Below, piece after piece: positions 1 to 64,000 of a stretch of 64,000 nt of DNA. This DNA is from Planococcus maritimus (GTDB lineage: Bacteria > Bacillota > Bacilli > Bacillales_A > Planococcaceae), in the NCBI RefSeq assembly GCF_001687625.2, contig NZ_CP016538.2:1766501-1830500 (forward strand). Direction: 5' to 3'. Both the position numbers and the translations under genes were made by a program. Below the pieces are notes generated by a model that was given only the letters and a program-made list of their open reading frames with translations, did not search any database and was not told where the DNA came from. Each line of letters starts with the position of its first letter. Position 1 is the first letter of the stretch.

Positions 1-280
1 ACACCGTCAATTCGGTCGATAAGCTAACATTGTCAGTCACTGAAAGCCGCAGTGGGATGGGCTGTCCTTCCATCGCGTCTGCAATATAGGTGTTCGCAAT
101 GCCTTCAAAATCGGCTTTGGTCGTATTGACAACAACCGTATTGCCTTCAGACGGCGGGCTTGACTCTGCCTGGTAGGCTTTAAAATCGTCGGATGGTGTC
201 GTGATGAACAATAATAACCCAATGATGGCAAGTAAGTTCAACACCACTAAAACGAAGAAAGCTAAACGCCATTTTTTCAT
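1..280 (-). CDS. ypmS: YpmS-like membrane-anchored protein (3' end outside window)
   Basis: The minus-strand frame starts at ATG 280 behind a GGAGG ribosome site and runs off the left edge, so only the first ~93 residues are present. It opens with a short Lys-rich stretch and one hydrophobic helix (residues ~5-27), then an extracytoplasmic region containing SLSTEL-like text. This pattern and its position next to the SGNH lipoprotein gene match YpmS (DUF2140), a bitopic envelope protein of unknown biochemical role. The start lies 11 bases after the ypmR stop, so the two are probably cotranscribed. Function is not known; family assignment rests on topology, context and recognised text. Confidence 0.75.
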   Translation of the reverse strand, partial: MKKWRLAFFVLVVLNLLAIIGLLLFITTPSDDFKAYQAESSPPSEGNTVVVNTTKADFEGIANTYIADAMEGQPIPLRLSVTDNVSLSTELTV

Positions 281-291
281 CTTTCCACCTC

Positions 292-1089
292 CTATTCCTG
301 AAAGCTGATGCCGCAGTCCCCCATCGTTTCTGATACACGTTCAGCCATTAAGTCGTAGCCTTTGCTGTTCGGGTGGAAGAAATCGGTATGGTACACAAGA
401 TTGTCATTGCCAACAAATAAATCGCTGACAGGCACAAAGCAGGCGTGCGGGTCGTCTTCCAAGGTTTCTTCCATGACTCCATTATAGGAAGCGATAATTT
501 CATCAAATTCTTTCACTTCGTCGGTAACCAATGAAAACGGATTATACAAGCCAATAACAATGAGCGGCGCAGATGGATTCAATGAACGGATGGATGCATA
601 GATGGTCTCGAAGCGATTCTGGTAAAAAATCATCTCTTCGCTGAATGCGTCGACATTCAATGAAAATAAATCCCGTTTCACGATGCGCATGACGTCATTG
701 CCGCCAATTGTCATAAAGATGTAATCGGAAGCGAGCAAGGGGCCCGATAGTTTGCCCTGCTGGAATAACGCCAGCAACTGATCGCTTCTCCTGCCGCGCT
801 TTGCCGTGTTTTCCAAGGCAATACCCTCTACTCCCGGCCACTCCGCCATTTCAAGAGCCAGACGTCCAGCATAACCTCCCCGATTTTCTGTATCACCCAC
901 GCCTTGCGACAAGGAATCACCAAGAGCGGTAATGATAACGGTCTGTGGGATAAAATTCGGCGGGACCGTGTAAGGCGGAAACTCCACCGTTAATCGCGGA
1001 GCCGCTTCTTCTTTACCGAAATTGAACGTCGAAGCACATCCCGCAAGCACGATCGATAAAACGATGACAATATACAGGATGCGTTTCAC
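292..1089 (-). CDS. ypmR: SGNH/GDSL lipoprotein hydrolase YpmR
   Basis: 265-residue predicted lipoprotein esterase. Residues 1-18 form a signal peptide ending in a lipobox (LAGC, Cys18), so the mature protein should be tethered to the outer face of the membrane. SGNH blocks are visible: block I GDSLSQG with the nucleophile Ser at ~59, block III IGGND, and the C-terminal DFFHPN motif supplying the catalytic Asp/His. Substrate is not evident; family members act on esters, including acylated cell-wall or lipid groups. It lies directly upstream of ypmS in the same direction, an arrangement conserved in B. subtilis. The assignment to the family is firm, the substrate is unknown. Confidence 0.88.
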   Translation of the reverse strand: MKRILYIVIVLSIVLAGCASTFNFGKEEAAPRLTVEFPPYTVPPNFIPQTVIITALGDSLSQGVGDTENRGGYAGRLALEMAEWPGVEGIALENTAKRGRRSDQLLALFQQGKLSGPLLASDYIFMTIGGNDVMRIVKRDLFSLNVDAFSEEMIFYQNRFETIYASIRSLNPSAPLIVIGLYNPFSLVTDEVKEFDEIIASYNGVMEETLEDDPHACFVPVSDLFVGNDNLVYHTDFFHPNSKGYDLMAERVSETMGDCGISFQE

Positions 1090-1118
1090 GTCTGTCTCTC
1101 CTTCGCGAACATTTTCGT

Positions 1119-1958
1119 TTACCCCGTGTAATACATGAAACCGATGGCGCCGATTCCGGTATGCGTCGAAATGACTGGAGTTGTAAAATCATAGCGGATA
1201 TCGGTAAAGCCAGTTTCTTTGATTTTTTCACGCAATGGCTCAGCCATTGCTTGGCCGTTCGCCTGGGCGATGCCGACCCCTTTAACGACTTTGCCTTTAG
1301 TGCGTTCGGCAAAATCTTTCACCAAATAATCGACCACTTGCTTATGGCTGCGCATTTTCGCGACAGGCGTATATTCGCCGTCATCCAGCGAAGCAATCGG
1401 CTTGATCTTCAGAAATGAGCCAATCATTGCACGGCCTTTGCCAATGCGTCCGCCCTTGACCAAATTATCGAGCGTGTCGACTACGACATACAATTTCGTG
1501 CTGCGACGCACTTGTTCAACGCGTTCGACGATTTCTTCCAATGATTTGCCGTCCATTGCCATCTGTGCGGCTTCAAACACCTGGAACGTCAAAGCATGGG
1601 AGATATAGCGAGAATCGATGACCGTGACATCGCTGTCCGTCAGTTCAGCTGCTGTGCGCGCCGATTCCACCGTCCCGCTCATGCCGCCAGTCATATGGAT
1701 GGAAATGATTTGGCTTCCGTCCTTGCCGAGCTCGTCATACAGTTCTTTGAAAACGCCCGGAGCTGGCTGGGAACTCTTCGGGAATTCATCGGACTCTTTC
1801 ATGAGTTTCAAGAAAGCTTCCGGCTCCAAATCGACGCGGTCCAGATACGTGTTGCCTCCGATCTGGATCGACAAGGGAACGACGTGAAGCCCGTATGCTG
1901 CTATTTCTTCTGCCTTCAAATCAGCAGTCGAATCCGTTACAATGTGAATTTTCGACAT
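1119..1958 (-). CDS. DegV family fatty-acid-binding protein
   Basis: 279 residues, the usual size for DegV/FakB proteins. The N-terminal text TDSTADL and the later HMTGGMSGT and GRIGKG stretches are the conserved fatty-acid-binding motifs. In Firmicutes such proteins (FakB) present an acyl chain to the kinase FakA for phosphorylation, feeding exogenous fatty acids into phospholipid synthesis; that role is inferred from the family. The gene lies just downstream of a plsC-like acyltransferase in the same orientation, which agrees with a lipid role. No second DegV or fakA is seen in the window, so which fatty acid is bound cannot be said. Confidence 0.88.
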   Translation of the reverse strand: MSKIHIVTDSTADLKAEEIAAYGLHVVPLSIQIGGNTYLDRVDLEPEAFLKLMKESDEFPKSSQPAPGVFKELYDELGKDGSQIISIHMTGGMSGTVESARTAAELTDSDVTVIDSRYISHALTFQVFEAAQMAMDGKSLEEIVERVEQVRRSTKLYVVVDTLDNLVKGGRIGKGRAMIGSFLKIKPIASLDDGEYTPVAKMRSHKQVVDYLVKDFAERTKGKVVKGVGIAQANGQAMAEPLREKIKETGFTDIRYDFTTPVISTHTGIGAIGFMYYTG

Positions 1959-2006
1959 TCGATCACTTCCATTTCATCTACTAATGAGTATTGCTTTGTG
2001 AAAAAT

Positions 2007-2726
2007 TTACTGAATTGTATCTAAAGCTTGTTCAATGCGTTCTTTTACCACTTGCGCCGCTTTCACGCCCGCCGACTCCAATTGTTCCGGCGTAAACGGC
2101 TCCAGTACTTGGACCGTCACGCGGGCAGGGCGAATCTGGTTATTATTGTCTTCCATAATGCGGGACGTGCCTTCAATCGCGATCGGCACGACCGGCACGG
2201 CCGCGTCTTTCGCAATGCGCATAAAGCCGGCTTTGAAGTCTTTAAGCCCCTGGCCTTTGCTTCTTGTGCCTTCCGGAAAAATTAGAATGGAATGACCTTC
2301 ACGCAATTTCTCGATTGTATCGGTGACGGATTTGAAAGCACTTCGGCGGTCCGTCCGGTCGAGGAAAACGCAGTTCATCTCTTCCATATAAGACGGAATG
2401 ATGGGGAATTTTTTCACTTCTTCTTTGGAGATAAAGCCGAACGGTTTCGGAATCGATGACAACAATACCGGAATGTCAAAATTGCCTTCATGGTTGCTGA
2501 CAAATAAGACCGGCCCCTCCGGTAAATGTTCGAGCCCGCTAACCTCAACATGGCTACCGGTACGCTTCATGATGCCTGACGCCCATTTTTGGGGCTCGCT
2601 ATGAATGAGCCGGCTGTAATCCTGTTGGCTCATTCCTGCCTTGCGCTTTTTGAATTTCGCCAAATTGGCGGCAGCTACCGGCAAATAGCCGAATAGATAG
2701 GAAAAAGTTCTCGCCGACTTAATCAC
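2007..2726 (-). CDS. plsC: 1-acyl-sn-glycerol-3-phosphate acyltransferase (PlsC type)
   Basis: Transfers an acyl chain to lysophosphatidic acid at the membrane to form phosphatidic acid. The catalytic H(X)4D motif appears as NHEGNFD and the substrate motif as FPEGTRS; ~239 residues is typical. I chose GTG 2726 as start because AGGAGG precedes it by about eight bases; the upstream ATG at 2750 lies inside dfrA and has no comparable site. With this start the gene overlaps the dfrA stop by 8 bases, suggesting translational coupling. Cotranscribed with thyA and dfrA upstream and possibly degV downstream. Confidence 0.9.
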   Translation of the reverse strand: MIKSARTFSYLFGYLPVAAANLAKFKKRKAGMSQQDYSRLIHSEPQKWASGIMKRTGSHVEVSGLEHLPEGPVLFVSNHEGNFDIPVLLSSIPKPFGFISKEEVKKFPIIPSYMEEMNCVFLDRTDRRSAFKSVTDTIEKLREGHSILIFPEGTRSKGQGLKDFKAGFMRIAKDAAVPVVPIAIEGTSRIMEDNNNQIRPARVTVQVLEPFTPEQLESAGVKAAQVVKERIEQALDTIQ

Positions 2727-3213
2727 GTGTTTGTCCTCCTGAACGCTCATACACTAAATAACTGTACGGGATATCGTTTGAATAGTGGCGTTCAGACTCC
2801 GATACTAACTTCCATTCCCTTCCGTATTCAGGAAAAAACGTATCTCCTTCGAATGCTTGGTGAACTAACGTAATGTAGAGCCTGTCTGCCACCTTCAAGG
2901 CTTCCCGGAAGATCTGCTCGCCGCCGATGACCATGACTTCCTCATGCTGCTCTCTGGCCAACTCAATCGCATCACTCAAGTTATGCGTAATATCTGCACC
3001 TTGTGCCGTATACTGCGTATTGCGCGTCACGACCACATTGCGCCGCTTTGGCAAAGGGCGGCCGATTGACTCGAATGTATTACGGCCCATTACCATGCCT
3101 TTGCCGATGGTGTGTTTTTTAAAATAAGCCAAATCCCCGGGAATATGCCAAGGCAATTGATTGTCCTTGCCAATCACGTGATTTGGGTCATGCGCTACCA
3201 TTAATGAAATCAT
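2719..3213 (-). CDS. dfrA: Dihydrofolate reductase
   Basis: Reduces dihydrofolate to tetrahydrofolate with NADPH, regenerating the cofactor consumed by thymidylate synthase encoded just upstream. 164 residues, standard for bacterial DHFR. Visible motifs: N-terminal MISLMVAHDP, the LPWHIPGDLAYFK active-site segment with its acidic residue, GRNTFESIGRPLP, and VIGGEQIF for cofactor binding. The start at 3213 has a strong AAGGAGG seven bases upstream; a longer in-frame extension to 3273 would run into thyA and is rejected. The thyA stop lies 20 bases upstream, giving the order thyA-dfrA-plsC in one operon. Confidence 0.96.
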   Translation of the reverse strand: MISLMVAHDPNHVIGKDNQLPWHIPGDLAYFKKHTIGKGMVMGRNTFESIGRPLPKRRNVVVTRNTQYTAQGADITHNLSDAIELAREQHEEVMVIGGEQIFREALKVADRLYITLVHQAFEGDTFFPEYGREWKLVSESERHYSNDIPYSYLVYERSGGQTRD

Positions 3214-3232
3214 CGTTTCTCCTCCTTGGCCG

Positions 3233-4174
3233 TTAAACTGCAACAGGCGCTTTGATCCGCGGATGCGGGTCATAGCCCTCGATTTGTATGTCTTCCATGT
3301 TCATGTCGAACATCGATTTGCCTTCTGTCAATTTCAATGACGGCAAAGCTTTCGGTTCTCTGCCCAATTGCTCCTGCACTTGCTCTAAATGGTTCACATA
3401 GAGATGCGTATCGCCTGTTGTATGGATAAACTCTCCTGGCTCTAGCCCGCATTCCTTGGCGACCAGATGCGTCAATAATGCGTAGGACGCGATATTGAAC
3501 GGCACGCCGAGAAAGACGTCTGCACTTCTTTGGTAGAGCTGGCACGATAATTTACCGTCTGCTACATAAAACTGGAACATGATGTGGCAAGGCGGAAGCG
3601 CCATGTCATCGATGAATTCCGGATTCCATGCCGTCACCAAATGGCGGCGCGAGTCTGGGTTGTTCTTGATCGATTCGACGACATTTTTCAGCTGGTCGAT
3701 CTGGCCTCCATCAGTCGCTGCCCACGATCGCCATTGCTTGCCGTAAACTGGCCCAAGATCTCCGTATTTATTTGCAAACTCATTATCCGCCAATACTTTT
3801 TCCTGGAACGACGTCATTTGCTCTTTATACAGTTCCGCAAATTCCGGATCGCGTTGTGCCCGGCGGCCAAAATCCTTCATGTCCGGCCCGTCGTATTCAT
3901 CGCTCTCGACCCATTGGGCAAATGCCCACTCGTCCCAAATGTGGTTATTATCCTTCAATAAGGTCTGGACATTCGTATCGCCTTTGATGAACCACAACAG
4001 TTCTGAGACGATCAGGCGAAACGCCGTTTTCTTAGTAGTCATGAGCGGGAAGCCTTCCGCTAGGTCAAAACGCATTTGATGACCGAATACGCTAAGCGTG
4101 CCGGTTCCTGTACGGTCTTCTTTCTTGGCTCCTTGATCTAGGATATGTTCACACAACGCTAAATATTGTTTCAT
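3233..4174 (-). CDS. thyA: Thymidylate synthase (long, L. casei type)
   Basis: Folate-dependent ThyA making dTMP from dUMP and methylene-THF. 313 residues; it carries the ~50-residue insertion around residues 85-140 found in Lactobacillus/Staphylococcus-type enzymes, unlike the 264-residue E. coli or B. subtilis ThyB form. The nucleophile Cys196 lies in [17 protein letters not shown] near residue 21 and the HIYVNH-like THLYVNH motif near the C-terminus are present. A GGAGGG site precedes ATG 4174. First gene of the thyA-dfrA-plsC cluster. The flanking ypjP gene is also a neighbour of thyB/dfrA in B. subtilis. Confidence 0.97.
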
Positions 4175-4276
4175 GCAATTCCCTCCATTATTAGTAACAT
4201 CATAACAAAAACATCTCGTATAAGAAAAACTTTAAGAATACCATATGTCTAGAAGCAAGTGGGCGCATGAAAAAAA

Positions 4277-4298
4277 AACCGTTATGATGATAACGGTT
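4277..4298 (-). terminator. Rho-independent terminator after ypjP
   Basis: Eight-base stem AACCGTTA/TAACGGTT with a six-base loop; read on the minus strand it is followed by a run of T. It abuts the ypjP stop codon and separates ypjP from thyA. Confidence 0.85.
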
Positions 4299-4892
4299 TC
4301 AGGAAAGCCATTTAGGCGGAGTATTTTTGGACCAGTAGATATCCCCGATGCTGATGTGTCTCTGGTACTCGTCGCTTGCCAAATGGTAATGGAAATTGAA
4401 CGAATAGCCTTCGAGCGGTTTTTTCTCTGTGCGCACATGGAAGCGGATTTCATCTTGCCCGCTATCTTTGTCGTAAACATGGAAAATTTTCTCGGCATGG
4501 TCGCCGGATGGTTTTTCGGAAATCGTCAAATTACGCAATCTGTCTTTGTCGTATGCAGCCAGTTCCGTGTCGATGACGTTCTGGATCGTCGGCAAAATGC
4601 GCGTACGGAATTCCGAATCGATCACTGGCCCGATGCGCGAGCCGAATTTTATGTAAGACTGCTCTTCAGCAGCTTGGCGGAAATCGGCTAAAATTGAATC
4701 CGTCGTTACATAATATTCTTCTGGGTCAATCCATTCAATTGTGTACTGTTTCGTATCACCTTGGCTTGCATGTGATTTCGGCTCCCCTTTTTCATCGAGC
4801 AAGGATTCCCAAATCATATGGTTCGGTGTAATGGCGCCCAGTGTCAGGACCGCTACTACGACCATCAAGGATTTTTGCCACCAGCTTTTCAC
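4299..4892 (-). CDS. ypjP: YpjP family protein
   Basis: About 197 residues with one N-terminal hydrophobic segment (near residues 5-22, MVVVAVLTLG) that could be a signal peptide or anchor, then a soluble region with many acidic residues and a conserved-looking C-terminus (HYHLASDEYQRHISIGDIYWSKNTPP in two parts). The location beside thyA/dfrA and the size match B. subtilis YpjP, whose function I do not know. Start choice: GTG 4892 lies five bases after AAGGTGAT; ATG 4898 is the alternative but would place the ribosome site immediately against the start. Transcribed alone and ended by its own terminator. Confidence 0.75.
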   Translation of the reverse strand: MKSWWQKSLMVVVAVLTLGAITPNHMIWESLLDEKGEPKSHASQGDTKQYTIEWIDPEEYYVTTDSILADFRQAAEEQSYIKFGSRIGPVIDSEFRTRILPTIQNVIDTELAAYDKDRLRNLTISEKPSGDHAEKIFHVYDKDSGQDEIRFHVRTEKKPLEGYSFNFHYHLASDEYQRHISIGDIYWSKNTPPKWLS

Positions 4893-5037
4893 ATTCATCA
4901 CCTTCAATTTTGAACATTTTGTCAAGCTTACTATTGTAATAAACGATTTTTGAGTGGAAAGGTTTCATCTTCTTCCAATTCATTGTACAATAAAGCCAGT
5001 AAGTATGCCTTGTTTTTTTCAAAAAGGAGGAATTTTC

Positions 5038-5115
5038 ATGGACGCGTCATTATTGATTGGATTGGGTCTATTGTTTATGCTTGTGTATTTGACTTCACTA
5101 TCCATTACAGACTAA
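5038..5115 (+). CDS. 25-residue single-pass membrane microprotein
   Basis: ATG 5038 follows a very strong AAAAAGGAGG by seven bases. The frame encodes 25 residues: a short polar N-terminus (MDAS) and a hydrophobic core of about 17 residues that would span the membrane, ending SLSITD. Its stop codon is followed immediately by a strong terminator hairpin at 5118-5140. Nothing lies opposite it. The combination of an optimal ribosome site, an uninterrupted hydrophobic helix and an adjacent terminator argues that it is a real small gene rather than noise. A TACAAT hexamer at 4986 could be a -10 element but no good -35 was found. I do not recognise it; role unknown. Confidence 0.6.
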   Translation: MDASLLIGLGLLFMLVYLTSLSITD

Positions 5116-5117
5116 AA

Positions 5118-5140
5118 AAATCTCCCTTTTTGGGAGATTT
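5118..5140. terminator. Bidirectional terminator
   Basis: AAATCTCCC/GGGAGATTT hairpin with A-tract on the left and T-tract on the right, so it can end both the plus-strand microprotein gene and the converging minus-strand ypiP gene. Confidence 0.9.
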
Positions 5141-5142
5141 TT

Positions 5143-5925
5143 TTATTTACTCTTATTCATTTGTATGACGCCGAAATGGAATTTTGTATTTGGTCGCACA
5201 CGACGCTTGAAGCCAAACGTTTCAAAGTCAGCCGAGCGGAAGTGTGCTTTTAAGACGACGCTTTTCCTTGCCACGCGCTCTGCTTCCGCTACCCATTCCT
5301 CGGTTAATTGGCCATGGTCCGCGTTGTTCCGAAGCGGCGCGAAGTTTGACGCTTCGACAATCTGTTCCGTGAACATCGGATCCATATAAACGACATCGAA
5401 GGAATCGTCATCGAGCGCCTTCAAATAATCGACCGCATTTTGCGGGACGACTTGAATGCGCTTCATCGAATCGTGCAGTTTCGGCATGTCCTGATAATCT
5501 TTCAAGCCTGTATGGATGATATGGGCAATGACCGGGTCGCTTTCACAGCCAACCACTCTTCCGGTGTCCCCAACGACAATCGAAGCAATGAGCGCATCAC
5601 TCGCCAGGCCGAGTGTGCAATCGAGGAATGCGTCTCCCGGCTCGAGCCCTGACACTTCAACGAGTGGATCATTTTCTAACGGCCGCTTCGAACGAAATGC
5701 CGCCGAATTGGGATGAAAAAAGAACGGCTCGCTTTGTCCGACTGGATAAAGCTCGAGCCGTTCTTTTTTGCAGACGAGAATGTCCGCCGCTAGTTCTTCG
5801 TGCAATTTGTAGATCGGCCGCTTATTGCGCTCGACTGCCTGCAGGCCAAGAAGCTGCGCCGTCTCTTGTGCACAGCGCTTGGTCGCATCCGTCGGCCGGT
5901 AAGCGGTCGTAACGATCGTCTTCAC
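5143..5925 (-). CDS. ypiP: Class I SAM-dependent methyltransferase, YpiP (RsmJ-like)
   Basis: 260 residues. The SAM-binding region reads DCTLGLASDALIA followed by VVGCESDP, and the catalytic-loop-like DVVYMDPMF motif (D-P-M-F) is typical of N6/N2 base methyltransferases, which suggests a nucleic-acid substrate. Weak resemblance to the RsmJ (16S rRNA m2G) group is inferred from motif order only. The start ATG 5925 overlaps the brxA stop in an ATGA arrangement, so the two genes are translationally coupled, as yphP-ypiP are in B. subtilis. The methylated target is unknown. Confidence 0.8.
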   Translation of the reverse strand: MKTIVTTAYRPTDATKRCAQETAQLLGLQAVERNKRPIYKLHEELAADILVCKKERLELYPVGQSEPFFFHPNSAAFRSKRPLENDPLVEVSGLEPGDAFLDCTLGLASDALIASIVVGDTGRVVGCESDPVIAHIIHTGLKDYQDMPKLHDSMKRIQVVPQNAVDYLKALDDDSFDVVYMDPMFTEQIVEASNFAPLRNNADHGQLTEEWVAEAERVARKSVVLKAHFRSADFETFGFKRRVRPNTKFHFGVIQMNKSK

Positions 5926-6356
5926 TGCGCTGCTTCCTCGATCGCTTGTTTCACGGCATCACGCACTTGTTCCATCTCATAGCCTTCGATTTCTTCGCGC
6001 GGAATGAAATGCGCAAGCTGGCCGTCTTTTATGACCGCGATCGAAGGAGACGATGGTGGCACTTCCTCGAAGAACTGGCGCATCTGCGCTGTCGCTTCCT
6101 TGTCCTGTCCTGCAAATACTGTTACCAAATGATCTGGCTTGTGCTCAGCCAATTCCACCGCTTCGCGCACTGCCGGGCGTGCAAGCCCTGCGGCGCATCC
6201 GCAGATTGAGTTAATGATCACGAGACTCACACCTTGTGAGTTGCTCATATGTTCGTTGACATCTTCTGCCGTCGTTAGCTCCGTAAATCCGGATTCTGTC
6301 AGTTCTTTGCGCATTGGGACAACAATGCCTTTCATGTACTCATCGTATGCGTTCAT
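5922..6356 (-). CDS. brxA: Bacilliredoxin BrxA (YphP)
   Basis: 144-residue thioredoxin-fold protein with the diagnostic CGC motif (Cys52-Gly-Cys54) in NSICGCAAG. Bacilliredoxins remove bacillithiol from S-bacillithiolated proteins in the cytosol under oxidative stress. Length and motif match the BrxA/BrxB (DUF1094) family. It precedes ypiP with a 4-base overlap. A GGGAG ribosome site precedes ATG 6356. In B. subtilis ilvD lies on its other side; here an AT-rich prophage remnant begins instead, so this gene marks the left chromosomal flank of that island. Confidence 0.92.
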   Translation of the reverse strand: MNAYDEYMKGIVVPMRKELTESGFTELTTAEDVNEHMSNSQGVSLVIINSICGCAAGLARPAVREAVELAEHKPDHLVTVFAGQDKEATAQMRQFFEEVPPSSPSIAVIKDGQLAHFIPREEIEGYEMEQVRDAVKQAIEEAAQ

Positions 6357-6573
6357 CTATCTCCCTGCTTTCTAAGTTTTATATTTCCGCCTGATTTAAA
6401 GGTCTTATTATCGTTCATTCTAACGCAATTTAGTTTAATTTCATATCTTGCGGATTAAAATATGAACTTTTTGTTAGTATTTCAGTATTTGGTTTCTATA
6501 TATTAAAAATAAGTCTGTCTATTCCTCATTTTAAAACTAGTACATAGAAATTATGCACTCTTTCACTCGAAAT

Positions 6574-6927
6574 TTAACCTAAAAAGTAAGTTGCCGACAT
6601 CTTAATTGCCAAGCTTTTAAGAACTTCGAAAGGGATTGAACCACCCTTCTCTTTAACGGATTGTTTCACACGGTTCCACACCGTGTCATTCTTAATTGCT
6701 GCCAAAAACTCTTGCCCATCCCATGTTAAAGAACTGAATAGCCAGGTCATGTTATCACCTACAGCGAAACGCGAAACTTTTATATAACCAGCCTGTTCTA
6801 ACAGCTTTAAATGATACTTCGCAACTTTTTCATCGATAGATGGCGGAAGCTTGAGCTCTTGACTATCATCCTCTTGTGCCTCGATTAATAGCAACAGCTC
6901 TCTCACTAAATCCATGTCTCTTTTCAT
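6574..6927 (-). CDS. DUF2513 family protein
   Basis: 117 residues starting at ATG 6927 behind GAGGAG. It begins MKRDMDLVRELLLLIE, the typical opening of DUF2513 proteins, followed by a predicted winged-helix-like region (KYHLKLLEQAGYIKV) and LTWDGQEFLAAI, also characteristic. These small proteins are common in prophages and mobile islands of Firmicutes and look like DNA-binding helix-turn-helix proteins, but no function is established. It is the last gene of the island, downstream of the Shedu-like gene but separated from it by a terminator, so it may have its own promoter. Confidence 0.8.
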   Translation of the reverse strand: MKRDMDLVRELLLLIEAQEDDSQELKLPPSIDEKVAKYHLKLLEQAGYIKVSRFAVGDNMTWLFSSLTWDGQEFLAAIKNDTVWNRVKQSVKEKGGSIPFEVLKSLAIKMSATYFLG

Positions 6928-6990
6928 CAAACTTCTCCTCTTTCTAGTGTTGTATTTCGAGAAAAGACTTTGAGATCCTACATCGAAAAA

Positions 6991-7013
6991 GAGAGCCACT
7001 TTGGCCGGCTCTC
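6991..7013 (-). terminator. Terminator after the Shedu-like gene
   Basis: GAGAGCC/GGCTCTC stem; on the minus strand it is followed by five T. It stands between the nuclease gene and the DUF2513 gene. Confidence 0.8.
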
Positions 7014-7037
7014 CCTTAGCATTAACCCTTACTAAAT

Positions 7038-8177
7038 TTATTTTATTAAGTCTTCCGACATCTTAATAAACCTTTCAAAACTATCAAATAAAAAATTGTA
7101 CGGTACAATTTTTGTATGACTCGGAAGTCTTTGTTTTAATTTATTAAAATCGTCAATTTCTTCTTCTGATACTCTACCAATTATTCCAATAGCACTTGGA
7201 TACTTAATATCTACTCCATAAGTTTCTTTGTAATGATCTGCCTGAGACTTATCACTAAAATACTCTACATAGTCTTCTAACTGGCTAATTAAAAGATGTA
7301 CCGTCGACCTTAAAGTCGTTCTTTCTTTTCCTGAGTTTCTTATGATGCTCTTATTGGCTTTTTTGTAGTCAACTATTTTCCAGTTGTAATCTTCATTACA
7401 AAAAGCCACTAAATCGGGTATAAACTCTTTTGGGTTATCATCATGGATGTCCTTCATGGGCTTCGCGTGTAAAAAAGTCTCAGGGACTAACGACAGACCA
7501 ACCCGTAAAATGATTGGGTTCTCTTCAATGAATTTATCAATCTTTAACTCACCAATACTCTCGTCAAAGAATAATGTGACCATTCTATCCCTTACTGCCT
7601 TTAAGTCAAGAACATACTCACCTTTTTTCTCATCTTGAATCTCATATTCAAAGTAAACACTAGTCAAATTAGCAACGTAAGAATTGATATCTTGATAAAT
7701 CTCCAAAAATCTTTTGTAGGAAACAATCAAACCATATTCGATATCTATTTCACTAAAAGGCGGTGCATCGACAGTGAAGTTGGTGATAAACACTTCAATT
7801 TCTTCACCAGAAACCTTAAAAGGTCTCATTTCCTTTACTGAACCGCCGCTTAACGTGACATTACTATTCTTTATATTAAAGCCTACTTGTTGTTTACCTT
7901 TCCAGGCACCGAGGGGATCGAAAATGTTGGAGACATCACCATCTACCTTAGTTGCTCGAAAGTTAAATTTATTACCTTTGTTAAATCTGAGCATTACATG
8001 TTTTGTATCGTCAGAATAAGCAGCATGAACATTGACATTATCTATAGTTAAAATATCCGGTATGCTTTTATATAAATCGCTTTTAGCATTTTCTTCGAGA
8101 TAATCTTTTGTTTCAACAAATCTATCGTGAAACTTTAAAGCAAATTTTTTTAATATATCTTCATTGATTTCTTGCAT
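7038..8177 (-). CDS. Shedu-like (DUF4263) PD-(D/E)XK nuclease, putative phage defence
   Basis: 379 residues. The C-terminal part carries a PD-(D/E)XK signature: Asp255 in FIPDLVAF, then Asp270-Tyr-Lys272 in KIVDYKK, and Gln299 in LISQLEDY, with a preceding FIEENP at ~217-221. This order is that of the DUF4263 domain of Shedu (SduA), a single-gene defence system with a variable N-terminal sensor. Residues 1-200 form an unfamiliar beta-rich N-terminal region. Start ATG 8177 follows AAGGGGGAG. The gene sits where a prophage structural module would be, right after terminase debris, and is AT-rich compared with flanking chromosome. Defence activity is inferred from family and context; a general prophage nuclease is the alternative. 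Confidence 0.72.
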   Translation of the reverse strand: MQEINEDILKKFALKFHDRFVETKDYLEENAKSDLYKSIPDILTIDNVNVHAAYSDDTKHVMLRFNKGNKFNFRATKVDGDVSNIFDPLGAWKGKQQVGFNIKNSNVTLSGGSVKEMRPFKVSGEEIEVFITNFTVDAPPFSEIDIEYGLIVSYKRFLEIYQDINSYVANLTSVYFEYEIQDEKKGEYVLDLKAVRDRMVTLFFDESIGELKIDKFIEENPIILRVGLSLVPETFLHAKPMKDIHDDNPKEFIPDLVAFCNEDYNWKIVDYKKANKSIIRNSGKERTTLRSTVHLLISQLEDYVEYFSDKSQADHYKETYGVDIKYPSAIGIIGRVSEEEIDDFNKLKQRLPSHTKIVPYNFLFDSFERFIKMSEDLIK

Positions 8178-8189
8178 GAATTCTCCCCC

Positions 8190-8853
8190 TTATATAGTAA
8201 TTGTATTCTACATTAGGAAGGATATTCCTGTATTCAGTCATAAAACTCATCCCGCTATTTAGCGAAATTTCTTTCACTTGCGTCGGGGCTGCAATACAGC
8301 CGGTACTTTCGAGATCGTTATTTCTCCAAAGTCACACGTTGTGTTATCAACATCGCCATCATCATTTCACCTCCCGTCAAAAAGATTAGTAATTTGGGTA
8401 TCACTCGTACATCAGCTTTTTCATTTCCACCAAGCATTTTTCTATGAAGCTAGCGTGCTCCCCGGACGTCCTGACTTGCGCTAGATGGATTACGACTTCG
8501 GATGTGGTGGCGAGTTGTGACTCAGGTGCTACTCAGCCCTTTATCCAGTGGAAACACGTTGGGGGTGATAGCGATACAGCATCAGAGACTTATTGACTTC
8601 GAATAGACGGGAAATGACTTGTTCTGAATTCGCCGACTTGGTCTGCTCGAAGATGGAAAGCTCTAGCATATTGTCTACTTTCCGAACGCCGTTTCAGTTC
8701 ATTGGAAGTCACATCGACAACTGCACGAAGAAGTACGCAACGTCCAAGGACTTCTCAGAACCATGCCTGTCCTTGCAGACGATATTTAATAAGTCGCTGG
8801 ACGTCGTAGCTTTCTAAACTGGATGAAACGCCGTAGTAATGAATTGGGATAGC
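8190..8853 (-). pseudogene. Debris of a phage terminase large subunit
   Basis: This 660-base stretch has no intact gene. Downstream of the terminase small subunit pseudogene, short open pieces in different minus-strand frames resemble a large terminase: one at 8541-8693 contains LMLYRYHPQRVSTG, comparable to the conserved SYNPP...W region, and one at 8401-8538 ends in FIEKCLVEMKKLMYE, comparable to the segment before the nuclease domain. Several stops and frame changes separate them. The order small subunit then large subunit supports the call. The similarity is by eye only; profile searches of the six frames would be needed to confirm it. Confidence 0.4.
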
Positions 8854-9299
8854 TTATGAACTATTATCTTCACCACCGATATCGTCCAGGAAAGTTACGT
8901 CCCCCCCTCATGGTTTACCTTTTCCTTGAACATGTCTAGATGCTTGCTAATCAGTTCGATTGCTTTGTTTGCACCGCTGCTATCAAATTAGTATTCGCCT
9001 ATCAGAACTAGTCGCTGTTCCACATAATCAAATTCCATCATAGTCTCTTGTTGCATTGCTCAGTTTGATATATCCATCAAGCGTTTCAGCACCCAGTAAG
9101 CATCAAGTTCCAATCGGTCAGCTCGCGTTTTCTTTATTTCCTCTATACGCGCGCGGATGTTACCTTGTGCTAGAAACTTGGCTGCTGTAGTACTTGCTGT
9201 TTTTTCACTGTACCCTGCACGAATCGCCGCCTGAGTGCCATTTAGGTCCACTAGGTATTCATCGATAAATATTTGCTGCTTCGCTGTAAACTTTACCAT
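8854..9299 (-). pseudogene. Phage terminase small subunit, inactivated
   Basis: The N-terminal 79 codons from ATG 9299 (FTAKQQIFIDEYLVDLNGTQ then AAIRAGYSEKTA) are a clear Terminase_2 DNA-binding domain. After ISN comes a TGA at 9060, but the same frame continues as family-like text (MMEFDYVEQRLV), meets a second stop (TAA, before FDSSGANKAIELISKHLDMF) and then needs one added base at a run of seven C (8901-8907) to end as DVTFLDDIGGEDNSS. Two nonsense codons, both explicable as C-to-T changes, and one homopolymer frameshift show the gene is dead. In the phage it would have recognised packaging sites. Confidence 0.85.
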
Positions 9300-9449
9300 A
9301 TATTACTAACTTTCGGTCTAATTTCCTTATTATGACATCGAAATCGATTGTTAGACCTTGTATTTCGCCCATAATCGGTGGGGCTGTGGAGGGATTTACC
9401 GGTTGCCCTGCATCCCCTCTTTTATTCTCCCCTTCATAATTACCGACTT

Positions 9450-9477
9450 TGTACGGCAGACTGTACGGCAAGTGTAC
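9450..9477. repeat. Short GTAC direct-repeat cluster
   Basis: TGTACGGCA occurs twice (9450-9458, 9462-9470) followed by TGTAC at 9473, i.e. three GTAC cores spaced 11-12 bases, about one helical turn. It lies between the late positive-control factor and the terminase small subunit remnant, where a late operator or packaging (pac) site would be expected. Function is conjecture. Confidence 0.4.
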
Positions 9478-9485
9478 ATGTTGAG

Positions 9486-9982
9486 TTAAACGGAAAGCTG
9501 AAAACGCTCTCTGACTTTCTTTTTAGCTCGGTCGATATAACTTTCAGCTGTAGATCGTCCTACTCCTATTTCTTCCGCAACCATTCTGATGCTAAGCTTC
9601 GCAGCCTCATGCAAGATATAACATTGCCGTTCACGCAGCGATAACGACGCAAAATGTCAGCCAGAATAATCTTCTCTTCGGCCGTCATATACAATTGCTT
9701 AGGGCCTTCTTCCAACTGCTCAGTAATATCGGGGATGAAATCCATATTCGAGAAGGATTGATGTTGGTAGATGCTCTTCTTGTCGATACCTTTGAATGTT
9801 CCGGGCTGGCGTCCCGTCTCGAGCCATTCCATCGAGAAGTTCATGCTTTCAATCATGCTGTTGATCTGCTTGAGGTCCTGTTTGCTGTGAAAATCGTTGC
9901 GATCCAATCGGTCCCGACATCGCTCCAGGTCTTTTTTGTGAATGCCGTATTCGTGTAATAGTTCATCTGCCCATACTTTCAT
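9486..9982 (-). pseudogene. Phage late positive control factor (Xpf/sigma-like), frameshifted
   Basis: From ATG 9982 the frame encodes an N-terminal region with EWLETGRQPG and TAEEKIILADIL, typical of the sigma-70-like positive control factors (PBSX Xpf family) that switch on late phage genes. The frame breaks near 9648-9651; adding one base restores LSLRERQCYILHEAA, a helix-turn-helix (MVAEEIGVGRSTAESYIDRA) and a basic end VRERFQLSV stopping at 9486. The DNA-binding domain is therefore lost from the main frame. Its position directly upstream of terminase matches late regulation in PBSX-like phages. Either a true mutation or, less likely, a sequencing error. Confidence 0.8.
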
Positions 9983-10017
9983 CGGTTGACCTCCTCTGAT
10001 TTTGAAAATAAAAAAGA

Positions 10018-10051
10018 GGACACAAAACAGCAGTTAAGCTGTAATGTGTCC
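10018..10051 (-). terminator. Repeated hairpin terminator, copy 1
   Basis: GGACAC...GTGTCC hairpin containing ACAGC/GCTGT; on the minus strand it is followed by a T-rich tract. It is nearly the same sequence as the hairpins at 10749 and 11554 and ends the third membrane/coiled-coil cassette. Confidence 0.8.
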
Positions 10052-10069
10052 TCCAGTTGACTGGTGGGA

Positions 10070-10717
10070 CTAATTATTTTGGTTTTCATACTTCTCTAAT
10101 TGTTTTCGTAGATCTTCATTTTCAGTTATTAAATCTTTCGTAATTTTATCGATTTCGACCCTACTATTCTCTATACCTTGACTATTAGTTTCTAAATTCT
10201 CTTCGAATTTAGTGGTCATGTCTTTTATTTTTTGCAATTCTGCGAGTTGTTTTTGAGTTTCAAGTTGAACTTGCACCAAATCGTTTCTTAAATTTTCCTG
10301 AAATTTCTTTTTATAATTATACGATCTTATTCCAACTACAACTAATACAAATCCAAGAGCTGATATAGTAAGGACATCAGAAAAAGGTTCAATCGCTGGA
10401 AAAACCTGTGGATACATTGATAGAATTACAGGTACATAAATTAAAGAAAGCACTCCAAAAACAAAACAAAATCCGTAAAAACAGAACCTTCTAAAGCTCA
10501 TTTTGTCTTTAATGAGCAAGCCGTCAGATAGAGCTAACAAAAAACTTGAAAGTGTTGCTCCGAAAATAAATTCTCTCGGAATTGAACTCCAAGCACTAAT
10601 TGCTGGCAAGAAAAACAATGAAAGTCCGATGAAAACTATAATTAAGTCAGCGAATTGGTATGCGAAATGAGATTCTATGCTATTTTTTTTATTTTCACTT
10701 TGTTCATCGTGACTCAA
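10070..10717 (-). CDS. Membrane protein with C-terminal coiled coil, cassette 3
   Basis: 215 residues from TTG 10717, which follows AGGGGGAAGAGTT, nearly the same leader as the two upstream cassettes. After a polar start (SHDEQSENKK) come about four hydrophobic segments (residues ~20-135), then a long charged region (~140-215) rich in Glu, Lys and Gln with heptad-like spacing, a likely coiled coil. I do not recognise a family. It differs from the other two cassette proteins in having more membrane spans, but shares the leader and the downstream terminator hairpin. It sits between a prophage resolvase and the late regulator, a place where accessory (moron) genes are common. Confidence 0.65.
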   Translation of the reverse strand: MSHDEQSENKKNSIESHFAYQFADLIIVFIGLSLFFLPAISAWSSIPREFIFGATLSSFLLALSDGLLIKDKMSFRRFCFYGFCFVFGVLSLIYVPVILSMYPQVFPAIEPFSDVLTISALGFVLVVVGIRSYNYKKKFQENLRNDLVQVQLETQKQLAELQKIKDMTTKFEENLETNSQGIENSRVEIDKITKDLITENEDLRKQLEKYENQNN

Positions 10718-10748
10718 AACTCTTCCCCCTAATCAAAACTTTCAAAAA

Positions 10749-10783
10749 GAAACATAAAACAGCAATTACGCTGCAATGTGTCT
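10749..10783 (-). terminator. Repeated hairpin terminator, copy 2 (diverged)
   Basis: AACATAAAACAGC...GCTGCAATGTGT hairpin after cassette 2; on the minus strand followed by TTTCTTTTT. It is a diverged version of the hairpins at 10018 and 11554. It leaves only about 30 bases before the next start codon. Confidence 0.7.
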
Positions 10784-10806
10784 TTTAGTTGGGCTTGAAT
10801 TTATAA

Positions 10807-11451
10807 TTACTCATCATTTCCAACTCTATATTGTATCCTCGTTTTTAATTCAAGAATTCGCTGTGTGTTTCTTTCTATGTCTCTAATTCGGTTGCTATGA
10901 GCCTCGGGATCAATGTCTTTGTTAATCGTATCTACATCACTGATTATAATTACTATTGAATACAGTATTTCCTGTACATCTTCGTTTATAGGTATAGTTA
11001 GCATATCTGTATTTATACTCGCTAAAGATGCTTTCTCTGCTGATACATTTTGAATAGCGTCGTTAATTTCTTGGTTGAAATCTAATTCATGTATATTCAG
11101 CCCTCTTTCTTTTTCTTTAACTAAAAATCTAAGATGTTCTAAATGACTTACTAAACTTAGAAGATGCCGGTTCAGAATAGCGCTGCTTTTTTTTAGCTTT
11201 TCTTCTTTCGCTTCTAAATTCTTTGAACGATCATATTCAATCTGTTTATTCATAGCTGTCAAAGTACTTTTACCAGCGAAGTAAGCACCTAAAAATGCTC
11301 CTCCTAATGTTCCTACCACTTGTAATAACGTTTTAATATCTATAATTCTATTTAAATGGAATGTTTCTTGATACATATAAAAAATTAAGAAGAGAAAAAG
11401 GAATAAAAATAACCACGAGACCCAAAAATAAAAGTTAGCCCATTGTTTCAG
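10807..11451 (-). CDS. Membrane-anchored coiled-coil protein, cassette 2
   Basis: Likely 214 residues. The first ATG is at 11376, but extending upstream to a CTG codon at 11451 adds 25 mostly hydrophobic residues that align without gaps to the start of the cassette 1 protein, and this CTG lies seven bases after GAGGGGGG, exactly where cassette 1 has TTG. The protein then has a first hydrophobic helix, the shared text DIKT-L-VGT, a second helix with GAFLGAYFAGKS, and a long charged, helical region. Family unknown. A promoter at 11495-11523 drives it independently. If CTG is not used, the protein would lose its first helix and start at 11376. Confidence 0.62.
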   Translation of the reverse strand: MKQWANFYFWVSWLFLFLFLFLIFYMYQETFHLNRIIDIKTLLQVVGTLGGAFLGAYFAGKSTLTAMNKQIEYDRSKNLEAKEEKLKKSSAILNRHLLSLVSHLEHLRFLVKEKERGLNIHELDFNQEINDAIQNVSAEKASLASINTDMLTIPINEDVQEILYSIVIIISDVDTINKDIDPEAHSNRIRDIERNTQRILELKTRIQYRVGNDE

Positions 11452-11494
11452 AATTCTTCCCCCCTCATCAAAAAATTACATTATCGATAACTCT

Positions 11495-11523
11495 ATTATA
11501 TCCATTCCAAGAAATATTGTCTC
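11495..11523 (-). promoter_or_regulatory. Sigma-A type promoter for cassette 2
   Basis: On the minus strand GAGACA, 17 bases, TATAAT. It lies between the cassette 1 terminator and the cassette 2 start, with a short leader of about 40 bases. Confidence 0.65.
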
Positions 11524-11553
11524 CAAATTTTGTCACTTTTTAAATAAAAAAAA

Positions 11554-11587
11554 GGACACAAAACAGCGATTGTGCTGTTACTTGTCC
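11554..11587 (-). terminator. Repeated hairpin terminator, copy 3
   Basis: GGACAC...TTGTCC hairpin with ACAGC/GCTGT, followed on the minus strand by nine T. It follows cassette 1. Adjacent text CTGGTGGGACTAA is shared with the region beside copy 1, so the repeat extends beyond the hairpin itself. Confidence 0.8.
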
Positions 11588-11605
11588 TCGAGCTTGCTGG
11601 TGGGA

Positions 11606-12256
11606 CTAAGTATTATATTTCAATAAAACTTTACCTAATTTTATTTTATGTTCATTTAACTTTCTTGAATTTTTTAGTAATTCTCCATACGCTGAGTCGA
11701 TTTCATGACTATCTAATTTCTCTAGTGTTTCACTTAAACCATTCAGGGACTCGGCGCAATCATCAATCTTCATTAGAGACAGCAAAAAAACATAATATTT
11801 CTCATCCCACACTTCAGTTATATCAATACCTTTTAATATACCACGCTGTTTTTCAACTTCTTTTTTGGCAACATCAACGAGAATGTCATTCTCTATTATG
11901 TCATTCTCACTGTTAACTTTCACGAAATTTTCTTCTATCAGATCACTTATGGTGATTATTGAACTTATACGCGTAAAGAATAGATTTCCAACCCTTAAAA
12001 ATTTGTCTGTTTCTCTTTTGGTTTCTTTTTTCTCTTGAGATTCTATTTGCCTTTCAACTGATTCGATGGCATATCTGCCTGCAGTTTTAGCACCGAAATA
12101 TGCACCGAAAACTGTACCTAATACAGTCAGTATAGTCTTTATATCCAAAAAATCAGAGAAGTCAAATCTCTCTTCGTAAAAATAGTAAATTAGTATAAAA
12201 GAGAAAGTAATTGATACACAACTTATATAGAAGTATATGTTGTCTCTACGCCTCAA
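11606..12256 (-). CDS. Membrane-anchored coiled-coil protein, cassette 1
   Basis: 216 residues from TTG 12256, seven bases after GAGGGGG. Two N-terminal hydrophobic helices (residues ~8-27 and ~40-60, the second with GAYFGAKTAG) are followed by ~150 charged, predicted mostly helical residues on one side of the membrane. It is a clear paralogue of cassette 2 in residues 1-60 (shared LDIKT-L-V-GT-GAYFGA pattern) with diverged C-terminal halves. No catalytic motif is evident. Located just downstream of rusA and a tiny ORF in the prophage remnant. A membrane-located accessory or exclusion function is conceivable but unsupported. Confidence 0.65.
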   Translation of the reverse strand: MRRRDNIYFYISCVSITFSFILIYYFYEERFDFSDFLDIKTILTVLGTVFGAYFGAKTAGRYAIESVERQIESQEKKETKRETDKFLRVGNLFFTRISSIITISDLIEENFVKVNSENDIIENDILVDVAKKEVEKQRGILKGIDITEVWDEKYYVFLLSLMKIDDCAESLNGLSETLEKLDSHEIDSAYGELLKNSRKLNEHKIKLGKVLLKYNT

Positions 12257-12326
12257 AACTCTTCCCCCTCATCAAAATTCACGCGCCTAACGCCTAACCT
12301 GCCCGTCGTGCGTCTTGGTACGTGTC

Positions 12327-12458
12327 TCAGCATGAGGTGGTAGCGTCCCGAGCTTGGCCTTGCCGTTCGAAAATAAATAACACATGGCTTCCTGGTAGTT
12401 CCATTATATCCAAAATCAGTTCACGTGTTTCCGAAATTTTGACATCTTGTAGCCGCAT
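12327..12458 (-). CDS. 43-residue small prophage protein, possibly truncated
   Basis: ATG 12458 lies four bases after GGAGGGG. The 43 residues (starting MRLQDVKISETRELILDIME, then LPGSHVLFIFE) look like real coding sequence in the first ~33 residues and end in a less convincing tail before TGA, so the gene may be a truncated form of a longer phage gene. Same direction as rusA and 24 bases downstream of it. Family not recognised. Confidence 0.4.
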   Translation of the reverse strand: MRLQDVKISETRELILDIMELPGSHVLFIFERQGQARDATTSC

Positions 12459-12482
12459 TGGACCCCTCCATCCTCTATCTCC

Positions 12483-12902
12483 TTAGTAACTAATCAGCAC
12501 AACGACCCTCGGCGTCATACTGTACAACTTCTTCACCATCATGCTGACCACTTGGCTATCGTCCTGCCAAAGAATCTTCGAAAGCCCATCATTCACACTC
12601 TTCTCCAGATTATCGACGTACGGCTTTGTAGTCGGAAGCAATAACCCCGCCGCAATAAGCTCCTGTTTCGGACGCGTCTGATACTTCTTCGGTGTCGGCT
12701 GATAGAATGTCAGCTCCAAGTGTATCGGTCCCTGAATGAGCTCCTGTGGCTTGTGCTGTGATGCAATGAGCTTCACGTATTGTTTGAAGACCCGGGACTT
12801 TTCCGGATCGTAGAGAACCGTCTTGCCGGTGAAGCTTTTTCCGGCTCGAGGTCTGCCCTGGGCAACCAGCTCCCCAACTATTTCGCATACGATTCGGTTC
12901 AT
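12483..12902 (-). CDS. rusA: RusA family crossover-junction endonuclease
   Basis: 139 residues from ATG 12902 (GAGG upstream; a TTG at 12917 would overlap the preceding stop and lacks a ribosome site). RusA family features: N-terminal EIVGELVAQGRPRAG, a basic middle, the acidic cluster KPYVDNLEKSVNDGLSKIL and then WQDDSQVV, which carries the Asp residues that bind metal. RusA resolves Holliday junctions and phages use it in replication and recombination before packaging. The frame is intact although its neighbours in the remnant are decayed. Next upstream is a 43-residue ORF. Confidence 0.85.
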   Translation of the reverse strand: MNRIVCEIVGELVAQGRPRAGKSFTGKTVLYDPEKSRVFKQYVKLIASQHKPQELIQGPIHLELTFYQPTPKKYQTRPKQELIAAGLLLPTTKPYVDNLEKSVNDGLSKILWQDDSQVVSMMVKKLYSMTPRVVVLISY

Positions 12903-12913
12903 CAGTTCATTCC

Positions 12914-13045
12914 TCAATCAATCTGCAGCAGTCGATCATACTCATCGACCAGCCGCCGTTCTTCCATATCCTCAAAATAGCTTTCCGGCTTCCCTGTCAA
13001 CACAGACAAAGAAGTAATCATCCCTTGGCAGTCCTCTTCGGTCAT
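12914..13045 (-). CDS. 43-residue small prophage protein
   Basis: ATG 13045 to TGA 12914 encodes 43 residues, beginning MTEEDCQGMITSLSVLTGKP and ending VDEYDRLLQID, acidic and predicted helical. The ribosome site (GGGATAG) is weak. It lies 11 bases upstream of the rusA start and in the same direction. Just before it, another frame ends as VVEIDGERFALTCIKL and may be the tail of a lost phage gene. No family recognised. Confidence 0.4.
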   Translation of the reverse strand: MTEEDCQGMITSLSVLTGKPESYFEDMEERRLVDEYDRLLQID

Positions 13046-13310
13046 TGCTATCCCTACAGCTTTATGCAAGTCAGAGCAAATCGTTCGCCATCAATTTCAA
13101 CGACCTGTACCTTTTATTTTTTGAGTTTCACAATTTTCACAAGATGATATTGGTCTACAGCACTTGATTAGAGAAATGCAAAAGCACACATCCCGAATAT
13201 TTAACAAAATTTCAAGGTGATCACCACTATGTAAAGCACTAAAAAATTTTTGTAATCTGCTAAGCACTCTAGCAAGTTCTGATAAACTAAATCAAAAAGA
13301 GGTACTTTTT

Positions 13311-13733
13311 ATGAAACCAAGAATTTCTGTCATTACTATTGGTGTGGATAACCTTGAGCGAGCGCTAGAATTTTACCGGAATGGTCTGGGCTTGCCAACA
13401 GAAGGAATAGTCGGGGAGGAGTTCGACAATGGAGCCGTCGCCTTTTTCGACCTTCAGCAAGGGCTGAAACTCGCCATTTGGAGACGTCAAGACATCGCCC
13501 ATGAAACGAAAACAATGCTGTGCCTGCCAAGTCCTACAGAATTCACGCTTGGCCAAAATGGCAACAGCAAATCGGAAGTCGATGCGGTGATGGCGCAGGC
13601 CAAACAAGCTGGAGCCCTCATAACAGATCCGGCTCATGATACGTTTTGGGGCGGCTATTCCGGTCATTTTCAGGACCCGGACGGCCATTTGTGGGAAGTT
13701 GTCTGGAACCCTGCATGGGGAGAAGTGGATTAA
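13311..13733 (+). CDS. VOC (glyoxalase/bleomycin-resistance fold) family protein
   Basis: 140 residues with the paired beta-alpha-beta-beta-beta modules of vicinal-oxygen-chelate proteins: ISVITIGVDNLERALEFYR at the start and GHFQDPDGHLWEVVWNP at the end, the latter a signature with a metal-ligand Glu. Substrate cannot be deduced. A GAGGTA ribosome site precedes ATG 13311. It is the first non-phage gene right of the island and is 28 bases upstream of a potassium channel gene in the same direction, probably cotranscribed by chance of proximity rather than function. Confidence 0.88.
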   Translation: MKPRISVITIGVDNLERALEFYRNGLGLPTEGIVGEEFDNGAVAFFDLQQGLKLAIWRRQDIAHETKTMLCLPSPTEFTLGQNGNSKSEVDAVMAQAKQAGALITDPAHDTFWGGYSGHFQDPDGHLWEVVWNPAWGEVD

Positions 13734-13761
13734 TTCCTGTTTAAATTAAAGGGGGATTGAC

Positions 13762-14460
13762 ATGAAATTACGAAATTTCATTTACGAGGCTTTTCTATTT
13801 CTGTTGGTAATCGTTTCCGTCACTATTGCACTGGTTTCCAATGAACGTTTCACTTTGGTTCATTGGATCATCTGGGGGATTTTCTTCGTTGATTATTTCA
13901 TTCGCTTCTTTGCCGCTGAACACAAATGGACATTTATTAAATCCCACCCCTTGGAATTGTTTGCTATCATACCACTGGATGCGATTTATCAGGCAGCGCG
14001 CTTTTTCATGTTTTTCCGGATGTTGAAATTATGGGGCATCCTTCCTCGTTTTTTGAAGCCTGTTTATGCCGTCTTAAAAACGAATGGCTTGGAGAAGCTG
14101 CTGATTTTCGCGGTCATTTTGATTTTTCTCGTGCCGATTCCAATGATCCTAATCGAACCTCAGATCGTTAACTACACCGATGCCATCTGGTGGGCAGTCG
14201 TGACGGTTACGACTGTCGGATATGGCGACATCATCCCTGAAACCGGCATCGGCCGTTTATTTGCAGTTATCTTGATGTTTGTCGGAATCGGGATCATCGG
14301 TACATTCACTAGCGCCATTTCGGCTTATTTCGCCTCCCGCAGGCGGGCACTGGAAGAAGACCACGTGCTCGATATCGTCAATTCGATCAAAAAAATCGAA
14401 AAACTGACTGAAGAAGACCATCAGCTCATCCAGAACTATCTAAAGAAAAAAATGGAATGA
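13762..14460 (+). CDS. Voltage-gated-like potassium channel
   Basis: 232 residues. Several hydrophobic helices occupy residues 8-130, followed by a pore loop with the K+ selectivity filter TVGYGD (residues 151-156, in WWAVVTVTTVGYGD) and a last membrane helix (~165-190), then a short cytoplasmic tail with charged helices (DHQLIQNYLKKK). An S4-like segment with Arg (FFMFFRMLKLWGILPRFLK) suggests a six-helix, KvAP-like channel, compact in size. GGGGG ribosome site before ATG 13762. The gene ends at a shared bidirectional terminator. Confidence 0.9.
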   Translation: MKLRNFIYEAFLFLLVIVSVTIALVSNERFTLVHWIIWGIFFVDYFIRFFAAEHKWTFIKSHPLELFAIIPLDAIYQAARFFMFFRMLKLWGILPRFLKPVYAVLKTNGLEKLLIFAVILIFLVPIPMILIEPQIVNYTDAIWWAVVTVTTVGYGDIIPETGIGRLFAVILMFVGIGIIGTFTSAISAYFASRRRALEEDHVLDIVNSIKKIEKLTEEDHQLIQNYLKKKME

Positions 14461-14496
14461 TAATCCTTTAAAAGCTTATGCCGCTATGCAAAAAAA

Positions 14497-14529
14497 GTCG
14501 GCCGCCTGTGAATTGCACAAGCGGCCGAC
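14497..14529. terminator. Bidirectional terminator
   Basis: GTCGGCCGC/GCGGCCGAC perfect nine-base stem, A-tract on the left and T-tract on the right, between the channel gene and the converging 14549-14854 gene. Confidence 0.9.
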
Positions 14530-14548
14530 TCTTTTTCGTAGTTACCTT

Positions 14549-14854
14549 TTATTTATTCTTATATTGCCCGTTGATATACGAAAGCATATCCCCGAAACTA
14601 TCGTAATGGAACCAGTCATAGCGCATTTTCTGGTCCACTTCGCCTTCGTCGTCGATATGCATGGAATTGGCGCTCAGCTGCAGGATTTCGGTATCTTCCA
14701 CATCTGTCGGTTCTTGTTCGAACGCATGATCAGCGAATTTTTTCTTCACCGACTCATAGAACCTGTCGCGCTCTTCTTCTTTTTCAAATTCCCACGATTC
14801 GTATTTGCCTCGGCAAAGAACTTCTATTGAATACACTTGTTTATTGTTCACCAT
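14549..14854 (-). CDS. Hypothetical acidic protein (101 aa)
   Basis: 101 residues with an excellent GGAGGAG ribosome site. The sequence is very acidic and soluble, with no membrane helix. The N-terminal part looks beta-rich (YSIEVLCRGKYESWEFE), followed by a helical stretch and a C-terminal YDWFHYDSFGDMLSYINGQY. I recognise no family. Its coding quality (ribosome site, terminator at the end, no overlap with another gene) supports a real gene. It is transcribed away from ypgR's upstream genes, downstream of ypgR, from which it is separated by about 70 bases. Confidence 0.7.
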   Translation of the reverse strand: MVNNKQVYSIEVLCRGKYESWEFEKEEERDRFYESVKKKFADHAFEQEPTDVEDTEILQLSANSMHIDDEGEVDQKMRYDWFHYDSFGDMLSYINGQYKNK

Positions 14855-14923
14855 TTTCTCTCCTCCAAGTAAAGCGTCGTATTGCTCTTTACCTCAAGGA
14901 AGCAGGCGGGAAACATTTGTTTC

Positions 14924-16054
14924 TTACTTATTGTCTTTCATCGTCTGGCGGGCTTCGGTCATTTGCTTCCATACCGAGCCACGCGCTTCTTCGCCTTGTT
15001 CGATGCGGGCAATTGCCATCTTGATCTGAAGCTTCACTTCGAACTCAGGGTCGTTTTCCGCATCTTTCAATGCCGGAAGCGCACTTTCTGTCCCGGTTTC
15101 ATACAGGAACATCGCGGCACGCCAGCGCACGAGCTTGTTTTTATCTTTCAAGGTTTCGATCATGATCGGTTCAAACGCCACAAAGCCAAGGTCGCTGATC
15201 GTGTCACCTGCTGTGCGGCGGACTGCCCATGACTTGTCTCTCATCGCCTGTTCAGCGTACGGTACGACCGCTTCGTCATCGATGTCGCCGAGGTAGATGG
15301 CAGCTTGGCGGCGGATCGACATTTTGTCATCTTCCAATGCCTTGCCTAATAAAGGCAAATCCTCAAGATCCGCTTCAACCAATTGACCGAGCAATTGGAA
15401 GCGTGTCTCCCAGTCGGGTGCGTCAAATTCTTCTAACGACACTCGGCGTTTATTGATTTTGCCAGCCGCTTCATTCGATTCGGTTTTGCTGGTCAAGGAT
15501 TCTAAGCGTTCATCCGGATAGGCCGCTTCGATTTCCTCGACGATGCTTTGGCCAATCTCCGCTTTCTCGCCGTAACGGACGCCGTAATCCGCCCATTTGC
15601 GTTGGAAAATGAAGTTTTCATCGGTTGGGTCCATGACTTTGTTCATCGCCTGCACAAACCGTTCCGGCATCGCGAAGCGCTCTTCCGATTGCGAATCGAA
15701 CACTTTCACTTGCAGCGGAATGCCTTTGAACTCCTGGACATGGACGTATACTTCGCCGAAATGCTCATCGATCTCCAGTTCTTCCTCAGCGCCATTGCCT
15801 TCGCCGAAGACGCGTCGCACATCGGCGAGAATGCCTTCCCAATCGGATTTCGCGTTGCGTTCGACTGCGAGGAAATCCGCGACATGATAGACGCCTTTGA
15901 CGCCATCAATTGCCATGATTTCCTGAACTTCTTTCGGTGCTCCTTCAAGCTGGTCTTTCTTGTAATTATGGCTTTTCCCGAACGGCAATTCCTGGTCGAT
16001 GATCACTTTCATCGTATTCGGGCTTGGTGTCGGTTCAATCGCTAGTATTTTCAA
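14924..16054 (-). CDS. ypgR: YpgR/CvfC: NifU-N-like domain plus HEAT repeats
   Basis: 376 residues from TTG 16054, five bases after GGAGGGG. The N-terminal ~90 residues (ILAIEPTPSPNTMKVIIDQE) are the Nfu/NifU N-terminal scaffold-like domain; residues ~190-370 contain HEAT/PBS-lyase-like repeats (LGDIDDEAVVPYAEQAMRDK, then a second unit with KLVRWRAAMFLYE). The length equals B. subtilis YpgR and the S. aureus homologue is called conserved virulence factor C. Biochemical role is unknown; an iron-sulfur or protein-interaction scaffold is the usual guess. Lies 21 bases downstream of the ABC-F gene in the same operon. Confidence 0.85.
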   Translation of the reverse strand: MKILAIEPTPSPNTMKVIIDQELPFGKSHNYKKDQLEGAPKEVQEIMAIDGVKGVYHVADFLAVERNAKSDWEGILADVRRVFGEGNGAEEELEIDEHFGEVYVHVQEFKGIPLQVKVFDSQSEERFAMPERFVQAMNKVMDPTDENFIFQRKWADYGVRYGEKAEIGQSIVEEIEAAYPDERLESLTSKTESNEAAGKINKRRVSLEEFDAPDWETRFQLLGQLVEADLEDLPLLGKALEDDKMSIRRQAAIYLGDIDDEAVVPYAEQAMRDKSWAVRRTAGDTISDLGFVAFEPIMIETLKDKNKLVRWRAAMFLYETGTESALPALKDAENDPEFEVKLQIKMAIARIEQGEEARGSVWKQMTEARQTMKDNK

Positions 16055-16074
16055 GATAACCCCTCCTGTACAAA

Positions 16075-17967
16075 TTACGCTTCTGCCAGTTCCTGCAAAT
16101 AGCTCCACCGTTCGATCAATTCATCGTACTCAGCGGTGTAAGCATCGATTTGGTCGGTCAATTCCTGCAGTTTATCAAAATCAGACCCAGCTTTAGACAT
16201 TTCTGCCTCGGTCTGTTCGATCTTCTCTTCCACTTCCGCGATTTTGTCGAGTATGCCGTCATATTCCTTTTTCTCGAGGAAACTCATTTTTTTCTTTTTT
16301 TCCAGTGCCTGCGGTGCAGGTTCAGCAGCGGGAGTGTCATTTGCCGCAGTAACAGCTTGCGGCTCAACTACCGGCTTCTTTTCTTTCAGCCAGTCGGTAT
16401 AGAGTCCTTGATACTCGTCGACCGTGCCGCTGCCGAGCGTCCATAGCTTTTTCGCGATGCGGTCAAGGAAAAAGCGGTCGTGGGAAATGGTCAAGACGAC
16501 ACCTGGGAAGTTCTCCAAAAAGTCCTCTAAGACAGATAAAGTTTGGATATCCAAGTCGTTTGTCGGCTCATCCAGCATCAAAATATTCGGTTTTTCCATC
16601 AATAATTTCAGCAAGTACAAGCGCTTGCGCTCGCCTCCTGACAATTTGCCAATCAAGGTGCCATGGGCATTCGATGGAAACAGGAAGCGTTCGAGCATTT
16701 GAGTCGCAGACAGACGTACGCCTTTTTCCGCTTCGAAATCGCTCGAGACTTCCTGGATGTATTCGATCATGCGCTGGGACTCGTCCATTTCCGGCAAACG
16801 CTGCGTGAAATGCGCGATTTTGACGGTACTTCCGTAGTCCAAGGTGCCGCTTGTCGCTTCCAAATCACCAGCGATTAATTTCATCAATGTCGATTTCCCT
16901 GCGCCGTTCGGGCCGACGATGCCGATGCGGTCGCCACCTTGCAATAGAAAGTCGAACGAATGGAAAATCTCGCGGTCGCCGTAGGAAACGGCCAAATCTT
17001 CCCCTTCGATGATTTTCTTACCGAGTCGCTGACTTTGCATCGATAACTCCAGGCTTGTGTTATCGGACGTTGATTGAATGTCTTCCGATAATTGGTCAAA
17101 GCGCTGGATGCGTGCTTTTTGTTTCGTGCTGCGGGCTTTCGCGCCGCGGCGGATCCATTTCAGTTCCGAGCGGAAACGGTTGTGCATTTTTTGTTTGGTC
17201 GCTTCGGCCATTTCTTCTCTAACAGCTTTCGCTTCCAGATAATCGCCGTAATTCCCTTTATGCGTATACATCGTCTGGTCCGCCAGTTCAAAAATATGCG
17301 TCGAGACGGCATCGAGGAAGTAACGGTCATGCGTCACGAATAGCATGGCGCTGTTCATGCGTAGAAGCGTTTCCTGCAGCCATTCCGTAGAGCCTGCGTC
17401 CAAATGGTTGGTCGGCTCATCCAACAGAATTAAATCAGCCGGTTCGATCAAGGCTTTCGCAAGTGCTACGCGTTTGCGCTGGCCGCCGGACAATTCGCTG
17501 ATCTGCTGGTCGTACATATCGATGCCAAGTTTGGTCAAGGCCGTTTTCGCCAAAGCGTTGATGTCCCAGGCATTTTCGCGTTCCATGCCTTCCTGGATTT
17601 TCATCAACTCTTCTTGCAATTGCTCAGACCCGGAGTCGGCGATCATGTTTTGCAGCGCTTTTTCGTATGAACGGTTGAGCGCAAGCAGCGGCGAGTCGCC
17701 GGAGAAAACCGTCTCGAGGACAGTCAAGGACTCGTCGAATTCAGGTTCTTGCATCAAATAGGTAATGCGGTATTTTTTCGGATGGTCCATTTCCATCGTG
17801 TCGGATTCAAGGTCTCCTGCTAGAATCGACAACAGCGTCGATTTGCCGGTTCCGTTAACACCGATCAAGCCGGCGCGCTCTCCCGGATACAAGGAAAATT
17901 CGACATTGGTGAAGAGGGTCTTGACCCCCACTGATTTGCTTAAGTTTGTTACGTGTAAGTGGCTCAT
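16075..17967 (-). CDS. yfmR: ABC-F ATPase, YfmR/Uup type
   Basis: 630 residues with two ATP-binding cassettes and no membrane domain. Cassette 1: Walker A GVNGTGKST, signature LSGGQRKRVALA, Walker B LILLDEPTNHLD. Cassette 2: GPNGAGKST, LSGGERKRLYLL, ILMLDEPTNDLD. A P-site tRNA interaction linker lies between them (HNRFRSELKWIRRGAKARST) and a C-terminal coiled coil (~560-630) is typical of the Uup/YfmR subgroup. ABC-F factors of this group act at the ribosomal E site and relieve stalled peptide synthesis. The start overlaps the ypgQ stop by four bases (ATGA), so it is translationally coupled to the HD protein gene. Confidence 0.93.
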   Translation of the reverse strand: MSHLHVTNLSKSVGVKTLFTNVEFSLYPGERAGLIGVNGTGKSTLLSILAGDLESDTMEMDHPKKYRITYLMQEPEFDESLTVLETVFSGDSPLLALNRSYEKALQNMIADSGSEQLQEELMKIQEGMERENAWDINALAKTALTKLGIDMYDQQISELSGGQRKRVALAKALIEPADLILLDEPTNHLDAGSTEWLQETLLRMNSAMLFVTHDRYFLDAVSTHIFELADQTMYTHKGNYGDYLEAKAVREEMAEATKQKMHNRFRSELKWIRRGAKARSTKQKARIQRFDQLSEDIQSTSDNTSLELSMQSQRLGKKIIEGEDLAVSYGDREIFHSFDFLLQGGDRIGIVGPNGAGKSTLMKLIAGDLEATSGTLDYGSTVKIAHFTQRLPEMDESQRMIEYIQEVSSDFEAEKGVRLSATQMLERFLFPSNAHGTLIGKLSGGERKRLYLLKLLMEKPNILMLDEPTNDLDIQTLSVLEDFLENFPGVVLTISHDRFFLDRIAKKLWTLGSGTVDEYQGLYTDWLKEKKPVVEPQAVTAANDTPAAEPAPQALEKKKKMSFLEKKEYDGILDKIAEVEEKIEQTEAEMSKAGSDFDKLQELTDQIDAYTAEYDELIERWSYLQELAEA

Positions 17968-18599
17968 TTTTTCCCATCCGTTTCGTTTTGTAGTTGCTCT
18001 AGAAAGGATAGCATAAATCGGTGGCGTTCTTCAGCCATTTGCTTTCCGCTATCGGTCACCATCAGCTCTTTTAACAGCAAAAGCTTTTCGTAAAAATGCG
18101 TCACGCTGCTCGTATCACCGTTCCGATACTCGCTTTCGGTCATTTGAGTGCGTGCTTGTTCGTCTCGGTCATACAATTTACGGCCTTTTGCCCCGCCGTA
18201 TGCAAAAGTTCTCGCGATGCCGATCGCGCCGATGGCATCAAGGCGGTCGGCGTCTCTGACGATTCTGCCTTCAAGCGTTTCTGGCTCATCGTTCGTTCCC
18301 CCCTTAAAGGAAACGGTCCGGATGATCGAGCGGATCTCGCTGCGCTCGGTATCTGTCAACTCGAGCTTCTGAAGGATTTCTTGTTCCGGATCTTCTCCTG
18401 GTTTTTTGTATTTCGGATCAGAGACGTCATGCAATAGCACGGCAAGCTCGATCAATGCCTGGTCGCCGCCTTCTGCTTGCCCGATATGGCGAGCGTTTTC
18501 CAGTACCCGCTCGATGTGCTGCCAGTCGTGGCTAGCGTCAAACTGTTCATAGATGCGTTTTACTTGTACGCGGCAATCCGCGATGACTTGGGAATTCAT
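17964..18599 (-). CDS. ypgQ: HD-domain phosphohydrolase YpgQ
   Basis: 211 residues. HD motifs are in order: SHDWQHIERV (first His and the HxxR-type helix), LLHDVSD (the HD pair) and RDADRLDAIGAIG (distal Asp). Together these bind the metal ions. B. subtilis YpgQ is a nucleoside triphosphate pyrophosphohydrolase, so a role in nucleotide hydrolysis is likely. GGAGAG ribosome site before ATG 18599. First gene of a ypgQ-yfmR-ypgR operon. It diverges from the cold-shock gene, whose promoter lies in the same intergenic space. Confidence 0.9.
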   Translation of the reverse strand: MNSQVIADCRVQVKRIYEQFDASHDWQHIERVLENARHIGQAEGGDQALIELAVLLHDVSDPKYKKPGEDPEQEILQKLELTDTERSEIRSIIRTVSFKGGTNDEPETLEGRIVRDADRLDAIGAIGIARTFAYGGAKGRKLYDRDEQARTQMTESEYRNGDTSSVTHFYEKLLLLKELMVTDSGKQMAEERHRFMLSFLEQLQNETDGKK

Positions 18600-18671
18600 G
18601 AATTCTCTCCTTTAAGGTGTCCTGATTCCATTATAACGTGAAAGAGGCTAAAACGCCGCCCTATCGCCGTA

Positions 18672-18700
18672 TTGACCTTATATGCACCATCATGTATAGT
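18672..18700 (+). promoter_or_regulatory. Sigma-A promoter of the cold-shock gene
   Basis: TTGACC, 17 bases, TATAGT. It leaves an untranslated leader of about 55 bases before the cold-shock start codon; structured leaders are usual for csp genes but no defined element was identified here. Confidence 0.8.
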
Positions 18701-18761
18701 TAAGCCATCCATTGGCACTTTAGCTGAGGGTTCGACAATCTGAATATTAGGGGGAAGGTCC

Positions 18762-18968
18762 ATGCACCACGGAATTGTGAAATGGTTCAATTCAGAAAAA
18801 GGCTATGGCTTTATTGAATGTGACAACGGTGATGATGTTTTCGTCCATTTTACCGGTATCCAAGGTGATGGTTTTCGATCGTTGCAAGAAGGCGCAGCTG
18901 TCTCGTTCGATATTATCGACGGCAATCGCGGGCCACAAGCAGCAAACGTTGTGCAGGACCAACCGTAA
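18762..18968 (+). CDS. cspD: Cold-shock domain protein (CspD-like)
   Basis: 68-residue single cold-shock domain. RNP1 (KGYGFI) and RNP2 (VFVHFT) RNA-binding motifs are present, and the start [16 protein letters not shown] resembles the family. It should bind single-stranded RNA/DNA as an RNA chaperone. AGGGGGAAGG ribosome site before ATG 18762; strong promoter upstream and terminator downstream make it a single-gene unit. The C-terminus GPQAANV fits. Slight differences from major Csps (MHHG instead of MxxG, CDNGDD) suggest a divergent paralogue; the cspD label follows from position near ypgQ-type genes. Confidence 0.85.
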
Positions 18969-18985
18969 AAATTGAAATAGCAAAA

Positions 18986-19008
18986 GACCCAGGAATTTTT
19001 CCTGGGTC
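18986..19008. terminator. Bidirectional terminator
   Basis: GACCCAGG/CCTGGGTC stem extended by AA/TT, followed by TTCTTTTT on the plus strand and by TTTTG on the minus strand, between the cold-shock gene and the converging papain-like gene. Confidence 0.88.
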
Positions 19009-19022
19009 TTCTTTTTATGCAT

Positions 19023-20987
19023 TCACGACCATGTATAAGTCTGGCCCCAGCTTTCACGGGCTAGTTTTTCAACTTGCTCTACATCACTTTCTTCTACCAT
19101 ATACGTATCGCCTTGTTCGTAAGGATTGTAATGGAATGCATACATCCTCGCGACAAATTGGTGGAATGGCAAGGAAGATTCGCCTTCGAGTTCGCCGTTT
19201 CCAGTGACACTCGTTTCGATTCCCTGCCCCCAGTTCTGGCCGCTGTCATTGTTCGGGTTGTAGAAGTAAATGCGGTACTCCTCATCCGGGTCTTCCGCCA
19301 CGCGCTGGATCGAAACTGCATGGAGACCCAGCAACTTGCCGTGCACATTGGTAATGTAAATGCCTACAGGGTTTGGATAAATCATTTCATAGCCTTCGTT
19401 GTACTCTGGATGATGCGTCGCATAGAACAAGCGGACGAACGCGTCATAATCTGTCACAAAGCCAGTTAGCGGATCGATGATATTGGCAAATCCGCGCGGG
19501 ATCCATTCGCCATAGAACTCAGGGTTTACCCATTTATGGCCATCTTCGCCGCGCAGGAAAGTTTTCTTCATCATTTCGTTATAAATTTTATCCAAATGCG
19601 GAACGAGGACGCTCGACACCGGATCTAGTTCGTGATGGATCTCTGCCGCGACGCCGTCTTCAATGACATTCGAATGTACTTCCTCGCCTTCGAAGATCAT
19701 GTCGATGTCGTTTTCACGCACTGCACGCGCGACGTAATCGAGCAGCTGGGAAATGCCGTGCTGCGCCCATAAGCTGATGGCACGCGCCGATTGGCAGGTT
19801 GGGTTCAAGCCTTGACCGATACCAAGCGGCTGGCCAAGAACCGAGATGACGCCCCCAATAAGGACACCATTTCCCGATAGCCCGCCTGTGCGGAATTCAG
19901 GGCGTAAAATCCGTTTTTTCACTTCCGGACGAATATCGATATCAAACAACCTGCGGATGCCCGGAATAATCGGATCCTGCGTCAATACGCCGCGGTCAAG
20001 CATGCGCGACAAACCATAAATGACACGGCTCGTCTGCGGGTAGACCGCAAAATGAATCATATCCTGCACCAGTTCCTGATTAGCGTTAAAGCTCGCTACG
20101 CCCATTTCGGATAAGTCCAAAAATTCCGGAATGAGTTCCGGTTTGCTTCTATTGATAAAGCGCAGGTAGATGGCCGCAATTGGTGCGACAAGACCTGTTT
20201 TGTTCATAGAAGCTGCATAGTCGTGGGCTTCCTGCTTGAGCGTTGCATCATCTGCGCTGACCAATTTTTTCCGGTAAGCTTTCAAGTCTGGTTCTTGTTC
20301 ACTCAAGGGTGTAGGTGTAGTAACCGCTTTCTCAAAATATTGCAAGGTATCTTTTGTTTGGCCGTCGATGTCCTCGTCAACCATTTGTGTTGCCGCATCG
20401 ATCATGGAGACGATGCGGTCCACCATGATTGGCCGCTGGACCGTCAGACGTTCGATTTCTCCCACGAGTTTTTGTGCTACTGCACGATAAGACAATTTGT
20501 CGCCCAGAAAACGGAAAAGGCGTTCGCCGCGCTCAAGATGCGCTCCGCCTCCTTCGACGCGGGCTTCCTCAGTCTCTGCCGGGAACAATAGATCCAAATT
20601 CAAAGCCAAGACTTCATTCAAAAAAGCGCTAGCTTCTTCCGGCGACACTTTTTCGTGTGTATAGTGGGCTTCTGAAATCGACAACATGCGCAATTCGCTC
20701 AATAGTTCGACCACCGAATTGACGCCTTTCAGATGAAGCGAACCGCCAACAAAGGCCGGTTCCAAGTTTTCTGCTTCCGCCCATGGGCCACCATTGAAGA
20801 CGCCGGCTTTGTCGAAATTAGCCGCATGCTCATAAAGCATTGCCAATCCTTCGTCGGTCCCTGCCAGTTCTGTCGCCAGCTGGAATACTTCCGTCTGGTA
20901 CATGCTTTTGGCAAACGGCTTTGCCTCTTCAAGCGTTCGAAGCGCTTGGCTGAATTTTTCATTTAAAGTTGATGCTTCAGTCGCCAT
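19023..20987 (-). CDS. 654-aa protein with papain-like Gln-Cys-His-Asn residues
   Basis: I do not recognise a named family. Residues 380-410 read QPLGIGQGLNPTCQSARAIS in part: Gln392 lies six residues before Cys398, the same spacing as Gln19 and Cys25 of papain. His556 lies in LLGLHAVSI and Asn577/Asn579-580 in YFYNPNND about 21 residues later, completing a Cys-His-Asn order in a predicted beta-rich C-terminal part. The first ~350 residues are mostly helical and of unknown fold. No signal peptide or membrane span, so cytosolic. GGAGG ribosome site before ATG 20987. It follows an ATP-grasp gene by 18 bases. Inference: a hydrolase or transferase acting on the bond the ligase makes; transglutaminase-like activity is an alternative. 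Confidence 0.6.
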   Translation of the reverse strand: MATEASTLNEKFSQALRTLEEAKPFAKSMYQTEVFQLATELAGTDEGLAMLYEHAANFDKAGVFNGGPWAEAENLEPAFVGGSLHLKGVNSVVELLSELRMLSISEAHYTHEKVSPEEASAFLNEVLALNLDLLFPAETEEARVEGGGAHLERGERLFRFLGDKLSYRAVAQKLVGEIERLTVQRPIMVDRIVSMIDAATQMVDEDIDGQTKDTLQYFEKAVTTPTPLSEQEPDLKAYRKKLVSADDATLKQEAHDYAASMNKTGLVAPIAAIYLRFINRSKPELIPEFLDLSEMGVASFNANQELVQDMIHFAVYPQTSRVIYGLSRMLDRGVLTQDPIIPGIRRLFDIDIRPEVKKRILRPEFRTGGLSGNGVLIGGVISVLGQPLGIGQGLNPTCQSARAISLWAQHGISQLLDYVARAVRENDIDMIFEGEEVHSNVIEDGVAAEIHHELDPVSSVLVPHLDKIYNEMMKKTFLRGEDGHKWVNPEFYGEWIPRGFANIIDPLTGFVTDYDAFVRLFYATHHPEYNEGYEMIYPNPVGIYITNVHGKLLGLHAVSIQRVAEDPDEEYRIYFYNPNNDSGQNWGQGIETSVTGNGELEGESSLPFHQFVARMYAFHYNPYEQGDTYMVEESDVEQVEKLARESWGQTYTWS

Positions 20988-21005
20988 TGATAGACCTCCA
21001 GATGT

Positions 21006-22232
21006 TTAATGGTAAAAATCGTAGTTCTCATAAGTTTTCAGCAATTCTTCCATCCGGTCGCTATCGTCGCCAAAAAAGAACAAGGTGCCGTAATGATTGC
21101 CGAAGCCGACGCGTTCCGCTACTTTGGACGTAACTGGGATGAACAAATCATGCTTTTCAAAATATGGGTTGTTTTTCAGTTCAGCTGGAATGTCCAATTT
21201 CTCGATCAAGCGGACACGCGGATACACCATTAGGCTGCCAGCATAGCCTTTGGCAGATGTAACTTCCTCTGGGAAGAATTCTTCCAATTGTTCTGGCGTC
21301 GTATCCGGGTCGCTGCACAGGATCTGCGCCTGGAAGGCATTAAATCCGTATGCGCGTTCGATCAAATCGAAAATGTGGCCGCCTGGTACACGCGCTGCCA
21401 CTTCCCCGAAATTCAAGGTGCCATCATGGGATATAAAGTATTCCGGATGGATAACGCCGTATTTGATCTCGAACGAATCAATCAGTTTTTGAATCTGTTC
21501 TTTAATTTGTGGGCGCCATTCCTCAAGCGCTGGGGATGCTGGCACGAAATTGGAATGCCCGAGTTTAACGTATTCGGTGATATTGAGGAATTTGATTTCC
21601 CCGTTATGCACGAACACTTCACAAGAAAATTCCTGCCCGTCCAAATGGCTTTCCATCAAGTACGGGAATTCCTGTACTTCAATCTTGTCAATGTCATTCG
21701 CGTCTTGGATCATCATATGACCGACCGTGCCCGCTTTGTTCAACGGCTTAATATGGATCGGATCGTTGGTGTCTCCGTCTATTTTGATCAATGCATCATT
21801 GACGCGCTTCAAGAAGCGGTGGATGTCATCTTTCGAATAAGCTTCCTCGAAGACGCCGACTTTAATGCCCGACATTTGCGCTTTGCGTTTCATCAAGCCT
21901 TTATCGCGCAGCAATAAGGACCGGTTAAATACTCGGGGGTCATCGAAAAAGCGTGCGTTTAAGACTCCTGCCCACTCCACGGTTTCTTCGTATATCGGCA
22001 CGGACAGTTTAACGCCCATTTCATCGAGCCGCTTGTACAACTCATCGGACCCTTCGTTCAACCGGTCGAAATCCCATGGGATAAAGTCAATCTCATGTTC
22101 TTTCGCAAAGCTGACGAAATCCGGTGGCCCGACTACAACATATGGCCTGTCCAATTTGTCCATCGCTTCAATCGCTGGAATGCTCCAGCCTAAAATAGCA
22201 GTCTTTTTTGGTATCGTGTTCTCTTCTGTCAT
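21006..22232 (-). CDS. ATP-grasp ligase
   Basis: 408 residues from ATG 22232, preceded by AAAGGAG. An N-terminal Rossmann-like region (TAILGWSIPAIEAMDKLDRP) precedes the ATP-grasp fold: Lys162 in IHIKPLNKAG, acceptor-type acidic stretch DGQEFSCEVFV (~199-208), and LNFGEVAARVPGGH (~273-286) with Glu277 and Arg281, the metal- and phosphate-binding signature of amino-acid/peptide-type carboxylate-amine ligases. Its substrates are unknown; family members join a carboxylate to an amine via acyl phosphate. A promoter lies directly upstream and the papain-like gene directly downstream, indicating a two-gene operon with a shared substrate or product. Confidence 0.82.
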   Translation of the reverse strand: MTEENTIPKKTAILGWSIPAIEAMDKLDRPYVVVGPPDFVSFAKEHEIDFIPWDFDRLNEGSDELYKRLDEMGVKLSVPIYEETVEWAGVLNARFFDDPRVFNRSLLLRDKGLMKRKAQMSGIKVGVFEEAYSKDDIHRFLKRVNDALIKIDGDTNDPIHIKPLNKAGTVGHMMIQDANDIDKIEVQEFPYLMESHLDGQEFSCEVFVHNGEIKFLNITEYVKLGHSNFVPASPALEEWRPQIKEQIQKLIDSFEIKYGVIHPEYFISHDGTLNFGEVAARVPGGHIFDLIERAYGFNAFQAQILCSDPDTTPEQLEEFFPEEVTSAKGYAGSLMVYPRVRLIEKLDIPAELKNNPYFEKHDLFIPVTSKVAERVGFGNHYGTLFFFGDDSDRMEELLKTYENYDFYH

Positions 22233-22262
22233 AAATCTGCTCCTTTCTTTCACAATATTTTC

Positions 22263-22290
22263 AGTATACAGTTTATTATTACCTAATCAA
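22263..22290 (-). promoter_or_regulatory. Sigma-A promoter for the ATP-grasp operon
   Basis: Minus strand TTGATT, 16 bases, TATACT, about 25 bases before the ribosome site of the ATP-grasp gene. Confidence 0.7.
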
Positions 22291-22340
22291 ATGGGGATAA
22301 ACCTTAGCCTTGGTAACTGAGGAAAATTTCCACAAAAAAA

Positions 22341-22376
22341 CCGTGACGGCAGAACTGGAAATTTCTGCTGTCACGG
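22341..22376 (-). terminator. Terminator after the zinc-finger gene
   Basis: CCGTGACNGCAGAA-type hairpin (CCGTGAC/GTCACGG) with seven T following on the minus strand. It separates the zinc-finger gene from the ATP-grasp operon promoter. Confidence 0.85.
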
Positions 22377-22386
22377 GAGTAGGATT

Positions 22387-22584
22387 TTATTTAGTACCTG
22401 TGCCAAATTTATTTAATTCTTGTCCCAAAAACTGCAATTGGGTACCGACCGTGCATTCACTGATGCAAAAGCGGTGCGCCGCTGTTTTCCCTTCGTCCTT
22501 GCGGAGTTGGGCTTTGACAAAGCAGCCTTCGCAATACGTATTGAGCATTTCATCTATTTCGTTGATGATGGATACTTTTTTCAT
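22387..22584 (-). CDS. Small zinc-finger domain protein (65 aa)
   Basis: 65 residues from ATG 22584, six bases after GGAGGG. Cysteines appear in two pairs: TYCEGCF and HRFCISECTVG, with a nearby His, forming a probable zinc site. The pattern matches a family of short Bacilli zinc-finger proteins annotated only by structure. An in-frame ATG eight codons upstream exists but lacks a ribosome site. The remainder is helical (KVSIINEIDEMLNTY). Function unknown; a protein-interaction or regulatory role is plausible. Transcribed alone, away from ypdP, with its own terminator. Confidence 0.75.
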   Translation of the reverse strand: MKKVSIINEIDEMLNTYCEGCFVKAQLRKDEGKTAAHRFCISECTVGTQLQFLGQELNKFGTGTK

Positions 22585-22726
22585 TCGGGTCCCTCCGCAA
22601 AATGTCATTCTATTATTCTACTATGAATTTGTTTTTTTCTGCAACACTCGGTATACTGGCTTGGGACATTTTCGTCCTGTAGCGGTTCGAAACTTCCCGC
22701 TCTACCAAAACTAAGGAGGAAGCAGT

Positions 22727-23422
22727 TTGTTTAATGAATTTTTAGGGCTCGGCTTCGCCCTCTTCAATTTTGTGTTATTGCTCATCATGTATAAAGTATT
22801 TGGCAAAACCGGGCTTTTCGCCTGGGTCGCGTTCGCCACGATCCTAGCCAATATCCAAGTGACGAAAACGATCGAAATCATCGGATTAACCGCCACGCTC
22901 GGCAATAGTTTATATGCCTCGACATTCCTTGCGACCGATATCCTCAATGAAAAATACGGCAAGAAAGAAGCGAAAAAAGCGGTCTGGCTTGGATTTTCTT
23001 CCTTGCTGATTATGGTCATCACGATGCAATTCGGGCTTCAATTCATTCCGGCGGAAAGCGATTTTGCACACGACGCATTAGAGACAGTCTTCGGGCTGGT
23101 GCCGCAGATTGCCATCGCCAGCATGATTGCTTACCTGCTCGCTCAGCATATTGACGTCATCGTCTTTTCTGCTTTGCGGAAAATCTTTCCGAAAGACAAT
23201 CAATTCTGGATTCGTAATAACGGCTCGACCTTGCTTAGCCAATTGATCGATACCTTGATCTTCACATCAATTGCCTTTTTTGGCGTCTTTCCGTTTGATG
23301 TCTGGATCCAGATTTTCATTTCGACTTACGTCTTAAAATTTATCGTCTCAGTCCTCGATACACCTTTTGGTTATCTTGCGAAGAAAATCACCCCACTCGA
23401 TGAAAAGGAGGACGCGCGATGA
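22727..23422 (+). CDS. ypdP: Queuosine precursor transporter (VUT family, YpdP)
   Basis: 231 residues with about six membrane helices. The region LYASTFLATDILNEKYG is the signature of the vitamin uptake/YhhQ family that imports queuine precursors (preQ0/preQ1). Start is TTG 22727, six bases after AGGAGGA; no ATG in a suitable place exists. The stop overlaps the ypeP start in an ATGA arrangement, an organisation like ypdP-ypdQ/ypeP in B. subtilis. Transport of the precursor is inferred from family; no energy-coupling partner is in the window. Confidence 0.88.
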   Translation: MFNEFLGLGFALFNFVLLLIMYKVFGKTGLFAWVAFATILANIQVTKTIEIIGLTATLGNSLYASTFLATDILNEKYGKKEAKKAVWLGFSSLLIMVITMQFGLQFIPAESDFAHDALETVFGLVPQIAIASMIAYLLAQHIDVIVFSALRKIFPKDNQFWIRNNGSTLLSQLIDTLIFTSIAFFGVFPFDVWIQIFISTYVLKFIVSVLDTPFGYLAKKITPLDEKEDAR

Positions 23423-23808
23423 TTGAATTATTCGTCGATGCCTCTACTGCTGGAAACGTCAAGGTCAGTGCAGTCGGCGTGTTTTTGAGAGGTGAAGGCC
23501 ATTCAATCAAATGGAGCGAATATATCGGTGAAATGGACAATCACCAGGCAGAATTCACGGCGCTCTTAAAAGGGCTTGAGCTCGCACGCCCGCTTGCGAC
23601 CGGCATGGTGTCCATTAAATCGGATTCGAAACTCGTCGTCGATGCTTTTGAAAAGCGTTTCGTGAAAAATCCGGCTTATAAGAAACTACTTGATCAATCG
23701 ATCTTGATTGCGGATGAATTCGATTATTGCTTCATCAAATGGATCCCGGATTCGCAGAATAAGGCAGCCCACACACTGGCCAACGACAAACTCAATGAGC
23801 ATAAATGA
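23419..23808 (+). CDS. ypeP: RNase H-like protein YpeP
   Basis: 129 residues with a type 1 RNase H fold. Three of the four catalytic acids are visible: Asp7 in FVDAS, Glu in QAEFTALL, Asp in IKSDSKLVV. Where E. coli RNase HI has Asp134 (in a CDELA-like context), the sequence reads NKAAHTLAND, i.e. His replaces the fourth Asp. Some archaeal and Bacillus type 1 homologues also vary here, so activity on RNA/DNA hybrids is uncertain. Translationally coupled to ypdP by a 4-base overlap; followed by a terminator. Confidence 0.85.
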   Translation: MIELFVDASTAGNVKVSAVGVFLRGEGHSIKWSEYIGEMDNHQAEFTALLKGLELARPLATGMVSIKSDSKLVVDAFEKRFVKNPAYKKLLDQSILIADEFDYCFIKWIPDSQNKAAHTLANDKLNEHK

Positions 23809-23811
23809 AAA

Positions 23812-23837
23812 AGCAGCCGTTCCTTTGAACGGCTGCT
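23812..23837 (+). terminator. Terminator after ypdP-ypeP
   Basis: AGCAGCCGTT/AACGGCTGCT stem followed by TTTTTT. Confidence 0.92.
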
Positions 23838-23906
23838 TTTTTGGGACATGTCAGCTACAGCGAATTCTGATATGATAGGGACAGACTGATTTACTGGAGG
23901 CTATAT

Positions 23907-24119
23907 ATGAGATCGAAATTAGGAACAGCACTCGATATTTTTATCATCCTGATCGGCCCATTCATCATCTATGCCCGTATTGTGGAACTTATCCAAAACG
24001 GCATATCGCTCTACCCTTTGATATCTGTGATCATTGTCGGCCTTGCGCTCGCTTTCGCCGTTTATAATTTAGTTCAACTATTGAAAGAACGCCAAAACAG
24101 TACTTCCCGCAAAAAATAG
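23907..24119 (+). CDS. Small two-helix membrane protein (70 aa)
   Basis: 70 residues with two hydrophobic segments (about 9-28 and 36-57) and a basic C-terminal tail (KERQNSTSRKK), so both ends probably face the cytosol. ATG 23907 follows TGGAGG by eight bases. No family recognised. Followed after 18 bases by another small membrane protein gene in the same direction, so the two likely form a unit that ends at the 24472 terminator. Confidence 0.7.
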   Translation: MRSKLGTALDIFIILIGPFIIYARIVELIQNGISLYPLISVIIVGLALAFAVYNLVQLLKERQNSTSRKK

Positions 24120-24137
24120 CAGAAATGAGGATATCCC

Positions 24138-24464
24138 TTGAAAACGCTTTTACTGTATCTCGTTCCATTGGTCATTTATGCATTGATGAATAACCTGGTC
24201 AGCGACAGTTTCACTTGGCCACAGTACTTGATGCTGTTGTTCGCTTTTTTAGCGTTTCAGCTTGGTCGGTTACGCTATCCGAAAAACCAAATACCCCCAG
24301 CGGCAAAAGTGACCCAGGCCGTTTTTTATGTTTTGACGGTCGCCATTATTTTCCGAGATAAGTATCTCGACGCTGGGCTGGTCAATTTGATGATTGTTCT
24401 TGTCGCCGTGTTCGTCATCGTCGAATGGATTATTGCCAAACCACAACAAAAGACAACTGCGTAA
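24138..24464 (+). CDS. Small multi-span membrane protein (108 aa)
   Basis: 108 residues, start TTG 24138 seven bases after GAGG. Four hydrophobic stretches (residues ~3-18, 27-43, 60-75, 82-100) separated by short loops, ending in a polar tail KPQQKTTA. No charged catalytic motif. Not recognised as a family. Probably cotranscribed with the preceding 70-residue membrane protein; a pair of small membrane proteins of unknown role. Confidence 0.7.
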   Translation: MKTLLLYLVPLVIYALMNNLVSDSFTWPQYLMLLFAFLAFQLGRLRYPKNQIPPAAKVTQAVFYVLTVAIIFRDKYLDAGLVNLMIVLVAVFVIVEWIIAKPQQKTTA

Positions 24465-24471
24465 ACAAAAA

Positions 24472-24500
24472 ACGCGAAGCTCCGGCATAGGGCTTCGCGT
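24472..24500. terminator. Bidirectional terminator
   Basis: ACGCGAAGC/GCTTCGCGT perfect stem, A-tract before and T-tract after; serves the plus-strand membrane gene pair and the converging 39-residue gene. Confidence 0.9.
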
Positions 24501-24516
24501 TTTTATATGCTTTCCT

Positions 24517-24636
24517 TTACAGCACATACCATAAGATGAACAGTACGACTGCAATGCTGATCCACGTAATGATGCGGACCAAATTTCGTTTTTTGCGCAG
24601 TTCTTCTTGTTCTTTTACGTCTTTTAGCAACGGCAT
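24517..24636 (-). CDS. 39-residue single-pass membrane microprotein
   Basis: ATG 24636 lies seven bases after GGAGGG. The 39 residues have a strongly charged N-terminal half (KDVKEQEELRKKRN) and a C-terminal membrane helix (IITWISIAVVLFILWYVL), a typical tail-anchored layout. It ends next to a bidirectional terminator and has no overlap with other genes. It resembles other very short Bacilli membrane proteins in shape only; function unknown. Confidence 0.6.
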   Translation of the reverse strand: MPLLKDVKEQEELRKKRNLVRIITWISIAVVLFILWYVL

Positions 24637-24713
24637 GTTTTGCCCTCCTCGCTGTATTTCATTTCCCATCGCTTCCTGCTTCGATTATGATGAGTAAAAA
24701 GGAGGTTTTCAAG

Positions 24714-25727
24714 TTGAAAAAATGGCTTTTTCCCGGAATTCTTGCGATCGCGCTTGCCGGATGCAGCAACGGGCCTGCCAACCCTGATGAAGCGACCGCC
24801 CCAGCAGACGTTCTCGCGACGGACCTTGAAGCCCCTTGGTCAATCAATAAGCAAGGCGATGCTTTCTATATATCCGAACGAACCGGCACTGTCGCTCATA
24901 TCGATGCTGATGGCCAGATGGAACGCCAGCAAGTCGAGTTCTCTTCGCCTTTATCTTCTGCTTCCGAAGCGGGATTTCTCGGATTTGTGCTGAAGCCTGA
25001 TTTCGAGGACTCCAAAGAAGCCTATGGTTATTATGTGTATGAAGACAATGGCAAATCTTTCAACAAAATTGCGGAGTTCCGGTTAAATGGCGAAAGCTGG
25101 TCGGAAACAGCCGTGCTGTTATCTGGCATTCCGACAGGCAAGGTCCATCACGGCGGCAGGCTGGAATTTAGTGAAGACGGCACACTTTACGCGACGATCG
25201 GCGACGCATCGGAACCGGAACTTGCCCAAGACCCTGCTTCGGTCAACGGCAAAATTCTCCGGCTCAACGAATTTGACGAATTTGAAATTTATTCGCTCGG
25301 CCACCGAAATCCACAAGGCCTGGCATGGGACGCCGAGACGATGTATGCCGCAGAACACGGCCAGTCTGCGAATGATGAGATCAACATCATCGAGCAAAAT
25401 GCCAATTATGGCTGGCCCAATATCGAAGGGGAAGAAACAGCAGAAGGTCTTGAAACGCCACTTGCTACTAGCGGCGCAGACGATACTTGGGCGCCGAGCG
25501 GAATCGATTTCCATAACGGCGCATTATACATTGCGGCGCTTCGCGGAACTGCGATCAAAGTGATGGATCCTGAATCCGCTGAAATCATTGATTCGATTGA
25601 AGGCTATGGCCGGATCCGCGATGTCCATTCAGACGGTGACAATTTGTATTTCATCACCAATAACACAGATGGCCGCGGCACCCCAACAGACGGCGACGAC
25701 AAACTGTATATTTTAAATGAACAGTAA
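24714..25727 (+). CDS. PQQ-type sugar dehydrogenase-like lipoprotein (GSDH fold)
   Basis: 337 residues from TTG 24714 (GGAGG upstream). A lipoprotein signal peptide with lipobox ALAGC places it on the outer membrane face. The rest is a six-bladed beta-propeller of the glucose/sorbosone dehydrogenase family: LEAPWSI, GFLGFVLKPDF, HHGGRLEFSEDGTLYATIGD, GHRNPQGLAWD and AEHGQSANDEINII are its characteristic segments. Family members oxidise sugars or aldoses with PQQ, but many lipoprotein homologues in Bacilli have no shown activity and no PQQ synthesis genes are seen here. B. subtilis has similar lipoproteins. Single-gene unit. Confidence 0.88.
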   Translation: MKKWLFPGILAIALAGCSNGPANPDEATAPADVLATDLEAPWSINKQGDAFYISERTGTVAHIDADGQMERQQVEFSSPLSSASEAGFLGFVLKPDFEDSKEAYGYYVYEDNGKSFNKIAEFRLNGESWSETAVLLSGIPTGKVHHGGRLEFSEDGTLYATIGDASEPELAQDPASVNGKILRLNEFDEFEIYSLGHRNPQGLAWDAETMYAAEHGQSANDEINIIEQNANYGWPNIEGEETAEGLETPLATSGADDTWAPSGIDFHNGALYIAALRGTAIKVMDPESAEIIDSIEGYGRIRDVHSDGDNLYFITNNTDGRGTPTDGDDKLYILNEQ

Positions 25728-25730
25728 AAA

Positions 25731-25750
25731 GCGGAGACCAATGTCTCCGC
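25731..25750. terminator. Bidirectional terminator
   Basis: GCGGAGAC/GTCTCCGC stem with A and T tracts on either side, between the dehydrogenase-like gene and the converging acetyltransferase. Confidence 0.9.
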
Positions 25751-25756
25751 TTTTTT

Positions 25757-26260
25757 TCATTTCAATAGCTTCTTCACCATCAACAATTCATCGATGTAAC
25801 GGCTTCCTGCCTTTTGGGCATTCGGCGTCGTGCCAATGCGCTCGAAGCCGGAGCGTTCGTAAAAACGGACCGCGCGTGGGTTGGCGGAATTCACAGCCAG
25901 TTCAAGCTGTTCAAGCCCCTCCCATTCAACAGCAAACGCCAGCAAATGATCCAATAGCTTGGACGCAACTCCTGTACCTCTCGCTTCTTGCGCTGCATAA
26001 ACGGCAAGTACTTCGGCTCGGTGGCCGGTCTTCTTACCTGACAGCCTGAGCAGCGTCATCACGGCGAGCAGTCGGCCCTCGTCATATGCACCGAATGTCA
26101 CAGCTGAAGGATTGCCCAGATTTTTTGCCGTCGCACTTACTGGCCTGGCGCTTGCTTCATTGAAATCAGTCGAAAATGCATCGGCATCGGTCTGCAACGC
26201 CGTCAAGCGAAGCTCCCGGTACTGATCGGCATCGTCTTGCGTTAACCGCCGAAATTCCAT
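25757..26260 (-). CDS. GNAT family N-acetyltransferase
   Basis: 167 residues from ATG 26260, six bases after GAGAGGGTG. The acetyl-CoA loop AAQEARGTGVASKLLDHLL (motif A, R-x-x-G-x-G/A pattern) and the motif B region NSANPRAVRFYERSGFERIG are both clear. Substrate unknown. It is the last gene of a three-gene set with an S66 peptidase and a 69-residue membrane protein; the combination of an LD-carboxypeptidase/MccF-like enzyme and an acetyltransferase is also seen in resistance to peptide-nucleotide antibiotics, but here that is only a suggestion. Confidence 0.85.
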   Translation of the reverse strand: MEFRRLTQDDADQYRELRLTALQTDADAFSTDFNEASARPVSATAKNLGNPSAVTFGAYDEGRLLAVMTLLRLSGKKTGHRAEVLAVYAAQEARGTGVASKLLDHLLAFAVEWEGLEQLELAVNSANPRAVRFYERSGFERIGTTPNAQKAGSRYIDELLMVKKLLK

Positions 26261-26276
26261 TGTCTGCACCCTCTCT

Positions 26277-27287
26277 TTAACGAAGCTCTTGGACGATGCG
26301 CGCTTTGCCGTCTTCAACATGGAAAGTCGCATTCGCCCCGTTGACTAAAATTACTTGCGGTGGCTGATGGCCGATATCGGCATCGTAGACGACAGGAATT
26401 TTCAGCTGCTCTGCGAGTTCCTGATACACCATCTCAGCAGTATAGCCTTGTACCGGATCGTTCGCTTCGCTTCTGCCAAAGACCATACCCGAACAATTAT
26501 CGAACCAGCCTGCATATTTCATTTGCAGCAAGCTGCGCTTTAAATCTGTCGTATTCATGTCGCAGTTTTCCAAAAACCAAATGACTGGTTCACCCGGAAT
26601 AAATTTCTTTCGAAAAGCTTCGATACCGCCGTAAGGAGTCCCAATCAGGTGGCGAATGACGTCAATGCATCCACCTAGTAGCCGGCCTTCTAGCCGTTCT
26701 GCATGCCCTGATACGGTTTTCCAAACAGTTGGTTCCGTCAAATGGAAGACGTGAGGTGTCGGCTTGTCGTGGTCCCAAGTTTTTTGGTAGCGTTCCGACG
26801 AAACCTGTTTAATGACCGCGCCTTTTGTCAACGCAAGTACGTCCGCCCAACGCGCAGTGGTCGGGTCTGTTTCCGTGCCGCGTAAATCGACAATATTGGT
26901 ACCATGAGCTGTCGCAATTCCGGTATTTAAGGTGATCGCCAATGACAACAGGCTGATATCCGAATACCCAAGCAGCCATTTCGGCGTCAGTTTCTGGAAA
27001 TCAAGGTGTTCCATCAATTCGAATAGTAACTCCCCGCCCCATGGAGGAATGATGGCATCAACTCTCGAATCACGCCAGATGTTAACCAATTCCTTAGCAC
27101 GAACCGCTGCAGGAGATGACTTAGCTGCCAGTTGGCTCCAAGTATTGGGGCTGCTTTTGACGGCATAGCCTTGCTTCTCCAACTGACTGATTGCCGTTTC
27201 CAGTACGTGATGCAATTCTTTTGGCACACCAGAAGACGGTGCTGTGACGCCGATGGTTTTTAATGCTCGATCGGGATAACGGATCAA
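26277..27287 (-). CDS. S66 family peptidase (LD-carboxypeptidase/MccF-like)
   Basis: 336 residues from TTG 27287 with GGAGGAGAG upstream. S66 features: N-terminal IGVTAPSSGV, the serine nucleophile in LLGYSDIS, and the C-terminal DADIGHQPP carrying the catalytic His; a Glu in the LENCD region completes the triad. Members either cleave the L,D bond in cell-wall tetrapeptides (LdcA) or destroy microcin C-like drugs (MccF). The extra length and the WDHDKP segment near residue 170 look more MccF-like, but I cannot decide. Genes for a small membrane protein (upstream) and a GNAT enzyme (downstream) flank it within 20 bases. Confidence 0.85.
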   Translation of the reverse strand: MIRYPDRALKTIGVTAPSSGVPKELHHVLETAISQLEKQGYAVKSSPNTWSQLAAKSSPAAVRAKELVNIWRDSRVDAIIPPWGGELLFELMEHLDFQKLTPKWLLGYSDISLLSLAITLNTGIATAHGTNIVDLRGTETDPTTARWADVLALTKGAVIKQVSSERYQKTWDHDKPTPHVFHLTEPTVWKTVSGHAERLEGRLLGGCIDVIRHLIGTPYGGIEAFRKKFIPGEPVIWFLENCDMNTTDLKRSLLQMKYAGWFDNCSGMVFGRSEANDPVQGYTAEMVYQELAEQLKIPVVYDADIGHQPPQVILVNGANATFHVEDGKARIVQELR

Positions 27288-27299
27288 TGTCTCTCCTCC

Positions 27300-27509
27300 T
27301 TACCAATTAATATAATTGAACAATACATAAACAATGCCCAACAGTAAAGCAGCACCTAAACCGGTCAGTACGGCATGGACCAGACCATCGACCAAAAGAT
27401 TCGGCTGCTTGTCGAGTCGCTTGCCTTTAAATTGCGAGAAGTCGGGCGGTGTTTCTTTTAAGTTGCGTTGCTGAACGGACAAGTCATTTTTATCGTATTG
27501 CTTACTCAT
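27300..27509 (-). CDS. Small single-span protein (69 aa)
   Basis: 69 residues; AGGAG precedes ATG 27509. The first ~40 residues are polar and charged, then a hydrophobic helix (about 45-65, AVLTGLGAALLLGIVYVLF) ends just before the C-terminus, so it is probably a C-terminally anchored membrane protein. Unrecognised. A TATAAT hexamer on the minus strand near 27561-27566 may be its -10 element, without a good -35. Twelve bases upstream of the S66 peptidase gene. Confidence 0.6.
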   Translation of the reverse strand: MSKQYDKNDLSVQQRNLKETPPDFSQFKGKRLDKQPNLLVDGLVHAVLTGLGAALLLGIVYVLFNYINW

Positions 27510-27680
27510 TTATGAAAACTCCTATAATTTAACATTTTTAAATTATTTTACTTTTACAATTATACTAAAAACTGCGGGAAGAAAACATGCTAGTTTTTTG
27601 CATCATATCCTATATTTTGGCTATGGCTTGTTTTTTCGGGTATAGGATGTAGGTAAACTTATTTAAAGGAGGACATTATC

Positions 27681-28325
27681 ATGAAAACATTGGTAATCGG
27701 AGCAAACGGCAAGATCGGCCAGCACTTGGTACGCTTGCTCGCGGAACATCCGGAACATACGGTGAAAGCGATGGTCCGCAAACCGGAACAGCGTGCATTT
27801 TTTGAAGACCTGCAGGCGGAAACAGTTTTAGCGAGTCTTGAAGGTAGCGTGGAGGAGCTAAAACAAGCGATGCTTGGCTGTGATGCAGTCGTCTTTACCG
27901 CCGGCAGCGGCGCTTCAACTGGCGCTGATAAAACCTTGACGGTTGATTTAGACGGCGCGGCCAAGGCCATCGAAGCTGCAGAACTTGCCGGCATCGACCG
28001 CTTTCTCATGGTCAGTGCGCTTCATGCCGATGATCGCTCACACTGGACGAAAGAAATGACACCTTATTACATTGCCAAATACCACGCCGATCGTATCTTG
28101 CAATCGAGCAGTCTTGTCTATACAATCGTCCGTCCAGGCTTGTTGACGGATGAAGCGGGAACAGGCCAAATCGCTGCAGCCGGTAAGCTCGAGCCCGGCA
28201 GCGTCTCTCGAGAAGATGTTGCAGCAGTGATAGTAGCCTGTCTTAAAGACACAGAACTCGAAAACAAAGTATTCGAGTTGACCTCAGGCAATAGTTCTAT
28301 CGAAAACGCGTTAAAGACAATTTGA
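27681..28325 (+). CDS. Atypical SDR, NAD(P)-binding (YhfK-like)
   Basis: 214 residues. The Rossmann dinucleotide motif GANGKIGQHLV at residues 7-17 is the atypical-SDR form, followed by MVRKPEQ, FTAGSGASTGADKT and YYIAKYHADR with the Tyr-x-x-x-Lys pair (YIAKY). This is the pattern of B. subtilis YhfK and related NmrA/HSCARG-like reductases. Substrate unknown; likely cytosolic oxidoreductase or redox-sensing protein. AAAGGAGG ribosome site before ATG 27681 and a terminator directly downstream, so it is a single-gene unit. Confidence 0.87.
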   Translation: MKTLVIGANGKIGQHLVRLLAEHPEHTVKAMVRKPEQRAFFEDLQAETVLASLEGSVEELKQAMLGCDAVVFTAGSGASTGADKTLTVDLDGAAKAIEAAELAGIDRFLMVSALHADDRSHWTKEMTPYYIAKYHADRILQSSSLVYTIVRPGLLTDEAGTGQIAAAGKLEPGSVSREDVAAVIVACLKDTELENKVFELTSGNSSIENALKTI

Positions 28326-28337
28326 TAACATAAAAAA

Positions 28338-28367
28338 GCAGGTGAAGATTATTTCTCTTCACCTGCT
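28338..28367. terminator. Bidirectional terminator
   Basis: AGCAGGTGAAG/CTTCACCTGCT 11-base stem with A/T tracts, between convergent genes. Confidence 0.92.
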
Positions 28368-28370
28368 TTT

Positions 28371-28628
28371 TTATGCTTTCTTATACTCTTGGCTTTTCCA
28401 ATTGCGATAGCCGATCACCACTTGGAAAACAAAGGCGATCGAACATACTGCGATCGCAATATAGCCGAGCACCGTAATCGGCTGCATAATGAGCGACTGT
28501 AAAACTAAAAGCAACATCAAAGCCGCAATCCCAAAATTGAGAATATAAGGCTTATCGTAAAATTTTTTCGATGCGATCCCGACAAAAACCGCCACCCCAA
28601 TGATTGCGATAATTAACAATGTGTCCAT
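28371..28628 (-). CDS. Small membrane protein (85 aa)
   Basis: 85 residues with three hydrophobic segments (~3-18, 31-50, 53-72) and a basic C-terminal tail (YRNWKSQEYKKA). GGGATGG precedes ATG 28628. No motif or family recognised. Stand-alone gene converging on the YhfK-like gene at a shared terminator. Confidence 0.7.
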   Translation of the reverse strand: MDTLLIIAIIGVAVFVGIASKKFYDKPYILNFGIAALMLLLVLQSLIMQPITVLGYIAIAVCSIAFVFQVVIGYRNWKSQEYKKA

Positions 28629-28766
28629 TACATTCCATCCCTTTTTTAAAGATTAAGTCATTTCCTAAATCAACTATAGCACAATTCCAACTCAGAAAGC
28701 GGCTTGCTTTCAGCTGAAACAACAAGTAAAACCCCCACTCCACGTCTAGTGAAATGGGGGTCGTGC

Positions 28767-28967
28767 TCAGTCCGCTTTCAATTCTGCAACCAGCTTGTGG
28801 TAAGAATCGAAATCGAATTCGACGCTTCCTTTTTTATAAAACCATAGCACAGCCTCTTTATCGCCTTGTGCCAGCATATGCGTGACCACGGCTTTCGGGC
28901 TCGACAAATCGATGCCGGCGCGCTCCGCTTCTCGCAATTTTGACAGCATTTCCTGTTTTGTAGCCAA
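28767..28967 (-). CDS. Hypothetical small protein (66 aa)
   Basis: 66 residues from TTG 28967, seven bases after GGGGGAAG. Soluble, mostly helical by composition (KQEMLSKLREAERAGIDLSS), ending in YHKLVAELKAD. No family recognised. It lies 17 bases after the SDR stop and is the last gene of the amidohydrolase-SDR set; a GC-rich hairpin at 28731-28762 (CCCCCA/TGGGGG, TTTT on the minus strand) may terminate the operon. Confidence 0.6.
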   Translation of the reverse strand: MATKQEMLSKLREAERAGIDLSSPKAVVTHMLAQGDKEAVLWFYKKGSVEFDFDSYHKLVAELKAD

Positions 28968-28984
28968 TCGGGCTTCCCCCTTTT

Positions 28985-29704
28985 TTATTGCGGCAGTTCC
29001 CTTAAATCAAGCAGTACCGGCAGTTCCTGAAAATCCGGGCGTTGCATCAATTGGATCAAGCCGGCTGCCGTGTCTTCCGGGCTGCTGAGTTTGCCGCTGC
29101 TTTTATAATTACGGAAATGCTCGATCTGCGGAAAATCCTCTTCCCCGCTTTCCCGGATGCGCTCTTGCATGCCGGTGTCGATGATGCCGGGCGCGACGGA
29201 TACCGCTTTTAAGTTATCGTATTCTGCATCGAGGCAAGTGGTGTAATGGTCAAGGCCCGCCTTGCCCGCACAATAAGCACTCCAGCCCTGGACTTGTTTT
29301 CTTCCTGCTCCTGAGGAGATATTCACGATGCGGCGCTTTTCCAAAGATTCTGTCTCGCGCAAGAAAGCGGAGGACAAACTCATCGGTGCGGTCAAGTTTA
29401 AGGTGATGCTTTTCGCGATGTCTTGGCTCTCGTTGGCCGCTGCAAAGCCGATTGGTTCAACCGTACCGGCGTTATTGATCAGCGTGATCGCATCAGTCTC
29501 AGCCGAAATATTCTGTGCTGCTTGAGCCATGACTTGGGAAATGCCGTCAATATCGGTCAAATCGTGGGTGATGAATAACGCGCCTGTCCAGTCGGTTGGT
29601 TTCGAACGGGCAATGCCAATCACTTGCTGGCCGGATGCTGCTAATTGCTTGCTGAGTGCTAGGCCGATGCCTTTTGAAGCACCGGTAATGATAAACGTTT
29701 CCAT
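28985..29704 (-). CDS. Short-chain dehydrogenase (sepiapterin/benzil-reductase-like)
   Basis: 239 residues. Cofactor motif TGASKGIGLALS at the N-terminus, NNAG (in LINNAGTVEP) and the catalytic Ser and Tyr-x-x-x-Lys (SAYCAGKAGLDHY). The PGIIDTGMQERIRE segment after the active site is shared by the B. subtilis YueD group, which reduce diketones, so a carbonyl reductase is likely. The gene starts two bases after the stop of the upstream amidohydrolase and is therefore translationally coupled to it. Physiological substrate unknown. Confidence 0.87.
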   Translation of the reverse strand: METFIITGASKGIGLALSKQLAASGQQVIGIARSKPTDWTGALFITHDLTDIDGISQVMAQAAQNISAETDAITLINNAGTVEPIGFAAANESQDIAKSITLNLTAPMSLSSAFLRETESLEKRRIVNISSGAGRKQVQGWSAYCAGKAGLDHYTTCLDAEYDNLKAVSVAPGIIDTGMQERIRESGEEDFPQIEHFRNYKSSGKLSSPEDTAAGLIQLMQRPDFQELPVLLDLRELPQ

Positions 29705-29706
29705 CC

Positions 29707-31287
29707 TTACACCTCTACTCCATTTTTTTCATACATCACTTCGCCTGCGACGACTGTCATTTCCACTTCGGCGTTTAGTAATTGCTCAACGGGCCCTTCG
29801 AACAAATCACGATCGAATACGGTGAAATCCGCATCGAATCCTTCTTTGATCAAGCCGCGGCGATGTTCCATACAAATCGCTTGTGCGCTGCCGTAAGTAT
29901 ACAGGCGAATCGCTTCGAAACGGCTGAGCTTTTGGTCGGGCAAATAGCCTTCATGCGTTTCTTCAGGGCTTCTGCGTGCAACTGCCGCAAATAAGCCTTG
30001 GCGCGGATCGACTTCCTCAATCGGTGCATCGGAACCGCCAGCGCAAATGACGCCCTCATCCAATAGCGTCTTCCAGGCATACGACAAAGCAAGTCGATCA
30101 TCGCCGAGGCGCTCCACGACCCATGGGAAATCAGACGGCACAAAGCTCGGCTGCAAATCGAGTGCCACGTCAAGCTGTTTCAGACGTTCGAGTAGGTCTG
30201 CTCTCAACACCATGGCATGGATCAGACGATCTCGTTTGCCTTCAGGCGTTGGGTAGGCTTCGATGGCGTCAAGCGCTTTTTCCATGGCAAAGTCACCGAT
30301 AACATGGATAGCGACCGCTTCGCCGTGTTTTCTTGCGACCGACACGAGGCGTTTTAATTCTTCGTCTGAATGAATTGCCACACCGCTCGTTGATGGGTCG
30401 TCTGTATAGGGGCGGCTGAGCAGCGCGGTTCTTCCGCCGATCGAACCGTCAGCAAATAATTTCATCGGGCCTGGGTCGATAAACGGTTCTAGATACTCAG
30501 CGTTTTCCATCATTTCTTCAAAAGCCACATGGGCGCGCAGCAAATGGGCACGGAACTTCGTCTCCTTACCGATGACATTATGGAAAGCTTGCAGTGGACG
30601 TGAATAATGGCCGTAATACCCCATGTCTTCTGTATGGCCGCCCGTTAATCCGAGTTTTAATAAATCGTCAACCGAAGTTTTCAACGCTTTCGTCAAATAC
30701 TCGACGCTCACTTCCGGTACGACATTAGCTACTAAATCCTGTGCGGCATCGAGCAAATAGCCTGTCGGTTCGCCGTTCGTATCGCGGACAATGACGCCGC
30801 CTTCTGGATCTACGGTTTCTTTCGTAATACCTGCTAGCTCAAGCGCACGTGAATTGGCAAGTACCGCGTGGCGGCATACGCGCTTTAGCATCATGGGTGA
30901 TTCACAGATAGCGTCGAGTTCGCTGCGGTGGAAAATTTTCCGGTCCGGGAAATTGTTTTCATTCCACCCTTCGCCGATAAACCATTCATCGCCTGAATGG
31001 TTTTGCGTCGACTGGATCAATTGTTGTCTCATATCGTCTGAACTGTCGATTTTCGACAAATCGACGCGCATCAGCTTTTCTCCGTGCTGGATCAGATGCA
31101 GGTGGCTATCGACAAGCCCTGGATACATGGTGCGGCCGGCCAAATCGATTTCCTTGTCGGCTAGTTGATGCAATTCCTCATATGAACCTGTTTTTTCTAT
31201 GCGATCATCAGAGACGAGAACCGCATCGACAGTTTCGCCCTCTGTTGTCATCGTGTAAATTTGTCCACCGTAAATAAGCACCTTCAT
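29707..31287 (-). CDS. Amidohydrolase, YtcJ-like
   Basis: 526 residues, metal-dependent hydrolase of the amidohydrolase superfamily. The N-terminal beta-sandwich MKVLIYGGQIYTM is followed by the metal motif DSHLHL (HxH, residues ~60-65), later KLFADGSIGGRTALL and the His region GEAVAIHVIGD, with the final Asp in AGGSDAPIEEVDP. This pattern fits the YtcJ/exoenzyme-regulatory group acting on N-acyl or formamide compounds; the true substrate is unknown. AAGGAG ribosome site before ATG 31287. First gene of a set with an SDR and a 66-residue protein. Confidence 0.88.
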   Translation of the reverse strand: MKVLIYGGQIYTMTTEGETVDAVLVSDDRIEKTGSYEELHQLADKEIDLAGRTMYPGLVDSHLHLIQHGEKLMRVDLSKIDSSDDMRQQLIQSTQNHSGDEWFIGEGWNENNFPDRKIFHRSELDAICESPMMLKRVCRHAVLANSRALELAGITKETVDPEGGVIVRDTNGEPTGYLLDAAQDLVANVVPEVSVEYLTKALKTSVDDLLKLGLTGGHTEDMGYYGHYSRPLQAFHNVIGKETKFRAHLLRAHVAFEEMMENAEYLEPFIDPGPMKLFADGSIGGRTALLSRPYTDDPSTSGVAIHSDEELKRLVSVARKHGEAVAIHVIGDFAMEKALDAIEAYPTPEGKRDRLIHAMVLRADLLERLKQLDVALDLQPSFVPSDFPWVVERLGDDRLALSYAWKTLLDEGVICAGGSDAPIEEVDPRQGLFAAVARRSPEETHEGYLPDQKLSRFEAIRLYTYGSAQAICMEHRRGLIKEGFDADFTVFDRDLFEGPVEQLLNAEVEMTVVAGEVMYEKNGVEV

Positions 31288-31454
31288 CTAATACCACTCC
31301 TTTTCTCTTTGTTCATCATAAATATATTTTTCAGTGCATTCAATAAGTTTGGCTGGAAACAGTAAACTTTTTCTGCATACACACACAAATACATGCATCC
31401 CCCATTTATGATATACTATGCACAACTTTAGAAAGCTGAGGTGAGCTCCCGGAC

Positions 31455-32768
31455 ATGGGGGACGAATTGGACAGTATATTTTATCTTTATATCACAACCG
31501 CAAGTATTCTTTTATTTTTTACCGCTTTTTTTGTAGGAGCGGAATTCTCCATTATCCGGGTGCGCTTATCGCGTATTGAACAAGCCTTATCGGAAGGGCG
31601 CAAAAACGCCAATTGGCTGGAAAAAATCAGCAATAATCTTGACTATTATTTATCCGTTTCGCGCTTCGGCATCGCCATCACGGCAATTGGCCTTGGCTGG
31701 CTGTCGAAAAACATCGCCGAGCTGCCTGCCGTGCGGTCCGTAACAGATTATGCCGGTTCCGCTGCGGCGGGCCCTGTCGCATACATCGCGGTGCTCGTAC
31801 TGGTCTTTATCGTCCGTGCGATCATCGGAGAACTGGCGCCGAAAGCTTTAGCCGCACAGTATGCAGAACGCGCAGCATTTCGCCTCGCGCCTGCCCTGAG
31901 TCTTGCCGGCAGTTTGTTTGCACCGGTGCTTTGGCTTCTTAATGCGGCGGCACGGCTCTTGTTACGTCCTCTTGGCATTCGGACATTGCAGCCGGAGTAC
32001 GGTCATTCTGAAGAAGATTTAAAGCATTTGATGCACGAAAGTTATCAGAGCGGCGAGATCAACCAGAACGAGCTGGCGTATATGCAAAACATCTTTTCCT
32101 TTGATGAGCGGCTGGCAAAAGACATCATGTTGCCAAGAACGCAGATGATTACTATTTCACTAGAGATGGACCACGATGAATTAATGGAAATTATAGAAGA
32201 ACATCAATATACACGCTATCCTGTCACCGAGGAAGGTGATAAAGATGCTATCATTGGCTTTGTTAACATTAAAGAATTGTTGACAAGTTATACAACAGCC
32301 GGAGATCTCTCCAAAAGCTTAACGATCCACGATTTGCCGTTCGTCCATGATCAGGCGCCAATCCAGGATGTGCTATTGCGCATGCAAAGCCAGCACGTTC
32401 ATATGGCGATCGTCGTTGATGAATACGGCGGTACGGCCGGCGTCATCACAATGGAAGATATCTTGGAGGAAATTGTCGGCGAAATCCGAGACGAATTCGA
32501 CCACGACGAAACCGACGACATCAAACGTGTGGATCACCATAATTTTCTCGTCAACGGCCGTGTGCTATTGTCCGAACTTGAAGCCCGCTTCCCAATCGAA
32601 TTCGAGGAAAGCGAAGACATCGATACTGTCGGCGGCTGGGTCCAGATGATGGATACCGACATCGCAGAAGGCGGGGTCATCGATTTGACCGACTTCCGCT
32701 TTATCGTGCGCGAGATGGAAAATCACCAGATTATTACTGTTCAATTAAATAAAAAAATTACAGCCTAA
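31455..32768 (+). CDS. CNNM/CorC-type hemolysin family membrane protein
   Basis: 437 residues. An N-terminal DUF21 transmembrane domain (three to four helices, residues ~1-180), two CBS domains (~205-330; MLPRTQMITI, then DAIIGFVNIKELL and MAIVVDEYGGTAGVITMED) and a C-terminal CorC_HlyC domain (~345-430; VNGRVLLSELEARF). B. subtilis relatives (YhdP/MpfA, YugS, YqhB, YrkA) are linked with magnesium efflux or homeostasis; which paralogue this is cannot be said. GAGGTGAG ribosome site; a TATACT -10-like element at 31412. Ends at a strong hairpin. Confidence 0.92.
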   Translation: MGDELDSIFYLYITTASILLFFTAFFVGAEFSIIRVRLSRIEQALSEGRKNANWLEKISNNLDYYLSVSRFGIAITAIGLGWLSKNIAELPAVRSVTDYAGSAAAGPVAYIAVLVLVFIVRAIIGELAPKALAAQYAERAAFRLAPALSLAGSLFAPVLWLLNAAARLLLRPLGIRTLQPEYGHSEEDLKHLMHESYQSGEINQNELAYMQNIFSFDERLAKDIMLPRTQMITISLEMDHDELMEIIEEHQYTRYPVTEEGDKDAIIGFVNIKELLTSYTTAGDLSKSLTIHDLPFVHDQAPIQDVLLRMQSQHVHMAIVVDEYGGTAGVITMEDILEEIVGEIRDEFDHDETDDIKRVDHHNFLVNGRVLLSELEARFPIEFEESEDIDTVGGWVQMMDTDIAEGGVIDLTDFRFIVREMENHQIITVQLNKKITA

Positions 32769-32772
32769 AAAT

Positions 32773-32821
32773 AGAGAGCTGTCTCAAAAGTCAGGAAAAA
32801 CGACTTTTGAGACAGCTCTCT
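32773..32821. terminator. Long terminator hairpin with GAGCTGTCTCAAAAGTC arms
   Basis: Twenty-base perfect stem (AGAGAGCTGTCTCAAAAGTC and its complement) around a nine-base loop, T-tract after. The arm resembles the ends of the repeat-associated hairpins at 40841 and 41136. Confidence 0.92.
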
Positions 32822-32973
32822 TTTTTTCATTACTTATTGGCGTAAATTGACTATAGCTCCAATGATGCATGTTTTCTATTTGAAGCTGAATTTTCGAATC
32901 TGCCGTTATATGTAAAGGGTAAACACCCCCCTTACATAAAAAGACGACAAAGAGACTCCCCTTTGTCCTCTTG

Positions 32974-33453
32974 CTATTCTGTGCTACCAAGATCTCTGCC
33001 CATCAAATCGGCTGAAACCGGCTGGCGGTTCAATTCACGCGACCACACTGATAATTGGCCGATATGGTGGATTTCATGTGCGATAATGTGATGCATCACA
33101 TCGCCCCAGCGGTCCCTGTATTCGGTACCGTCTTTGTCGGTAGAAACAAGAATGCGGTCTTCCATGTGGCTGTCCCAATTGGCAACAAATTCTTCGACTT
33201 CCTCCTTGAAGCGTGAATCCAGTGCGCGTATTTTTTCAAGGCTATGATAGTCATCGAAAGTTCCTTTAAAATCCGATTTTCCTTGCAATACACGGATCCA
33301 ACTCCACTCCACGTCTAGAATATGAAACAGTGTTTCAAGAATGCCGCCAATGCCGCCTGTTCGTTTCTTCAGCAGTTCTTCATCGCTGATTTTTTCGCAC
33401 CATTGGTACCATTCTTCTCTAACTATCCAATTATAGTGAAATAGCGTCTTCAT
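32974..33453 (-). CDS. DinB/YfiT-like four-helix metalloprotein
   Basis: 159 residues from ATG 33453, six bases after GGAGG (an extended frame to 33489 lacks a site). DinB fold with the three conserved His: LFHILDVEW near residue 48 and HEIHHIGQ near residue 127, expected to bind a metal such as Zn or Ni in a four-helix bundle. Members include thiol-dependent S-transferases (bacillithiol-S-transferase) but most DinB proteins have no known substrate. A bacillithiol link would agree with brxA in the window, but the genes are far apart. Transcribed alone. Confidence 0.88.
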   Translation of the reverse strand: MKTLFHYNWIVREEWYQWCEKISDEELLKKRTGGIGGILETLFHILDVEWSWIRVLQGKSDFKGTFDDYHSLEKIRALDSRFKEEVEEFVANWDSHMEDRILVSTDKDGTEYRDRWGDVMHHIIAHEIHHIGQLSVWSRELNRQPVSADLMGRDLGSTE

Positions 33454-33535
33454 GAGCGTCCTCCGATTGCTGGTTGCTGTTTTAGTCAACGCAGAAAATG
33501 GGGAACCTGCTAGTATCGAGGCGTCCCCATTTTTC

Positions 33536-34468
33536 TTATTCTTTGTCTTGTAACAACGATTTCTCGTATTCGAATTTCTTCATTAACATTTCGCCCGTAT
33601 AGCCTTCTTCGATCAATTTGGCCAATACGGCTTTTGTTTGGTCATCTGCCGCTTCCGGATGCTCGTCGCGGTCAAACTCCACAACACTGTCCTCATCAGA
33701 GATCCAGTCAGAATAACTGCCAACATACAACTTCAAACCTTCGTGTTGTTTTTCTGCAAGCATGGCATACAAGGCCGCTGCCGTGACGCCGCTGCCGCAA
33801 TATACAACAGCCGGTTCTTTCGGCTGTAGCAAGTTGCCAAACTCTTCGTCGGTGCGGAACGCCTGATTCGATACCAGTTGAGACCAATCATAATTGCGTG
33901 CGCCCGGTATTCTGCCGGCGACCGCATCGATTGGTTCACTTGTTCCGGCATAGCGTTCAGCTGAACGCGCGTCGATCAAGACGCCCAATTCTTTGCCATC
34001 GACGATTTGCTGTACATCGCTTCTTGTCGCCAGCAATTGATCATGAAACTCCGGAGTCACTGATGACGCCGAGTATGCTGTCAGCTCTGTTGAAGTGGCA
34101 ACGCCTTGCTGCTTCAATTCGTTAAACCCGACGCGGCTGATATGGGCATTTTCAAATCCGGCATAAGTGAGCAGCCACCAAGCCCGCGCAGCGTAGGGAG
34201 AGCCTCCTTGGTCATAGACGACGATTGTATCGGTCAACTCCAAACCAGCCGCTTGGAACAATTGTGTGAGCTGTTCCTTGCCTGGCATTGGATGGCGGCC
34301 GTTGTTTGACGCCATATCAGACAAATCGCTCTCTAAATCCCAGTGAATCGCACCTTTTACGTGTTCCGCCGCAAAACTTTTGCGTCCCCAAGCGGAATCC
34401 TTCAAGTCAAAACGCGCATCGATCCACCGAATATTCTCTGTGTCTACCGTTTCAATAAAAACAGTCAT
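33536..34468 (-). CDS. Sulfurtransferase (two-domain rhodanese)
   Basis: 310 residues. Two rhodanese domains: the N-terminal one (residues ~10-125, with VVYDQGGSPYAARAWW but no Cys in the loop) is inactive-like, and the C-terminal one (~155-270) carries catalytic Cys224 in VVYCGSGVTAA, the CGSGVT loop seen in 3-mercaptopyruvate/thiosulfate sulfurtransferases. About 35 extra residues at the end (YTGEMLMKKFEYEKSLLQDK) make it slightly longer than the usual ~280. Its start follows the dynA stop by one base (TAACATG), a tight coupling. It should transfer sulfane sulfur to cyanide or thiols in the cytosol. Confidence 0.9.
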   Translation of the reverse strand: MTVFIETVDTENIRWIDARFDLKDSAWGRKSFAAEHVKGAIHWDLESDLSDMASNNGRHPMPGKEQLTQLFQAAGLELTDTIVVYDQGGSPYAARAWWLLTYAGFENAHISRVGFNELKQQGVATSTELTAYSASSVTPEFHDQLLATRSDVQQIVDGKELGVLIDARSAERYAGTSEPIDAVAGRIPGARNYDWSQLVSNQAFRTDEEFGNLLQPKEPAVVYCGSGVTAAALYAMLAEKQHEGLKLYVGSYSDWISDEDSVVEFDRDEHPEAADDQTKAVLAKLIEEGYTGEMLMKKFEYEKSLLQDKE

Positions 34469-34469
34469 G

Positions 34470-37400
34470 TTATCCCCTGCCTTCCATCAATTTTTCATGC
34501 AATTGTTTCCATTGTGTCAAAATCTCGCTTTGCTGTAGTAGGCTGCGTTCTGATTCGATCTGTTCGATTGCTTGGCGCTGGATATGCTGCCGCAACCCTT
34601 CCGCTTCTTGTTCAATCCAGAACTCCGCCCATTCAATTAATGCAGCTTTTTCCTGCTCCAAATAACGGTCAGCGTCCGGTTCCATCATTCCCTGCAGGGC
34701 GTCACGCATCGCTTCTTTTTCATTTTTCTCAAAAAAGCTCTTATTGTTTTTGTAATACGATTTGACTGTGGAGTAGTCGGCCTCGTTAAACGGTTGCCCA
34801 GCTTCTAAGAGCTGTGCTTCTTTCACTTCGTATGGAAGTAAGGAGAACTCAGCATTCCAGTCCTTTAGTTTGGCCGCATCGTCTTTAAAGCGTTCCGTCA
34901 ACTTTTTCTCAACAAACCGCGCAAGACGCAGATTGGTCACTCTCATCTCTTGCTGAAAATCGAAAGCCGTCATTTCCCGCAAATCGCGCAAAGCCGTTTC
35001 GAGCGCTTGCTTTGATGATTCCCTTGAAAACAAGGAAGGGTTGAAGGCTTCTTTGAAGAAATCATTAAAACGATAGAACACGCGCTGCTTGACGTAATAC
35101 AATAATTCGCCAAGCTCTTGGCTCGCTTCTTGCTCCAACACTGGCGCCATCGTCTCGCTATAGCGTTTGCGAACTTTTTGTTCCACTTGCTTTAACTCTT
35201 CTAACCGTTCATCCTTACGTTCCAAGTTTTTCTCAGTCGACTGGATCAAATGGCGGAAACGGTCTACCGTTTTCTGTTCTTCTTCAGAAAGCGACTGGAC
35301 CGCCATTCCTTTCAGTTCTTCTTTCAGGAAATGTTGGAAGTCTTCTTCGAACTCCTGCATGCCGGACACAGCGCGATCTTTCAAGGCCTGCAAGCTTGAT
35401 ACGCCGAACAAGCGCGGAAAACGGATCCCGAATCGCTGCAATTCATTGCCGACATAATCGATGACTGCCTGCTTTTCTTCTTCGCTATTCGCCAAATCGA
35501 TGGCGTTGACTACGAAAAACATCTTGTCCATTTCAAAGGCATCTTTTACGCGGCCGAGCTGGATCAAAAACTCGCGGTCTGCTCGGGCAAAGGCGTGGTT
35601 GTAATAAGTGATGAATAAAACAGCATCAGCATTGCGGATGTATTCGAAAGCGACATTCGTGTGGCGCGCATTGATCGAATCCGCACCCGGTGTATCCACT
35701 AAAGTCACGCCGTTTCTCGTCAATTCACAATCGTAATAAAAATCGATTTCCTCCACAAAACAACTGCGCTCTTCTTTGGCGACGTACAAGCTAAATTCTT
35801 CGCGGTTGACGCGTAAGGTTTCACCAAGATTTCTAGAGAAAGCTTCATAGCCGCCTTTAAACGCCAGCAAAAACGACTTGTGGATTTGCTGCTCAGACGT
35901 TGCTTCATCTGGCAAGGTATCTGTTTTGGCATAAGCTTCCTCTAGTGTTGCGACATTTATACCGAAGACGGCAAACGAATTTTTGACATCTTCCGTCATG
36001 GCCGCCACGGTCTTCAAACGCACATCGGCCGTTTCGTGTGGATGCGCTTCAGCGACCGGGCGAATACGGTTGATGGTCGCAGTTGTCGGGTTCGGGGAGA
36101 CCGGCAATACCGTCTCGCCCATCAAAGCATTTGAAAAAGAGGATTTTCCGGCACTAAAAGCACCGAATAAGGCGATGGTGAATTCTTGGCCTTCTAAGCG
36201 CTTCGCTTTGCGCTTTAAATAGGCGACCGTCTCTGCGAATCCACGGACTGGCTCCAGAATATCGGCGGTTTGATTGACACGCGACAGGACTTCCTGTTCA
36301 TCGAACGAAGCCAGTTCTGCTTTTTGTGCGTTTTCGCCATCTTCCCAGTGCTGCTGTTCTGCCTCTTCAAGCATCGACGGCGTAAATTCCACCATGTCGT
36401 CAGCCGACAAATCAAATTCTTCCTGCCAATTCGCTACTTGTTGTTCCGCCGCATCCATTTGCTTTGGCAATATGGCCGTGAACGATTTTTTGACTTTATC
36501 GATCGCTTCGTCCATTTCCTCAAGCGTACGGATTGCATGCACTTTCTGTTCGAGCGATTCGGATTTCATGTCGATTTCCACTCCCGCATCGTCCGGCAGC
36601 CCTTCAAAGCTTTGCTGTTGGCGGGCTTTCCATGGATCGGTTTCCTGGATGAGCCAGCGCTGCACTTGGGCAGTCAAACTTTTGCTGACATTCAGCACCG
36701 TATCCGCCGTCATCGTGGCCGTTTCAGGAACATTCTCTTCAACGACTGTAAACGGCAAGTCGAATTGCATTTTGTCGATTTCCAGCGACTCATTATCCGT
36801 CAACAAGCCCGCTTCTCGGAGTGAAGTCTTCATCAATTTTTTTAAATGGCCCGACATTTGGGAGTCGATCGTTTTCGATAACTTGTCTTGAAGATCTTTT
36901 TTACGGTTCTCTCGCTCTTCCTCGGTTTTTTTGCCGCTGAACAGCAAGCCCACTTTGAATCCTGGTTGACGAGCTTCGATATAAGGACTTAACGCATCTC
37001 TTACTTCATAGGGCATGATATTGGCGTTTTCCAGCAACTCTTTGCGCTTTTTCTCGAAATTCGCTCGCCAAGTGTCGTAGTCCTGAACCGAACTACGGCG
37101 CTTGATCAGTTCGTGCTCTTTTTTCAAGTCTTCGCGCGCAGCCCATTCTTCTTCTGACAACACATTTGAGAATGCTTCCAGCCGCTCTGCTTTTTCATCT
37201 TCCAAAAAGCCGATATGTTCATCCTTTAATTGGCGCATAGCAGAAGCTGTGGCTTCACCAAGATGCCCTTGCCAATTGTCCATGACCGAAGAGACGAGCT
37301 GTTTAACTTCCGGAAATTCATTGCCGGGGAAGTCGTGGACTTTTAAAGAAGTGAAAAAGATGCCTTTTGGTTCGACGCCCCAGGCTGAAAAACTATCGGA

Positions 37401-38051
37401 CACCGATTGCTCGAATTCTTCAAAACTCATTTCGCTTTCCTGATGTTTATCGATTTGGTTGACGATCAAATAAAGGTCCGTATATTTTTGCAATTCCCGC
37501 GTGAAATTAAAATTCAATTCGGATTGCACGTGGTTATAATCCATCACATAAAACACCATGTCCGCTACGTGCAAGGCAGATTCTGTCGACATTCTATGGG
37601 CGTCATCCGTCGAATCGACACCTGGCGTATCCATGACCGTGATGCCCTCTGGCAATACCGATGCCGAATGCCCAATGTCAATTTGCGTAACATCGCCACT
37701 CTTACAGAAATCCTTAACCGCCTGGAAATCGTAATTCTCTGGGAAGTACACAGGACGATCTTCTCTTCGGTTGACGATTGCGTAATCCTTTTCTGCTTTG
37801 TGGACATTGACGATGTTGGCGCTTGTTGGAATCGGGCTTGATGGCAATAAAGTTTCTCCCGTCAACGCGTTAATCATCGACGATTTTCCAGAGGAGAAAT
37901 GGCCGGCAAAGCCGATGATGAATTGGTCTTTCAATATTTTGCGCGCAAACAATTCGGCTTTTTCTTTGCGTTCCGTGTCTTCGTTGTCTTTGAAAATCCG
38001 GTAAAGATGCGCCGTTTCGATTAATTCTTGCTTATGGTCTGTCGCTGTCAT
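34470..38051 (-). CDS. dynA: Bacterial dynamin-like GTPase DynA
   Basis: 1193 residues from ATG 38051 (AAGGAG upstream), the same length as B. subtilis DynA (YpbR). Two fused dynamin units: first G1 loop GFAGHFSSGKSSMINALTGE near residue 45 with switch DTPGVDST, second G1 ALFGAFSAGKSSFSNALMGE near residue 610 with DTPGADS. Long coiled-coil stalks follow each GTPase domain. DynA binds and tethers or fuses membranes and in B. subtilis helps membrane repair and tolerance to phage. A rhodanese gene follows after one base, an arrangement I cannot explain functionally. The repeat element at 38112 lies upstream. Confidence 0.95.
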   Translation of the reverse strand: MTATDHKQELIETAHLYRIFKDNEDTERKEKAELFARKILKDQFIIGFAGHFSSGKSSMINALTGETLLPSSPIPTSANIVNVHKAEKDYAIVNRREDRPVYFPENYDFQAVKDFCKSGDVTQIDIGHSASVLPEGITVMDTPGVDSTDDAHRMSTESALHVADMVFYVMDYNHVQSELNFNFTRELQKYTDLYLIVNQIDKHQESEMSFEEFEQSVSDSFSAWGVEPKGIFFTSLKVHDFPGNEFPEVKQLVSSVMDNWQGHLGEATASAMRQLKDEHIGFLEDEKAERLEAFSNVLSEEEWAAREDLKKEHELIKRRSSVQDYDTWRANFEKKRKELLENANIMPYEVRDALSPYIEARQPGFKVGLLFSGKKTEEERENRKKDLQDKLSKTIDSQMSGHLKKLMKTSLREAGLLTDNESLEIDKMQFDLPFTVVEENVPETATMTADTVLNVSKSLTAQVQRWLIQETDPWKARQQQSFEGLPDDAGVEIDMKSESLEQKVHAIRTLEEMDEAIDKVKKSFTAILPKQMDAAEQQVANWQEEFDLSADDMVEFTPSMLEEAEQQHWEDGENAQKAELASFDEQEVLSRVNQTADILEPVRGFAETVAYLKRKAKRLEGQEFTIALFGAFSAGKSSFSNALMGETVLPVSPNPTTATINRIRPVAEAHPHETADVRLKTVAAMTEDVKNSFAVFGINVATLEEAYAKTDTLPDEATSEQQIHKSFLLAFKGGYEAFSRNLGETLRVNREEFSLYVAKEERSCFVEEIDFYYDCELTRNGVTLVDTPGADSINARHTNVAFEYIRNADAVLFITYYNHAFARADREFLIQLGRVKDAFEMDKMFFVVNAIDLANSEEEKQAVIDYVGNELQRFGIRFPRLFGVSSLQALKDRAVSGMQEFEEDFQHFLKEELKGMAVQSLSEEEQKTVDRFRHLIQSTEKNLERKDERLEELKQVEQKVRKRYSETMAPVLEQEASQELGELLYYVKQRVFYRFNDFFKEAFNPSLFSRESSKQALETALRDLREMTAFDFQQEMRVTNLRLARFVEKKLTERFKDDAAKLKDWNAEFSLLPYEVKEAQLLEAGQPFNEADYSTVKSYYKNNKSFFEKNEKEAMRDALQGMMEPDADRYLEQEKAALIEWAEFWIEQEAEGLRQHIQRQAIEQIESERSLLQQSEILTQWKQLHEKLMEGRG

Positions 38052-38111
38052 ATGTATATCTCCTTCACCGTTACTTCTATTCATCATATCATTTTTTCCG
38101 GCAGAACGAAA

Positions 38112-38405
38112 AACATCCTTCCATTACTGGAAGGATGTTAAAGCTGTCGAGAAAGTTAAAAAGTCGTATTTTCCGAAGCTTATCGCACGACTCCGTGGGC
38201 TCGCGCCCAAGCCTCCTCAGTCGCTGTGCTCCTTGCGGGGTCTCGGTCGTCTCGCTTTACCACCGGAGTCGAGCGAACACTTCTCCAAATACTAGGACCA
38301 TTCATTGATTTTTTCATTGTGAAATAGTTTCACACTCTTTTTGTTTATAGGAGCTTATAGACTTCTTTAACATTCTGAACAACCTTCCATTACCGGAAGG
38401 ATGTT
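38112..38405 (-). repeat. MITE-like repeat A between two copies of a terminator hairpin
   Basis: This 350-base gap between dynA and an SDR gene holds a ~238-base insert (38140-38377) flanked by two near-identical 28-base hairpins, 38112-38139 and 38378-38405 (26 of 28 bases the same). The insert begins GCTGTCGAGAAAGT and ends ACTTCTTTAACATTCTG; these ends are imperfect inverted repeats. Its core (GCCCAAGCCTCC and GCGGGGTCTCGGTCGTCTC) is shared, inverted, with the element at 52747-52986. No ORF of note. Interpreted as a non-autonomous mobile repeat that inserted in a terminator and duplicated it. Confidence 0.7.
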
Positions 38406-38408
38406 TCT

Positions 38409-39188
38409 TCAGGAAAATCCGTGGATCGACATGCCGCCGTCAATGAACAAAGTCTGCCCCGTGATATAGCCTGCAGCATCCGAAGCCAAGAACACGACAG
38501 GCGAAGCCACTTCTGGCAACTCGCCGACACGTTTAAGCGGTGTAACAGCAAGAATTTCATCCATGTATTGCGGATCCGAAAGCACTTTCTCAGTTAATGG
38601 CGTGCGGAAGTACCAAGGACCAATTGCATTGACGCGGATACCGCGTTCGCCCCACTCCATCGCCATCACTTTAGTCATTTGAATAATTGCTGCTTTAGAA
38701 GCTGCATAGATGACGCCGGTTTTCAATGCCCGATCGCCACCGACGGAACTGACGTTGATGATCGACGCCCCTTTAGTCATATGTTTGGAAGCTTCCTGGG
38801 AAAACATGAATACACTCTGTGAATTGGTGTCCATGATTTTATGCCATTCGCTGTCCGTCGCATCATCTAGTTTTGACCGGATATTCATCCCCGCATTATT
38901 GACAAGTATATCAATACTACCGAACCGCTCGATGGCTTGTTCGATTGCAGTTTGAATGTCGTTGCGATTCGTTACATCCGCCACTGCATAGGACGTGCGC
39001 TCGCTATCCATTTCCTGCAACACTTGTTCGAGGTCGCTTTCAGTCCGCGCAACGAGCAGGACGTTTGCTCCTGCTTCACCGAGTGCAAGCGCGATAGAGC
39101 GCCCAATGCCTTTCCCTGCGCCAGTCACAATGGCGGTCTTGCCTTCTAGTCGAAAAGATGCCAACACAGGCACAGCCCCCTTAGTCAT
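38409..39188 (-). CDS. SDR family oxidoreductase
   Basis: 259 residues. Classical SDR: GAGKGIGRS cofactor loop near residue 23, VLVNNAG-type ILVNNAGMNIRS, catalytic Ser in NVSSVGG and YAASKAA for Tyr-x-x-x-Lys, and GPWYFRTPL after it. It could be a 3-oxoacyl-ACP reductase-like or sugar/steroid-type dehydrogenase; substrate not determinable. An upstream ribosome site (AGGGGGC) precedes ATG 39188. It ends 4 bases from the right hairpin of repeat A, which therefore probably is its terminator. Downstream of the M32 peptidase in the same direction. Confidence 0.88.
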   Translation of the reverse strand: MTKGAVPVLASFRLEGKTAIVTGAGKGIGRSIALALGEAGANVLLVARTESDLEQVLQEMDSERTSYAVADVTNRNDIQTAIEQAIERFGSIDILVNNAGMNIRSKLDDATDSEWHKIMDTNSQSVFMFSQEASKHMTKGASIINVSSVGGDRALKTGVIYAASKAAIIQMTKVMAMEWGERGIRVNAIGPWYFRTPLTEKVLSDPQYMDEILAVTPLKRVGELPEVASPVVFLASDAAGYITGQTLFIDGGMSIHGFS

Positions 39189-39230
39189 TTGTTATTCACT
39201 TAGTCGATATCTTCTGCATGTTGTCGAGCA

Positions 39231-40730
39231 TTACTTCAGCTGATAAATCTTAGTATATTTCGCTTCGAGATAGTCGGCTAGATGACTTCCATTCAAGCCC
39301 TCTCCTGTTGCTTCTTCTAGCAGTTCAAGTGGTTTTTTCACCGCACCGTGTTGGTGGACTTTATCCGTTAGCCATGCCGTGACGGGCCCGATTTCTCCAT
39401 TCGCCAATAGCTCATCGAAATTCGGGATATCTTGTTGCATGGCTTTTTTGAATTGCGCTGCATATAGTAAACCCAGTGCATAGGAAGGGAAATAGCCAAA
39501 GCTGCCGCCTGCCCAGTGGACATCCTGAAGCACACCTTCTCCGTCGTGTTCCGGACGGATTCCTAGGTATTCTTCGTATTTATCGTTCCACAAGACTGGA
39601 AGGTCCTTCACTTCGTAATCGCCATCGAATAGCCCTTTCTCCAATTCGTAGCGGATCATAATATGAAGAGCATAAGTTAATTCGTCTGCTTCGATGCGGA
39701 TTAACGAAGGTTTTGATTCATTGATCGCTGCAAGGAATTCATCAAGCGTTACCGCTTTGAATGAGTCGGGTGCATACGATAAGAATTTTTCGTAGTTATT
39801 GCGCCAGAATGACTCATTGCGCCCGACAAAATTTTCGAAGAACAAAGATTGCGATTCATGGATGCCCATGGAAGAACCGCCATCGACCGGCAAGCCACTT
39901 AATTCACTGCTGATGTTTTGTTCATACAAGGCATGTCCCGCTTCGTGGATCGTACCGAAGACGGCCGTGCGGAAGTCCTGCTCATCATATTTGGTCGTCA
40001 CTCGGACATCTCCACGGTTCACAGCGATCATAAATGGATGCACCGTTTCGTCTAGACGTCCTGCCTCGAAATCATAGCCCAATTGTTGCAAGACATCCAA
40101 ACTGAAATCCTGTTGGGCTTGTTTCGGGAAGTGCCCATACAAAAATTCCGTATTTGGCTGATTTTCAGATTCTTGGATTTGTTTGACGAGCGGCACGATG
40201 CGTTCTCTCAACTGTCCAAACACTTTATCCAACTGCTCGGTCGTAACGCCTGGCTCGTATTGGTCCAAAAGCGTGTTGTAGACACTGCCGTTTTTCATGC
40301 CCCAATACCCGACAAAGCGGCGCGTCGTTTCCACGAGTTGCTCGAGATACGGCTGGAACATCGCGAAATCTTTTTGTTCTTTCGCCTGTTCCCAAACGGA
40401 TTCCGCTTTGCTTGTTAAGACGACAAACTCACGGTATTCTTCCGGTGGAATTTTGGCATTCAATTGGTATTCACGGTCCGACTCTTCTACCGAACGCTGC
40501 ATGGCCGTTGATAAGCCTTGTTGCGTTTTCAGTTCAGCAATTAGCTTGCCATAGTCCTCGGATGTGGACAATGCAAAGAGGTCGGAAGATAAGGTTCCGA
40601 TCGTCTCCGAACGTAAGTCTTGTCCTTTTTTCGGTGCACCTGTGCGCATATCCCAGTACAGCAAGGAGATCGCTTCGTTATAACTTGTCATTTTCTGGTG
40701 TAGTTCCCTGAATTGTTGTTCCATTGACAC
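39231..40730 (-). CDS. ypwA: M32 family carboxypeptidase (Taq type, YpwA)
   Basis: 499 residues, usual for M32 zinc carboxypeptidases. The active site HEXXH is H262-E263-A-G-H266 (TIHEAGHALYE), preceded by the family motifs HPF (H231) and DVRVTTKY, and followed by GIHESQSLF and the later GYFPSYALG. It cleaves C-terminal residues with broad specificity in the cytosol. Ribosome site AAGGAGG-type upstream of ATG 40730. Position between SDR and repeat C, as YpwA lies near ypvA in B. subtilis. Confidence 0.95.
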   Translation of the reverse strand: MSMEQQFRELHQKMTSYNEAISLLYWDMRTGAPKKGQDLRSETIGTLSSDLFALSTSEDYGKLIAELKTQQGLSTAMQRSVEESDREYQLNAKIPPEEYREFVVLTSKAESVWEQAKEQKDFAMFQPYLEQLVETTRRFVGYWGMKNGSVYNTLLDQYEPGVTTEQLDKVFGQLRERIVPLVKQIQESENQPNTEFLYGHFPKQAQQDFSLDVLQQLGYDFEAGRLDETVHPFMIAVNRGDVRVTTKYDEQDFRTAVFGTIHEAGHALYEQNISSELSGLPVDGGSSMGIHESQSLFFENFVGRNESFWRNNYEKFLSYAPDSFKAVTLDEFLAAINESKPSLIRIEADELTYALHIMIRYELEKGLFDGDYEVKDLPVLWNDKYEEYLGIRPEHDGEGVLQDVHWAGGSFGYFPSYALGLLYAAQFKKAMQQDIPNFDELLANGEIGPVTAWLTDKVHQHGAVKKPLELLEEATGEGLNGSHLADYLEAKYTKIYQLK

Positions 40731-40840
40731 AATATTCCTCCTTCTTTACCGATTTATTGTACCATAAGGAGGCTTTTCTTCGCCGCTCTAGCTTTGCCAA
40801 TTTTAATTTTCAGTTGGAACATCAATGAAAAAACAAAAAT

Positions 40841-41163
40841 AGGGGCTCTCCCAAAAGGTCATGAAAAGTGACTTTTAGGGGCAGTCTCTTTTCTTCTAAA
40901 GAAATGGCTGATGTCCATTTCGACGGACGCTTTCCGCGGGCACGGCCTTAGCCGCTTCCCTCGCTTCGCTCAGTCCAGGGTCTTCGGCTCGCGTCGCTCC
41001 TTCGCTTCGCTCAGTCACTGTTCCCGCTGGAGTCGCCGTCTCCATTCTCATCAGCCAACTACTCTCAGGTGCCTCACCGATAAATCAAAAACAGACAGAG
41101 AAAAAGAATTTTTTCTCCGTCTGTTTTATTTTAGGGACTTATGAGACAGCCTCTTCTAAAGCT
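40841..41163. repeat. Related repeat C with flanking hairpin arms
   Basis: The 440-base gap between ypwA and ypvA contains a hairpin (40841-40890, arms GGGGCTCTCCCAAAAGGTC and its near complement), a GC-rich core at about 40918-41046 that includes CGCTTTCCGCGGGC and CTGGAGTCGCCGTC plus two copies of CTTCGCTTCGCTCAGTC-like text, a second hairpin (41085-41128, AAAACAGACAGAGAAAAAG arm) and then GACTTATGAGACAGCCTCTTCTAAAG, which repeats the right arm of the first hairpin with its flank. It is a diverged relative of repeats A and B. No credible gene. Confidence 0.55.
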
Positions 41164-41173
41164 TATATCTTAT

Positions 41174-43081
41174 TCAACGGTTTTTCGCCGCTACCGGCAA
41201 AACATTCTGCCAGAGGTGTTCAATGCGCAGTTCTTCTTCAGTCAACAGCAAATGAATTTCGCCGTGGTCGGAAGAAGAACGGATAAGCCGTCCGACGCCT
41301 TGCTGCAGCCGCAGCTGCATGAATGGCAAGTCGATCTCTTCAAGCGGATGTTCGCTGAATTTGCGTTTGGCATCAAATACCGGATCGCTTGGCGGCATTG
41401 GCAAATCGACAATGATGACTTTGGTCAAGGCATCTCCTGGCAAGTCCATGCCTTCCCATAGATGGTGAGAGCACAATACTTGGAATTTGCCTTCTTGGAA
41501 ATCACGCACAACAGAAGACAATTCACGGTCGCCTTCAAATTCGATGGCAATTGATGAATCTGTCGGCACTGCACGTTTGAAAGATTGCATGGCGGCTTTA
41601 GATTTAAAGAGCACTAAAGTCTGTCCACCTTCCGCTGCCAACTCCATGACACGGGACGCTTTTTCTTCCTGTGCAACGGGGTGTTTGAAGATTTCCATCA
41701 CTTCTTCGTATTCAAACGGAGATGGCACCGAGAATGACTCGAAGTCATCGATGCCTAGCGTATCCGCCAAATAAGTGAAATCTTTAGCTACGGATAAGGT
41801 AGCGGAAGAAAAGACGATTGGCAATTTGCCTTCAAACAATTTTTCTTCAAGAATATCTGTGACAAGGCGCGGCATGATCACTAAAGTTTCAATTTCGTCT
41901 TTTTCTTCGAGCCAACTGATGGCATCGCCATTTTCAACAAACAAGCCCATCGAGAAGTTGTATTGCTCGAAATACTCCTCGGCCAAGTTCAGTTCGTATT
42001 CGGGAATGCTGAACAATTCGCCTTCGAAGACGAACTCCTCCAACAAAGTATCGACCGTTTTGATCAATTCCGTTCCGATGCGTTTCAATAGCGGATCTTC
42101 CCGAATCGCTTTGCGGTCTTCCTCGCTTGGGATCAAATTGCTTCGCAGCACGCGGAAAAATTCGGTATGCAAATCAATTGTCCGTTCAATCAAACCGAGC
42201 GTTTTTTCACGGACACCGTCGACCATGACTTTTTCCGTAACATCGTAAAGCGAGCTTTCCTGTACTTCATAAGTCAGTGCGCGCTGTGCCGCAAACTCGA
42301 GTAAATGCCCTTCATCAAGCACAATTTGAGAAACTTCCGGAAGCAACGGGGCTTGGCCTTCATGCTTGCGGTTTTCTTTTGTCCAAATATGCTCCATCAG
42401 AAAATCGTGTGAGCAGATGACGAGATCGGTCGCTTCCCGGTAATGGTTGCGGTGCAAGGTCAATCCGCATTTATTGCGCATATCGCAAGCATTGCAGTTT
42501 TGGATGGGGTGGTAATTGACTTGCTGCCACTGATCATCCGTCAGTTCCGGATAACTCGAGCGTTCGCCATATGGATACATTTGCTGCATCGAATAAGTTT
42601 TGTTGACGAATTCGGGAAGCGTGTCTTCGATATGGTCGAGAAAATCCGCTTCGCTGCGTTTTTTCGCCCCTTCAAATCGTTGCAAGCATAAATACTGGTC
42701 ACGTGATTTGGCGAGACGGACATCTAGATTCAAATCGAACAACTCGTCTAACCGGTCGATGTCGCCGCCTTTTTTGACCAATTGCTCGATCAAAGCTTCG
42801 TCTGCACATGAAATGAGTGCAGGCTTTCCTGTATAACGTGCATAAGCGATAGCGGGCAATAAATAAGCCATTGTCTTGCCTGTCCCGACACCCGCTTCTG
42901 CAAACAGCACTTGTCTTTCTTTTAATGCTTTTTCCAATTGAAACGACATGAAAATCTGTTCATCGCGGAGTTCATAACCTTTTTCAGGCAATATATCGTA
43001 GAAGATATCCCCGATCCAATCGTTCAATGAGTCAAAGAATGTTTTATCTTTAGATAATGGAAATGGCAATGCTTGTCTCAT
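41174..43081 (-). CDS. ypvA: ATP-dependent DNA helicase, DinG/XPD-like (YpvA)
   Basis: 635 residues, superfamily 2 XPD-like helicase. Walker A AEAGVGTGKTMAYLLP, box II IVLDEGHLLEFA (DEGH), later FSSATLSVAK and the motif VI region MQLRLQQGVGRLIRSS. Four Cys in the XPD iron-sulfur position: YLCLQRF, and NCNACDMRNKCGL, so a 4Fe-4S cluster is probable. No exonuclease domain, unlike DinG elsewhere in the window. It should unwind DNA 5'-3' in repair or replication-fork processing. The unit is bounded by repeat C downstream; ypsC lies 53 bases upstream. Confidence 0.92.
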   Translation of the reverse strand: MRQALPFPLSKDKTFFDSLNDWIGDIFYDILPEKGYELRDEQIFMSFQLEKALKERQVLFAEAGVGTGKTMAYLLPAIAYARYTGKPALISCADEALIEQLVKKGGDIDRLDELFDLNLDVRLAKSRDQYLCLQRFEGAKKRSEADFLDHIEDTLPEFVNKTYSMQQMYPYGERSSYPELTDDQWQQVNYHPIQNCNACDMRNKCGLTLHRNHYREATDLVICSHDFLMEHIWTKENRKHEGQAPLLPEVSQIVLDEGHLLEFAAQRALTYEVQESSLYDVTEKVMVDGVREKTLGLIERTIDLHTEFFRVLRSNLIPSEEDRKAIREDPLLKRIGTELIKTVDTLLEEFVFEGELFSIPEYELNLAEEYFEQYNFSMGLFVENGDAISWLEEKDEIETLVIMPRLVTDILEEKLFEGKLPIVFSSATLSVAKDFTYLADTLGIDDFESFSVPSPFEYEEVMEIFKHPVAQEEKASRVMELAAEGGQTLVLFKSKAAMQSFKRAVPTDSSIAIEFEGDRELSSVVRDFQEGKFQVLCSHHLWEGMDLPGDALTKVIIVDLPMPPSDPVFDAKRKFSEHPLEEIDLPFMQLRLQQGVGRLIRSSSDHGEIHLLLTEEELRIEHLWQNVLPVAAKNR

Positions 43082-43134
43082 ATAAAACCCCTCATAGAGA
43101 AACGGAAGGGCGAGCAGCCCTTCCGTTTTCTCGT

Positions 43135-44268
43135 TTATTTTTTTGGACGCTCTCCCCAGAATTGGAACAGGTCCGTGCGGATAAAGCCATTATACAATTT
43201 GCGTTTTTTCGTCGCTTTTTGGCCGTAGAGCTTTTCAAAGCCTTCCATTGACGACAGCATGTACACAGACCATGTCGGATATTTTGAGAACATTTGTCCC
43301 ATATCGCCGATCATTTCTTCAATCACTTCGATTTCGCCGATCCGCTCGCCATATGGCGGGTTGCCGACGACGACACCGTTTTCTTCAGTGGTTGTGAAAT
43401 CTGTTACTTGGCGTTGTTGCAAGCGCACAAGTCCAGCAAAGCCGGCCTCGATGACATTTTCTTCAGCAATTTGGATCATTCGGTGGTCGATGTCCGTACC
43501 GAGGATATTCAGCGGCTGGTCATAATCCGCTTGTTCTTCCGCTTCTGCGCGAACTTCATCCCAAATCTTAGAGCCAATCCATGGCCATTGTTCACTATCG
43601 AATTCCCGGTTGTACCCTGGCGCGATGTTCTGCCCGATCATCGCCGCTTCGATAACGATTGTCCCTGAACCGCAGAATGGGTCGACAAATGGGCGGTCCG
43701 GGCTCCAGCGAGACAATTTGATCAGCGCTGCCGCTAAAGTTTCCTTAAGCGGAGCTTCACCTTGTCCGACGCGGTAACCGCGTTTATGAAGTCCAGCACC
43801 GCTTGTGTCGATCGATAATTGCACTTTATCTTTTAAGATCGATACTTCAATTTTAAAGCGCGGGCCTGATTCATCCAAGAAGGCATTGCGGTGATAAGCT
43901 TTTTTCATGCGTTCAACGATGGCTTTTTTAACGATTGATTGACAAGTCGGCACGCTGTGAAGCTTCGATTTGACTGATTTCCCTTGTACCGGGAATTCGG
44001 CGTCGACCGGCAAATATTTTTCCCATTCGATTGCTTTTGTCTGTTCGAACAACTCATCGAAAGTAGTCGCTTCGAATTCGCCTGCGATCAATTTTACGCG
44101 GTCAGCGGTGCGTAGCCAAAGGTTGGTTTTCGCAATGTCCCGTGCCGTGCCTTCGAAAAATACTTTCCCATTATCTGTCGTCGTTTCGTATCCAAGTTCT
44201 TTCACTTCATTCGCCACGATGGATTCAAGTCCCATTGCGGCAGTGGCCAGTAATTTGTAGCTAGTCAT
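43135..44268 (-). CDS. ypsC: THUMP-domain rRNA methyltransferase YpsC (RlmL-like)
   Basis: 377 residues from ATG 44268 (AAAGGAAG upstream; an in-frame ATG at 44319 has no site). N-terminal THUMP/ferredoxin-like region (LLATAAMGLESIVANEVKEL) for RNA binding, then a methyltransferase domain: DPFCGSGTIVIEAAMIG (SAM loop), LGTDIDHRMIQIA and the NPPYGERIG catalytic motif of N2-guanine methyltransferases. Similar proteins modify 23S rRNA (m2G2445 in E. coli). Same order ypsC-rnpB-gpsB as in B. subtilis. Transcribed downstream of the rnpB terminator. Confidence 0.93.
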   Translation of the reverse strand: MTSYKLLATAAMGLESIVANEVKELGYETTTDNGKVFFEGTARDIAKTNLWLRTADRVKLIAGEFEATTFDELFEQTKAIEWEKYLPVDAEFPVQGKSVKSKLHSVPTCQSIVKKAIVERMKKAYHRNAFLDESGPRFKIEVSILKDKVQLSIDTSGAGLHKRGYRVGQGEAPLKETLAAALIKLSRWSPDRPFVDPFCGSGTIVIEAAMIGQNIAPGYNREFDSEQWPWIGSKIWDEVRAEAEEQADYDQPLNILGTDIDHRMIQIAEENVIEAGFAGLVRLQQRQVTDFTTTEENGVVVGNPPYGERIGEIEVIEEMIGDMGQMFSKYPTWSVYMLSSMEGFEKLYGQKATKKRKLYNGFIRTDLFQFWGERPKK

Positions 44269-44392
44269 AACAACTTCCTTTCTGTGTTCATGCCTCATTT
44301 GCATTTTTTTGTTTGGCATGAGCGTTTTCGATATGCGCCAGCCAATGCTTTAGTAAGTTTTGCCGTTTTCAATTTTCTTTGTTCATATGAAG

Positions 44393-44418
44393 AAAGGCTC
44401 CCCGACAGGAGAGCCTTT
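44393..44418 (-). terminator. rnpB terminator
   Basis: AAAGGCTC/GAGCCTTT stem with GC-rich loop, followed on the minus strand by CTTCATAT; it lies ten bases after the rnpB 3' end. Confidence 0.8.
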
Positions 44419-44427
44419 CAAAAAGAT

Positions 44428-44836
44428 AAGTTAAGACCATTCAAAATTCTATAAGCCATGTTTTGTCTCCGCGTACTCAAACAGCCGAAGCCTCGTACTA
44501 GCGGATGGCAATCATCTATCTGCAGATTCACTCCGCCTCTTCCGTCGGTTCAATTCCCTTGGAAAAGTGCCCCTACCATAATTTGGGTTTCTCACTCGCG
44601 GGGTTTACCTCGTTCCACCTGCATAGTTTCCTAGACAGCTCCGTCACTGTGGCACCTTCAGGGTATTTCGGCCATATCCGAAGACTTAGGCGTTCTACCC
44701 GCCGTCAGCATAAATGCTGCCCCAGCTTATTGTTTCGCTGGGCGCGATCACTACGGTCATCTCAGATCCGTGTGAGCATGGACTTTCCTCTCCCGCCTCT
44801 AGTGCGGGAGCGATTGCCAGAATTTTAAATGGCTAA
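44428..44836 (-). ncRNA. rnpB: RNase P RNA (type B)
   Basis: About 405 bases on the minus strand matching bacterial type B RNase P RNA: near the 5' side GAGGAAAGTCCATGCTC (the universal P4 strand, 44773-44795 region), in the middle CGGATATGGCCGAA, then GTAAACCCC and GAGTGAGAAACCCAAATTATG, and near the 3' side AGATAGATGATTGCC (second P4 strand), ending ACAAAACATGGCTTATAG. It cleaves 5' leaders from tRNA precursors together with RnpA. Exact ends are estimated from these conserved blocks, the promoter 44840-44868 and the terminator 44393-44418. Conserved location between gpsB and ypsC. Confidence 0.97.
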
Positions 44837-44839
44837 CTA

Positions 44840-44868
44840 AGTATACGCTATTCGGCTATCGTTGACAA
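44840..44868 (-). promoter_or_regulatory. Strong sigma-A promoter of rnpB
   Basis: Minus strand TTGTCA, 17 bases, TATACT, positioned so that transcription begins at the 5' side of the RNase P RNA. It starts just after the gpsB stop codon. Confidence 0.88.
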
Positions 44869-44873
44869 GTCTG

Positions 44874-45167
44874 TTAGCGATTATCGAGTTTATTGCCGAA
44901 CACATGATTTTCTAAATGGGACAATCTGCGCAAAATATCAAAATTGGTCGTTCCAGGGGCGGGAGTCGCTTGCTTTTTTGGCGATTCTTCCAGCTCTGCG
45001 CGCAAACGGCGGTTTTCGTTTTGCAATTGCTCGATTTTTTTGTTGTACAATTCATAGTCTTGAATGACTTCATCCAGGAAATGGTCTACTTCATCCTGGT
45101 TGTAGCCGCGCATAGCGGTTTTAAAGTCTTTTTCTAGAATGTCTTTTGCTGCATATTTAATGTCCAT
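44874..45167 (-). CDS. gpsB: Cell-cycle protein GpsB
   Basis: 97 residues. N-terminal DivIVA-like membrane-binding domain: [20 protein letters not shown] then [12 protein letters not shown], followed by a coiled coil ([15 protein letters not shown]) and a C-terminal helical trimerising segment ([17 protein letters not shown]). GpsB guides PBP1 shuttling between septum and lateral wall in B. subtilis and interacts with PBP1A tails. The ponA gene, whose reading frame is interrupted after its transpeptidase domain, is 5 kb away in this window. GGAAGG-type ribosome site before ATG 45167. Confidence 0.95.
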
Positions 45168-45242
45168 TCAAATCGTCCTTCCATTAAAAGAAACTTGGCG
45201 AAATATGTCTATTCCTTACGGCTAGTATAGCATAAGCGATAT

Positions 45243-46499
45243 TTATCGTGTTCTGTGAACCGTAGATTCAGCGGCTTTTTTTCGTTTTTTCTCTTCCAGC
45301 CGCCATTCGCGTTTAATCAAATCGTCGGTTATCGACTTTCGAACTTTTGTGTGACTGGCTGCTTCTTTAGCAAATCCAGTCATGACAAGTGCCTGGTCAA
45401 GGTCTTTAAACTGGTGTTCATGAAGTTTCGCCAAATGCACCCATGCTTCTACTTCCAAAGGTCCACGCAGATGAGGCGCCGCTTCTTTAAACAATTGAAG
45501 CGCTTCCGCATGTTCACCTTTGCGTTTTTTCTGTACCGCCAGCAAAAAGCGAGCCAGTGCCCCTGCAGCTCCCCGTTCCAATGTGACATGCTCAAGATAA
45601 GCCGCACTTTGGTCGAATTGCTTCAAATCCGCATACCATTTGCCGATGTTCGTATAAGCACCGCTCGATTCGCTCGAGAGATCCTCCATCAGCAAATCGG
45701 AAGAGCGGATATAAAGCGACACGAGCGAAAGGATGTCCAGTTCATTATGGTACAGCACTTTCGCCAACCCTTCTGGAAATCCGCTTTTGACCGCATCAAG
45801 ATAGATCGCAGGGATCAAATATCCCGGCACATCCCCGCTGCGGGCGAATCCAAGCTTCTCTTCTTCGATAACGCTGAGCTTGAGCCGCTGCAATTCATTT
45901 TTCCAGATCCGTTTCGTCCCGTGGAACAAATCGAGCTGGTGAGGGTCCGGCAACTTCGGCAATATGCCCCGGTGCATGGTCCATCGCGAATGAAGCTGCG
46001 GCCAGTCGAAACTTTTGCCATTATAGGAGAAAATCACGGAGTCCTCCGCTTGCCACAAATTCGATTCATAAAGGAATGCAGCTTCCTGGGAAGGATCCGG
46101 CATGATCCATTGGGTCATTTCAAAACTGTCCGCTTTTCTTTCCAACACACCGAGCAAGAAAATATACGCACCCGTCCCTCCGAGGCCTGTCGTTTCCGTA
46201 TCAAAAAACAGCAAAGGCGCTTGTTCCGTAAGTTTAAATGGATGCTCGTAATCGGTATCTTGCCAAGCGTTAAGCACACGGTCGAGTTCACCGATTACGA
46301 CGTTGCCATGGCAGTAATTGAGCGGGTACTCTATTTTTTTCTCATAGACAAAGCCGAATTTATTTTCTTTTAAGGTTAAGCCAATTTCTTTCCATTGCTC
46401 TTCGTGAGCCGGGCGTACGGGAGCCGTTTGCGCTTTTTTTGCTGCCGGTTTTTTGTTCAGCATGCCTTTCATCTGCATCAGCTTGTTTTCAAAAGACAT
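45243..46499 (-). CDS. mrfB: MrfB (YprB) DEDD exonuclease-like protein
   Basis: 418 residues from ATG 46499, close to B. subtilis YprB (413). A DnaQ-like exonuclease domain: LLFFDTETTGLGGTGAYIFL (first Asp-Glu), IFSYNGKSFDWP and YHNELDILSLVSL (last His-x4-Asp-type). A TPR-like helical C-terminal half follows (ANIGKWYADLKQFDQSA, AEALQLFKEAAPHL). With MrfA it forms the mitomycin-C/UvrA-independent repair pair of B. subtilis. The gene starts five bases after the mrfA stop; GAGGGGTGAG ribosome site. Confidence 0.92.
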   Translation of the reverse strand: MSFENKLMQMKGMLNKKPAAKKAQTAPVRPAHEEQWKEIGLTLKENKFGFVYEKKIEYPLNYCHGNVVIGELDRVLNAWQDTDYEHPFKLTEQAPLLFFDTETTGLGGTGAYIFLLGVLERKADSFEMTQWIMPDPSQEAAFLYESNLWQAEDSVIFSYNGKSFDWPQLHSRWTMHRGILPKLPDPHQLDLFHGTKRIWKNELQRLKLSVIEEEKLGFARSGDVPGYLIPAIYLDAVKSGFPEGLAKVLYHNELDILSLVSLYIRSSDLLMEDLSSESSGAYTNIGKWYADLKQFDQSAAYLEHVTLERGAAGALARFLLAVQKKRKGEHAEALQLFKEAAPHLRGPLEVEAWVHLAKLHEHQFKDLDQALVMTGFAKEAASHTKVRKSITDDLIKREWRLEEKKRKKAAESTVHRTR

Positions 46500-46503
46500 A
46501 CGC

Positions 46504-48774
46504 TCACCCCTCTTTCTCCAATTCCACAAGCAATTCAATGACGCGCCCTTTCATATCCATCGCTGCGTCCTGCGCCCCGATACATGCCGGGCAGCCATCG
46601 AAGCATGGGCATTCCGTAACGTGTTGCCGTGCTTTTTCGAGCAGCGGTTGCCACAAATCATAAATGCGCTCGCTGATGCCAATGCCGCCTGGGTATGAGT
46701 CATGGATGAAAAACGACGGCTGGTCATTATGCGGTGATTTCACTTGCGGCACGACATGGACATCCCGCCGGTCGCATTGCACGAATATCGGGATAAAGCT
46801 TTCGATAGCGTAAGCCGCACCGGTCATCATGTCTGATAGATCGGAATCGCTGAAATCAGCAGGCTTGTCAAAACTAAGCCAAGTCGAAGACGTATGCAAT
46901 TCTTCGGCTGGCAGTGATATCGGTCCTGAGCCGATATTGTCATGCGTATCAAAGCGGATTTTCTTGAAGATTGTCGGCATGGCAAGCACCGCTACATCGC
47001 CGTAGAATACATTCGACTGATGAAGCTTGCGGTTTTTGTCTTCGCTGATGACTTTCAATTCAATCGCGAGGTTCGCGTCGGTAAAGTAATCGACATCCAC
47101 CTCGCGCACATACGCTTTTTTCTCTTCCCAATCCAAAATCTCTACTTGAAACTGGGTGCCTTGGTGAAGATAAATGGCTTCTTCGTGTAAAAGCGTCATG
47201 GCGCTGAAGCGATCCATCTCGCCGATAACTCGCGTGTCAGCTGGCACTGATTGGTCGACGATAACAACATTTTCCTGTGTCGCAGAGCGCAAGGATATAT
47301 CGTGCGCCGGAAAGCGGTCGCTCATCCAATGCCAACGGTCGGACGTCCGGACGAGAACGCCTTCTTCTTGAAGGTATTCAAGTAAAGACTGGACATCAAA
47401 TTCGCCGTACATATCGTCTGTCGAAAACGGCAATTCGAACGAGGCGCATTTTAAATGATCCATTAGGATAATAATATTTTCCGGATGAATGCGCGCTTCT
47501 TCCGGCGATTGGTCGAGCAAATATTCCGGATGATTGATGATGTACTGGTCGAGTGCCGTTGACTGGGCGACATAGACAACGAGCGATTCGTCTTGGCGTC
47601 TGCCGGCACGCCCTGCCTGTTGCCAAGCGCTCGCGATATTGCCAGGATAGCCGGTCATGATGCACGCTTGCAATTGGCCAATATCGACGCCGAGTTCGAG
47701 CGCATTGGTCGAAACGACGCATTGAATAGAGCCATCGCGCAAGCCTTTTTCGATGGCGCGGCGTTCGGATGGCAAATAACCGCCACGGTAGCCTTTAATC
47801 GATTCATCCTGCAACTTATATTTGGTAATTTCGTTTAAATAAGTTACCAGCATTTCCACGCGTACGCGTGATTTAGCAAAAACAATCGTTTGGACGCCTT
47901 GCTTGACGAGGTAAGTTGCCAAATCCCTCACTTCAAGTACGGCACTGCGACGGACACCGAACGTCGGATGGACGATCGGCGGATTATAAAACAGGATATG
48001 TTTTTTGCCAGCTGGCGCGCCGTTCTGGTCGATCAGCTCATGGGCGGTATTGGTCAAACTTTCAGCCAGCTGCTTCGGATTGGCAATTGTTGCTGACGTA
48101 CAGATAAAGACCGGGTCGCTGCCATAAAAGTTGCAAATGCGCTTGAGGCGACGGATGACATGCGCAACATGAGTGCCGAATACGCCTTTATACGTATGAA
48201 GCTCATCGATCACTATATAATGAAGGTTCTCAAAAAGAGACACCCATTTCGTGTGATGGGGCAAAATCCCGGAATGCAGCATGTCTGGATTGGTCATGAC
48301 GATTTGCCCCGCTTTGCGTACTTTCGTCCGGATCGATGGAGACGTGTCCCCATCATAGGTATAGGACAGGATCGACTGCTCGGTTTTTTCGATCAAATCA
48401 TGTAAATCGCTTTTCTGGTCTTGCGCCAATGCTTTGGTCGGAAATAAGTACAAGGCGCGTGCGTTTGGATCATTCAAAATCTTGTGCAGCACCGGTAAAT
48501 GATAGCAATAAGATTTTCCGGACGCAGTTGGCGTGACGGCCGTGAACGACTGGCCGGACTGCGCCAAGTCAAACGCCTGGCGTTGATGGGTATACAATTG
48601 TTCGATGCCTTTTTTGCGAAGTGCCCGTTTCAGGCTCTCGTGCATCGCTTCCGGGAAATCGGCGTAACTTGCCGGTTTCTCAGGCTTTGTGTGCCAATGG
48701 TAAATACGTTCCATCATCTCCGGTTCCACTTTCCATTCTGCAAGGATTTCCGGTATGGTCTTTTTGATTCTCAT
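46504..48774 (-). CDS. mrfA: MrfA (YprA) DEXH-box helicase with Zn-Cys cluster
   Basis: 756 residues. RecA-like helicase domains with TPTASGKSYCYHLP (Walker A), VIDELHTYKGVFG (DEXH box), SATIANP and QQAGRAGRRQDESLV (motif VI). C-terminal DUF1998 region with the four Cys of the zinc site: Cys722, Cys724, Cys728, Cys731 in ECPCFDGCPACIG. In B. subtilis MrfA acts with MrfB to repair mitomycin crosslinks independent of UvrABC. It overlaps the yppE stop by four bases (ATGA) and is followed by mrfB after five bases, so yppE-mrfA-mrfB form an operon. Confidence 0.95.
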   Translation of the reverse strand: MRIKKTIPEILAEWKVEPEMMERIYHWHTKPEKPASYADFPEAMHESLKRALRKKGIEQLYTHQRQAFDLAQSGQSFTAVTPTASGKSYCYHLPVLHKILNDPNARALYLFPTKALAQDQKSDLHDLIEKTEQSILSYTYDGDTSPSIRTKVRKAGQIVMTNPDMLHSGILPHHTKWVSLFENLHYIVIDELHTYKGVFGTHVAHVIRRLKRICNFYGSDPVFICTSATIANPKQLAESLTNTAHELIDQNGAPAGKKHILFYNPPIVHPTFGVRRSAVLEVRDLATYLVKQGVQTIVFAKSRVRVEMLVTYLNEITKYKLQDESIKGYRGGYLPSERRAIEKGLRDGSIQCVVSTNALELGVDIGQLQACIMTGYPGNIASAWQQAGRAGRRQDESLVVYVAQSTALDQYIINHPEYLLDQSPEEARIHPENIIILMDHLKCASFELPFSTDDMYGEFDVQSLLEYLQEEGVLVRTSDRWHWMSDRFPAHDISLRSATQENVVIVDQSVPADTRVIGEMDRFSAMTLLHEEAIYLHQGTQFQVEILDWEEKKAYVREVDVDYFTDANLAIELKVISEDKNRKLHQSNVFYGDVAVLAMPTIFKKIRFDTHDNIGSGPISLPAEELHTSSTWLSFDKPADFSDSDLSDMMTGAAYAIESFIPIFVQCDRRDVHVVPQVKSPHNDQPSFFIHDSYPGGIGISERIYDLWQPLLEKARQHVTECPCFDGCPACIGAQDAAMDMKGRVIELLVELEKEG

Positions 48775-49139
48775 TGTTTCTCATCGCCTTTTTCATCTAT
48801 CGCTGTCAGCAAAGTCTGTATCGTATACTGAGCCGCTTGTATCGTTTGGACAAAACGCTTTTTGCTCGTATCCTTATAGAAACTTTGCACGAAAACTTGC
48901 CCCATGCCTTCCGCTGCATTATCGATTTGCAGCTTATGGACGTATTTCGGCCGTTCGTTGCGAATAAATAGTAACGAAGCATCTTTCCATTCCTCTATGG
49001 CAGCATGCCATTTATCGGCATACGGTTTAACGTCTTGAAAAAAATCAGGATCTGCGTCCAGCTCACGCATTTTCTTAAAACGTGAAAGACACATATCGCA
49101 TTCTTCGTATAGTTTGGTTGATAATTGCTTGAGGTCCAT
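48771..49139 (-). CDS. yppE: YppE family protein (DUF1798)
   Basis: 122 residues from ATG 49139, five bases after GGAGGGGGAAG. All-helical composition (QLSTKLYEECDMCLSRFKKM) and no membrane segment. Length and position between recU and mrfA match B. subtilis YppE, for which no function is known; a partner of the repair genes downstream is suggested only by the shared operon. The stop overlaps the mrfA start by four bases. Confidence 0.87.
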   Translation of the reverse strand: MDLKQLSTKLYEECDMCLSRFKKMRELDADPDFFQDVKPYADKWHAAIEEWKDASLLFIRNERPKYVHKLQIDNAAEGMGQVFVQSFYKDTSKKRFVQTIQAAQYTIQTLLTAIDEKGDEKQ

Positions 49140-49329
49140 ATTCTTCCCCCTCCATAGCCATAAGTTTATCACAATCTGTCATGTCAGATACAGTTTGCCG
49201 AACAAGCATTCTTTTCAGTTGGAGATGGCACAGAAATCCGCTATTATTAGGAATAAAGTTCGGAAACCTTTCATCATATTTATCGTCTAGGAGCGTGTGA
49301 TATGATAAAGTAAGCGAGGTGTATCACAA

Positions 49330-49932
49330 ATGGCGATCAATTACCCAAACGGAAAAAAATTTTCTCCGCCAAAAGATCAACCGGTGCAGAAAAAGAAAAA
49401 AGATGTATCCTTCAGTAACCGGGGAAAAACACTTGAAGATGAGCTCAATGAAACGAATAGTTTCTATTTGCAGCGTGGCCTTGCCGTTATCCACAAAAAG
49501 CCCGTGCCCGTACAAATCGTCCGAGTCGAATACCCGTCACGAAGCGCTGCGGTCATCCGGGAAGCTTATTTCCAAGCTCCGTCGACGACCGATTACAATG
49601 GGCTTTGGCAAGGGCGCTATATCGACTTTGAAGCGAAAGAAACGGAAATCCGGACCTCTTTCCCGCTGAAGAACATTCATGAGCATCAAGTGCATCATAT
49701 GGCAGACATTATCCGCCACGGAGGCCTTGCATTTCTCATCATCCGATTCTCTTCTCTCGACCGTTACTTCGTCTTGCCGTTTGAGACCCTGGAAACATAT
49801 TGGAACCGCATGATCGCAGGCGGCAGGAAGTCCATGACCTTGGCGGAAGTAGAAGAAGCTTCGGTTGAAGTGAAGCCGGGCGCTTTCCCGAGAATCGATT
49901 ATTTATCCGTGCTCCATCAGCTAATGACATAG
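49330..49932 (+). CDS. recU: Holliday junction resolvase RecU
   Basis: 200 residues. RecU family: N-terminal basic region (NYPNGKKFSPPKDQP), the stalk-containing nuclease domain with FSNRGKTLEDELNETNSFYL, then TTDYNGLWQGRYIDFEAKET (metal-binding Asp and Glu-x-Lys) and IHEHQVHHM. It cuts four-way DNA junctions in recombination and chromosome segregation. GAGGTG ribosome site before ATG 49330. Followed by ponA after 28 bases, the conserved recU-ponA operon. The intergenic region to yppE contains a sequence with partial match to a LexA box (49199-49212). Confidence 0.95.
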   Translation: MAINYPNGKKFSPPKDQPVQKKKKDVSFSNRGKTLEDELNETNSFYLQRGLAVIHKKPVPVQIVRVEYPSRSAAVIREAYFQAPSTTDYNGLWQGRYIDFEAKETEIRTSFPLKNIHEHQVHHMADIIRHGGLAFLIIRFSSLDRYFVLPFETLETYWNRMIAGGRKSMTLAEVEEASVEVKPGAFPRIDYLSVLHQLMT

Positions 49933-49959
49933 CATATACATGAAAGTGAGGAAGCGCTT

Positions 49960-52086
49960 GTGAGTGACAAGAAAATATCGCGTGAAGAACGCAGAAAATC
50001 AATTGAACGGCAACGAAAGCATTCGAACAAACAAAAGAAATCCGGTGCTAAAACCTGGATCAAGAGAGGATTTTTGGCCATTGCCGCATTAGCGGTTGCC
50101 GGATTTTTGTTCGGGGTCGTCTTATTTGCAGTTTATGCGTCCAGTGCGCCCGAGCTCGATGAAGAACTGTTGAGAGACCCGATTAGCCCAGTATTCCTTG
50201 CCAATGATGGCGAAACCGAGATTCCTTATTTCACGGCTCAAAATCGTGAATACGTGGAATATGATGATATTCCGAAAGTGTTAGAAGACGCGATTCTGGC
50301 AACAGAAGACAACCGTTTCTATGAACACTCTGGAATCGACGTGATTCGCCTCGGCGGTGCGGTTATCGCGAACGTCACCGGCGGCTTTGGATCACAAGGT
50401 GCCAGCACCATCACGCAACAGGTCATCAAGAACTCTTTCCTGTCCAATGAAAAAACATTAAAGCGTAAAGCACAGGAAGCCTACTTGGCATTCAAGCTCG
50501 AACAAGAATATTCAAAAGAAGAAATTTTCGAGATGTATTTCAACAAAATCCTGATGTCAGGCAACACTTACGGGTTCGGTACAGCGGCACAGCAATTTTT
50601 TGGAAAACCAGCGGCGGAACTGGAACTCCACGAAGCCGCATTGCTTGCTGGCATGCCGCAAAGCCCGAACCGCTACAATCCGTTCAAGAACCCGCAAGCC
50701 GCTGAAGAGCGCCGCGATGTGGTCTTGAATTTGATGGAACAGCACGAAAAAATCGATGCTGCCCAAAAAGAAGAAGCATGGAGCACGCCAGTCGAATCGA
50801 CCCTTGTTCCTGAAGATCAGCGTACTACTACAGAAGAAAGCACCGAATATACAGCATTTATGGAAATGGTCGTTGATGAACTCGAAGCGCTCGAAGGCGA
50901 TTATTCGCTCGATGAAGGCTTAACAATTTATACGACGCTCGAGCCATATGTTCAAGAACGCGTAAATGAAACAATGGCATCGGACCTCTTCTTCGATGAA
51001 GATGTTGAATCCGCGATGACGATTGTCGATACGAAAACTGGCGGGATTAGTGCAATTGGAGCTGCCCGTGAATATGAAGGCGATGTGCGCAGAAACTACG
51101 CAACTTCTAGAGACCGCGTTATCGGTTCGACAATCAAACCGCTAGTCAGCTACGGACCGGCGATCGAATATTTAGATTGGTCGACTGGACAGACATTGGT
51201 CGATGAAGAATATTCCTATAGCAGTGGCCAGGAAATTCGCAACGTTGATGGCGAATTTCTTGGGCCAATGACAGCACGCGAATCCCTATATCGCTCACGC
51301 AATATCCCAGCCGTCAAAACTTTGGAAGAAGTCGGATCTGATAACGCTACTGACTTCACTAAAAAACTTGGCTTGGATTTCGGTGGAATTTTCGAGTCGG
51401 CTGCACTTGGAACACCCGAGAAACAAATTTCCTCTGTAGACATGGCAGGTGCATTTGCAGCATTCGGCAATAACGGGGTATTTACCAAACCACATACGAT
51501 CAAGAAAATTGTCTTCCGCGACGGATCCACAGAAGAAGTGGTCTCTCCTGAACCAGTGACAGCGATGAAAGACAGCACCGCTTACATGGTGACGGACATG
51601 TTGCGTGATGTCGTTGACACGAGCATTGCTGGTTCAACCGGTAAAGAAGCCGCCATTAGCGGCCTCGACATGGCAGGCAAAACAGGGACATCCAATTATT
51701 CTGAAGACAAACTTCAAGAATACGGGCTTGATGCAAGTTCTGCACGGGATGTCTGGTTTGCTGGATATACAACGGATTATTCCATCTCTGTGTGGAGCGG
51801 CTATCCTGATGTTCGAACACCAATCGACACCGCTTCAGACGAGCGCTTGCTTGCACAGCGCTTATACAAACAAGTGATGAGCCAAATTTCATCACCGGAA
51901 ACGGCGAGCTTCCAACAGCCGGAATCCGTGACGGAAGAAGTTATCGAAGTCGGCACAGAGCCACTCCGTTTGGCAAGTCCGTTCACTCCGTGGAGTATGC
52001 GTAGTGAAGAATTGTTTGCTAGGGGACAGAGCCCAGTACAATATCAGAGCGATTTGTGGCAGACCCTGACCGACCTTCTGGATTAA
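49960..52086 (+). CDS. ponA: Penicillin-binding protein 1A, frame ends before FN3 domain
   Basis: 708 residues as read. GTG 49960 start (GTGAGGAAG upstream; in-frame ATG is absent). Membrane anchor ~37-60; glycosyltransferase domain with catalytic Glu116 in ATEDNRFYEHSG and QGASTITQQ; transpeptidase domain with S390-TIK393, SRN (446-448) and K574-TG. Both enzymatic domains are intact, so it should polymerise and crosslink peptidoglycan. At 52054-52056 a missing base shifts the frame and the protein ends SDLWQTLTDLLD, whereas the -1 frame continues as a fibronectin-III domain and acidic tail. See the 52056-52700 entry. A true mutation or a sequencing error are both possible. Confidence 0.9.
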   Translation: MSDKKISREERRKSIERQRKHSNKQKKSGAKTWIKRGFLAIAALAVAGFLFGVVLFAVYASSAPELDEELLRDPISPVFLANDGETEIPYFTAQNREYVEYDDIPKVLEDAILATEDNRFYEHSGIDVIRLGGAVIANVTGGFGSQGASTITQQVIKNSFLSNEKTLKRKAQEAYLAFKLEQEYSKEEIFEMYFNKILMSGNTYGFGTAAQQFFGKPAAELELHEAALLAGMPQSPNRYNPFKNPQAAEERRDVVLNLMEQHEKIDAAQKEEAWSTPVESTLVPEDQRTTTEESTEYTAFMEMVVDELEALEGDYSLDEGLTIYTTLEPYVQERVNETMASDLFFDEDVESAMTIVDTKTGGISAIGAAREYEGDVRRNYATSRDRVIGSTIKPLVSYGPAIEYLDWSTGQTLVDEEYSYSSGQEIRNVDGEFLGPMTARESLYRSRNIPAVKTLEEVGSDNATDFTKKLGLDFGGIFESAALGTPEKQISSVDMAGAFAAFGNNGVFTKPHTIKKIVFRDGSTEEVVSPEPVTAMKDSTAYMVTDMLRDVVDTSIAGSTGKEAAISGLDMAGKTGTSNYSEDKLQEYGLDASSARDVWFAGYTTDYSISVWSGYPDVRTPIDTASDERLLAQRLYKQVMSQISSPETASFQQPESVTEEVIEVGTEPLRLASPFTPWSMRSEELFARGQSPVQYQSDLWQTLTDLLD

Positions 52087-52700
52087 GAGCAGAAGTCAGT
52101 GGCTCAACTGCTAACTTGAGCTGGAGCCATGGTTCGGATGATGTGTCATTCGAAGTATCGGTCAACGGCGAAGTACTAACGACGACTGGCAACACCACCT
52201 ATTCCTATAATGGCCTTGAAGAAGGCGTCACTTACACATTCCGTGTGGTTGCCACTCAAAATGGCAGACGCAGCGACCCTGCCTCCACCACCATCGAGAT
52301 TACTCCTCCACCGGAAGAAGAACCGGTTGAAGAGCCAGAAGAAGAACCCGTTGAAGAGGAACCGGTTGAAGAAGATCCAGCTGAAGAAGAACCAGCTGAA
52401 GAAGAACAACCAGAAGAAGAACCTGCCGACGAAGAACCAGCGGAGGAAGAACCAGCTGAAGAAGAAATGGAGGATGAAGGCTCAGTCCAGACACCTGACG
52501 AGCCTATCGACACTCCTGAACAGCCGGAAGAGCCAGAAGAAGCCGATGAAGAAGCTTCATCAGGCAGCAACGCCACATCCAACGGTAATGGTAATGGAAA
52601 CGGCAACGGCAATAATGACGATAACGATGACAACGGCAATGGCAACGGCAACGGTAATGATGACAACAATAATGCTAATCGCGAAGACGACGAATCGTAA
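52056..52700 (+). pseudogene. ponA: Frame-shifted C-terminal part of PBP1A: FN3 domain and acidic tail
   Basis: In the -1 frame relative to ponA, starting at 52056 with VADPDRPSGLRAEVSG, there is a fibronectin-III domain (STANLSWSHGSDDVSFEVS and YSYNGLEEGVTYTFRVVAT) followed by ~100 residues of repeated EEEPVEE/PAEEE blocks and an Asn/Gly/Asp-rich end (GNGNGN, DDNDDNG). B. subtilis PonA has an FN3 domain and a long tail after the transpeptidase domain, so this is its C-terminus. A GTG at 52056 could start it separately but no ribosome site is seen, so I treat it as disconnected from its gene by a one-base deletion. Confidence 0.8.
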
Positions 52701-52715
52701 TCGCGCATTTCAAAC

Positions 52716-53019
52716 AAAAGACCTGCCCCTTTAGGGCAGGTCTTTTCCAGAGTGTTGAAGAAGTCCGAAGTTCGCTCTCAATTAAAAAAAGAGAATCTTT
52801 TTCTATATCCAACAGTCAATAACCTCTCTAAGTATTTGGAGAAGCGTTCGCTCGACTCCTGTGGATCAGTGAGACGACCGAGACCCCGCAAGACGCAAAG
52901 CGGCTGAGGAGGCTTGGGCGCGAGCCCACGGAAAGCGAGCGATAAGCTTCGGAAAATACGACTTTATCACTTTCTCGACAGCCTGCAAAAGACCTACCCC
53001 TTTTAGGGCAGGTCTTTTT
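52716..53019 (-). repeat. MITE-like repeat B between two copies of the ponA terminator
   Basis: The region holds two near-identical hairpins, 52716-52746 (AAAAGACCTGCCCC...) and 52987-53019 (AAAAGACCTACCCC...), with a ~240-base insert between. In reverse orientation the insert starts CAGGCTGTCGAGAAAGTG and ends ACTTCTTCAACACTCTGG, imperfect terminal inverted repeats (about 12 of 17 bases). Its core matches repeat A in reverse: TCGTATTTTCCGAAGCTTATCG, GCCCAAGCCTCCTCAG and GGGGTCTCGGTCGTCTC. No ORF. Each flanking hairpin alone could terminate ponA. Confidence 0.75.
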
Positions 53020-53030
53020 CTATGCAAAAA

Positions 53031-53054
53031 CCCCCTTGGCAATAGCCAGGGGGG
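53031..53054 (-). terminator. ypoC terminator
   Basis: CCCCCTTGG/CCAGGGGG stem, followed by TTTTTGC on the minus strand; nine bases after the ypoC stop. Confidence 0.9.
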
Positions 53055-53062
53055 TGAATAAT

Positions 53063-53395
53063 TTATTCGGCTGGGTAGCCAACTTTTGTACGTGCTATTT
53101 TTTTCTTGAGCTCCCCGAATAATTGCTCTAGTTGACGTGAGGCGGCGTGTGTACTCCTGGAGTTTTTTACAAACTCTAGCCGCTCGCTTTCATTCAAAGG
53201 GGACGGTGCCAAACTTCCAAACAAGCCATTTAAGATTTCTTGCAACGCTTCGTAAATTTCGCAGCCTTGGCTAATAAGCGTGTGACAATCACTCGCCTCT
53301 TGCCCGATGCACACTTTCAACTCACTAGATAAAATAGCCCAATCATTATAGAACGGCGAAATTGCTTGGTCAATTGACTTCCGTGACAGCATCAT
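53063..53395 (-). CDS. ypoC: YpoC-like protein
   Basis: 110 residues, all-helical, soluble, with two Cys (CIGQEASDC). It follows nth and overlaps it by 26 bases, as in the B. subtilis dnaD-nth-ypoC-ponA neighbourhood. Two consecutive ATG codons at 53395 and 53392 could start it, with a weak AGGA site 10 bases upstream. No function is known for YpoC; the operon position with endonuclease III and DnaD hints at DNA metabolism only. Confidence 0.75.
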   Translation of the reverse strand: MMLSRKSIDQAISPFYNDWAILSSELKVCIGQEASDCHTLISQGCEIYEALQEILNGLFGSLAPSPLNESERLEFVKNSRSTHAASRQLEQLFGELKKKIARTKVGYPAE

Positions 53396-54050
53396 GTTTC
53401 ACAAGTCCTTTTTTATCACGTTTTTTTCCTTCTCGGCAGCGATCAAATAACGGACATACGTGACAGCCCGGATTCTGCGCTTTGCAGTGATAGCGACCGA
53501 AAAAAATAATTTGATGATGGGTTTTCGACCAATCTTCCGCAGGGGTCTTTTTCATAATGGTTTCTTCTACTTGCAGCGGAGAATCTTTCCAACGGCATAG
53601 ACCAAGGCGTTTTGACACCCGTTCAACGTGGGTGTCAACGGCTAGTGCCGGCTTGTTGAAAGCGACAGAGACAACCACATTGGCAGTCTTTCGCCCAACA
53701 CCTGGCAAGGTCATCAATACATCCCGGTCTTCCGGCACACGCCCCTCATGCTGGTCAATCAATATGCGGCTGAGTGCCTGTATATTTTTCGCCTTATTGC
53801 GGAACAAGCCAATCGAACGGATATCCTGCTGCAATTCTTCCAAAGGAACCGATAGATAATCTTCCGGTGTATGGTATTTCTCAAAAAGATTCGCCGTCAC
53901 TTTATTGACGAGCTTGTCGGTACATTGCGCGGATAGCAAGACCGCAATGACCAAATCGAAAGGATTGCGGTGGATCAATTCACAATGGGCATCCGGAAAC
54001 ATATGGTCCATTTCTTCCAGACAAGCGAGCCATTCCTTTTTCGTCATCAT
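53370..54050 (-). CDS. nth: Endonuclease III
   Basis: DNA glycosylase/AP lyase for oxidised pyrimidines. ~226 residues from ATG 54050 or the adjacent ATG 54047 (AGGTGATAGG upstream). Helix-hairpin-helix LPGVGRKTANVV with the catalytic Lys in GRKTA, catalytic Asp in VDTHVERV, and the iron-sulfur cluster ligands in C-x6-C-x2-C-x5-C spacing (CKAQNPGCHVCPLFDRC). The start is 11 bases after the dnaD stop. Transcribed with dnaD and ypoC. Confidence 0.95.
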   Translation of the reverse strand: MMTKKEWLACLEEMDHMFPDAHCELIHRNPFDLVIAVLLSAQCTDKLVNKVTANLFEKYHTPEDYLSVPLEELQQDIRSIGLFRNKAKNIQALSRILIDQHEGRVPEDRDVLMTLPGVGRKTANVVVSVAFNKPALAVDTHVERVSKRLGLCRWKDSPLQVEETIMKKTPAEDWSKTHHQIIFFGRYHCKAQNPGCHVCPLFDRCREGKKRDKKGLVKHDAVTEVN

Positions 54051-54061
54051 CCTATCACCTG

Positions 54062-54763
54062 CTAATTTCGCTCTTCCAGCCAATTATAGAATTGCACTTT
54101 TTTCGCAGTGCTTTCCTGCGGCTGGATGCGAATATTTTTTTCGCGGAACGAATTCGCATGCCGCGATACTTGGCTAGACGTCCGGATATTCTTTTTCTTC
54201 CACTCAAACAAGATGCGGTCGACATAGCGCAAGCTGATTTTCTGTGCGATGACGGCTTCTTTTAAAGCCATTCGTATGACTTCAGGTGTATGGCCGTCCT
54301 GGTCCATCCACATGGAAATTGTTTCGATTTCCATCGGTGATAGAAAACGCCCGAACTCTTGTTCAAACAGCTGGAAGATCTCGCCTTCCTGTTCTTTTTG
54401 TGTATGCTCTTTTTCGGTTTGCGCTTGAACTTCCAGACAATCTACGAGTTTGTCCCATAAAGGCTGAAGCGAGATCGTCTCCGTCAGCATGCCATCCGCC
54501 GTTTCCTGGCGAATCGATAAATAGCCTTGCTGCATCAGTTTCTGCAGCATTGTCGTCACGCTGTTCTGGTTGGCAGACATCCGCGAGGCGATTTCATCCG
54601 GTGTCGGAAACACGTTCCCCGCTTGTTGGAAAGAGTGGATTTGCAAAAGCATGATCGCTTCTTCGTCACTGATTTTCAAGCGTCTGTAAAACTGAAAAAA
54701 AAGCTGGGAAATGGTCACATTTCCCTGCTCAATCCATTGCTGCAATCGGTCAGACTGTTTCAT
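54062..54763 (-). CDS. dnaD: DnaD replication initiation protein
   Basis: 233 residues. N-terminal winged-helix domain (DEIASRMSANQNSVTTMLQK, then LMQQGYLSI) for oligomerisation, and the C-terminal DnaD/DnaB-like domain (FEQEFGRFLSPMEIETISMW, later KEAVIAQKISLRYVDRILFEW) that binds DNA. It loads the replicative helicase with DnaB and DnaI at oriC and at restart sites. AAAGGTGG ribosome site before ATG 54763. Conserved position asnS-dnaD-nth. Confidence 0.95.
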   Translation of the reverse strand: MKQSDRLQQWIEQGNVTISQLFFQFYRRLKISDEEAIMLLQIHSFQQAGNVFPTPDEIASRMSANQNSVTTMLQKLMQQGYLSIRQETADGMLTETISLQPLWDKLVDCLEVQAQTEKEHTQKEQEGEIFQLFEQEFGRFLSPMEIETISMWMDQDGHTPEVIRMALKEAVIAQKISLRYVDRILFEWKKKNIRTSSQVSRHANSFREKNIRIQPQESTAKKVQFYNWLEERN

Positions 54764-54836
54764 ATCCCAACCACCTTTCTGTATGAAAATTTCTAGCTGT
54801 CTAAGTCTATCAGGATATTCTCTGCTGAGTCAAAAT

Positions 54837-54851
54837 CCCGCAGAACGGGAC
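54837..54851 (-). terminator. Weak terminator between asnS and dnaD
   Basis: Short TCCCG/CGGGA stem followed by TTTTGA on the minus strand; could only partly end asnS transcription. Confidence 0.45.
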
Positions 54852-54879
54852 TTGCCGCAGCTTTGGTAATGGCTATTTA

Positions 54880-56175
54880 TTATGGGTACAGACGGTTCAA
54901 CAAACGCGGGAATGGAATCGACTCACGAACATGTTCTGCCCCGCTGATCCAAGCGACTGTGCGTTCAAGGCCCAGGCCAAATCCGGAATGGGGCACTGCG
55001 CCGTATTTGCTAAGGTCCAAATACCATTCGTAGGCGGCTTCATCCAGATTATGCTCTTGGATGCGTTGTTTCATTAATTCGTACTCATGAATCCGTTCAG
55101 AGCCCCCAATGATTTCCCCGTAGCCTTCCGGCGCAATCATATCAGCGCATAGAACGACGTCGTCGCGCTCTGGGTGCGGCTGCATGTAAAACGGTTTGAT
55201 GCCAATTGGGTAATGGGTGATGAAGATCGGCATATCGTAGCTTTCTGCCAATGCCGTTTCATGTGGTGCCCCAAAATCTTCGCCCCATTTGATGTCATCG
55301 AATCCATTGTCGTTGAGCCATTTGATCGCTTCGTCGTAGGTGACGCGCGGGAATGGCGCTTGGATTTTCTCCAGTTTCGATGTATCCCGGCCTAGGCGCT
55401 CTAGTTCAAGCTGGCAATTTTTCAAGACCGATTGCACGATATGTGACACATATTGCTCTTGGACTTCCAAGCTCTCAGCGTGTTCCACAAACGCCATTTC
55501 CGGCTCGATCATCCAGAATTCGATCAAGTGACGGCGGGTTTTCGATTTTTCTGCGCGGAATGTCGGGCCGAATGAGAATACTTTCCCAAGTGCCATTGCG
55601 GCGGCTTCCATGTAAAGCTGGCCGGATTGCGACAAATAAGCATCTTCATCGAAGTATTTCGTCGCAAACAATTCCGATGTGCCTTCCGGAGACGATCCCG
55701 TTAAAATCGGCGGATCCACTTTGACAAAGCCATTGTCATTAAAGAATTCATAAGTGGCACGGATGATTTCATTGCGGATTTTCATGATGGCATGCTGTTT
55801 TCTTGAACGCAGCCACAAATGACGATTGTCCATCAAGAATTCAGTGCCGTGTTCTTTCGGCGTAATTGGGAAATCTTTTGCTTCATGGATCACTTCAATA
55901 TCTGTAATTGCTAACTCATAGCCAAAAGCTGAGCGTTCGTCTTCTTTTACTTCACCTGTTACATACAAGGAAGTTTCTTGAGTCAATGCTTTCGCTTTGG
56001 CAAAGATTTCCTCGCCCGCTTCTGCTTTGACGACAACTCCTTGTACAAATCCTGAGCCATCACGTAATTGAAGAAAGGCGATTTTACCGCTTGAGCGCTT
56101 GTTAGCGACCCATGCGCCAAGTTTAATGGTTTGTCCGTTATGTTTTGCCATTTCGGCGATAGTGATTTTTTTCAT
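54880..56175 (-). CDS. asnS: Asparaginyl-tRNA synthetase
   Basis: 431 residues, class IIb synthetase charging tRNA-Asn. N-terminal OB-fold anticodon domain ([20 protein letters not shown]), motif 2 [17 protein letters not shown] and motif 3 [15 protein letters not shown]. The catalytic domain includes [21 protein letters not shown] before ATG 56175. Order aspB-asnS-dnaD as in B. subtilis. No T-box leader precedes it; only 29 bases separate it from aspB, so it is expressed from the operon. Confidence 0.97.
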
Positions 56176-56204
56176 CTGTCAAATAGCCTCCAAATAATTA
56201 TTGC

Positions 56205-57395
56205 TTATTCTTTCCAATGCTTGTGGACGAATTGGCTGATGCGTTCGACTGCCTGCTCCAATAATTCGAGCGATGTCGCATATGACAAACGGATCGTCGA
56301 ATGTGCGCCAAATCCTGACCCCGGAATCACAGCCACGTTCGCTTCTTCAAGCAAGGCTTTCACAAAGTCGTCGACTGAATCGAAACCGGTTTTTGCCGCT
56401 GCTTCCGATACATCCGGCAGTAAATAAAAGGCCCCTTGAGGACGTAAAACAGTGAATCCCGGGATTTGCTCTAGCTTAGGGAAAATTGCTTCTAGGCGAC
56501 TTTCAAAAGCCCGCCGCATTTCTTCAACGGCATCTTGCGGCCCGTTATATGCCTCAATCGCCGCATATTGTGACGTGGTCGTCGGATTGGAAGTCGAATG
56601 GCTCGCAAGGTCCGTCATCGCTTTAATCAAATCCTTGTCCCCGGCCGCGTAGCCGATGCGCCATCCCGTCATCGAATGCGATTTCGACACGCCGTTGATG
56701 ATGACGGTACGGTTTTTGGCATCTTCCGACAGTTCTGCGATGGAAGTATGCACCGCATCCCCATAAATCAATTTCTCGTAAATTTCATCAGACACGATTA
56801 AGATGTCCGCTTCGCGGCATACTTCTGCCAATGCTTCGAGCTCTTCTTTTGTATACAGCATGCCAGTGGGATTGCTTGGTGAGTTAACGATAACAGCTTT
56901 CGTCCGATCAGTAATTGCTTCACGCAATTGTTGTGGAGTGATTTTATACGATTGCCCGGCCGTTGCTTCTATGTACACCGGTGAGCCCCCTGCCAATTTC
57001 ACTTGTTCCGGGTAACTGACCCAATAAGGAATCGGGATGATGACTTCATCGCCTTCATTTAACAATACTTGGAAAAGCGTATAAAGTACATGCTTCGCCC
57101 CGATGCCAACCAAAATTTCGTTTTTCTCATAGCTCAAGCCTTGGTCACGCTGCAGTTTATCCTGTATAGCTTGCTTTAAGGCAGGCAACCCGCCCGCTGG
57201 CGTATATTTCGTCTTACCTTCATCCATGGAGCGCTTAGCCGCATCCAGTATGTTCTGGGGTGTATTGTAATCCGGCTCTCCTGCACCGAGCCCGATTACG
57301 TCAACGCCTTGTGCTTTTAGTTCATTCGCTTTTGCCGTAATCGCCAAAGTTGTAGATGGCGTTAAGCTTTGTACGCGGTCTGCTAATTTCAACAA
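56205..57395 (-). CDS. aspB: Aspartate aminotransferase, AspB type
   Basis: About 396 residues, PLP enzyme of subgroup I-gamma interconverting aspartate and oxaloacetate. Characteristic text: VQSLTPSTTLAITAKANEL, GLGAGEPDYNTP, PSNPTGMLY, SDEIYEKLIYG and the PLP Lys in GVSKSHSMTGWRIGY. Start codon is uncertain: TTG 57395 or TTG 57392 behind AAAGG (the second aligns with the B. subtilis N-terminus); upstream in-frame codons extend into ypmB and are rejected. Supplies aspartate beside asnS and near panD, which uses aspartate. Confidence 0.93.
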   Translation of the reverse strand: MLKLADRVQSLTPSTTLAITAKANELKAQGVDVIGLGAGEPDYNTPQNILDAAKRSMDEGKTKYTPAGGLPALKQAIQDKLQRDQGLSYEKNEILVGIGAKHVLYTLFQVLLNEGDEVIIPIPYWVSYPEQVKLAGGSPVYIEATAGQSYKITPQQLREAITDRTKAVIVNSPSNPTGMLYTKEELEALAEVCREADILIVSDEIYEKLIYGDAVHTSIAELSEDAKNRTVIINGVSKSHSMTGWRIGYAAGDKDLIKAMTDLASHSTSNPTTTSQYAAIEAYNGPQDAVEEMRRAFESRLEAIFPKLEQIPGFTVLRPQGAFYLLPDVSEAAAKTGFDSVDDFVKALLEEANVAVIPGSGFGAHSTIRLSYATSLELLEQAVERISQFVHKHWKE

Positions 57396-57409
57396 ATTGA
57401 TCAACCCTT

Positions 57410-57883
57410 TCACAAATTCAATATGCGTTTCCACCAAGTGCCGTCTTCAGCTAAAAGATAGACGTAGTTCAAGCGACCCGCTTCATTCAAAAAGGCGATC
57501 TCCCATACGGCTCCGGCACTTTCTAAGCCAAGCTTCGTATGAAGGATTTCTTCGACTTCCATATCTTCCTGAACGATTTCGCGCGCTTGTTGAGCGGTCA
57601 CTTGGTCTTCGAGCATCAACGCTTCCATTTCTCCTTCTTCTGGAACAAAGGCCGCTTTGATCTTGCCTTCACCGTCCGTTCCTAGAACCGTCACGGACTG
57701 AGCCGAACTGGAATAGACATATGCCCGCTCCACTTCATCGAGCAAGCCTTCTGCTTCCACTTTTTCAATGGCCGCTTGTTCCGCTTCCGAAAACGGTTTA
57801 TTGCCGAGAAATAAAATGACTAGCACAATGGCAACAGCCAAAAAAGACAGGAAAACGATGATGAATTTCATCCACTCTTTCAT
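57410..57883 (-). CDS. ypmB: YpmB family membrane-anchored protein
   Basis: 157 residues. One N-terminal hydrophobic helix (residues ~7-27, FIIVFLSFLAVAIVLVILFL) then an extracytoplasmic region containing two related PepSY-like halves, the second ending YVYLLAEDGTWWKRILNL. YpmB (DUF5590) is conserved beside aspB in Bacilli but has no established function. Its position upstream of aspB and after ypmA is as in B. subtilis. Confidence 0.87.
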   Translation of the reverse strand: MKEWMKFIIVFLSFLAVAIVLVILFLGNKPFSEAEQAAIEKVEAEGLLDEVERAYVYSSSAQSVTVLGTDGEGKIKAAFVPEEGEMEALMLEDQVTAQQAREIVQEDMEVEEILHTKLGLESAGAVWEIAFLNEAGRLNYVYLLAEDGTWWKRILNL

Positions 57884-57891
57884 ATAATCAC

Positions 57892-58062
57892 CTAGGTTTT
57901 ATAAATTGTGAAAACCGCTTTTGTCTGGTCGTCTTTATCAAGCGCCAGGCCAAACATTAAATCACGGTCTTTCAATGTCCGGTTCAATGCATCGACCACT
58001 TTGTACAAATCGGATTGATAATCGACTTGTACCGTGTTTAATACTTCGATCTTGGATTCCAT
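57892..58062 (-). CDS. ypmA: YpmA family protein (56 aa)
   Basis: 56 residues from ATG 58062 behind AAAGGAAG; the longer frame to 58134 lacks a site. Conserved text VVDALNRTLKDRDLMFGLAL matches the short YpmA (DUF4264) proteins. Soluble, function unknown. It lies between dinG and ypmB, nine bases before the ypmB start. Confidence 0.87.
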   Translation of the reverse strand: MESKIEVLNTVQVDYQSDLYKVVDALNRTLKDRDLMFGLALDKDDQTKAVFTIYKT

Positions 58063-58105
58063 TGTTCGGCACTTCCTTTCGATTGAAGGAACCATTCGTC
58101 CCTCT

Positions 58106-60868
58106 TTATCCTTGCTTATTATACCAATGTTCAATATCGGTTACCATCTTTTCCAAAGACACTTTGGCGACCGGCACATCCGGCAAGGCATGCAGAAATT
58201 CCTCACCGTACGATTTCGTTTCGATCCGGCGGTCCAGCACAATGAATAAGCCTTTATCCTTTTTCGAGCGGATCAGCCGGCCGAATCCTTGGCGCAAGCG
58301 CAATACCGCTTCCGGCAAGGCGTAATGCATAAACGGATTGATGCCTTCTTTAGAGATGATCCGTGATTTCGCTTTGAAAACAGGCTCTTCGGGTGAGGTG
58401 AAAGGCAGCCTGACGACAACGACAGCTCGCAGCGCGTCTCCCGGCACATCCACACCTTCCCAGAAGCTATTGGTCCCGAACAGCACCGATTTCTGGAAGC
58501 GCTGGAATGATTTCAACAACTTCATGCGGCTGCCTGAAGACATGCCTTGTGCAAACAACATATAATCATCAAGCAGCTGGGAATCTTGTATTAAATCGAC
58601 CGTTTTTCTGAGCATATCCTGCGAGGTAAACAAGACAAAACAACGCCCTTCCGTGACAAGCACCGTCTGGGTGACGGCATCGGCGACCGATTCGATGTAT
58701 TCCTGCTGGGAAACTTGCTGGATATCTGGCATGTCTTCAACAATATAAACTTTTGCCCCGCTGTAAAATTGATCGGCAGGTTCGAATTTATCGATCGGCA
58801 CATGTCTCGGGATGCCGAGCTGGTTAACGATAAAGCGTTCGTTGGATGGGACACTCATCGTACCCGATAACCAAATGATCGCCTTTTGACCTCTTGCCTC
58901 GCCGATAATGTTGTCGACCAGCGACGCCACTTCATAGGGCCGTTTGTATAGCGATAAGCTTGTCGGCATGCTGCGCAGGTCGCCTTCGATCCAAGACACT
59001 TCATCTTCTTTCGGGAACAGGAAGATTTCACTGAACTCCACTGCTTTCAACATCATCTCTTCAGTCCAATAACGGAAATCGGCGATCACGAGCCTTTCGT
59101 TCATCGTCAGTTCCGTAAAGCGCTCGGCTTTTTGCAAGATCGTCTGTGCGATATCGATCCAGCTATTCAACAAGCTCAGAAAATCCATGAAACGTTCGCG
59201 TTCAAAATCCAATTCATCTAATAATGAAGCGCATTTGCGGGTACGGCTATTATGGAATTTGTTTTGGAAGGCTTGAGCGAGATAAAGCGTGATTTCATCG
59301 AATAGACCGGTGTACTTCAAATACAAGGATTCCATTTGCAATAGTTCTGGCACTCTGGCAAAGCCTTGAGTTTCAGCGACTCGATAAAATTTTGAAAATA
59401 ATTGATTTTCGTCATAGCTGCCCAATTGGCCGAACACATAGCGCCATTGCGTGTAGACAAAGGTTTTTTCTTTATGAGCCACAGCTGCCTGTACGACTTG
59501 GTGCGCTTCATCCCATATATAAGCATCGACATTTTTCAAAATGGACCGCTTTTGGTTATGCGGATTCAATAGGAAGGCGTGGTTAGTGACGATGACATGT
59601 GCGCTTTCCGCTTCTGTCAACGCATGCTCGTAAAAGTCGACCGTTTTTTCAAGACGTGTCAACTTTCTCATATGCGAGCGGCGTACTTTATCGACTAGCA
59701 ACTGCCCGCCGCTCGATACGTTCAGTTCATTTAAATCTCCGGTCCTGGTCGAAGTTAACCAAACCATCATCTGCATGATCGTGAAGGTTTCGTCGTATGA
59801 CTCATCCTCCCCGTGGAGCAATTCGAAAAAGCGGCCCAAATCGATGTAATGGGACAGTCCCTTGATAAGCGCTACGCGAATATTAGCGCCGAGAAATTCT
59901 TCGGCGAGCTTTACTTCTTTGGAGACGAGCTGGTCTTGCAGATGGGTGGTGTATGTACTGATAATCACTTGTTTGCCGGAATCTTTGGCATAAGCCGCTG
60001 CTGGCAATAAATAACCAAGCGTTTTACCCATTCCGGTCGAGGCTTCAATGACCAGTTCACTCTGTTCATGGATTGCCTGATCCACCGCTTCCATCATCGC
60101 GACTTGGCTTGGGCGCTGTTCGTACTCCGGCTTGACCATCTCCAGCCCTTTTCGCCATTCTGTCTTTTGTGGTGTATCACTCGAGACTTGTGCTCGCTCC
60201 GCTTTCGGGACAATTGGAATGCCGCGAAAACGGCCATATCTATCGGCTTGTTCGTTGCGCTTGTGCTGAGTAATCTCAAACAACAAGCGCGATAAGTCCG
60301 ATTTCAATTGGAAAGATCGCTTATGCAACAGGACAAGTGTGTCGTAAGGAAGTTCACCCAGCGCCTGTTTCGCCTGCAGGAATAATTCGGCCGTCGCCAA
60401 GGCATCGTCATCGGCACGGTGTGCATTCGTTAAGCTAATGCCTTGTTCGGCTGCAATGTCCTGCAATTTATAACTGAAGGCTGTTGGATAGACGAGTCGC
60501 GCGAGTTCCACGGTATCCATGGCCAGCCCTTGCCATTTCGGCATGCCGGCACGGCTCAGTTCCGCTTGCAAAAACGGCAGGTCAAAGTGAATATTATGGG
60601 CGATGAAAATGGCGCCTTCTAATTGTCTGTAGACTTCCTCAGCATAGGCTTCAAATGGCTCGGCATCTTCTACATCGCGCTCTGTAATATTGGTCAAATC
60701 TTGTATGAACGCTGGAATTTTCCGCTGCGGATTGATGAATTTCGTATATGTATCAACAATTTCACCTTGTTCGATCGTCACCATCGCCAATTGGATGATC
60801 CGGTCACCTTTTGCAGGGGAATGGCCCGTTGTTTCGATATCGACAACGACATATTTTTGGGAATTCAT
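58106..60868 (-). CDS. dinG: DinG helicase with DnaQ-type exonuclease domain
   Basis: 920 residues. N-terminal 3'-5' exonuclease domain (residues 1-170): VVDIETTGHSPAKGD with the first catalytic acids, AHNIHFDLPFLQ and HRADDDALATAELF. Then an XPD-like helicase: ASTGMGKTLGYLLPA (Walker A), IWDEAHQVVQAA (DEAH), LSGTMSVPSN, and LRQGFGRLIRSKKDKG. Like the Firmicutes form it lacks obvious iron-sulfur Cys. In these DinG proteins the exonuclease is active and helicase activity may be absent. GAGG-type site before ATG 60868; panD terminator directly upstream. Confidence 0.94.
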   Translation of the reverse strand: MNSQKYVVVDIETTGHSPAKGDRIIQLAMVTIEQGEIVDTYTKFINPQRKIPAFIQDLTNITERDVEDAEPFEAYAEEVYRQLEGAIFIAHNIHFDLPFLQAELSRAGMPKWQGLAMDTVELARLVYPTAFSYKLQDIAAEQGISLTNAHRADDDALATAELFLQAKQALGELPYDTLVLLHKRSFQLKSDLSRLLFEITQHKRNEQADRYGRFRGIPIVPKAERAQVSSDTPQKTEWRKGLEMVKPEYEQRPSQVAMMEAVDQAIHEQSELVIEASTGMGKTLGYLLPAAAYAKDSGKQVIISTYTTHLQDQLVSKEVKLAEEFLGANIRVALIKGLSHYIDLGRFFELLHGEDESYDETFTIMQMMVWLTSTRTGDLNELNVSSGGQLLVDKVRRSHMRKLTRLEKTVDFYEHALTEAESAHVIVTNHAFLLNPHNQKRSILKNVDAYIWDEAHQVVQAAVAHKEKTFVYTQWRYVFGQLGSYDENQLFSKFYRVAETQGFARVPELLQMESLYLKYTGLFDEITLYLAQAFQNKFHNSRTRKCASLLDELDFERERFMDFLSLLNSWIDIAQTILQKAERFTELTMNERLVIADFRYWTEEMMLKAVEFSEIFLFPKEDEVSWIEGDLRSMPTSLSLYKRPYEVASLVDNIIGEARGQKAIIWLSGTMSVPSNERFIVNQLGIPRHVPIDKFEPADQFYSGAKVYIVEDMPDIQQVSQQEYIESVADAVTQTVLVTEGRCFVLFTSQDMLRKTVDLIQDSQLLDDYMLFAQGMSSGSRMKLLKSFQRFQKSVLFGTNSFWEGVDVPGDALRAVVVVRLPFTSPEEPVFKAKSRIISKEGINPFMHYALPEAVLRLRQGFGRLIRSKKDKGLFIVLDRRIETKSYGEEFLHALPDVPVAKVSLEKMVTDIEHWYNKQG

Positions 60869-60959
60869 GATAACCCCTCTTTCTCAGGTGATTCTCTCAG
60901 GAAAAATTGTAACATATTCGCCCGCTGTTCGCCGGCAGGAGCACAGCAAAATAAAAAAC

Positions 60960-60992
60960 ACGCCGACAAGGGCAACTTTCCCTTTTCGGCGT
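60960..60992 (-). terminator. Terminator of the panC-panD unit
   Basis: ACGCCGA/TCGGCGT with internal AAGGG/CCCTT pairing and a TTTTTTATTTT tract on the minus strand; strong stem. Confidence 0.9.
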
Positions 60993-61008
60993 ATTGGTGT
61001 GCTACCCC

Positions 61009-61392
61009 TTACATAACCGTCGCTTCTGGTTCGTAATGGATGATTTCTTTAATCGAGTTGTCTGTATCCATGATCGCTACAGTTGGCTTATGGCTAGGGG
61101 CATCTTTGTCCATAACATAACCGTAAGACAAGATGATGACGATGTCTCCACGCTGTACGAGGCGCGCTGCAGCCCCGTTGACGCAGATGACGCCGCTGCC
61201 GCGTTCTCCGGCGATGATATAGGTCTCAAAGCGGGCGCCGTTATTATTATTGACGATATGGACTTTTTCATTCGGCAGCATGCCGACTGCATCCAATAGG
61301 TCTTGGTCGATCGTGATGCTGCCCACGTAGTTCAAATCGGCTTCAGTTACCGTCGCACGGTGGATTTTGGAATTGAGCATCATTCTAAGCAT
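61009..61392 (-). CDS. panD: Aspartate 1-decarboxylase
   Basis: 127-residue pyruvoyl enzyme making beta-alanine from aspartate. The self-cleavage site is the Gly-Ser pair in NYVGSITID near residues 24-25. C-terminal text [13 protein letters not shown] and NGAAARL are typical. Start ATG 61392 follows AAAGGAG, which lies within the end of panC; three bases separate the panC stop from this start. With panC it supplies pantothenate for CoA. Confidence 0.95.
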
Positions 61393-61395
61393 AAG

Positions 61396-62232
61396 TCAGT
61401 TCTCCTTTAAGTTGAAAATGATATTGTCGATAAGCCGGGCTTTTTGGAATTGGACAGCGAGCGCAAGAATGGCCTGCGCGTTTGGTTCTTGCTGTAAATC
61501 GGGATAACTTAGCAGTTCAATGTAGTCGAGCGTGCCGGATGTTTCCGATTCGATCAAGCGGATCATTTCCAGAATGGGATCTTGTCCCTCTCTTGCGTCT
61601 TTAACACCACGCTGCAGGGCTTCGTAAAGTTTCGGCGCTTCTATGCGTTCCGCTTCACTCAAGTATACATTGCGCGAGCTTTTAGCCAGGCCGTCCTGTT
61701 CACGCACCGTCTCGACGCGCCGGATTTGCAGGGGAAAATTGAAATCCCTGACAAGCGACTCGATAATCGCCATTTGCTGGGCATCCTTTTGCCCGAAATA
61801 CGCGGCGTCGGGTTGTAGCAGATGAAATAATTTTGTCACCACTTTTAACACGCCGTCAAAATGTCCCGGGCGGCTCTTGCCGCACAAGACATTGGCAAGC
61901 GATCCCGCACCCATCGTGATCTGTGTTTCATTCGGGTACATTTCTTCTACAGACGGGGCGAATATTAAGTCAACGCCTGCTTTTTCAGCGAGCATGCTGT
62001 CCCGCTCGAAATCACGAGGATACCGGTCGAAATCCTCATTCGGGCCAAACTGAGCCGGATTGACAAAAATGCTCATCGCCACGACGTCGGTTTCCGCTTT
62101 TGCGGCTTCTACTAGCGCCAAATGACCTTCGTGTAAGAAACCCATCGTTGGGACCAATCCAATCGACTGTCCACTTTGTTTTGTGCTCCGGATCCATTCT
62201 TTCAAGTCTAGAACCGTGTTTACGACTTGCAT
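61396..62232 (-). CDS. panC: Pantothenate synthetase
   Basis: 278 residues from ATG 62232 (AGGAGAGG upstream; longer in-frame extension runs into the leader and is rejected). Joins pantoate and beta-alanine with ATP. Motifs: GLVPTMGFLHEGHLAL (HIGH-like), NPAQFGPNEDFDRYPR, GQKDAQQMAII and KSSRNVYLS (KMSKS-like). It is the first structural gene after the attenuator-like leader. B. subtilis has panB upstream, which is not found here. Confidence 0.96.
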   Translation of the reverse strand: MQVVNTVLDLKEWIRSTKQSGQSIGLVPTMGFLHEGHLALVEAAKAETDVVAMSIFVNPAQFGPNEDFDRYPRDFERDSMLAEKAGVDLIFAPSVEEMYPNETQITMGAGSLANVLCGKSRPGHFDGVLKVVTKLFHLLQPDAAYFGQKDAQQMAIIESLVRDFNFPLQIRRVETVREQDGLAKSSRNVYLSEAERIEAPKLYEALQRGVKDAREGQDPILEMIRLIESETSGTLDYIELLSYPDLQQEPNAQAILALAVQFQKARLIDNIIFNLKEN

Positions 62233-62413
62233 ATGCGTCTTCCTCTCCTTTATAGGAGAAAACCATATAAAAATCCTTCTGTCAGAAGACAGAAGGACAG
62301 AAAATTCCAATTCGGTTTCCTCCGTCCCTGTCACGTCATGATCAAGGCAGAATCGTATTCATTTATGGCTTGCTGTGCTGTTGCGGTGCAGTTCACATCG
62401 GATACCGCCCACT
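62233..62413 (-). promoter_or_regulatory. Attenuator-like leader upstream of panC-panD
   Basis: About 180 bases between the promoter at 62420-62448 and panC. On the minus strand a terminator hairpin (62274-62297, TCCTTCTGTC/GACAGAAGGA then TTTTT) lies ~40 bases before the start codon. An upstream segment GACAGGGAC (62332-62324) is complementary to the terminator's 5' arm region GTCCTTCTGTC (62298-62288) with a two-base bulge, so an alternative antiterminator helix is possible. The first half of the leader is GC-rich and could hold a sensor domain. No known riboswitch class was recognised with confidence; the pan motif is a candidate. Confidence 0.6.
62274..62297 (-). terminator. Leader terminator before panC
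   Basis: Ten-base stem TCCTTCTGTC/GACAGAAGGA, four-base loop, TTTTTATA on the minus strand. It could terminate birA readthrough or act as the attenuator of the panC-panD leader. Confidence 0.85.
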
Positions 62414-62419
62414 CTTTTC

Positions 62420-62448
62420 ACTATAGCAGAATTCCTGAAAAATGCCTA
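62420..62448 (-). promoter_or_regulatory. Promoter of the panC-panD unit
   Basis: Minus strand TAGGCA, 17 bases, TATAGT. It begins seven bases after the birA stop codon, so panC-panD need not depend on birA transcription. Confidence 0.6.
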
Positions 62449-62454
62449 TATCCA

Positions 62455-63435
62455 TCACTTCAATTCAATATCAGCCGAATAGATGCCATGTAGCTTACCG
62501 TCCGCTGTGCGGAGCTGCAAGACACCATCTTCTGTGATGCCTTCTGCAATGCCTTCTAATGTTTCGCGTGTCATGCGGGCACGAACAGCTTTGCCGATCG
62601 TAGCAGAATGCCCTTCCCACAATTCTTTTAACGGGCCGAATCCTAATTCAATATACATTTCGGTATAAATTTCAAGATAGCGCAGGATTTCCTGCACTAG
62701 CTTTCTGCGGTTTACCGCTTGCCCGGACTCGAGTCGCAGCGAAGTGGCAATTTCCTTTACAGCAGCGTCAAAATCTTCGTGTTCTTGATTGACATTGACT
62801 CCAATCCCGATGATCAGCGCTTGAATGCCGTCAGCGTCCGATTGCAGTTCTGTCAGAATGCCTGTCGCTTTTTTGCTCCCAAACAAGATATCGTTTGGCC
62901 ACTTGATCGAAGCTTCCAATCCCGTGATGGATTGAATCGCCCGCACAATCGCGACCGCGGCGACCAAGGTAAATTGCGGCGCTTTATGAGGTGGAACATC
63001 CGGGCGCAAAATGATGCTCATCCAGATCCCTTGGCCTTTAGCAGAATCCCATTTCCTCATTAGACGGCCTCTGCCTTCTGTCTGCAAATCTGCAATGACG
63101 ACCGTCCCGTCCGGCGCGCCCTCTTGCGCCAATTGATGCGCAACGATTTGAGTAGAGGCGCATTGCTCCAAATACTCGATTCGGCTGCCGAGCCGGTTTG
63201 TCTTGAGCCCCGATTGGACGAGGAACGCTTCTAAGCTATCCGGACTTTTTTGAATGCGGTAGCCTTTTTTACGCACCGATTCAATTTCATAGCCCATTTC
63301 TTCGAGCTCTTTCATATGCTTCCAAATCGCCGTTCGTGAAACTCCAAACTCTTCGGCCAATTGCTGGCCGGAGACCGGTTGATCCCCGGCTTCTAATAGC
63401 CGCGTCGCCAATTTATGCGTGACGGTGATATTCAT
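62455..63435 (-). CDS. birA: Biotin-protein ligase and repressor BirA
   Basis: 326 residues. N-terminal winged helix (QLAEEFGVSRTAIWKHMKEL, then MGYEIESVRKKGY) for operator binding and a catalytic domain with GRGRLMRKWDSAKGQGIWMS (biotinoyl-AMP loop), IKWPNDILFGSKKATGIL and the SH3-like C-terminus. It attaches biotin to acetyl-CoA carboxylase and, with biotinoyl-AMP, represses biotin genes. The start overlaps the cca stop by 23 bases. Order cca-birA as in B. subtilis. Confidence 0.95.
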   Translation of the reverse strand: MNITVTHKLATRLLEAGDQPVSGQQLAEEFGVSRTAIWKHMKELEEMGYEIESVRKKGYRIQKSPDSLEAFLVQSGLKTNRLGSRIEYLEQCASTQIVAHQLAQEGAPDGTVVIADLQTEGRGRLMRKWDSAKGQGIWMSIILRPDVPPHKAPQFTLVAAVAIVRAIQSITGLEASIKWPNDILFGSKKATGILTELQSDADGIQALIIGIGVNVNQEHEDFDAAVKEIATSLRLESGQAVNRRKLVQEILRYLEIYTEMYIELGFGPLKELWEGHSATIGKAVRARMTRETLEGIAEGITEDGVLQLRTADGKLHGIYSADIELK

Positions 63436-64000
63436 CTATGAACCAGTCCTTTATGTGTTCTTTATCATTGGCCAAGCGGCGTTCAACCACAGCTTTTTCA
63501 ATCAATAAGGTCCATTCTTTCAGCCATGGGCCTGCTTTTTTTCCTGACCATTCTATCAAGTCACGGCCATTGGCGGCTAGTTCGGATTTGGACCGAATGG
63601 GCAAGGACGCTTGTTGTTCTCTCACGGAACGTCTAGCGCCCGAATCAGACTGCGCGAGCATCAATTGCCGCTCGGTGAAGCTGTAATACACCCAAGCATC
63701 CCATTCCGACAAACCTCTTGCTTCAAGGGCACGCTGTAAGTCTTTTTTATCTTGGTTGGAAAAACGGTACTCTCGCAAAGCAGCAAAGGTTTCGCCATTT
63801 TGACTCAATAAGTAGAACCATCCAGCCAATGGGTCGTCGCTGCGAAGATACCTTGACCAGTCCACTTCAAATAACCCGCCTGAAGGCAGGAATTGATTGA
63901 GACGGGTCTTGACCAAGTATCTCATGCTAATATCAGGGGCAGCGGAAACCATAACTTTGTCTAGTTCCGCCTTGATGCGTTCGATCGCAACCGACTGAAT
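63413..64000 (-). CDS. cca: CCA-adding tRNA nucleotidyltransferase, C-terminal part
   Basis: Only the C-terminal ~195 residues are present; the frame continues beyond the right edge. Text such as VAIERIKAELDKVMVSAAPD (head domain end), RYLRSDDPLAGWFYLLSQNGE and the helical tail/body region (RSKSELAANGRDLIEWSGKK then AGPWLKEWTLLIEKAVVERR) is that of Bacillus-type class II CCA-adding enzymes. The catalytic DxD head lies outside the window. It adds or repairs the 3' CCA of tRNAs. Overlaps birA by 23 bases. Confidence 0.92.
   Translation of the reverse strand: MQSVAIERIKAELDKVMVSAAPDISMRYLVKTRLNQFLPSGGLFEVDWSRYLRSDDPLAGWFYLLSQNGETFAALREYRFSNQDKKDLQRALEARGLSEWDAWVYYSFTERQLMLAQSDSGARRSVREQQASLPIRSKSELAANGRDLIEWSGKKAGPWLKEWTLLIEKAVVERRLANDKEHIKDWFIDEYHRHA

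What the first reader, a model, noticed from the sequence alone, without database searches (positions are those of the whole stretch)
19023..22232. Operon pairing an ATP-grasp ligase with an unrecognised papain-like protein
Seen: a two-gene unit with its own promoter and terminator; the downstream protein (654 aa) has Gln392 six residues before Cys398, then His556 and Asn577, the papain order and Gln-Cys spacing, in a protein I cannot assign. Known: ATP-grasp ligases form amide bonds; papain-like amidases break them (e.g. glutathionylspermidine synthetase/amidase combines both). Inference: a dedicated make-and-break pair for an unknown amide-linked compound, a candidate undescribed system.
Basis: partly seen in the sequence, partly recalled or inferred. 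Interest (0 to 1): 0.75.

Follow-up and report, generated by a model that had tools for sequence, protein, structure and literature searches.

The report
Ligase and papain-fold enzyme operon
Bacteria of several phyla carry a two-gene unit, an amide-making ligase followed by an unnamed papain-fold enzyme, and its gene neighbours suggest that the pair works on a small molecule built from ornithine, possibly one that protects cells against salt stress.

The parts
21006..22232 (-). ATP-grasp amide ligase, 408 aa, first gene of the pair
   Evidence: PF13535 40.6 bits, found in 25 of 25 aligned homologues at E<=0.001; nearest solved structure is the L-amino acid ligase 4wd3 (E 2e-9 single sequence; 1.6e-12 profile)
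19023..20987 (-). 654-aa papain-fold protein, second gene of the pair
   Evidence: no family in Pfam, NCBIfam, PHROGs, PADLOC; 1926 homologues at E<=0.001 among 7996 scored candidates; AF2 model pLDDT 88.9, pTM 0.84
19941..20987 (-). N-terminal all-helical half (residues 1-349), fold not identified
   Evidence: DSSP of model; only weak, scattered matches to helical proteins in whole-model searches; not modelled alone
19026..19940 (-). C-terminal papain-like catalytic domain (residues 350-654)
19794..19796 (-). codon of Cys398, predicted nucleophile, N-terminus of helix 398-410
   Evidence: invariant 124/124
19812..19814 (-). codon of Gln392, predicted oxyanion-hole residue
   Evidence: invariant 124/124
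19320..19322 (-). codon of His556, in strand 552-565
   Evidence: invariant 124/124
19257..19259 (-). codon of Asn577, just after strand 571-576
   Evidence: invariant 124/124
20988..21005 (-). 18-nt junction between the two genes with a GGAGGT ribosome-binding site
   Evidence: sequence
22263..22290 (-). promoter-like site TTGATT-16-TATACT, 30 nt before the ATG; not above chance
18984..19010 (.). 12-pair terminator-like hairpin between the pair and a convergent cold-shock gene

Best explanation
The two genes are one biosynthetic module. SHOWN (by comparison): they occur together and side by side, and the second protein has a predicted papain-like catalytic domain with a complete, invariant Q-C-H-N set. 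INFERRED: (1) the ATP-grasp enzyme activates a carboxylate as an acyl phosphate and joins it to an amine, the likeliest carboxylate being that of ornithine or another diamino acid. In several lineages the operon makes that ornithine itself (argB/C/D/J), and N-acetyltransferase genes (AblB or other GNATs) beside it would acetylate an amino group of the same compound. (2) The papain-fold enzyme attacks the new amide with Cys398, forms a thioester, and either hydrolyses it (turnover or trimming) or passes the acyl group to a second amine (chain extension or amide exchange). (3) The end product is a small, charge-masked amide or peptide kept in the cytoplasm, most likely a compatible solute. My rough split for the papain-fold step is hydrolysis 0.45, acyl transfer 0.35, other 0.2.
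For: Strict pairing: the papain-like family in 36 of 249 genomes (E<=0.001) and the ligase family in 36 of 249 (E<=1e-80), same 36, with one ligase directly upstream of one papain-like gene in each by the printed coordinates; in relatives of the window 15 of 60 and 15 of 60, same 15, adjacent (all counts include the centre genome). Distance matrices of the two proteins over 54 cluster representatives correlate (r 0.74; best of 999 permutations 0.26). Fold. Ornithine genes: argB-argD-argC-argJ upstream on the same strand in a Bacteroidota genome (L168); argC-J-B-D right behind the pair in Ectobacillus funiculus (L036); argJ in L035; argC and argJ in L078; argD and argJ in L084; argC in L083. 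All but one of these genes pass an NCBIfam cut-off; the argD of L084 is cut by the contig end (280 of 410 bits). argJ is a second copy in G464 (L036) and G1285 (L035). AblB (TIGR03827, above cut-off in 3 of 3 scanned) beside the pair in 13 loci / 10 of 64 clusters; expectation for a single-copy gene in 64 windows of 17 kb about 0.27. Ectoine synthase about 50 bp behind the pair in L049, betaine dehydrogenases in L055, BCCT solute transporters within 1.5 kb in 6 loci / 3 clusters. ATP-grasp nearest to an L-amino acid ligase. N-acetyl-ornithine and N-acetyl-lysine solutes are reported for Halobacillus halophilus (PMC2412884, PMC3995056, passages) and N-epsilon-acetyl-lysine for Planococcus sp. 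VITP21 (PMC4685198, passage).
Confidence: 0.5

Rival explanations
1. Nitrogen store: the pair makes and breaks an ornithine-rich peptide or amide used as a nitrogen reserve, in the manner of cyanophycin synthetase and cyanophycinase.
For: Ligase plus predicted hydrolase; ornithine synthesis genes in some operons; sigma-54 activator genes close by in L078 and L083 and a similar frame in L093 (by eye), and sigma-54 often serves nitrogen control (general knowledge).
Against: AblB, ectoine synthase, betaine and BCCT genes fit osmoadaptation better; I noticed no second ligase for a polymer beside the pair, but did not search for one.
Confidence: 0.15
2. Antimetabolite: the pair builds a small peptide inhibitor and the linked argJ copy is a self-protection enzyme.
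For: argJ duplicated, one copy beside the pair, in G464 and G1285; mangotoxin, an oligopeptide, inhibits ornithine acetyltransferase (PMC3355146, abstract in the listing); an acyltransferase of the penicillin type (PF03417) stands near the pair in one group of loci.
Against: argB, argC and argD accompany argJ in L168 and L036, which looks like supply and not protection; the only transporters that I recognised among the recurrent neighbours are BCCT and YhhQ types (YhhQ by recall), not exporters; the pair is kept in many species of a genus.
Confidence: 0.1
3. Alternative amino-group protection in ornithine or lysine synthesis: the ATP-grasp enzyme attaches a protecting group to glutamate or a relative and the papain-fold enzyme removes it, as LysX/ArgX and LysK do with LysW.
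For: Ligase plus amidase around ArgB/C/D-type enzymes is the same logic.
Against: ArgJ, which supplies acetyl protection, is in the same operons, the ArgB proteins score far better as acetylglutamate kinase than as LysW-type kinase, and most copies of the pair have no ArgB/C/J nearby. No small carrier-protein gene was noticed, but none was searched for.
Confidence: 0.07
4. The papain-fold protein is a regulator or binding protein whose catalytic residues are kept for another reason, and the ligase alone is the enzyme.
For: Large helical N-terminal half; extra papain-like copies without a ligase beside them (12 of the 13 second copies, compared) occur in genomes that also hold the pair.
Against: Q, C, H and N are identical in all 124 distinct proteins, including 15 without the C-terminal tail, which is what a working thiol enzyme needs.
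Confidence: 0.1

Closest known systems
L-amino acid ligases (ATP-grasp; 4wd3; RizA and BacD/YwfE type)
   Same: Nearest solved relatives of the ligase by sequence; RizA makes dipeptides with N-terminal arginine (PMC9321006, passage), a basic amino acid like ornithine.
   Different: Only part of the protein aligns (profile positions 66-315, 50 bits); no papain-fold partner of RizA or BacD is known to me; that 4wd3 is RizA is from recall.
Papain-like cysteine enzymes, clan CA (calpain, staphopain, PCAT1 peptidase, cathepsins)
   Same: Order and spacing Q-C-H-N, predicted fold of residues 358-620.
   Different: No sequence match in the PDB at E<=10 except one unrelated hit; long helical N-terminal half; no Pfam family matches the window protein.
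Primitive phytochelatin synthase Alr0975 (2bu3)
   Different: Not found by sequence; substrate there is glutathione.
Glutathionylspermidine synthetase/amidase (Gsp)
   Same: An ATP-dependent amide ligase and a Cys amidase for one compound.
   Different: Different ligase and amidase families (neither matched); two separate genes here.
N-acetylglutaminylglutamine amide (NAGGN) osmolyte system
   Same: Logic of GNAT, ATP-grasp ligase and further amide chemistry for a solute.
   Different: No NAGGN model is among the hits of the two window proteins; asparagine synthase of L049 360 of 570 bits for TIGR03104 and M42 peptidase of L064 57 of 398 bits for TIGR03106.
N-epsilon-acetyl-beta-lysine synthesis (AblA/AblB)
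   Same: AblB-type acetyltransferase beside the pair in 10 of 64 clusters.
   Different: I recognised no AblA frame by eye among the neighbours of the eight loci printed, and made no search for it; that pathway needs no ligase.

Membership tests
Papain-like (clan CA) cysteine enzyme fold | Gln, then Cys at the start of a helix, His in a strand, Asn/Asp after the next strand | tested here: met
   order and secondary structure; all invariant 124/124
Papain-like (clan CA) cysteine enzyme fold | overall fold similarity to solved members | tested here: met
Papain-like (clan CA) cysteine enzyme fold | sequence match to a curated family of the clan | tested here: not met
   no Pfam family in the window protein and only stray hits in one or two of 35 homologues; so it is not a member of a named Pfam family
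Papain-like (clan CA) cysteine enzyme fold | catalytic Cys, His and Asn close in space | tested here: inconclusive
   model coordinates could not be read; only fold alignment and secondary structure
Papain-like (clan CA) cysteine enzyme fold | thiol-dependent catalysis | not testable with these tools
   needs enzyme assay
ATP-grasp ligase | ATP-grasp domain above curated cut-off | tested here: met
   PF13535 40.6 bits against 27; 25 of 25 homologues at E<=0.001
L-amino acid ligase (as a named NCBI family) | match above a curated cut-off | tested here: not met
   best model is PRK07206.1 (hypothetical protein), 42.6 bits against 302
NAGGN osmolyte trio | TIGR03104 amidotransferase and TIGR03106 peptidase above cut-off beside the ligase | tested here: not met
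   only the two candidates of L049 and L064 scanned
AblA/AblB acetyl-beta-lysine pathway | AblB above cut-off at the locus | tested here: met
   3 of 3 scanned neighbours above 205.1 bits; such neighbours at 10 of 64 clusters, not in the window genome
AblA/AblB acetyl-beta-lysine pathway | lysine 2,3-aminomutase AblA in the same genome | not tested
   no genome search was left
Glutathionylspermidine synthetase/amidase | Gsp synthetase and CHAP amidase domains | tested here: not met
   no such Pfam family in either protein

The most novel reading that the evidence does not exclude
An undescribed class of compatible solute (or other protectant): an ornithine-derived, omega-N-acetylated amide or dipeptide, in Bacteroidota perhaps with a D-residue from the operon's racemase, made by a ligase/papain-fold module shared by Bacillota, Bacteroidota, Pseudomonadota and other phyla. 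The papain-fold enzyme would be an acyl-transferring step of biosynthesis and not only an amidase.
Probability: 0.33. Interest if true: 0.82.

Novelty: new variant of a known kind. Interest (0 to 1): 0.62.

Why it matters
A family with at least 1926 detected members and no name turns out to be a probable thiol enzyme that, in the genomes searched, goes with one particular ligase. The arg, AblB and ectoine-synthase neighbours turn an open-ended make-and-break idea into a substrate guess that a mass spectrometer can test. If right, it would add a pathway to bacterial osmoadaptation and bear on two open points: which genes make N-acetyl-ornithine-type solutes in Bacillales, and what solitary EctC proteins do, which PMC5924519 (passages) calls unresolved.

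Tried and rejected
Phage or defence function: no PHROGs or PADLOC family at E<=0.01. Known Pfam family in distant members: scan of 35 homologues gave 11 families, each in one or two members, none consistent. Plasmid carriage: one plasmid record of 72,556, a Halomonas sp. PA16-9 1.83-Mb replicon, where the pair is adjacent. NAGGN membership: not met. The c2 acetyltransferase as a strict partner: 18 of 64 clusters, opposite strand, but a relative lies elsewhere in the window's genome next to a purD-like and an adenine-deaminase-like frame (names by recall), so c2 belongs to a wider family. The label NAGS that I gave to the L078 gene at 4258-4815 is from recall; it is a GNAT by Pfam but has no NCBIfam match at E<=1e-10.

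Gene calling: the 120 longer loci (80, 40) were read with a simple longest-frame picker; 117 entered the cluster counts and L084, L172 and L176 were dropped because no papain-like frame was picked. Several of the 117 are the same genome fetched twice; the 64 clusters merge these. Of the 17 loci first scored without an adjacent ligase, five have it beside the gene by other calls (L079, L083 and, in part, L087; L083 also; L173; L171 convergent). Twelve genomes that hold the other copies (G1209 and G1178 included) all hold the ligase gene (12 of 12); on which contig it lies was not followed up for most.

Papers: searches listed no paper whose title or shown abstract describes this pair; of the listed papers I saw passages of PMC10318531 (12 of 25 places), PMC4685198, PMC2412884, PMC1224877, PMC5924519, PMC3995056, PMC9321006 and PMC2922099 only. 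Only open-licence PMC papers are held, and the 2009 amidoligase survey (PMC3268129) was not, so prior mention cannot be excluded.
Full report
WHAT IS THERE. The window lies in a Planococcus chromosome (closest named genome listed P. citreus, 96% identity of the protein; genome handle and place). On the minus strand, 22232-21006 encodes a 408-aa ATP-grasp protein and 20987-19023 a 654-aa protein, 18 nt apart with a good ribosome-binding site. The first has PF13535 and its nearest solved relative is an L-amino acid ligase. The second has no Pfam, NCBIfam, PHROGs or PADLOC match and no solved relative by sequence (one unrelated hit at E 0.84). It has 1926 homologues at E<=0.001 among 7996 scored candidates; of the 120 listed, those that carry a name are called hypothetical or uncharacterized protein.

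CONSERVATION. Q392, C398, H556 and N577 are invariant in 40 of 40 rows of A1, in 35 of 35 of A2, which goes down to 32% identity and includes Bacteroidota, Gammaproteobacteria and short paralogues, and in 124 of 124 distinct proteins from the loci. C398 is the protein's only cysteine. Q399, D482, H484, N488, R562, N579, Q584, W586, E599 and E603 are equally strict, and N395, P396 and R402 are kept in 123 of 124, which suggests a specific site and not a broad protease (inference).

PAIRING. A profile of the 654-aa family hit 36 of 249 genomes in the order of Oceanobacillus, and a profile of the ligase family at E<=1e-80 hit 36 of 249. The two genome lists are the same, and by the printed coordinates a ligase lies directly upstream on the same strand of one papain-like gene in all 36. 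Thirteen of the 36 have a second papain-like gene; in one of these (G636) it too has a ligase, in twelve not. Among 60 relatives of the window genome both searches hit the same 15, adjacent. The counts include the centre genomes. The pair is patchy: 1 of 398 Bacillota genomes in one broad draw (the window's own), 4 of 296 in the phylum of L094 (Bacteroidota), 8 of 274 in the class of L089 (recorded as Gammaproteobacteria). Over 117 loci in 64 clusters (80% identity), 100 loci and 54 clusters had the ligase adjacent by automatic reading. Twelve genomes that hold copies first scored without a ligase all have a ligase gene. The distance matrices of the two proteins correlate at r 0.74 (best of 999 permutations 0.26).

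NEIGHBOURS. Clustering of all neighbouring frames put acetyltransferases on top: a 190-aa GNAT on the opposite strand upstream (18 of 64 clusters), AblB (10 of 64), then an alanine racemase directly behind the pair (7 clusters, 8 Bacteroidota loci). NCBIfam names the second TIGR03827 AblB above cut-off in 3 of 3 scanned and the racemase of L094 TIGR00492. Ornithine-synthesis genes follow. L168 has argB-argD-argC-argJ-ligase-papain-racemase on one strand. L036 (Ectobacillus funiculus) has ligase-papain-argC-argJ-argB-argD-paralogue. L035 (Neobacillus) has ligase-papain-argJ-paralogue. L078 has argC, a GNAT, argJ, a second GNAT, ligase, papain, and L084 has argD, GNAT, argJ, GNAT, ligase, papain. 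L083 has argC and two GNATs before the pair. The arg genes of L036 and L168, the argJ genes of L035, L078 and L084 and the argC genes of L078 and L083 pass NCBIfam cut-offs; the argD of L084 is cut by the contig end and reaches 280 of 410 bits. L094 has argC on the opposite strand 3.7 kb away. A gene present once per 4 Mb would be expected in 0.27 of 64 windows of 17 kb; argC was seen in 5 clusters (P about 1e-5) and AblB in 10 (P about 5e-13), on the simplifying assumption of independent clusters. In G464 (L036) and G1285 (L035) the linked argJ is one of two copies. In G939 (L168), G460 (L078) and G457 (L084) it is the only one found; G455 and G1286 have one each, not shown to be linked; the window genome has none. 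Other solute genes: an ectoine synthase about 50 bp behind the pair in L049, betaine-aldehyde and choline dehydrogenases behind it in L055, and BCCT transporters within 1.5 kb in 6 loci / 3 clusters (PF02028 in 4 of 4 scanned, one of them the more distant L037). With the neighbours counted (acetyltransferases, racemase, argB/C/J, ectoine synthase), 38 of 64 clusters have at least one and 26 have none.

READING. The constant core is a ligase and a papain-fold enzyme; the variable shell makes ornithine and acetylates amino groups. The simplest account is that the core builds and processes an amide of an ornithine-type diamino acid. Halobacillus halophilus is reported to accumulate N-epsilon-acetyl lysine and N-delta-acetyl ornithine (passages of PMC2412884 and PMC3995056; the latter calls them minor), and a Planococcus strain N-epsilon-acetyl lysine (passage of PMC4685198). 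Three of the seven Halobacillus loci (L055, L062, L064) carry AblB; H. halophilus itself was not examined. Solutes of the masked-peptide type exist (N-acetylglutaminylglutamine amide, passage of PMC1224877). Papain-fold transacylases in clusters for peptide-derived metabolites, several of which also have ATP-grasp ligases, have been proposed before for other families (passages of PMC2922099). The resemblance to a phytochelatin-synthase relative makes acyl transfer as credible as hydrolysis. For the window species the substrate supply is unknown, since neither ArgJ nor AblB above cut-off was found and the one acetyltransferase gene seen nearby (25757-26332) is 3.5 kb away.

VERDICT. Observation confirmed, pairing well supported, fold supported by prediction, substrate class moderately supported, product and direction of the second step open. 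The parts are known kinds of enzyme in a combination, and with a catalytic family, that I could not find described (searches, open-licence papers only).

Noticed in passing
L025:10813-12651, L026, L027, L028, L029, L034, L035, L036, L037, L040, L046, L059, L065, L071: A second, shorter papain-like paralogue of about 610 aa lies downstream of the pair in these Bacillaceae-type loci; 15 proteins without the C-terminal tail (short paralogues or cut frames) keep all four catalytic residues.
   Followed up: partly
L049:10005-10391: An ectoine synthase gene directly behind the pair in Oceanobacillus senegalensis, with AblB upstream and no ectA or ectB recognised beside it; the only such case among the loci.
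   Followed up: partly
L168:10053-11210, L094:9950-11107 and six more Bacteroidota loci: A stand-alone alanine racemase gene follows or overlaps the papain-like gene in 8 loci, hinting at a D-amino acid.
   Followed up: partly
L166:4842-6389, L175:5878-7938, L038, L044, L045, L070: BCCT-family solute transporter genes within 1.5 kb of the papain-like gene or its ligase (Pfam on L166, L175, L045).
   Followed up: partly
L153:11398-12450 and seven similar loci: A gene for an acyl-CoA:6-aminopenicillanic acid acyltransferase-like protein (PF03417) stands upstream on the opposite strand in 8 loci of 2 clusters.
   Followed up: no
L078:1572-3242, L083:3029-4477, L093:938-2176: Sigma-54 activator genes stand near the pair on the opposite strand; L078 and L083 by Pfam, L093 judged by eye.
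   Followed up: no
L202 (window genome C1:946380-946928): A relative (45% identity) of the pair-linked c2 acetyltransferase lies apart from the pair, next to a purD-like and an adenine-deaminase-like frame.
   Followed up: partly
window 22310-22714: A plus-strand frame between the pair and the YhhQ-like gene at 22727 recurs in related Planococcus loci (c55, 5 loci); it may be the shadow of a small minus-strand gene.
   Followed up: no
L203:6717-10052: The pair on a 1.83-Mb replicon of Halomonas sp. PA16-9, the only match among 72,556 plasmid records.
   Followed up: partly
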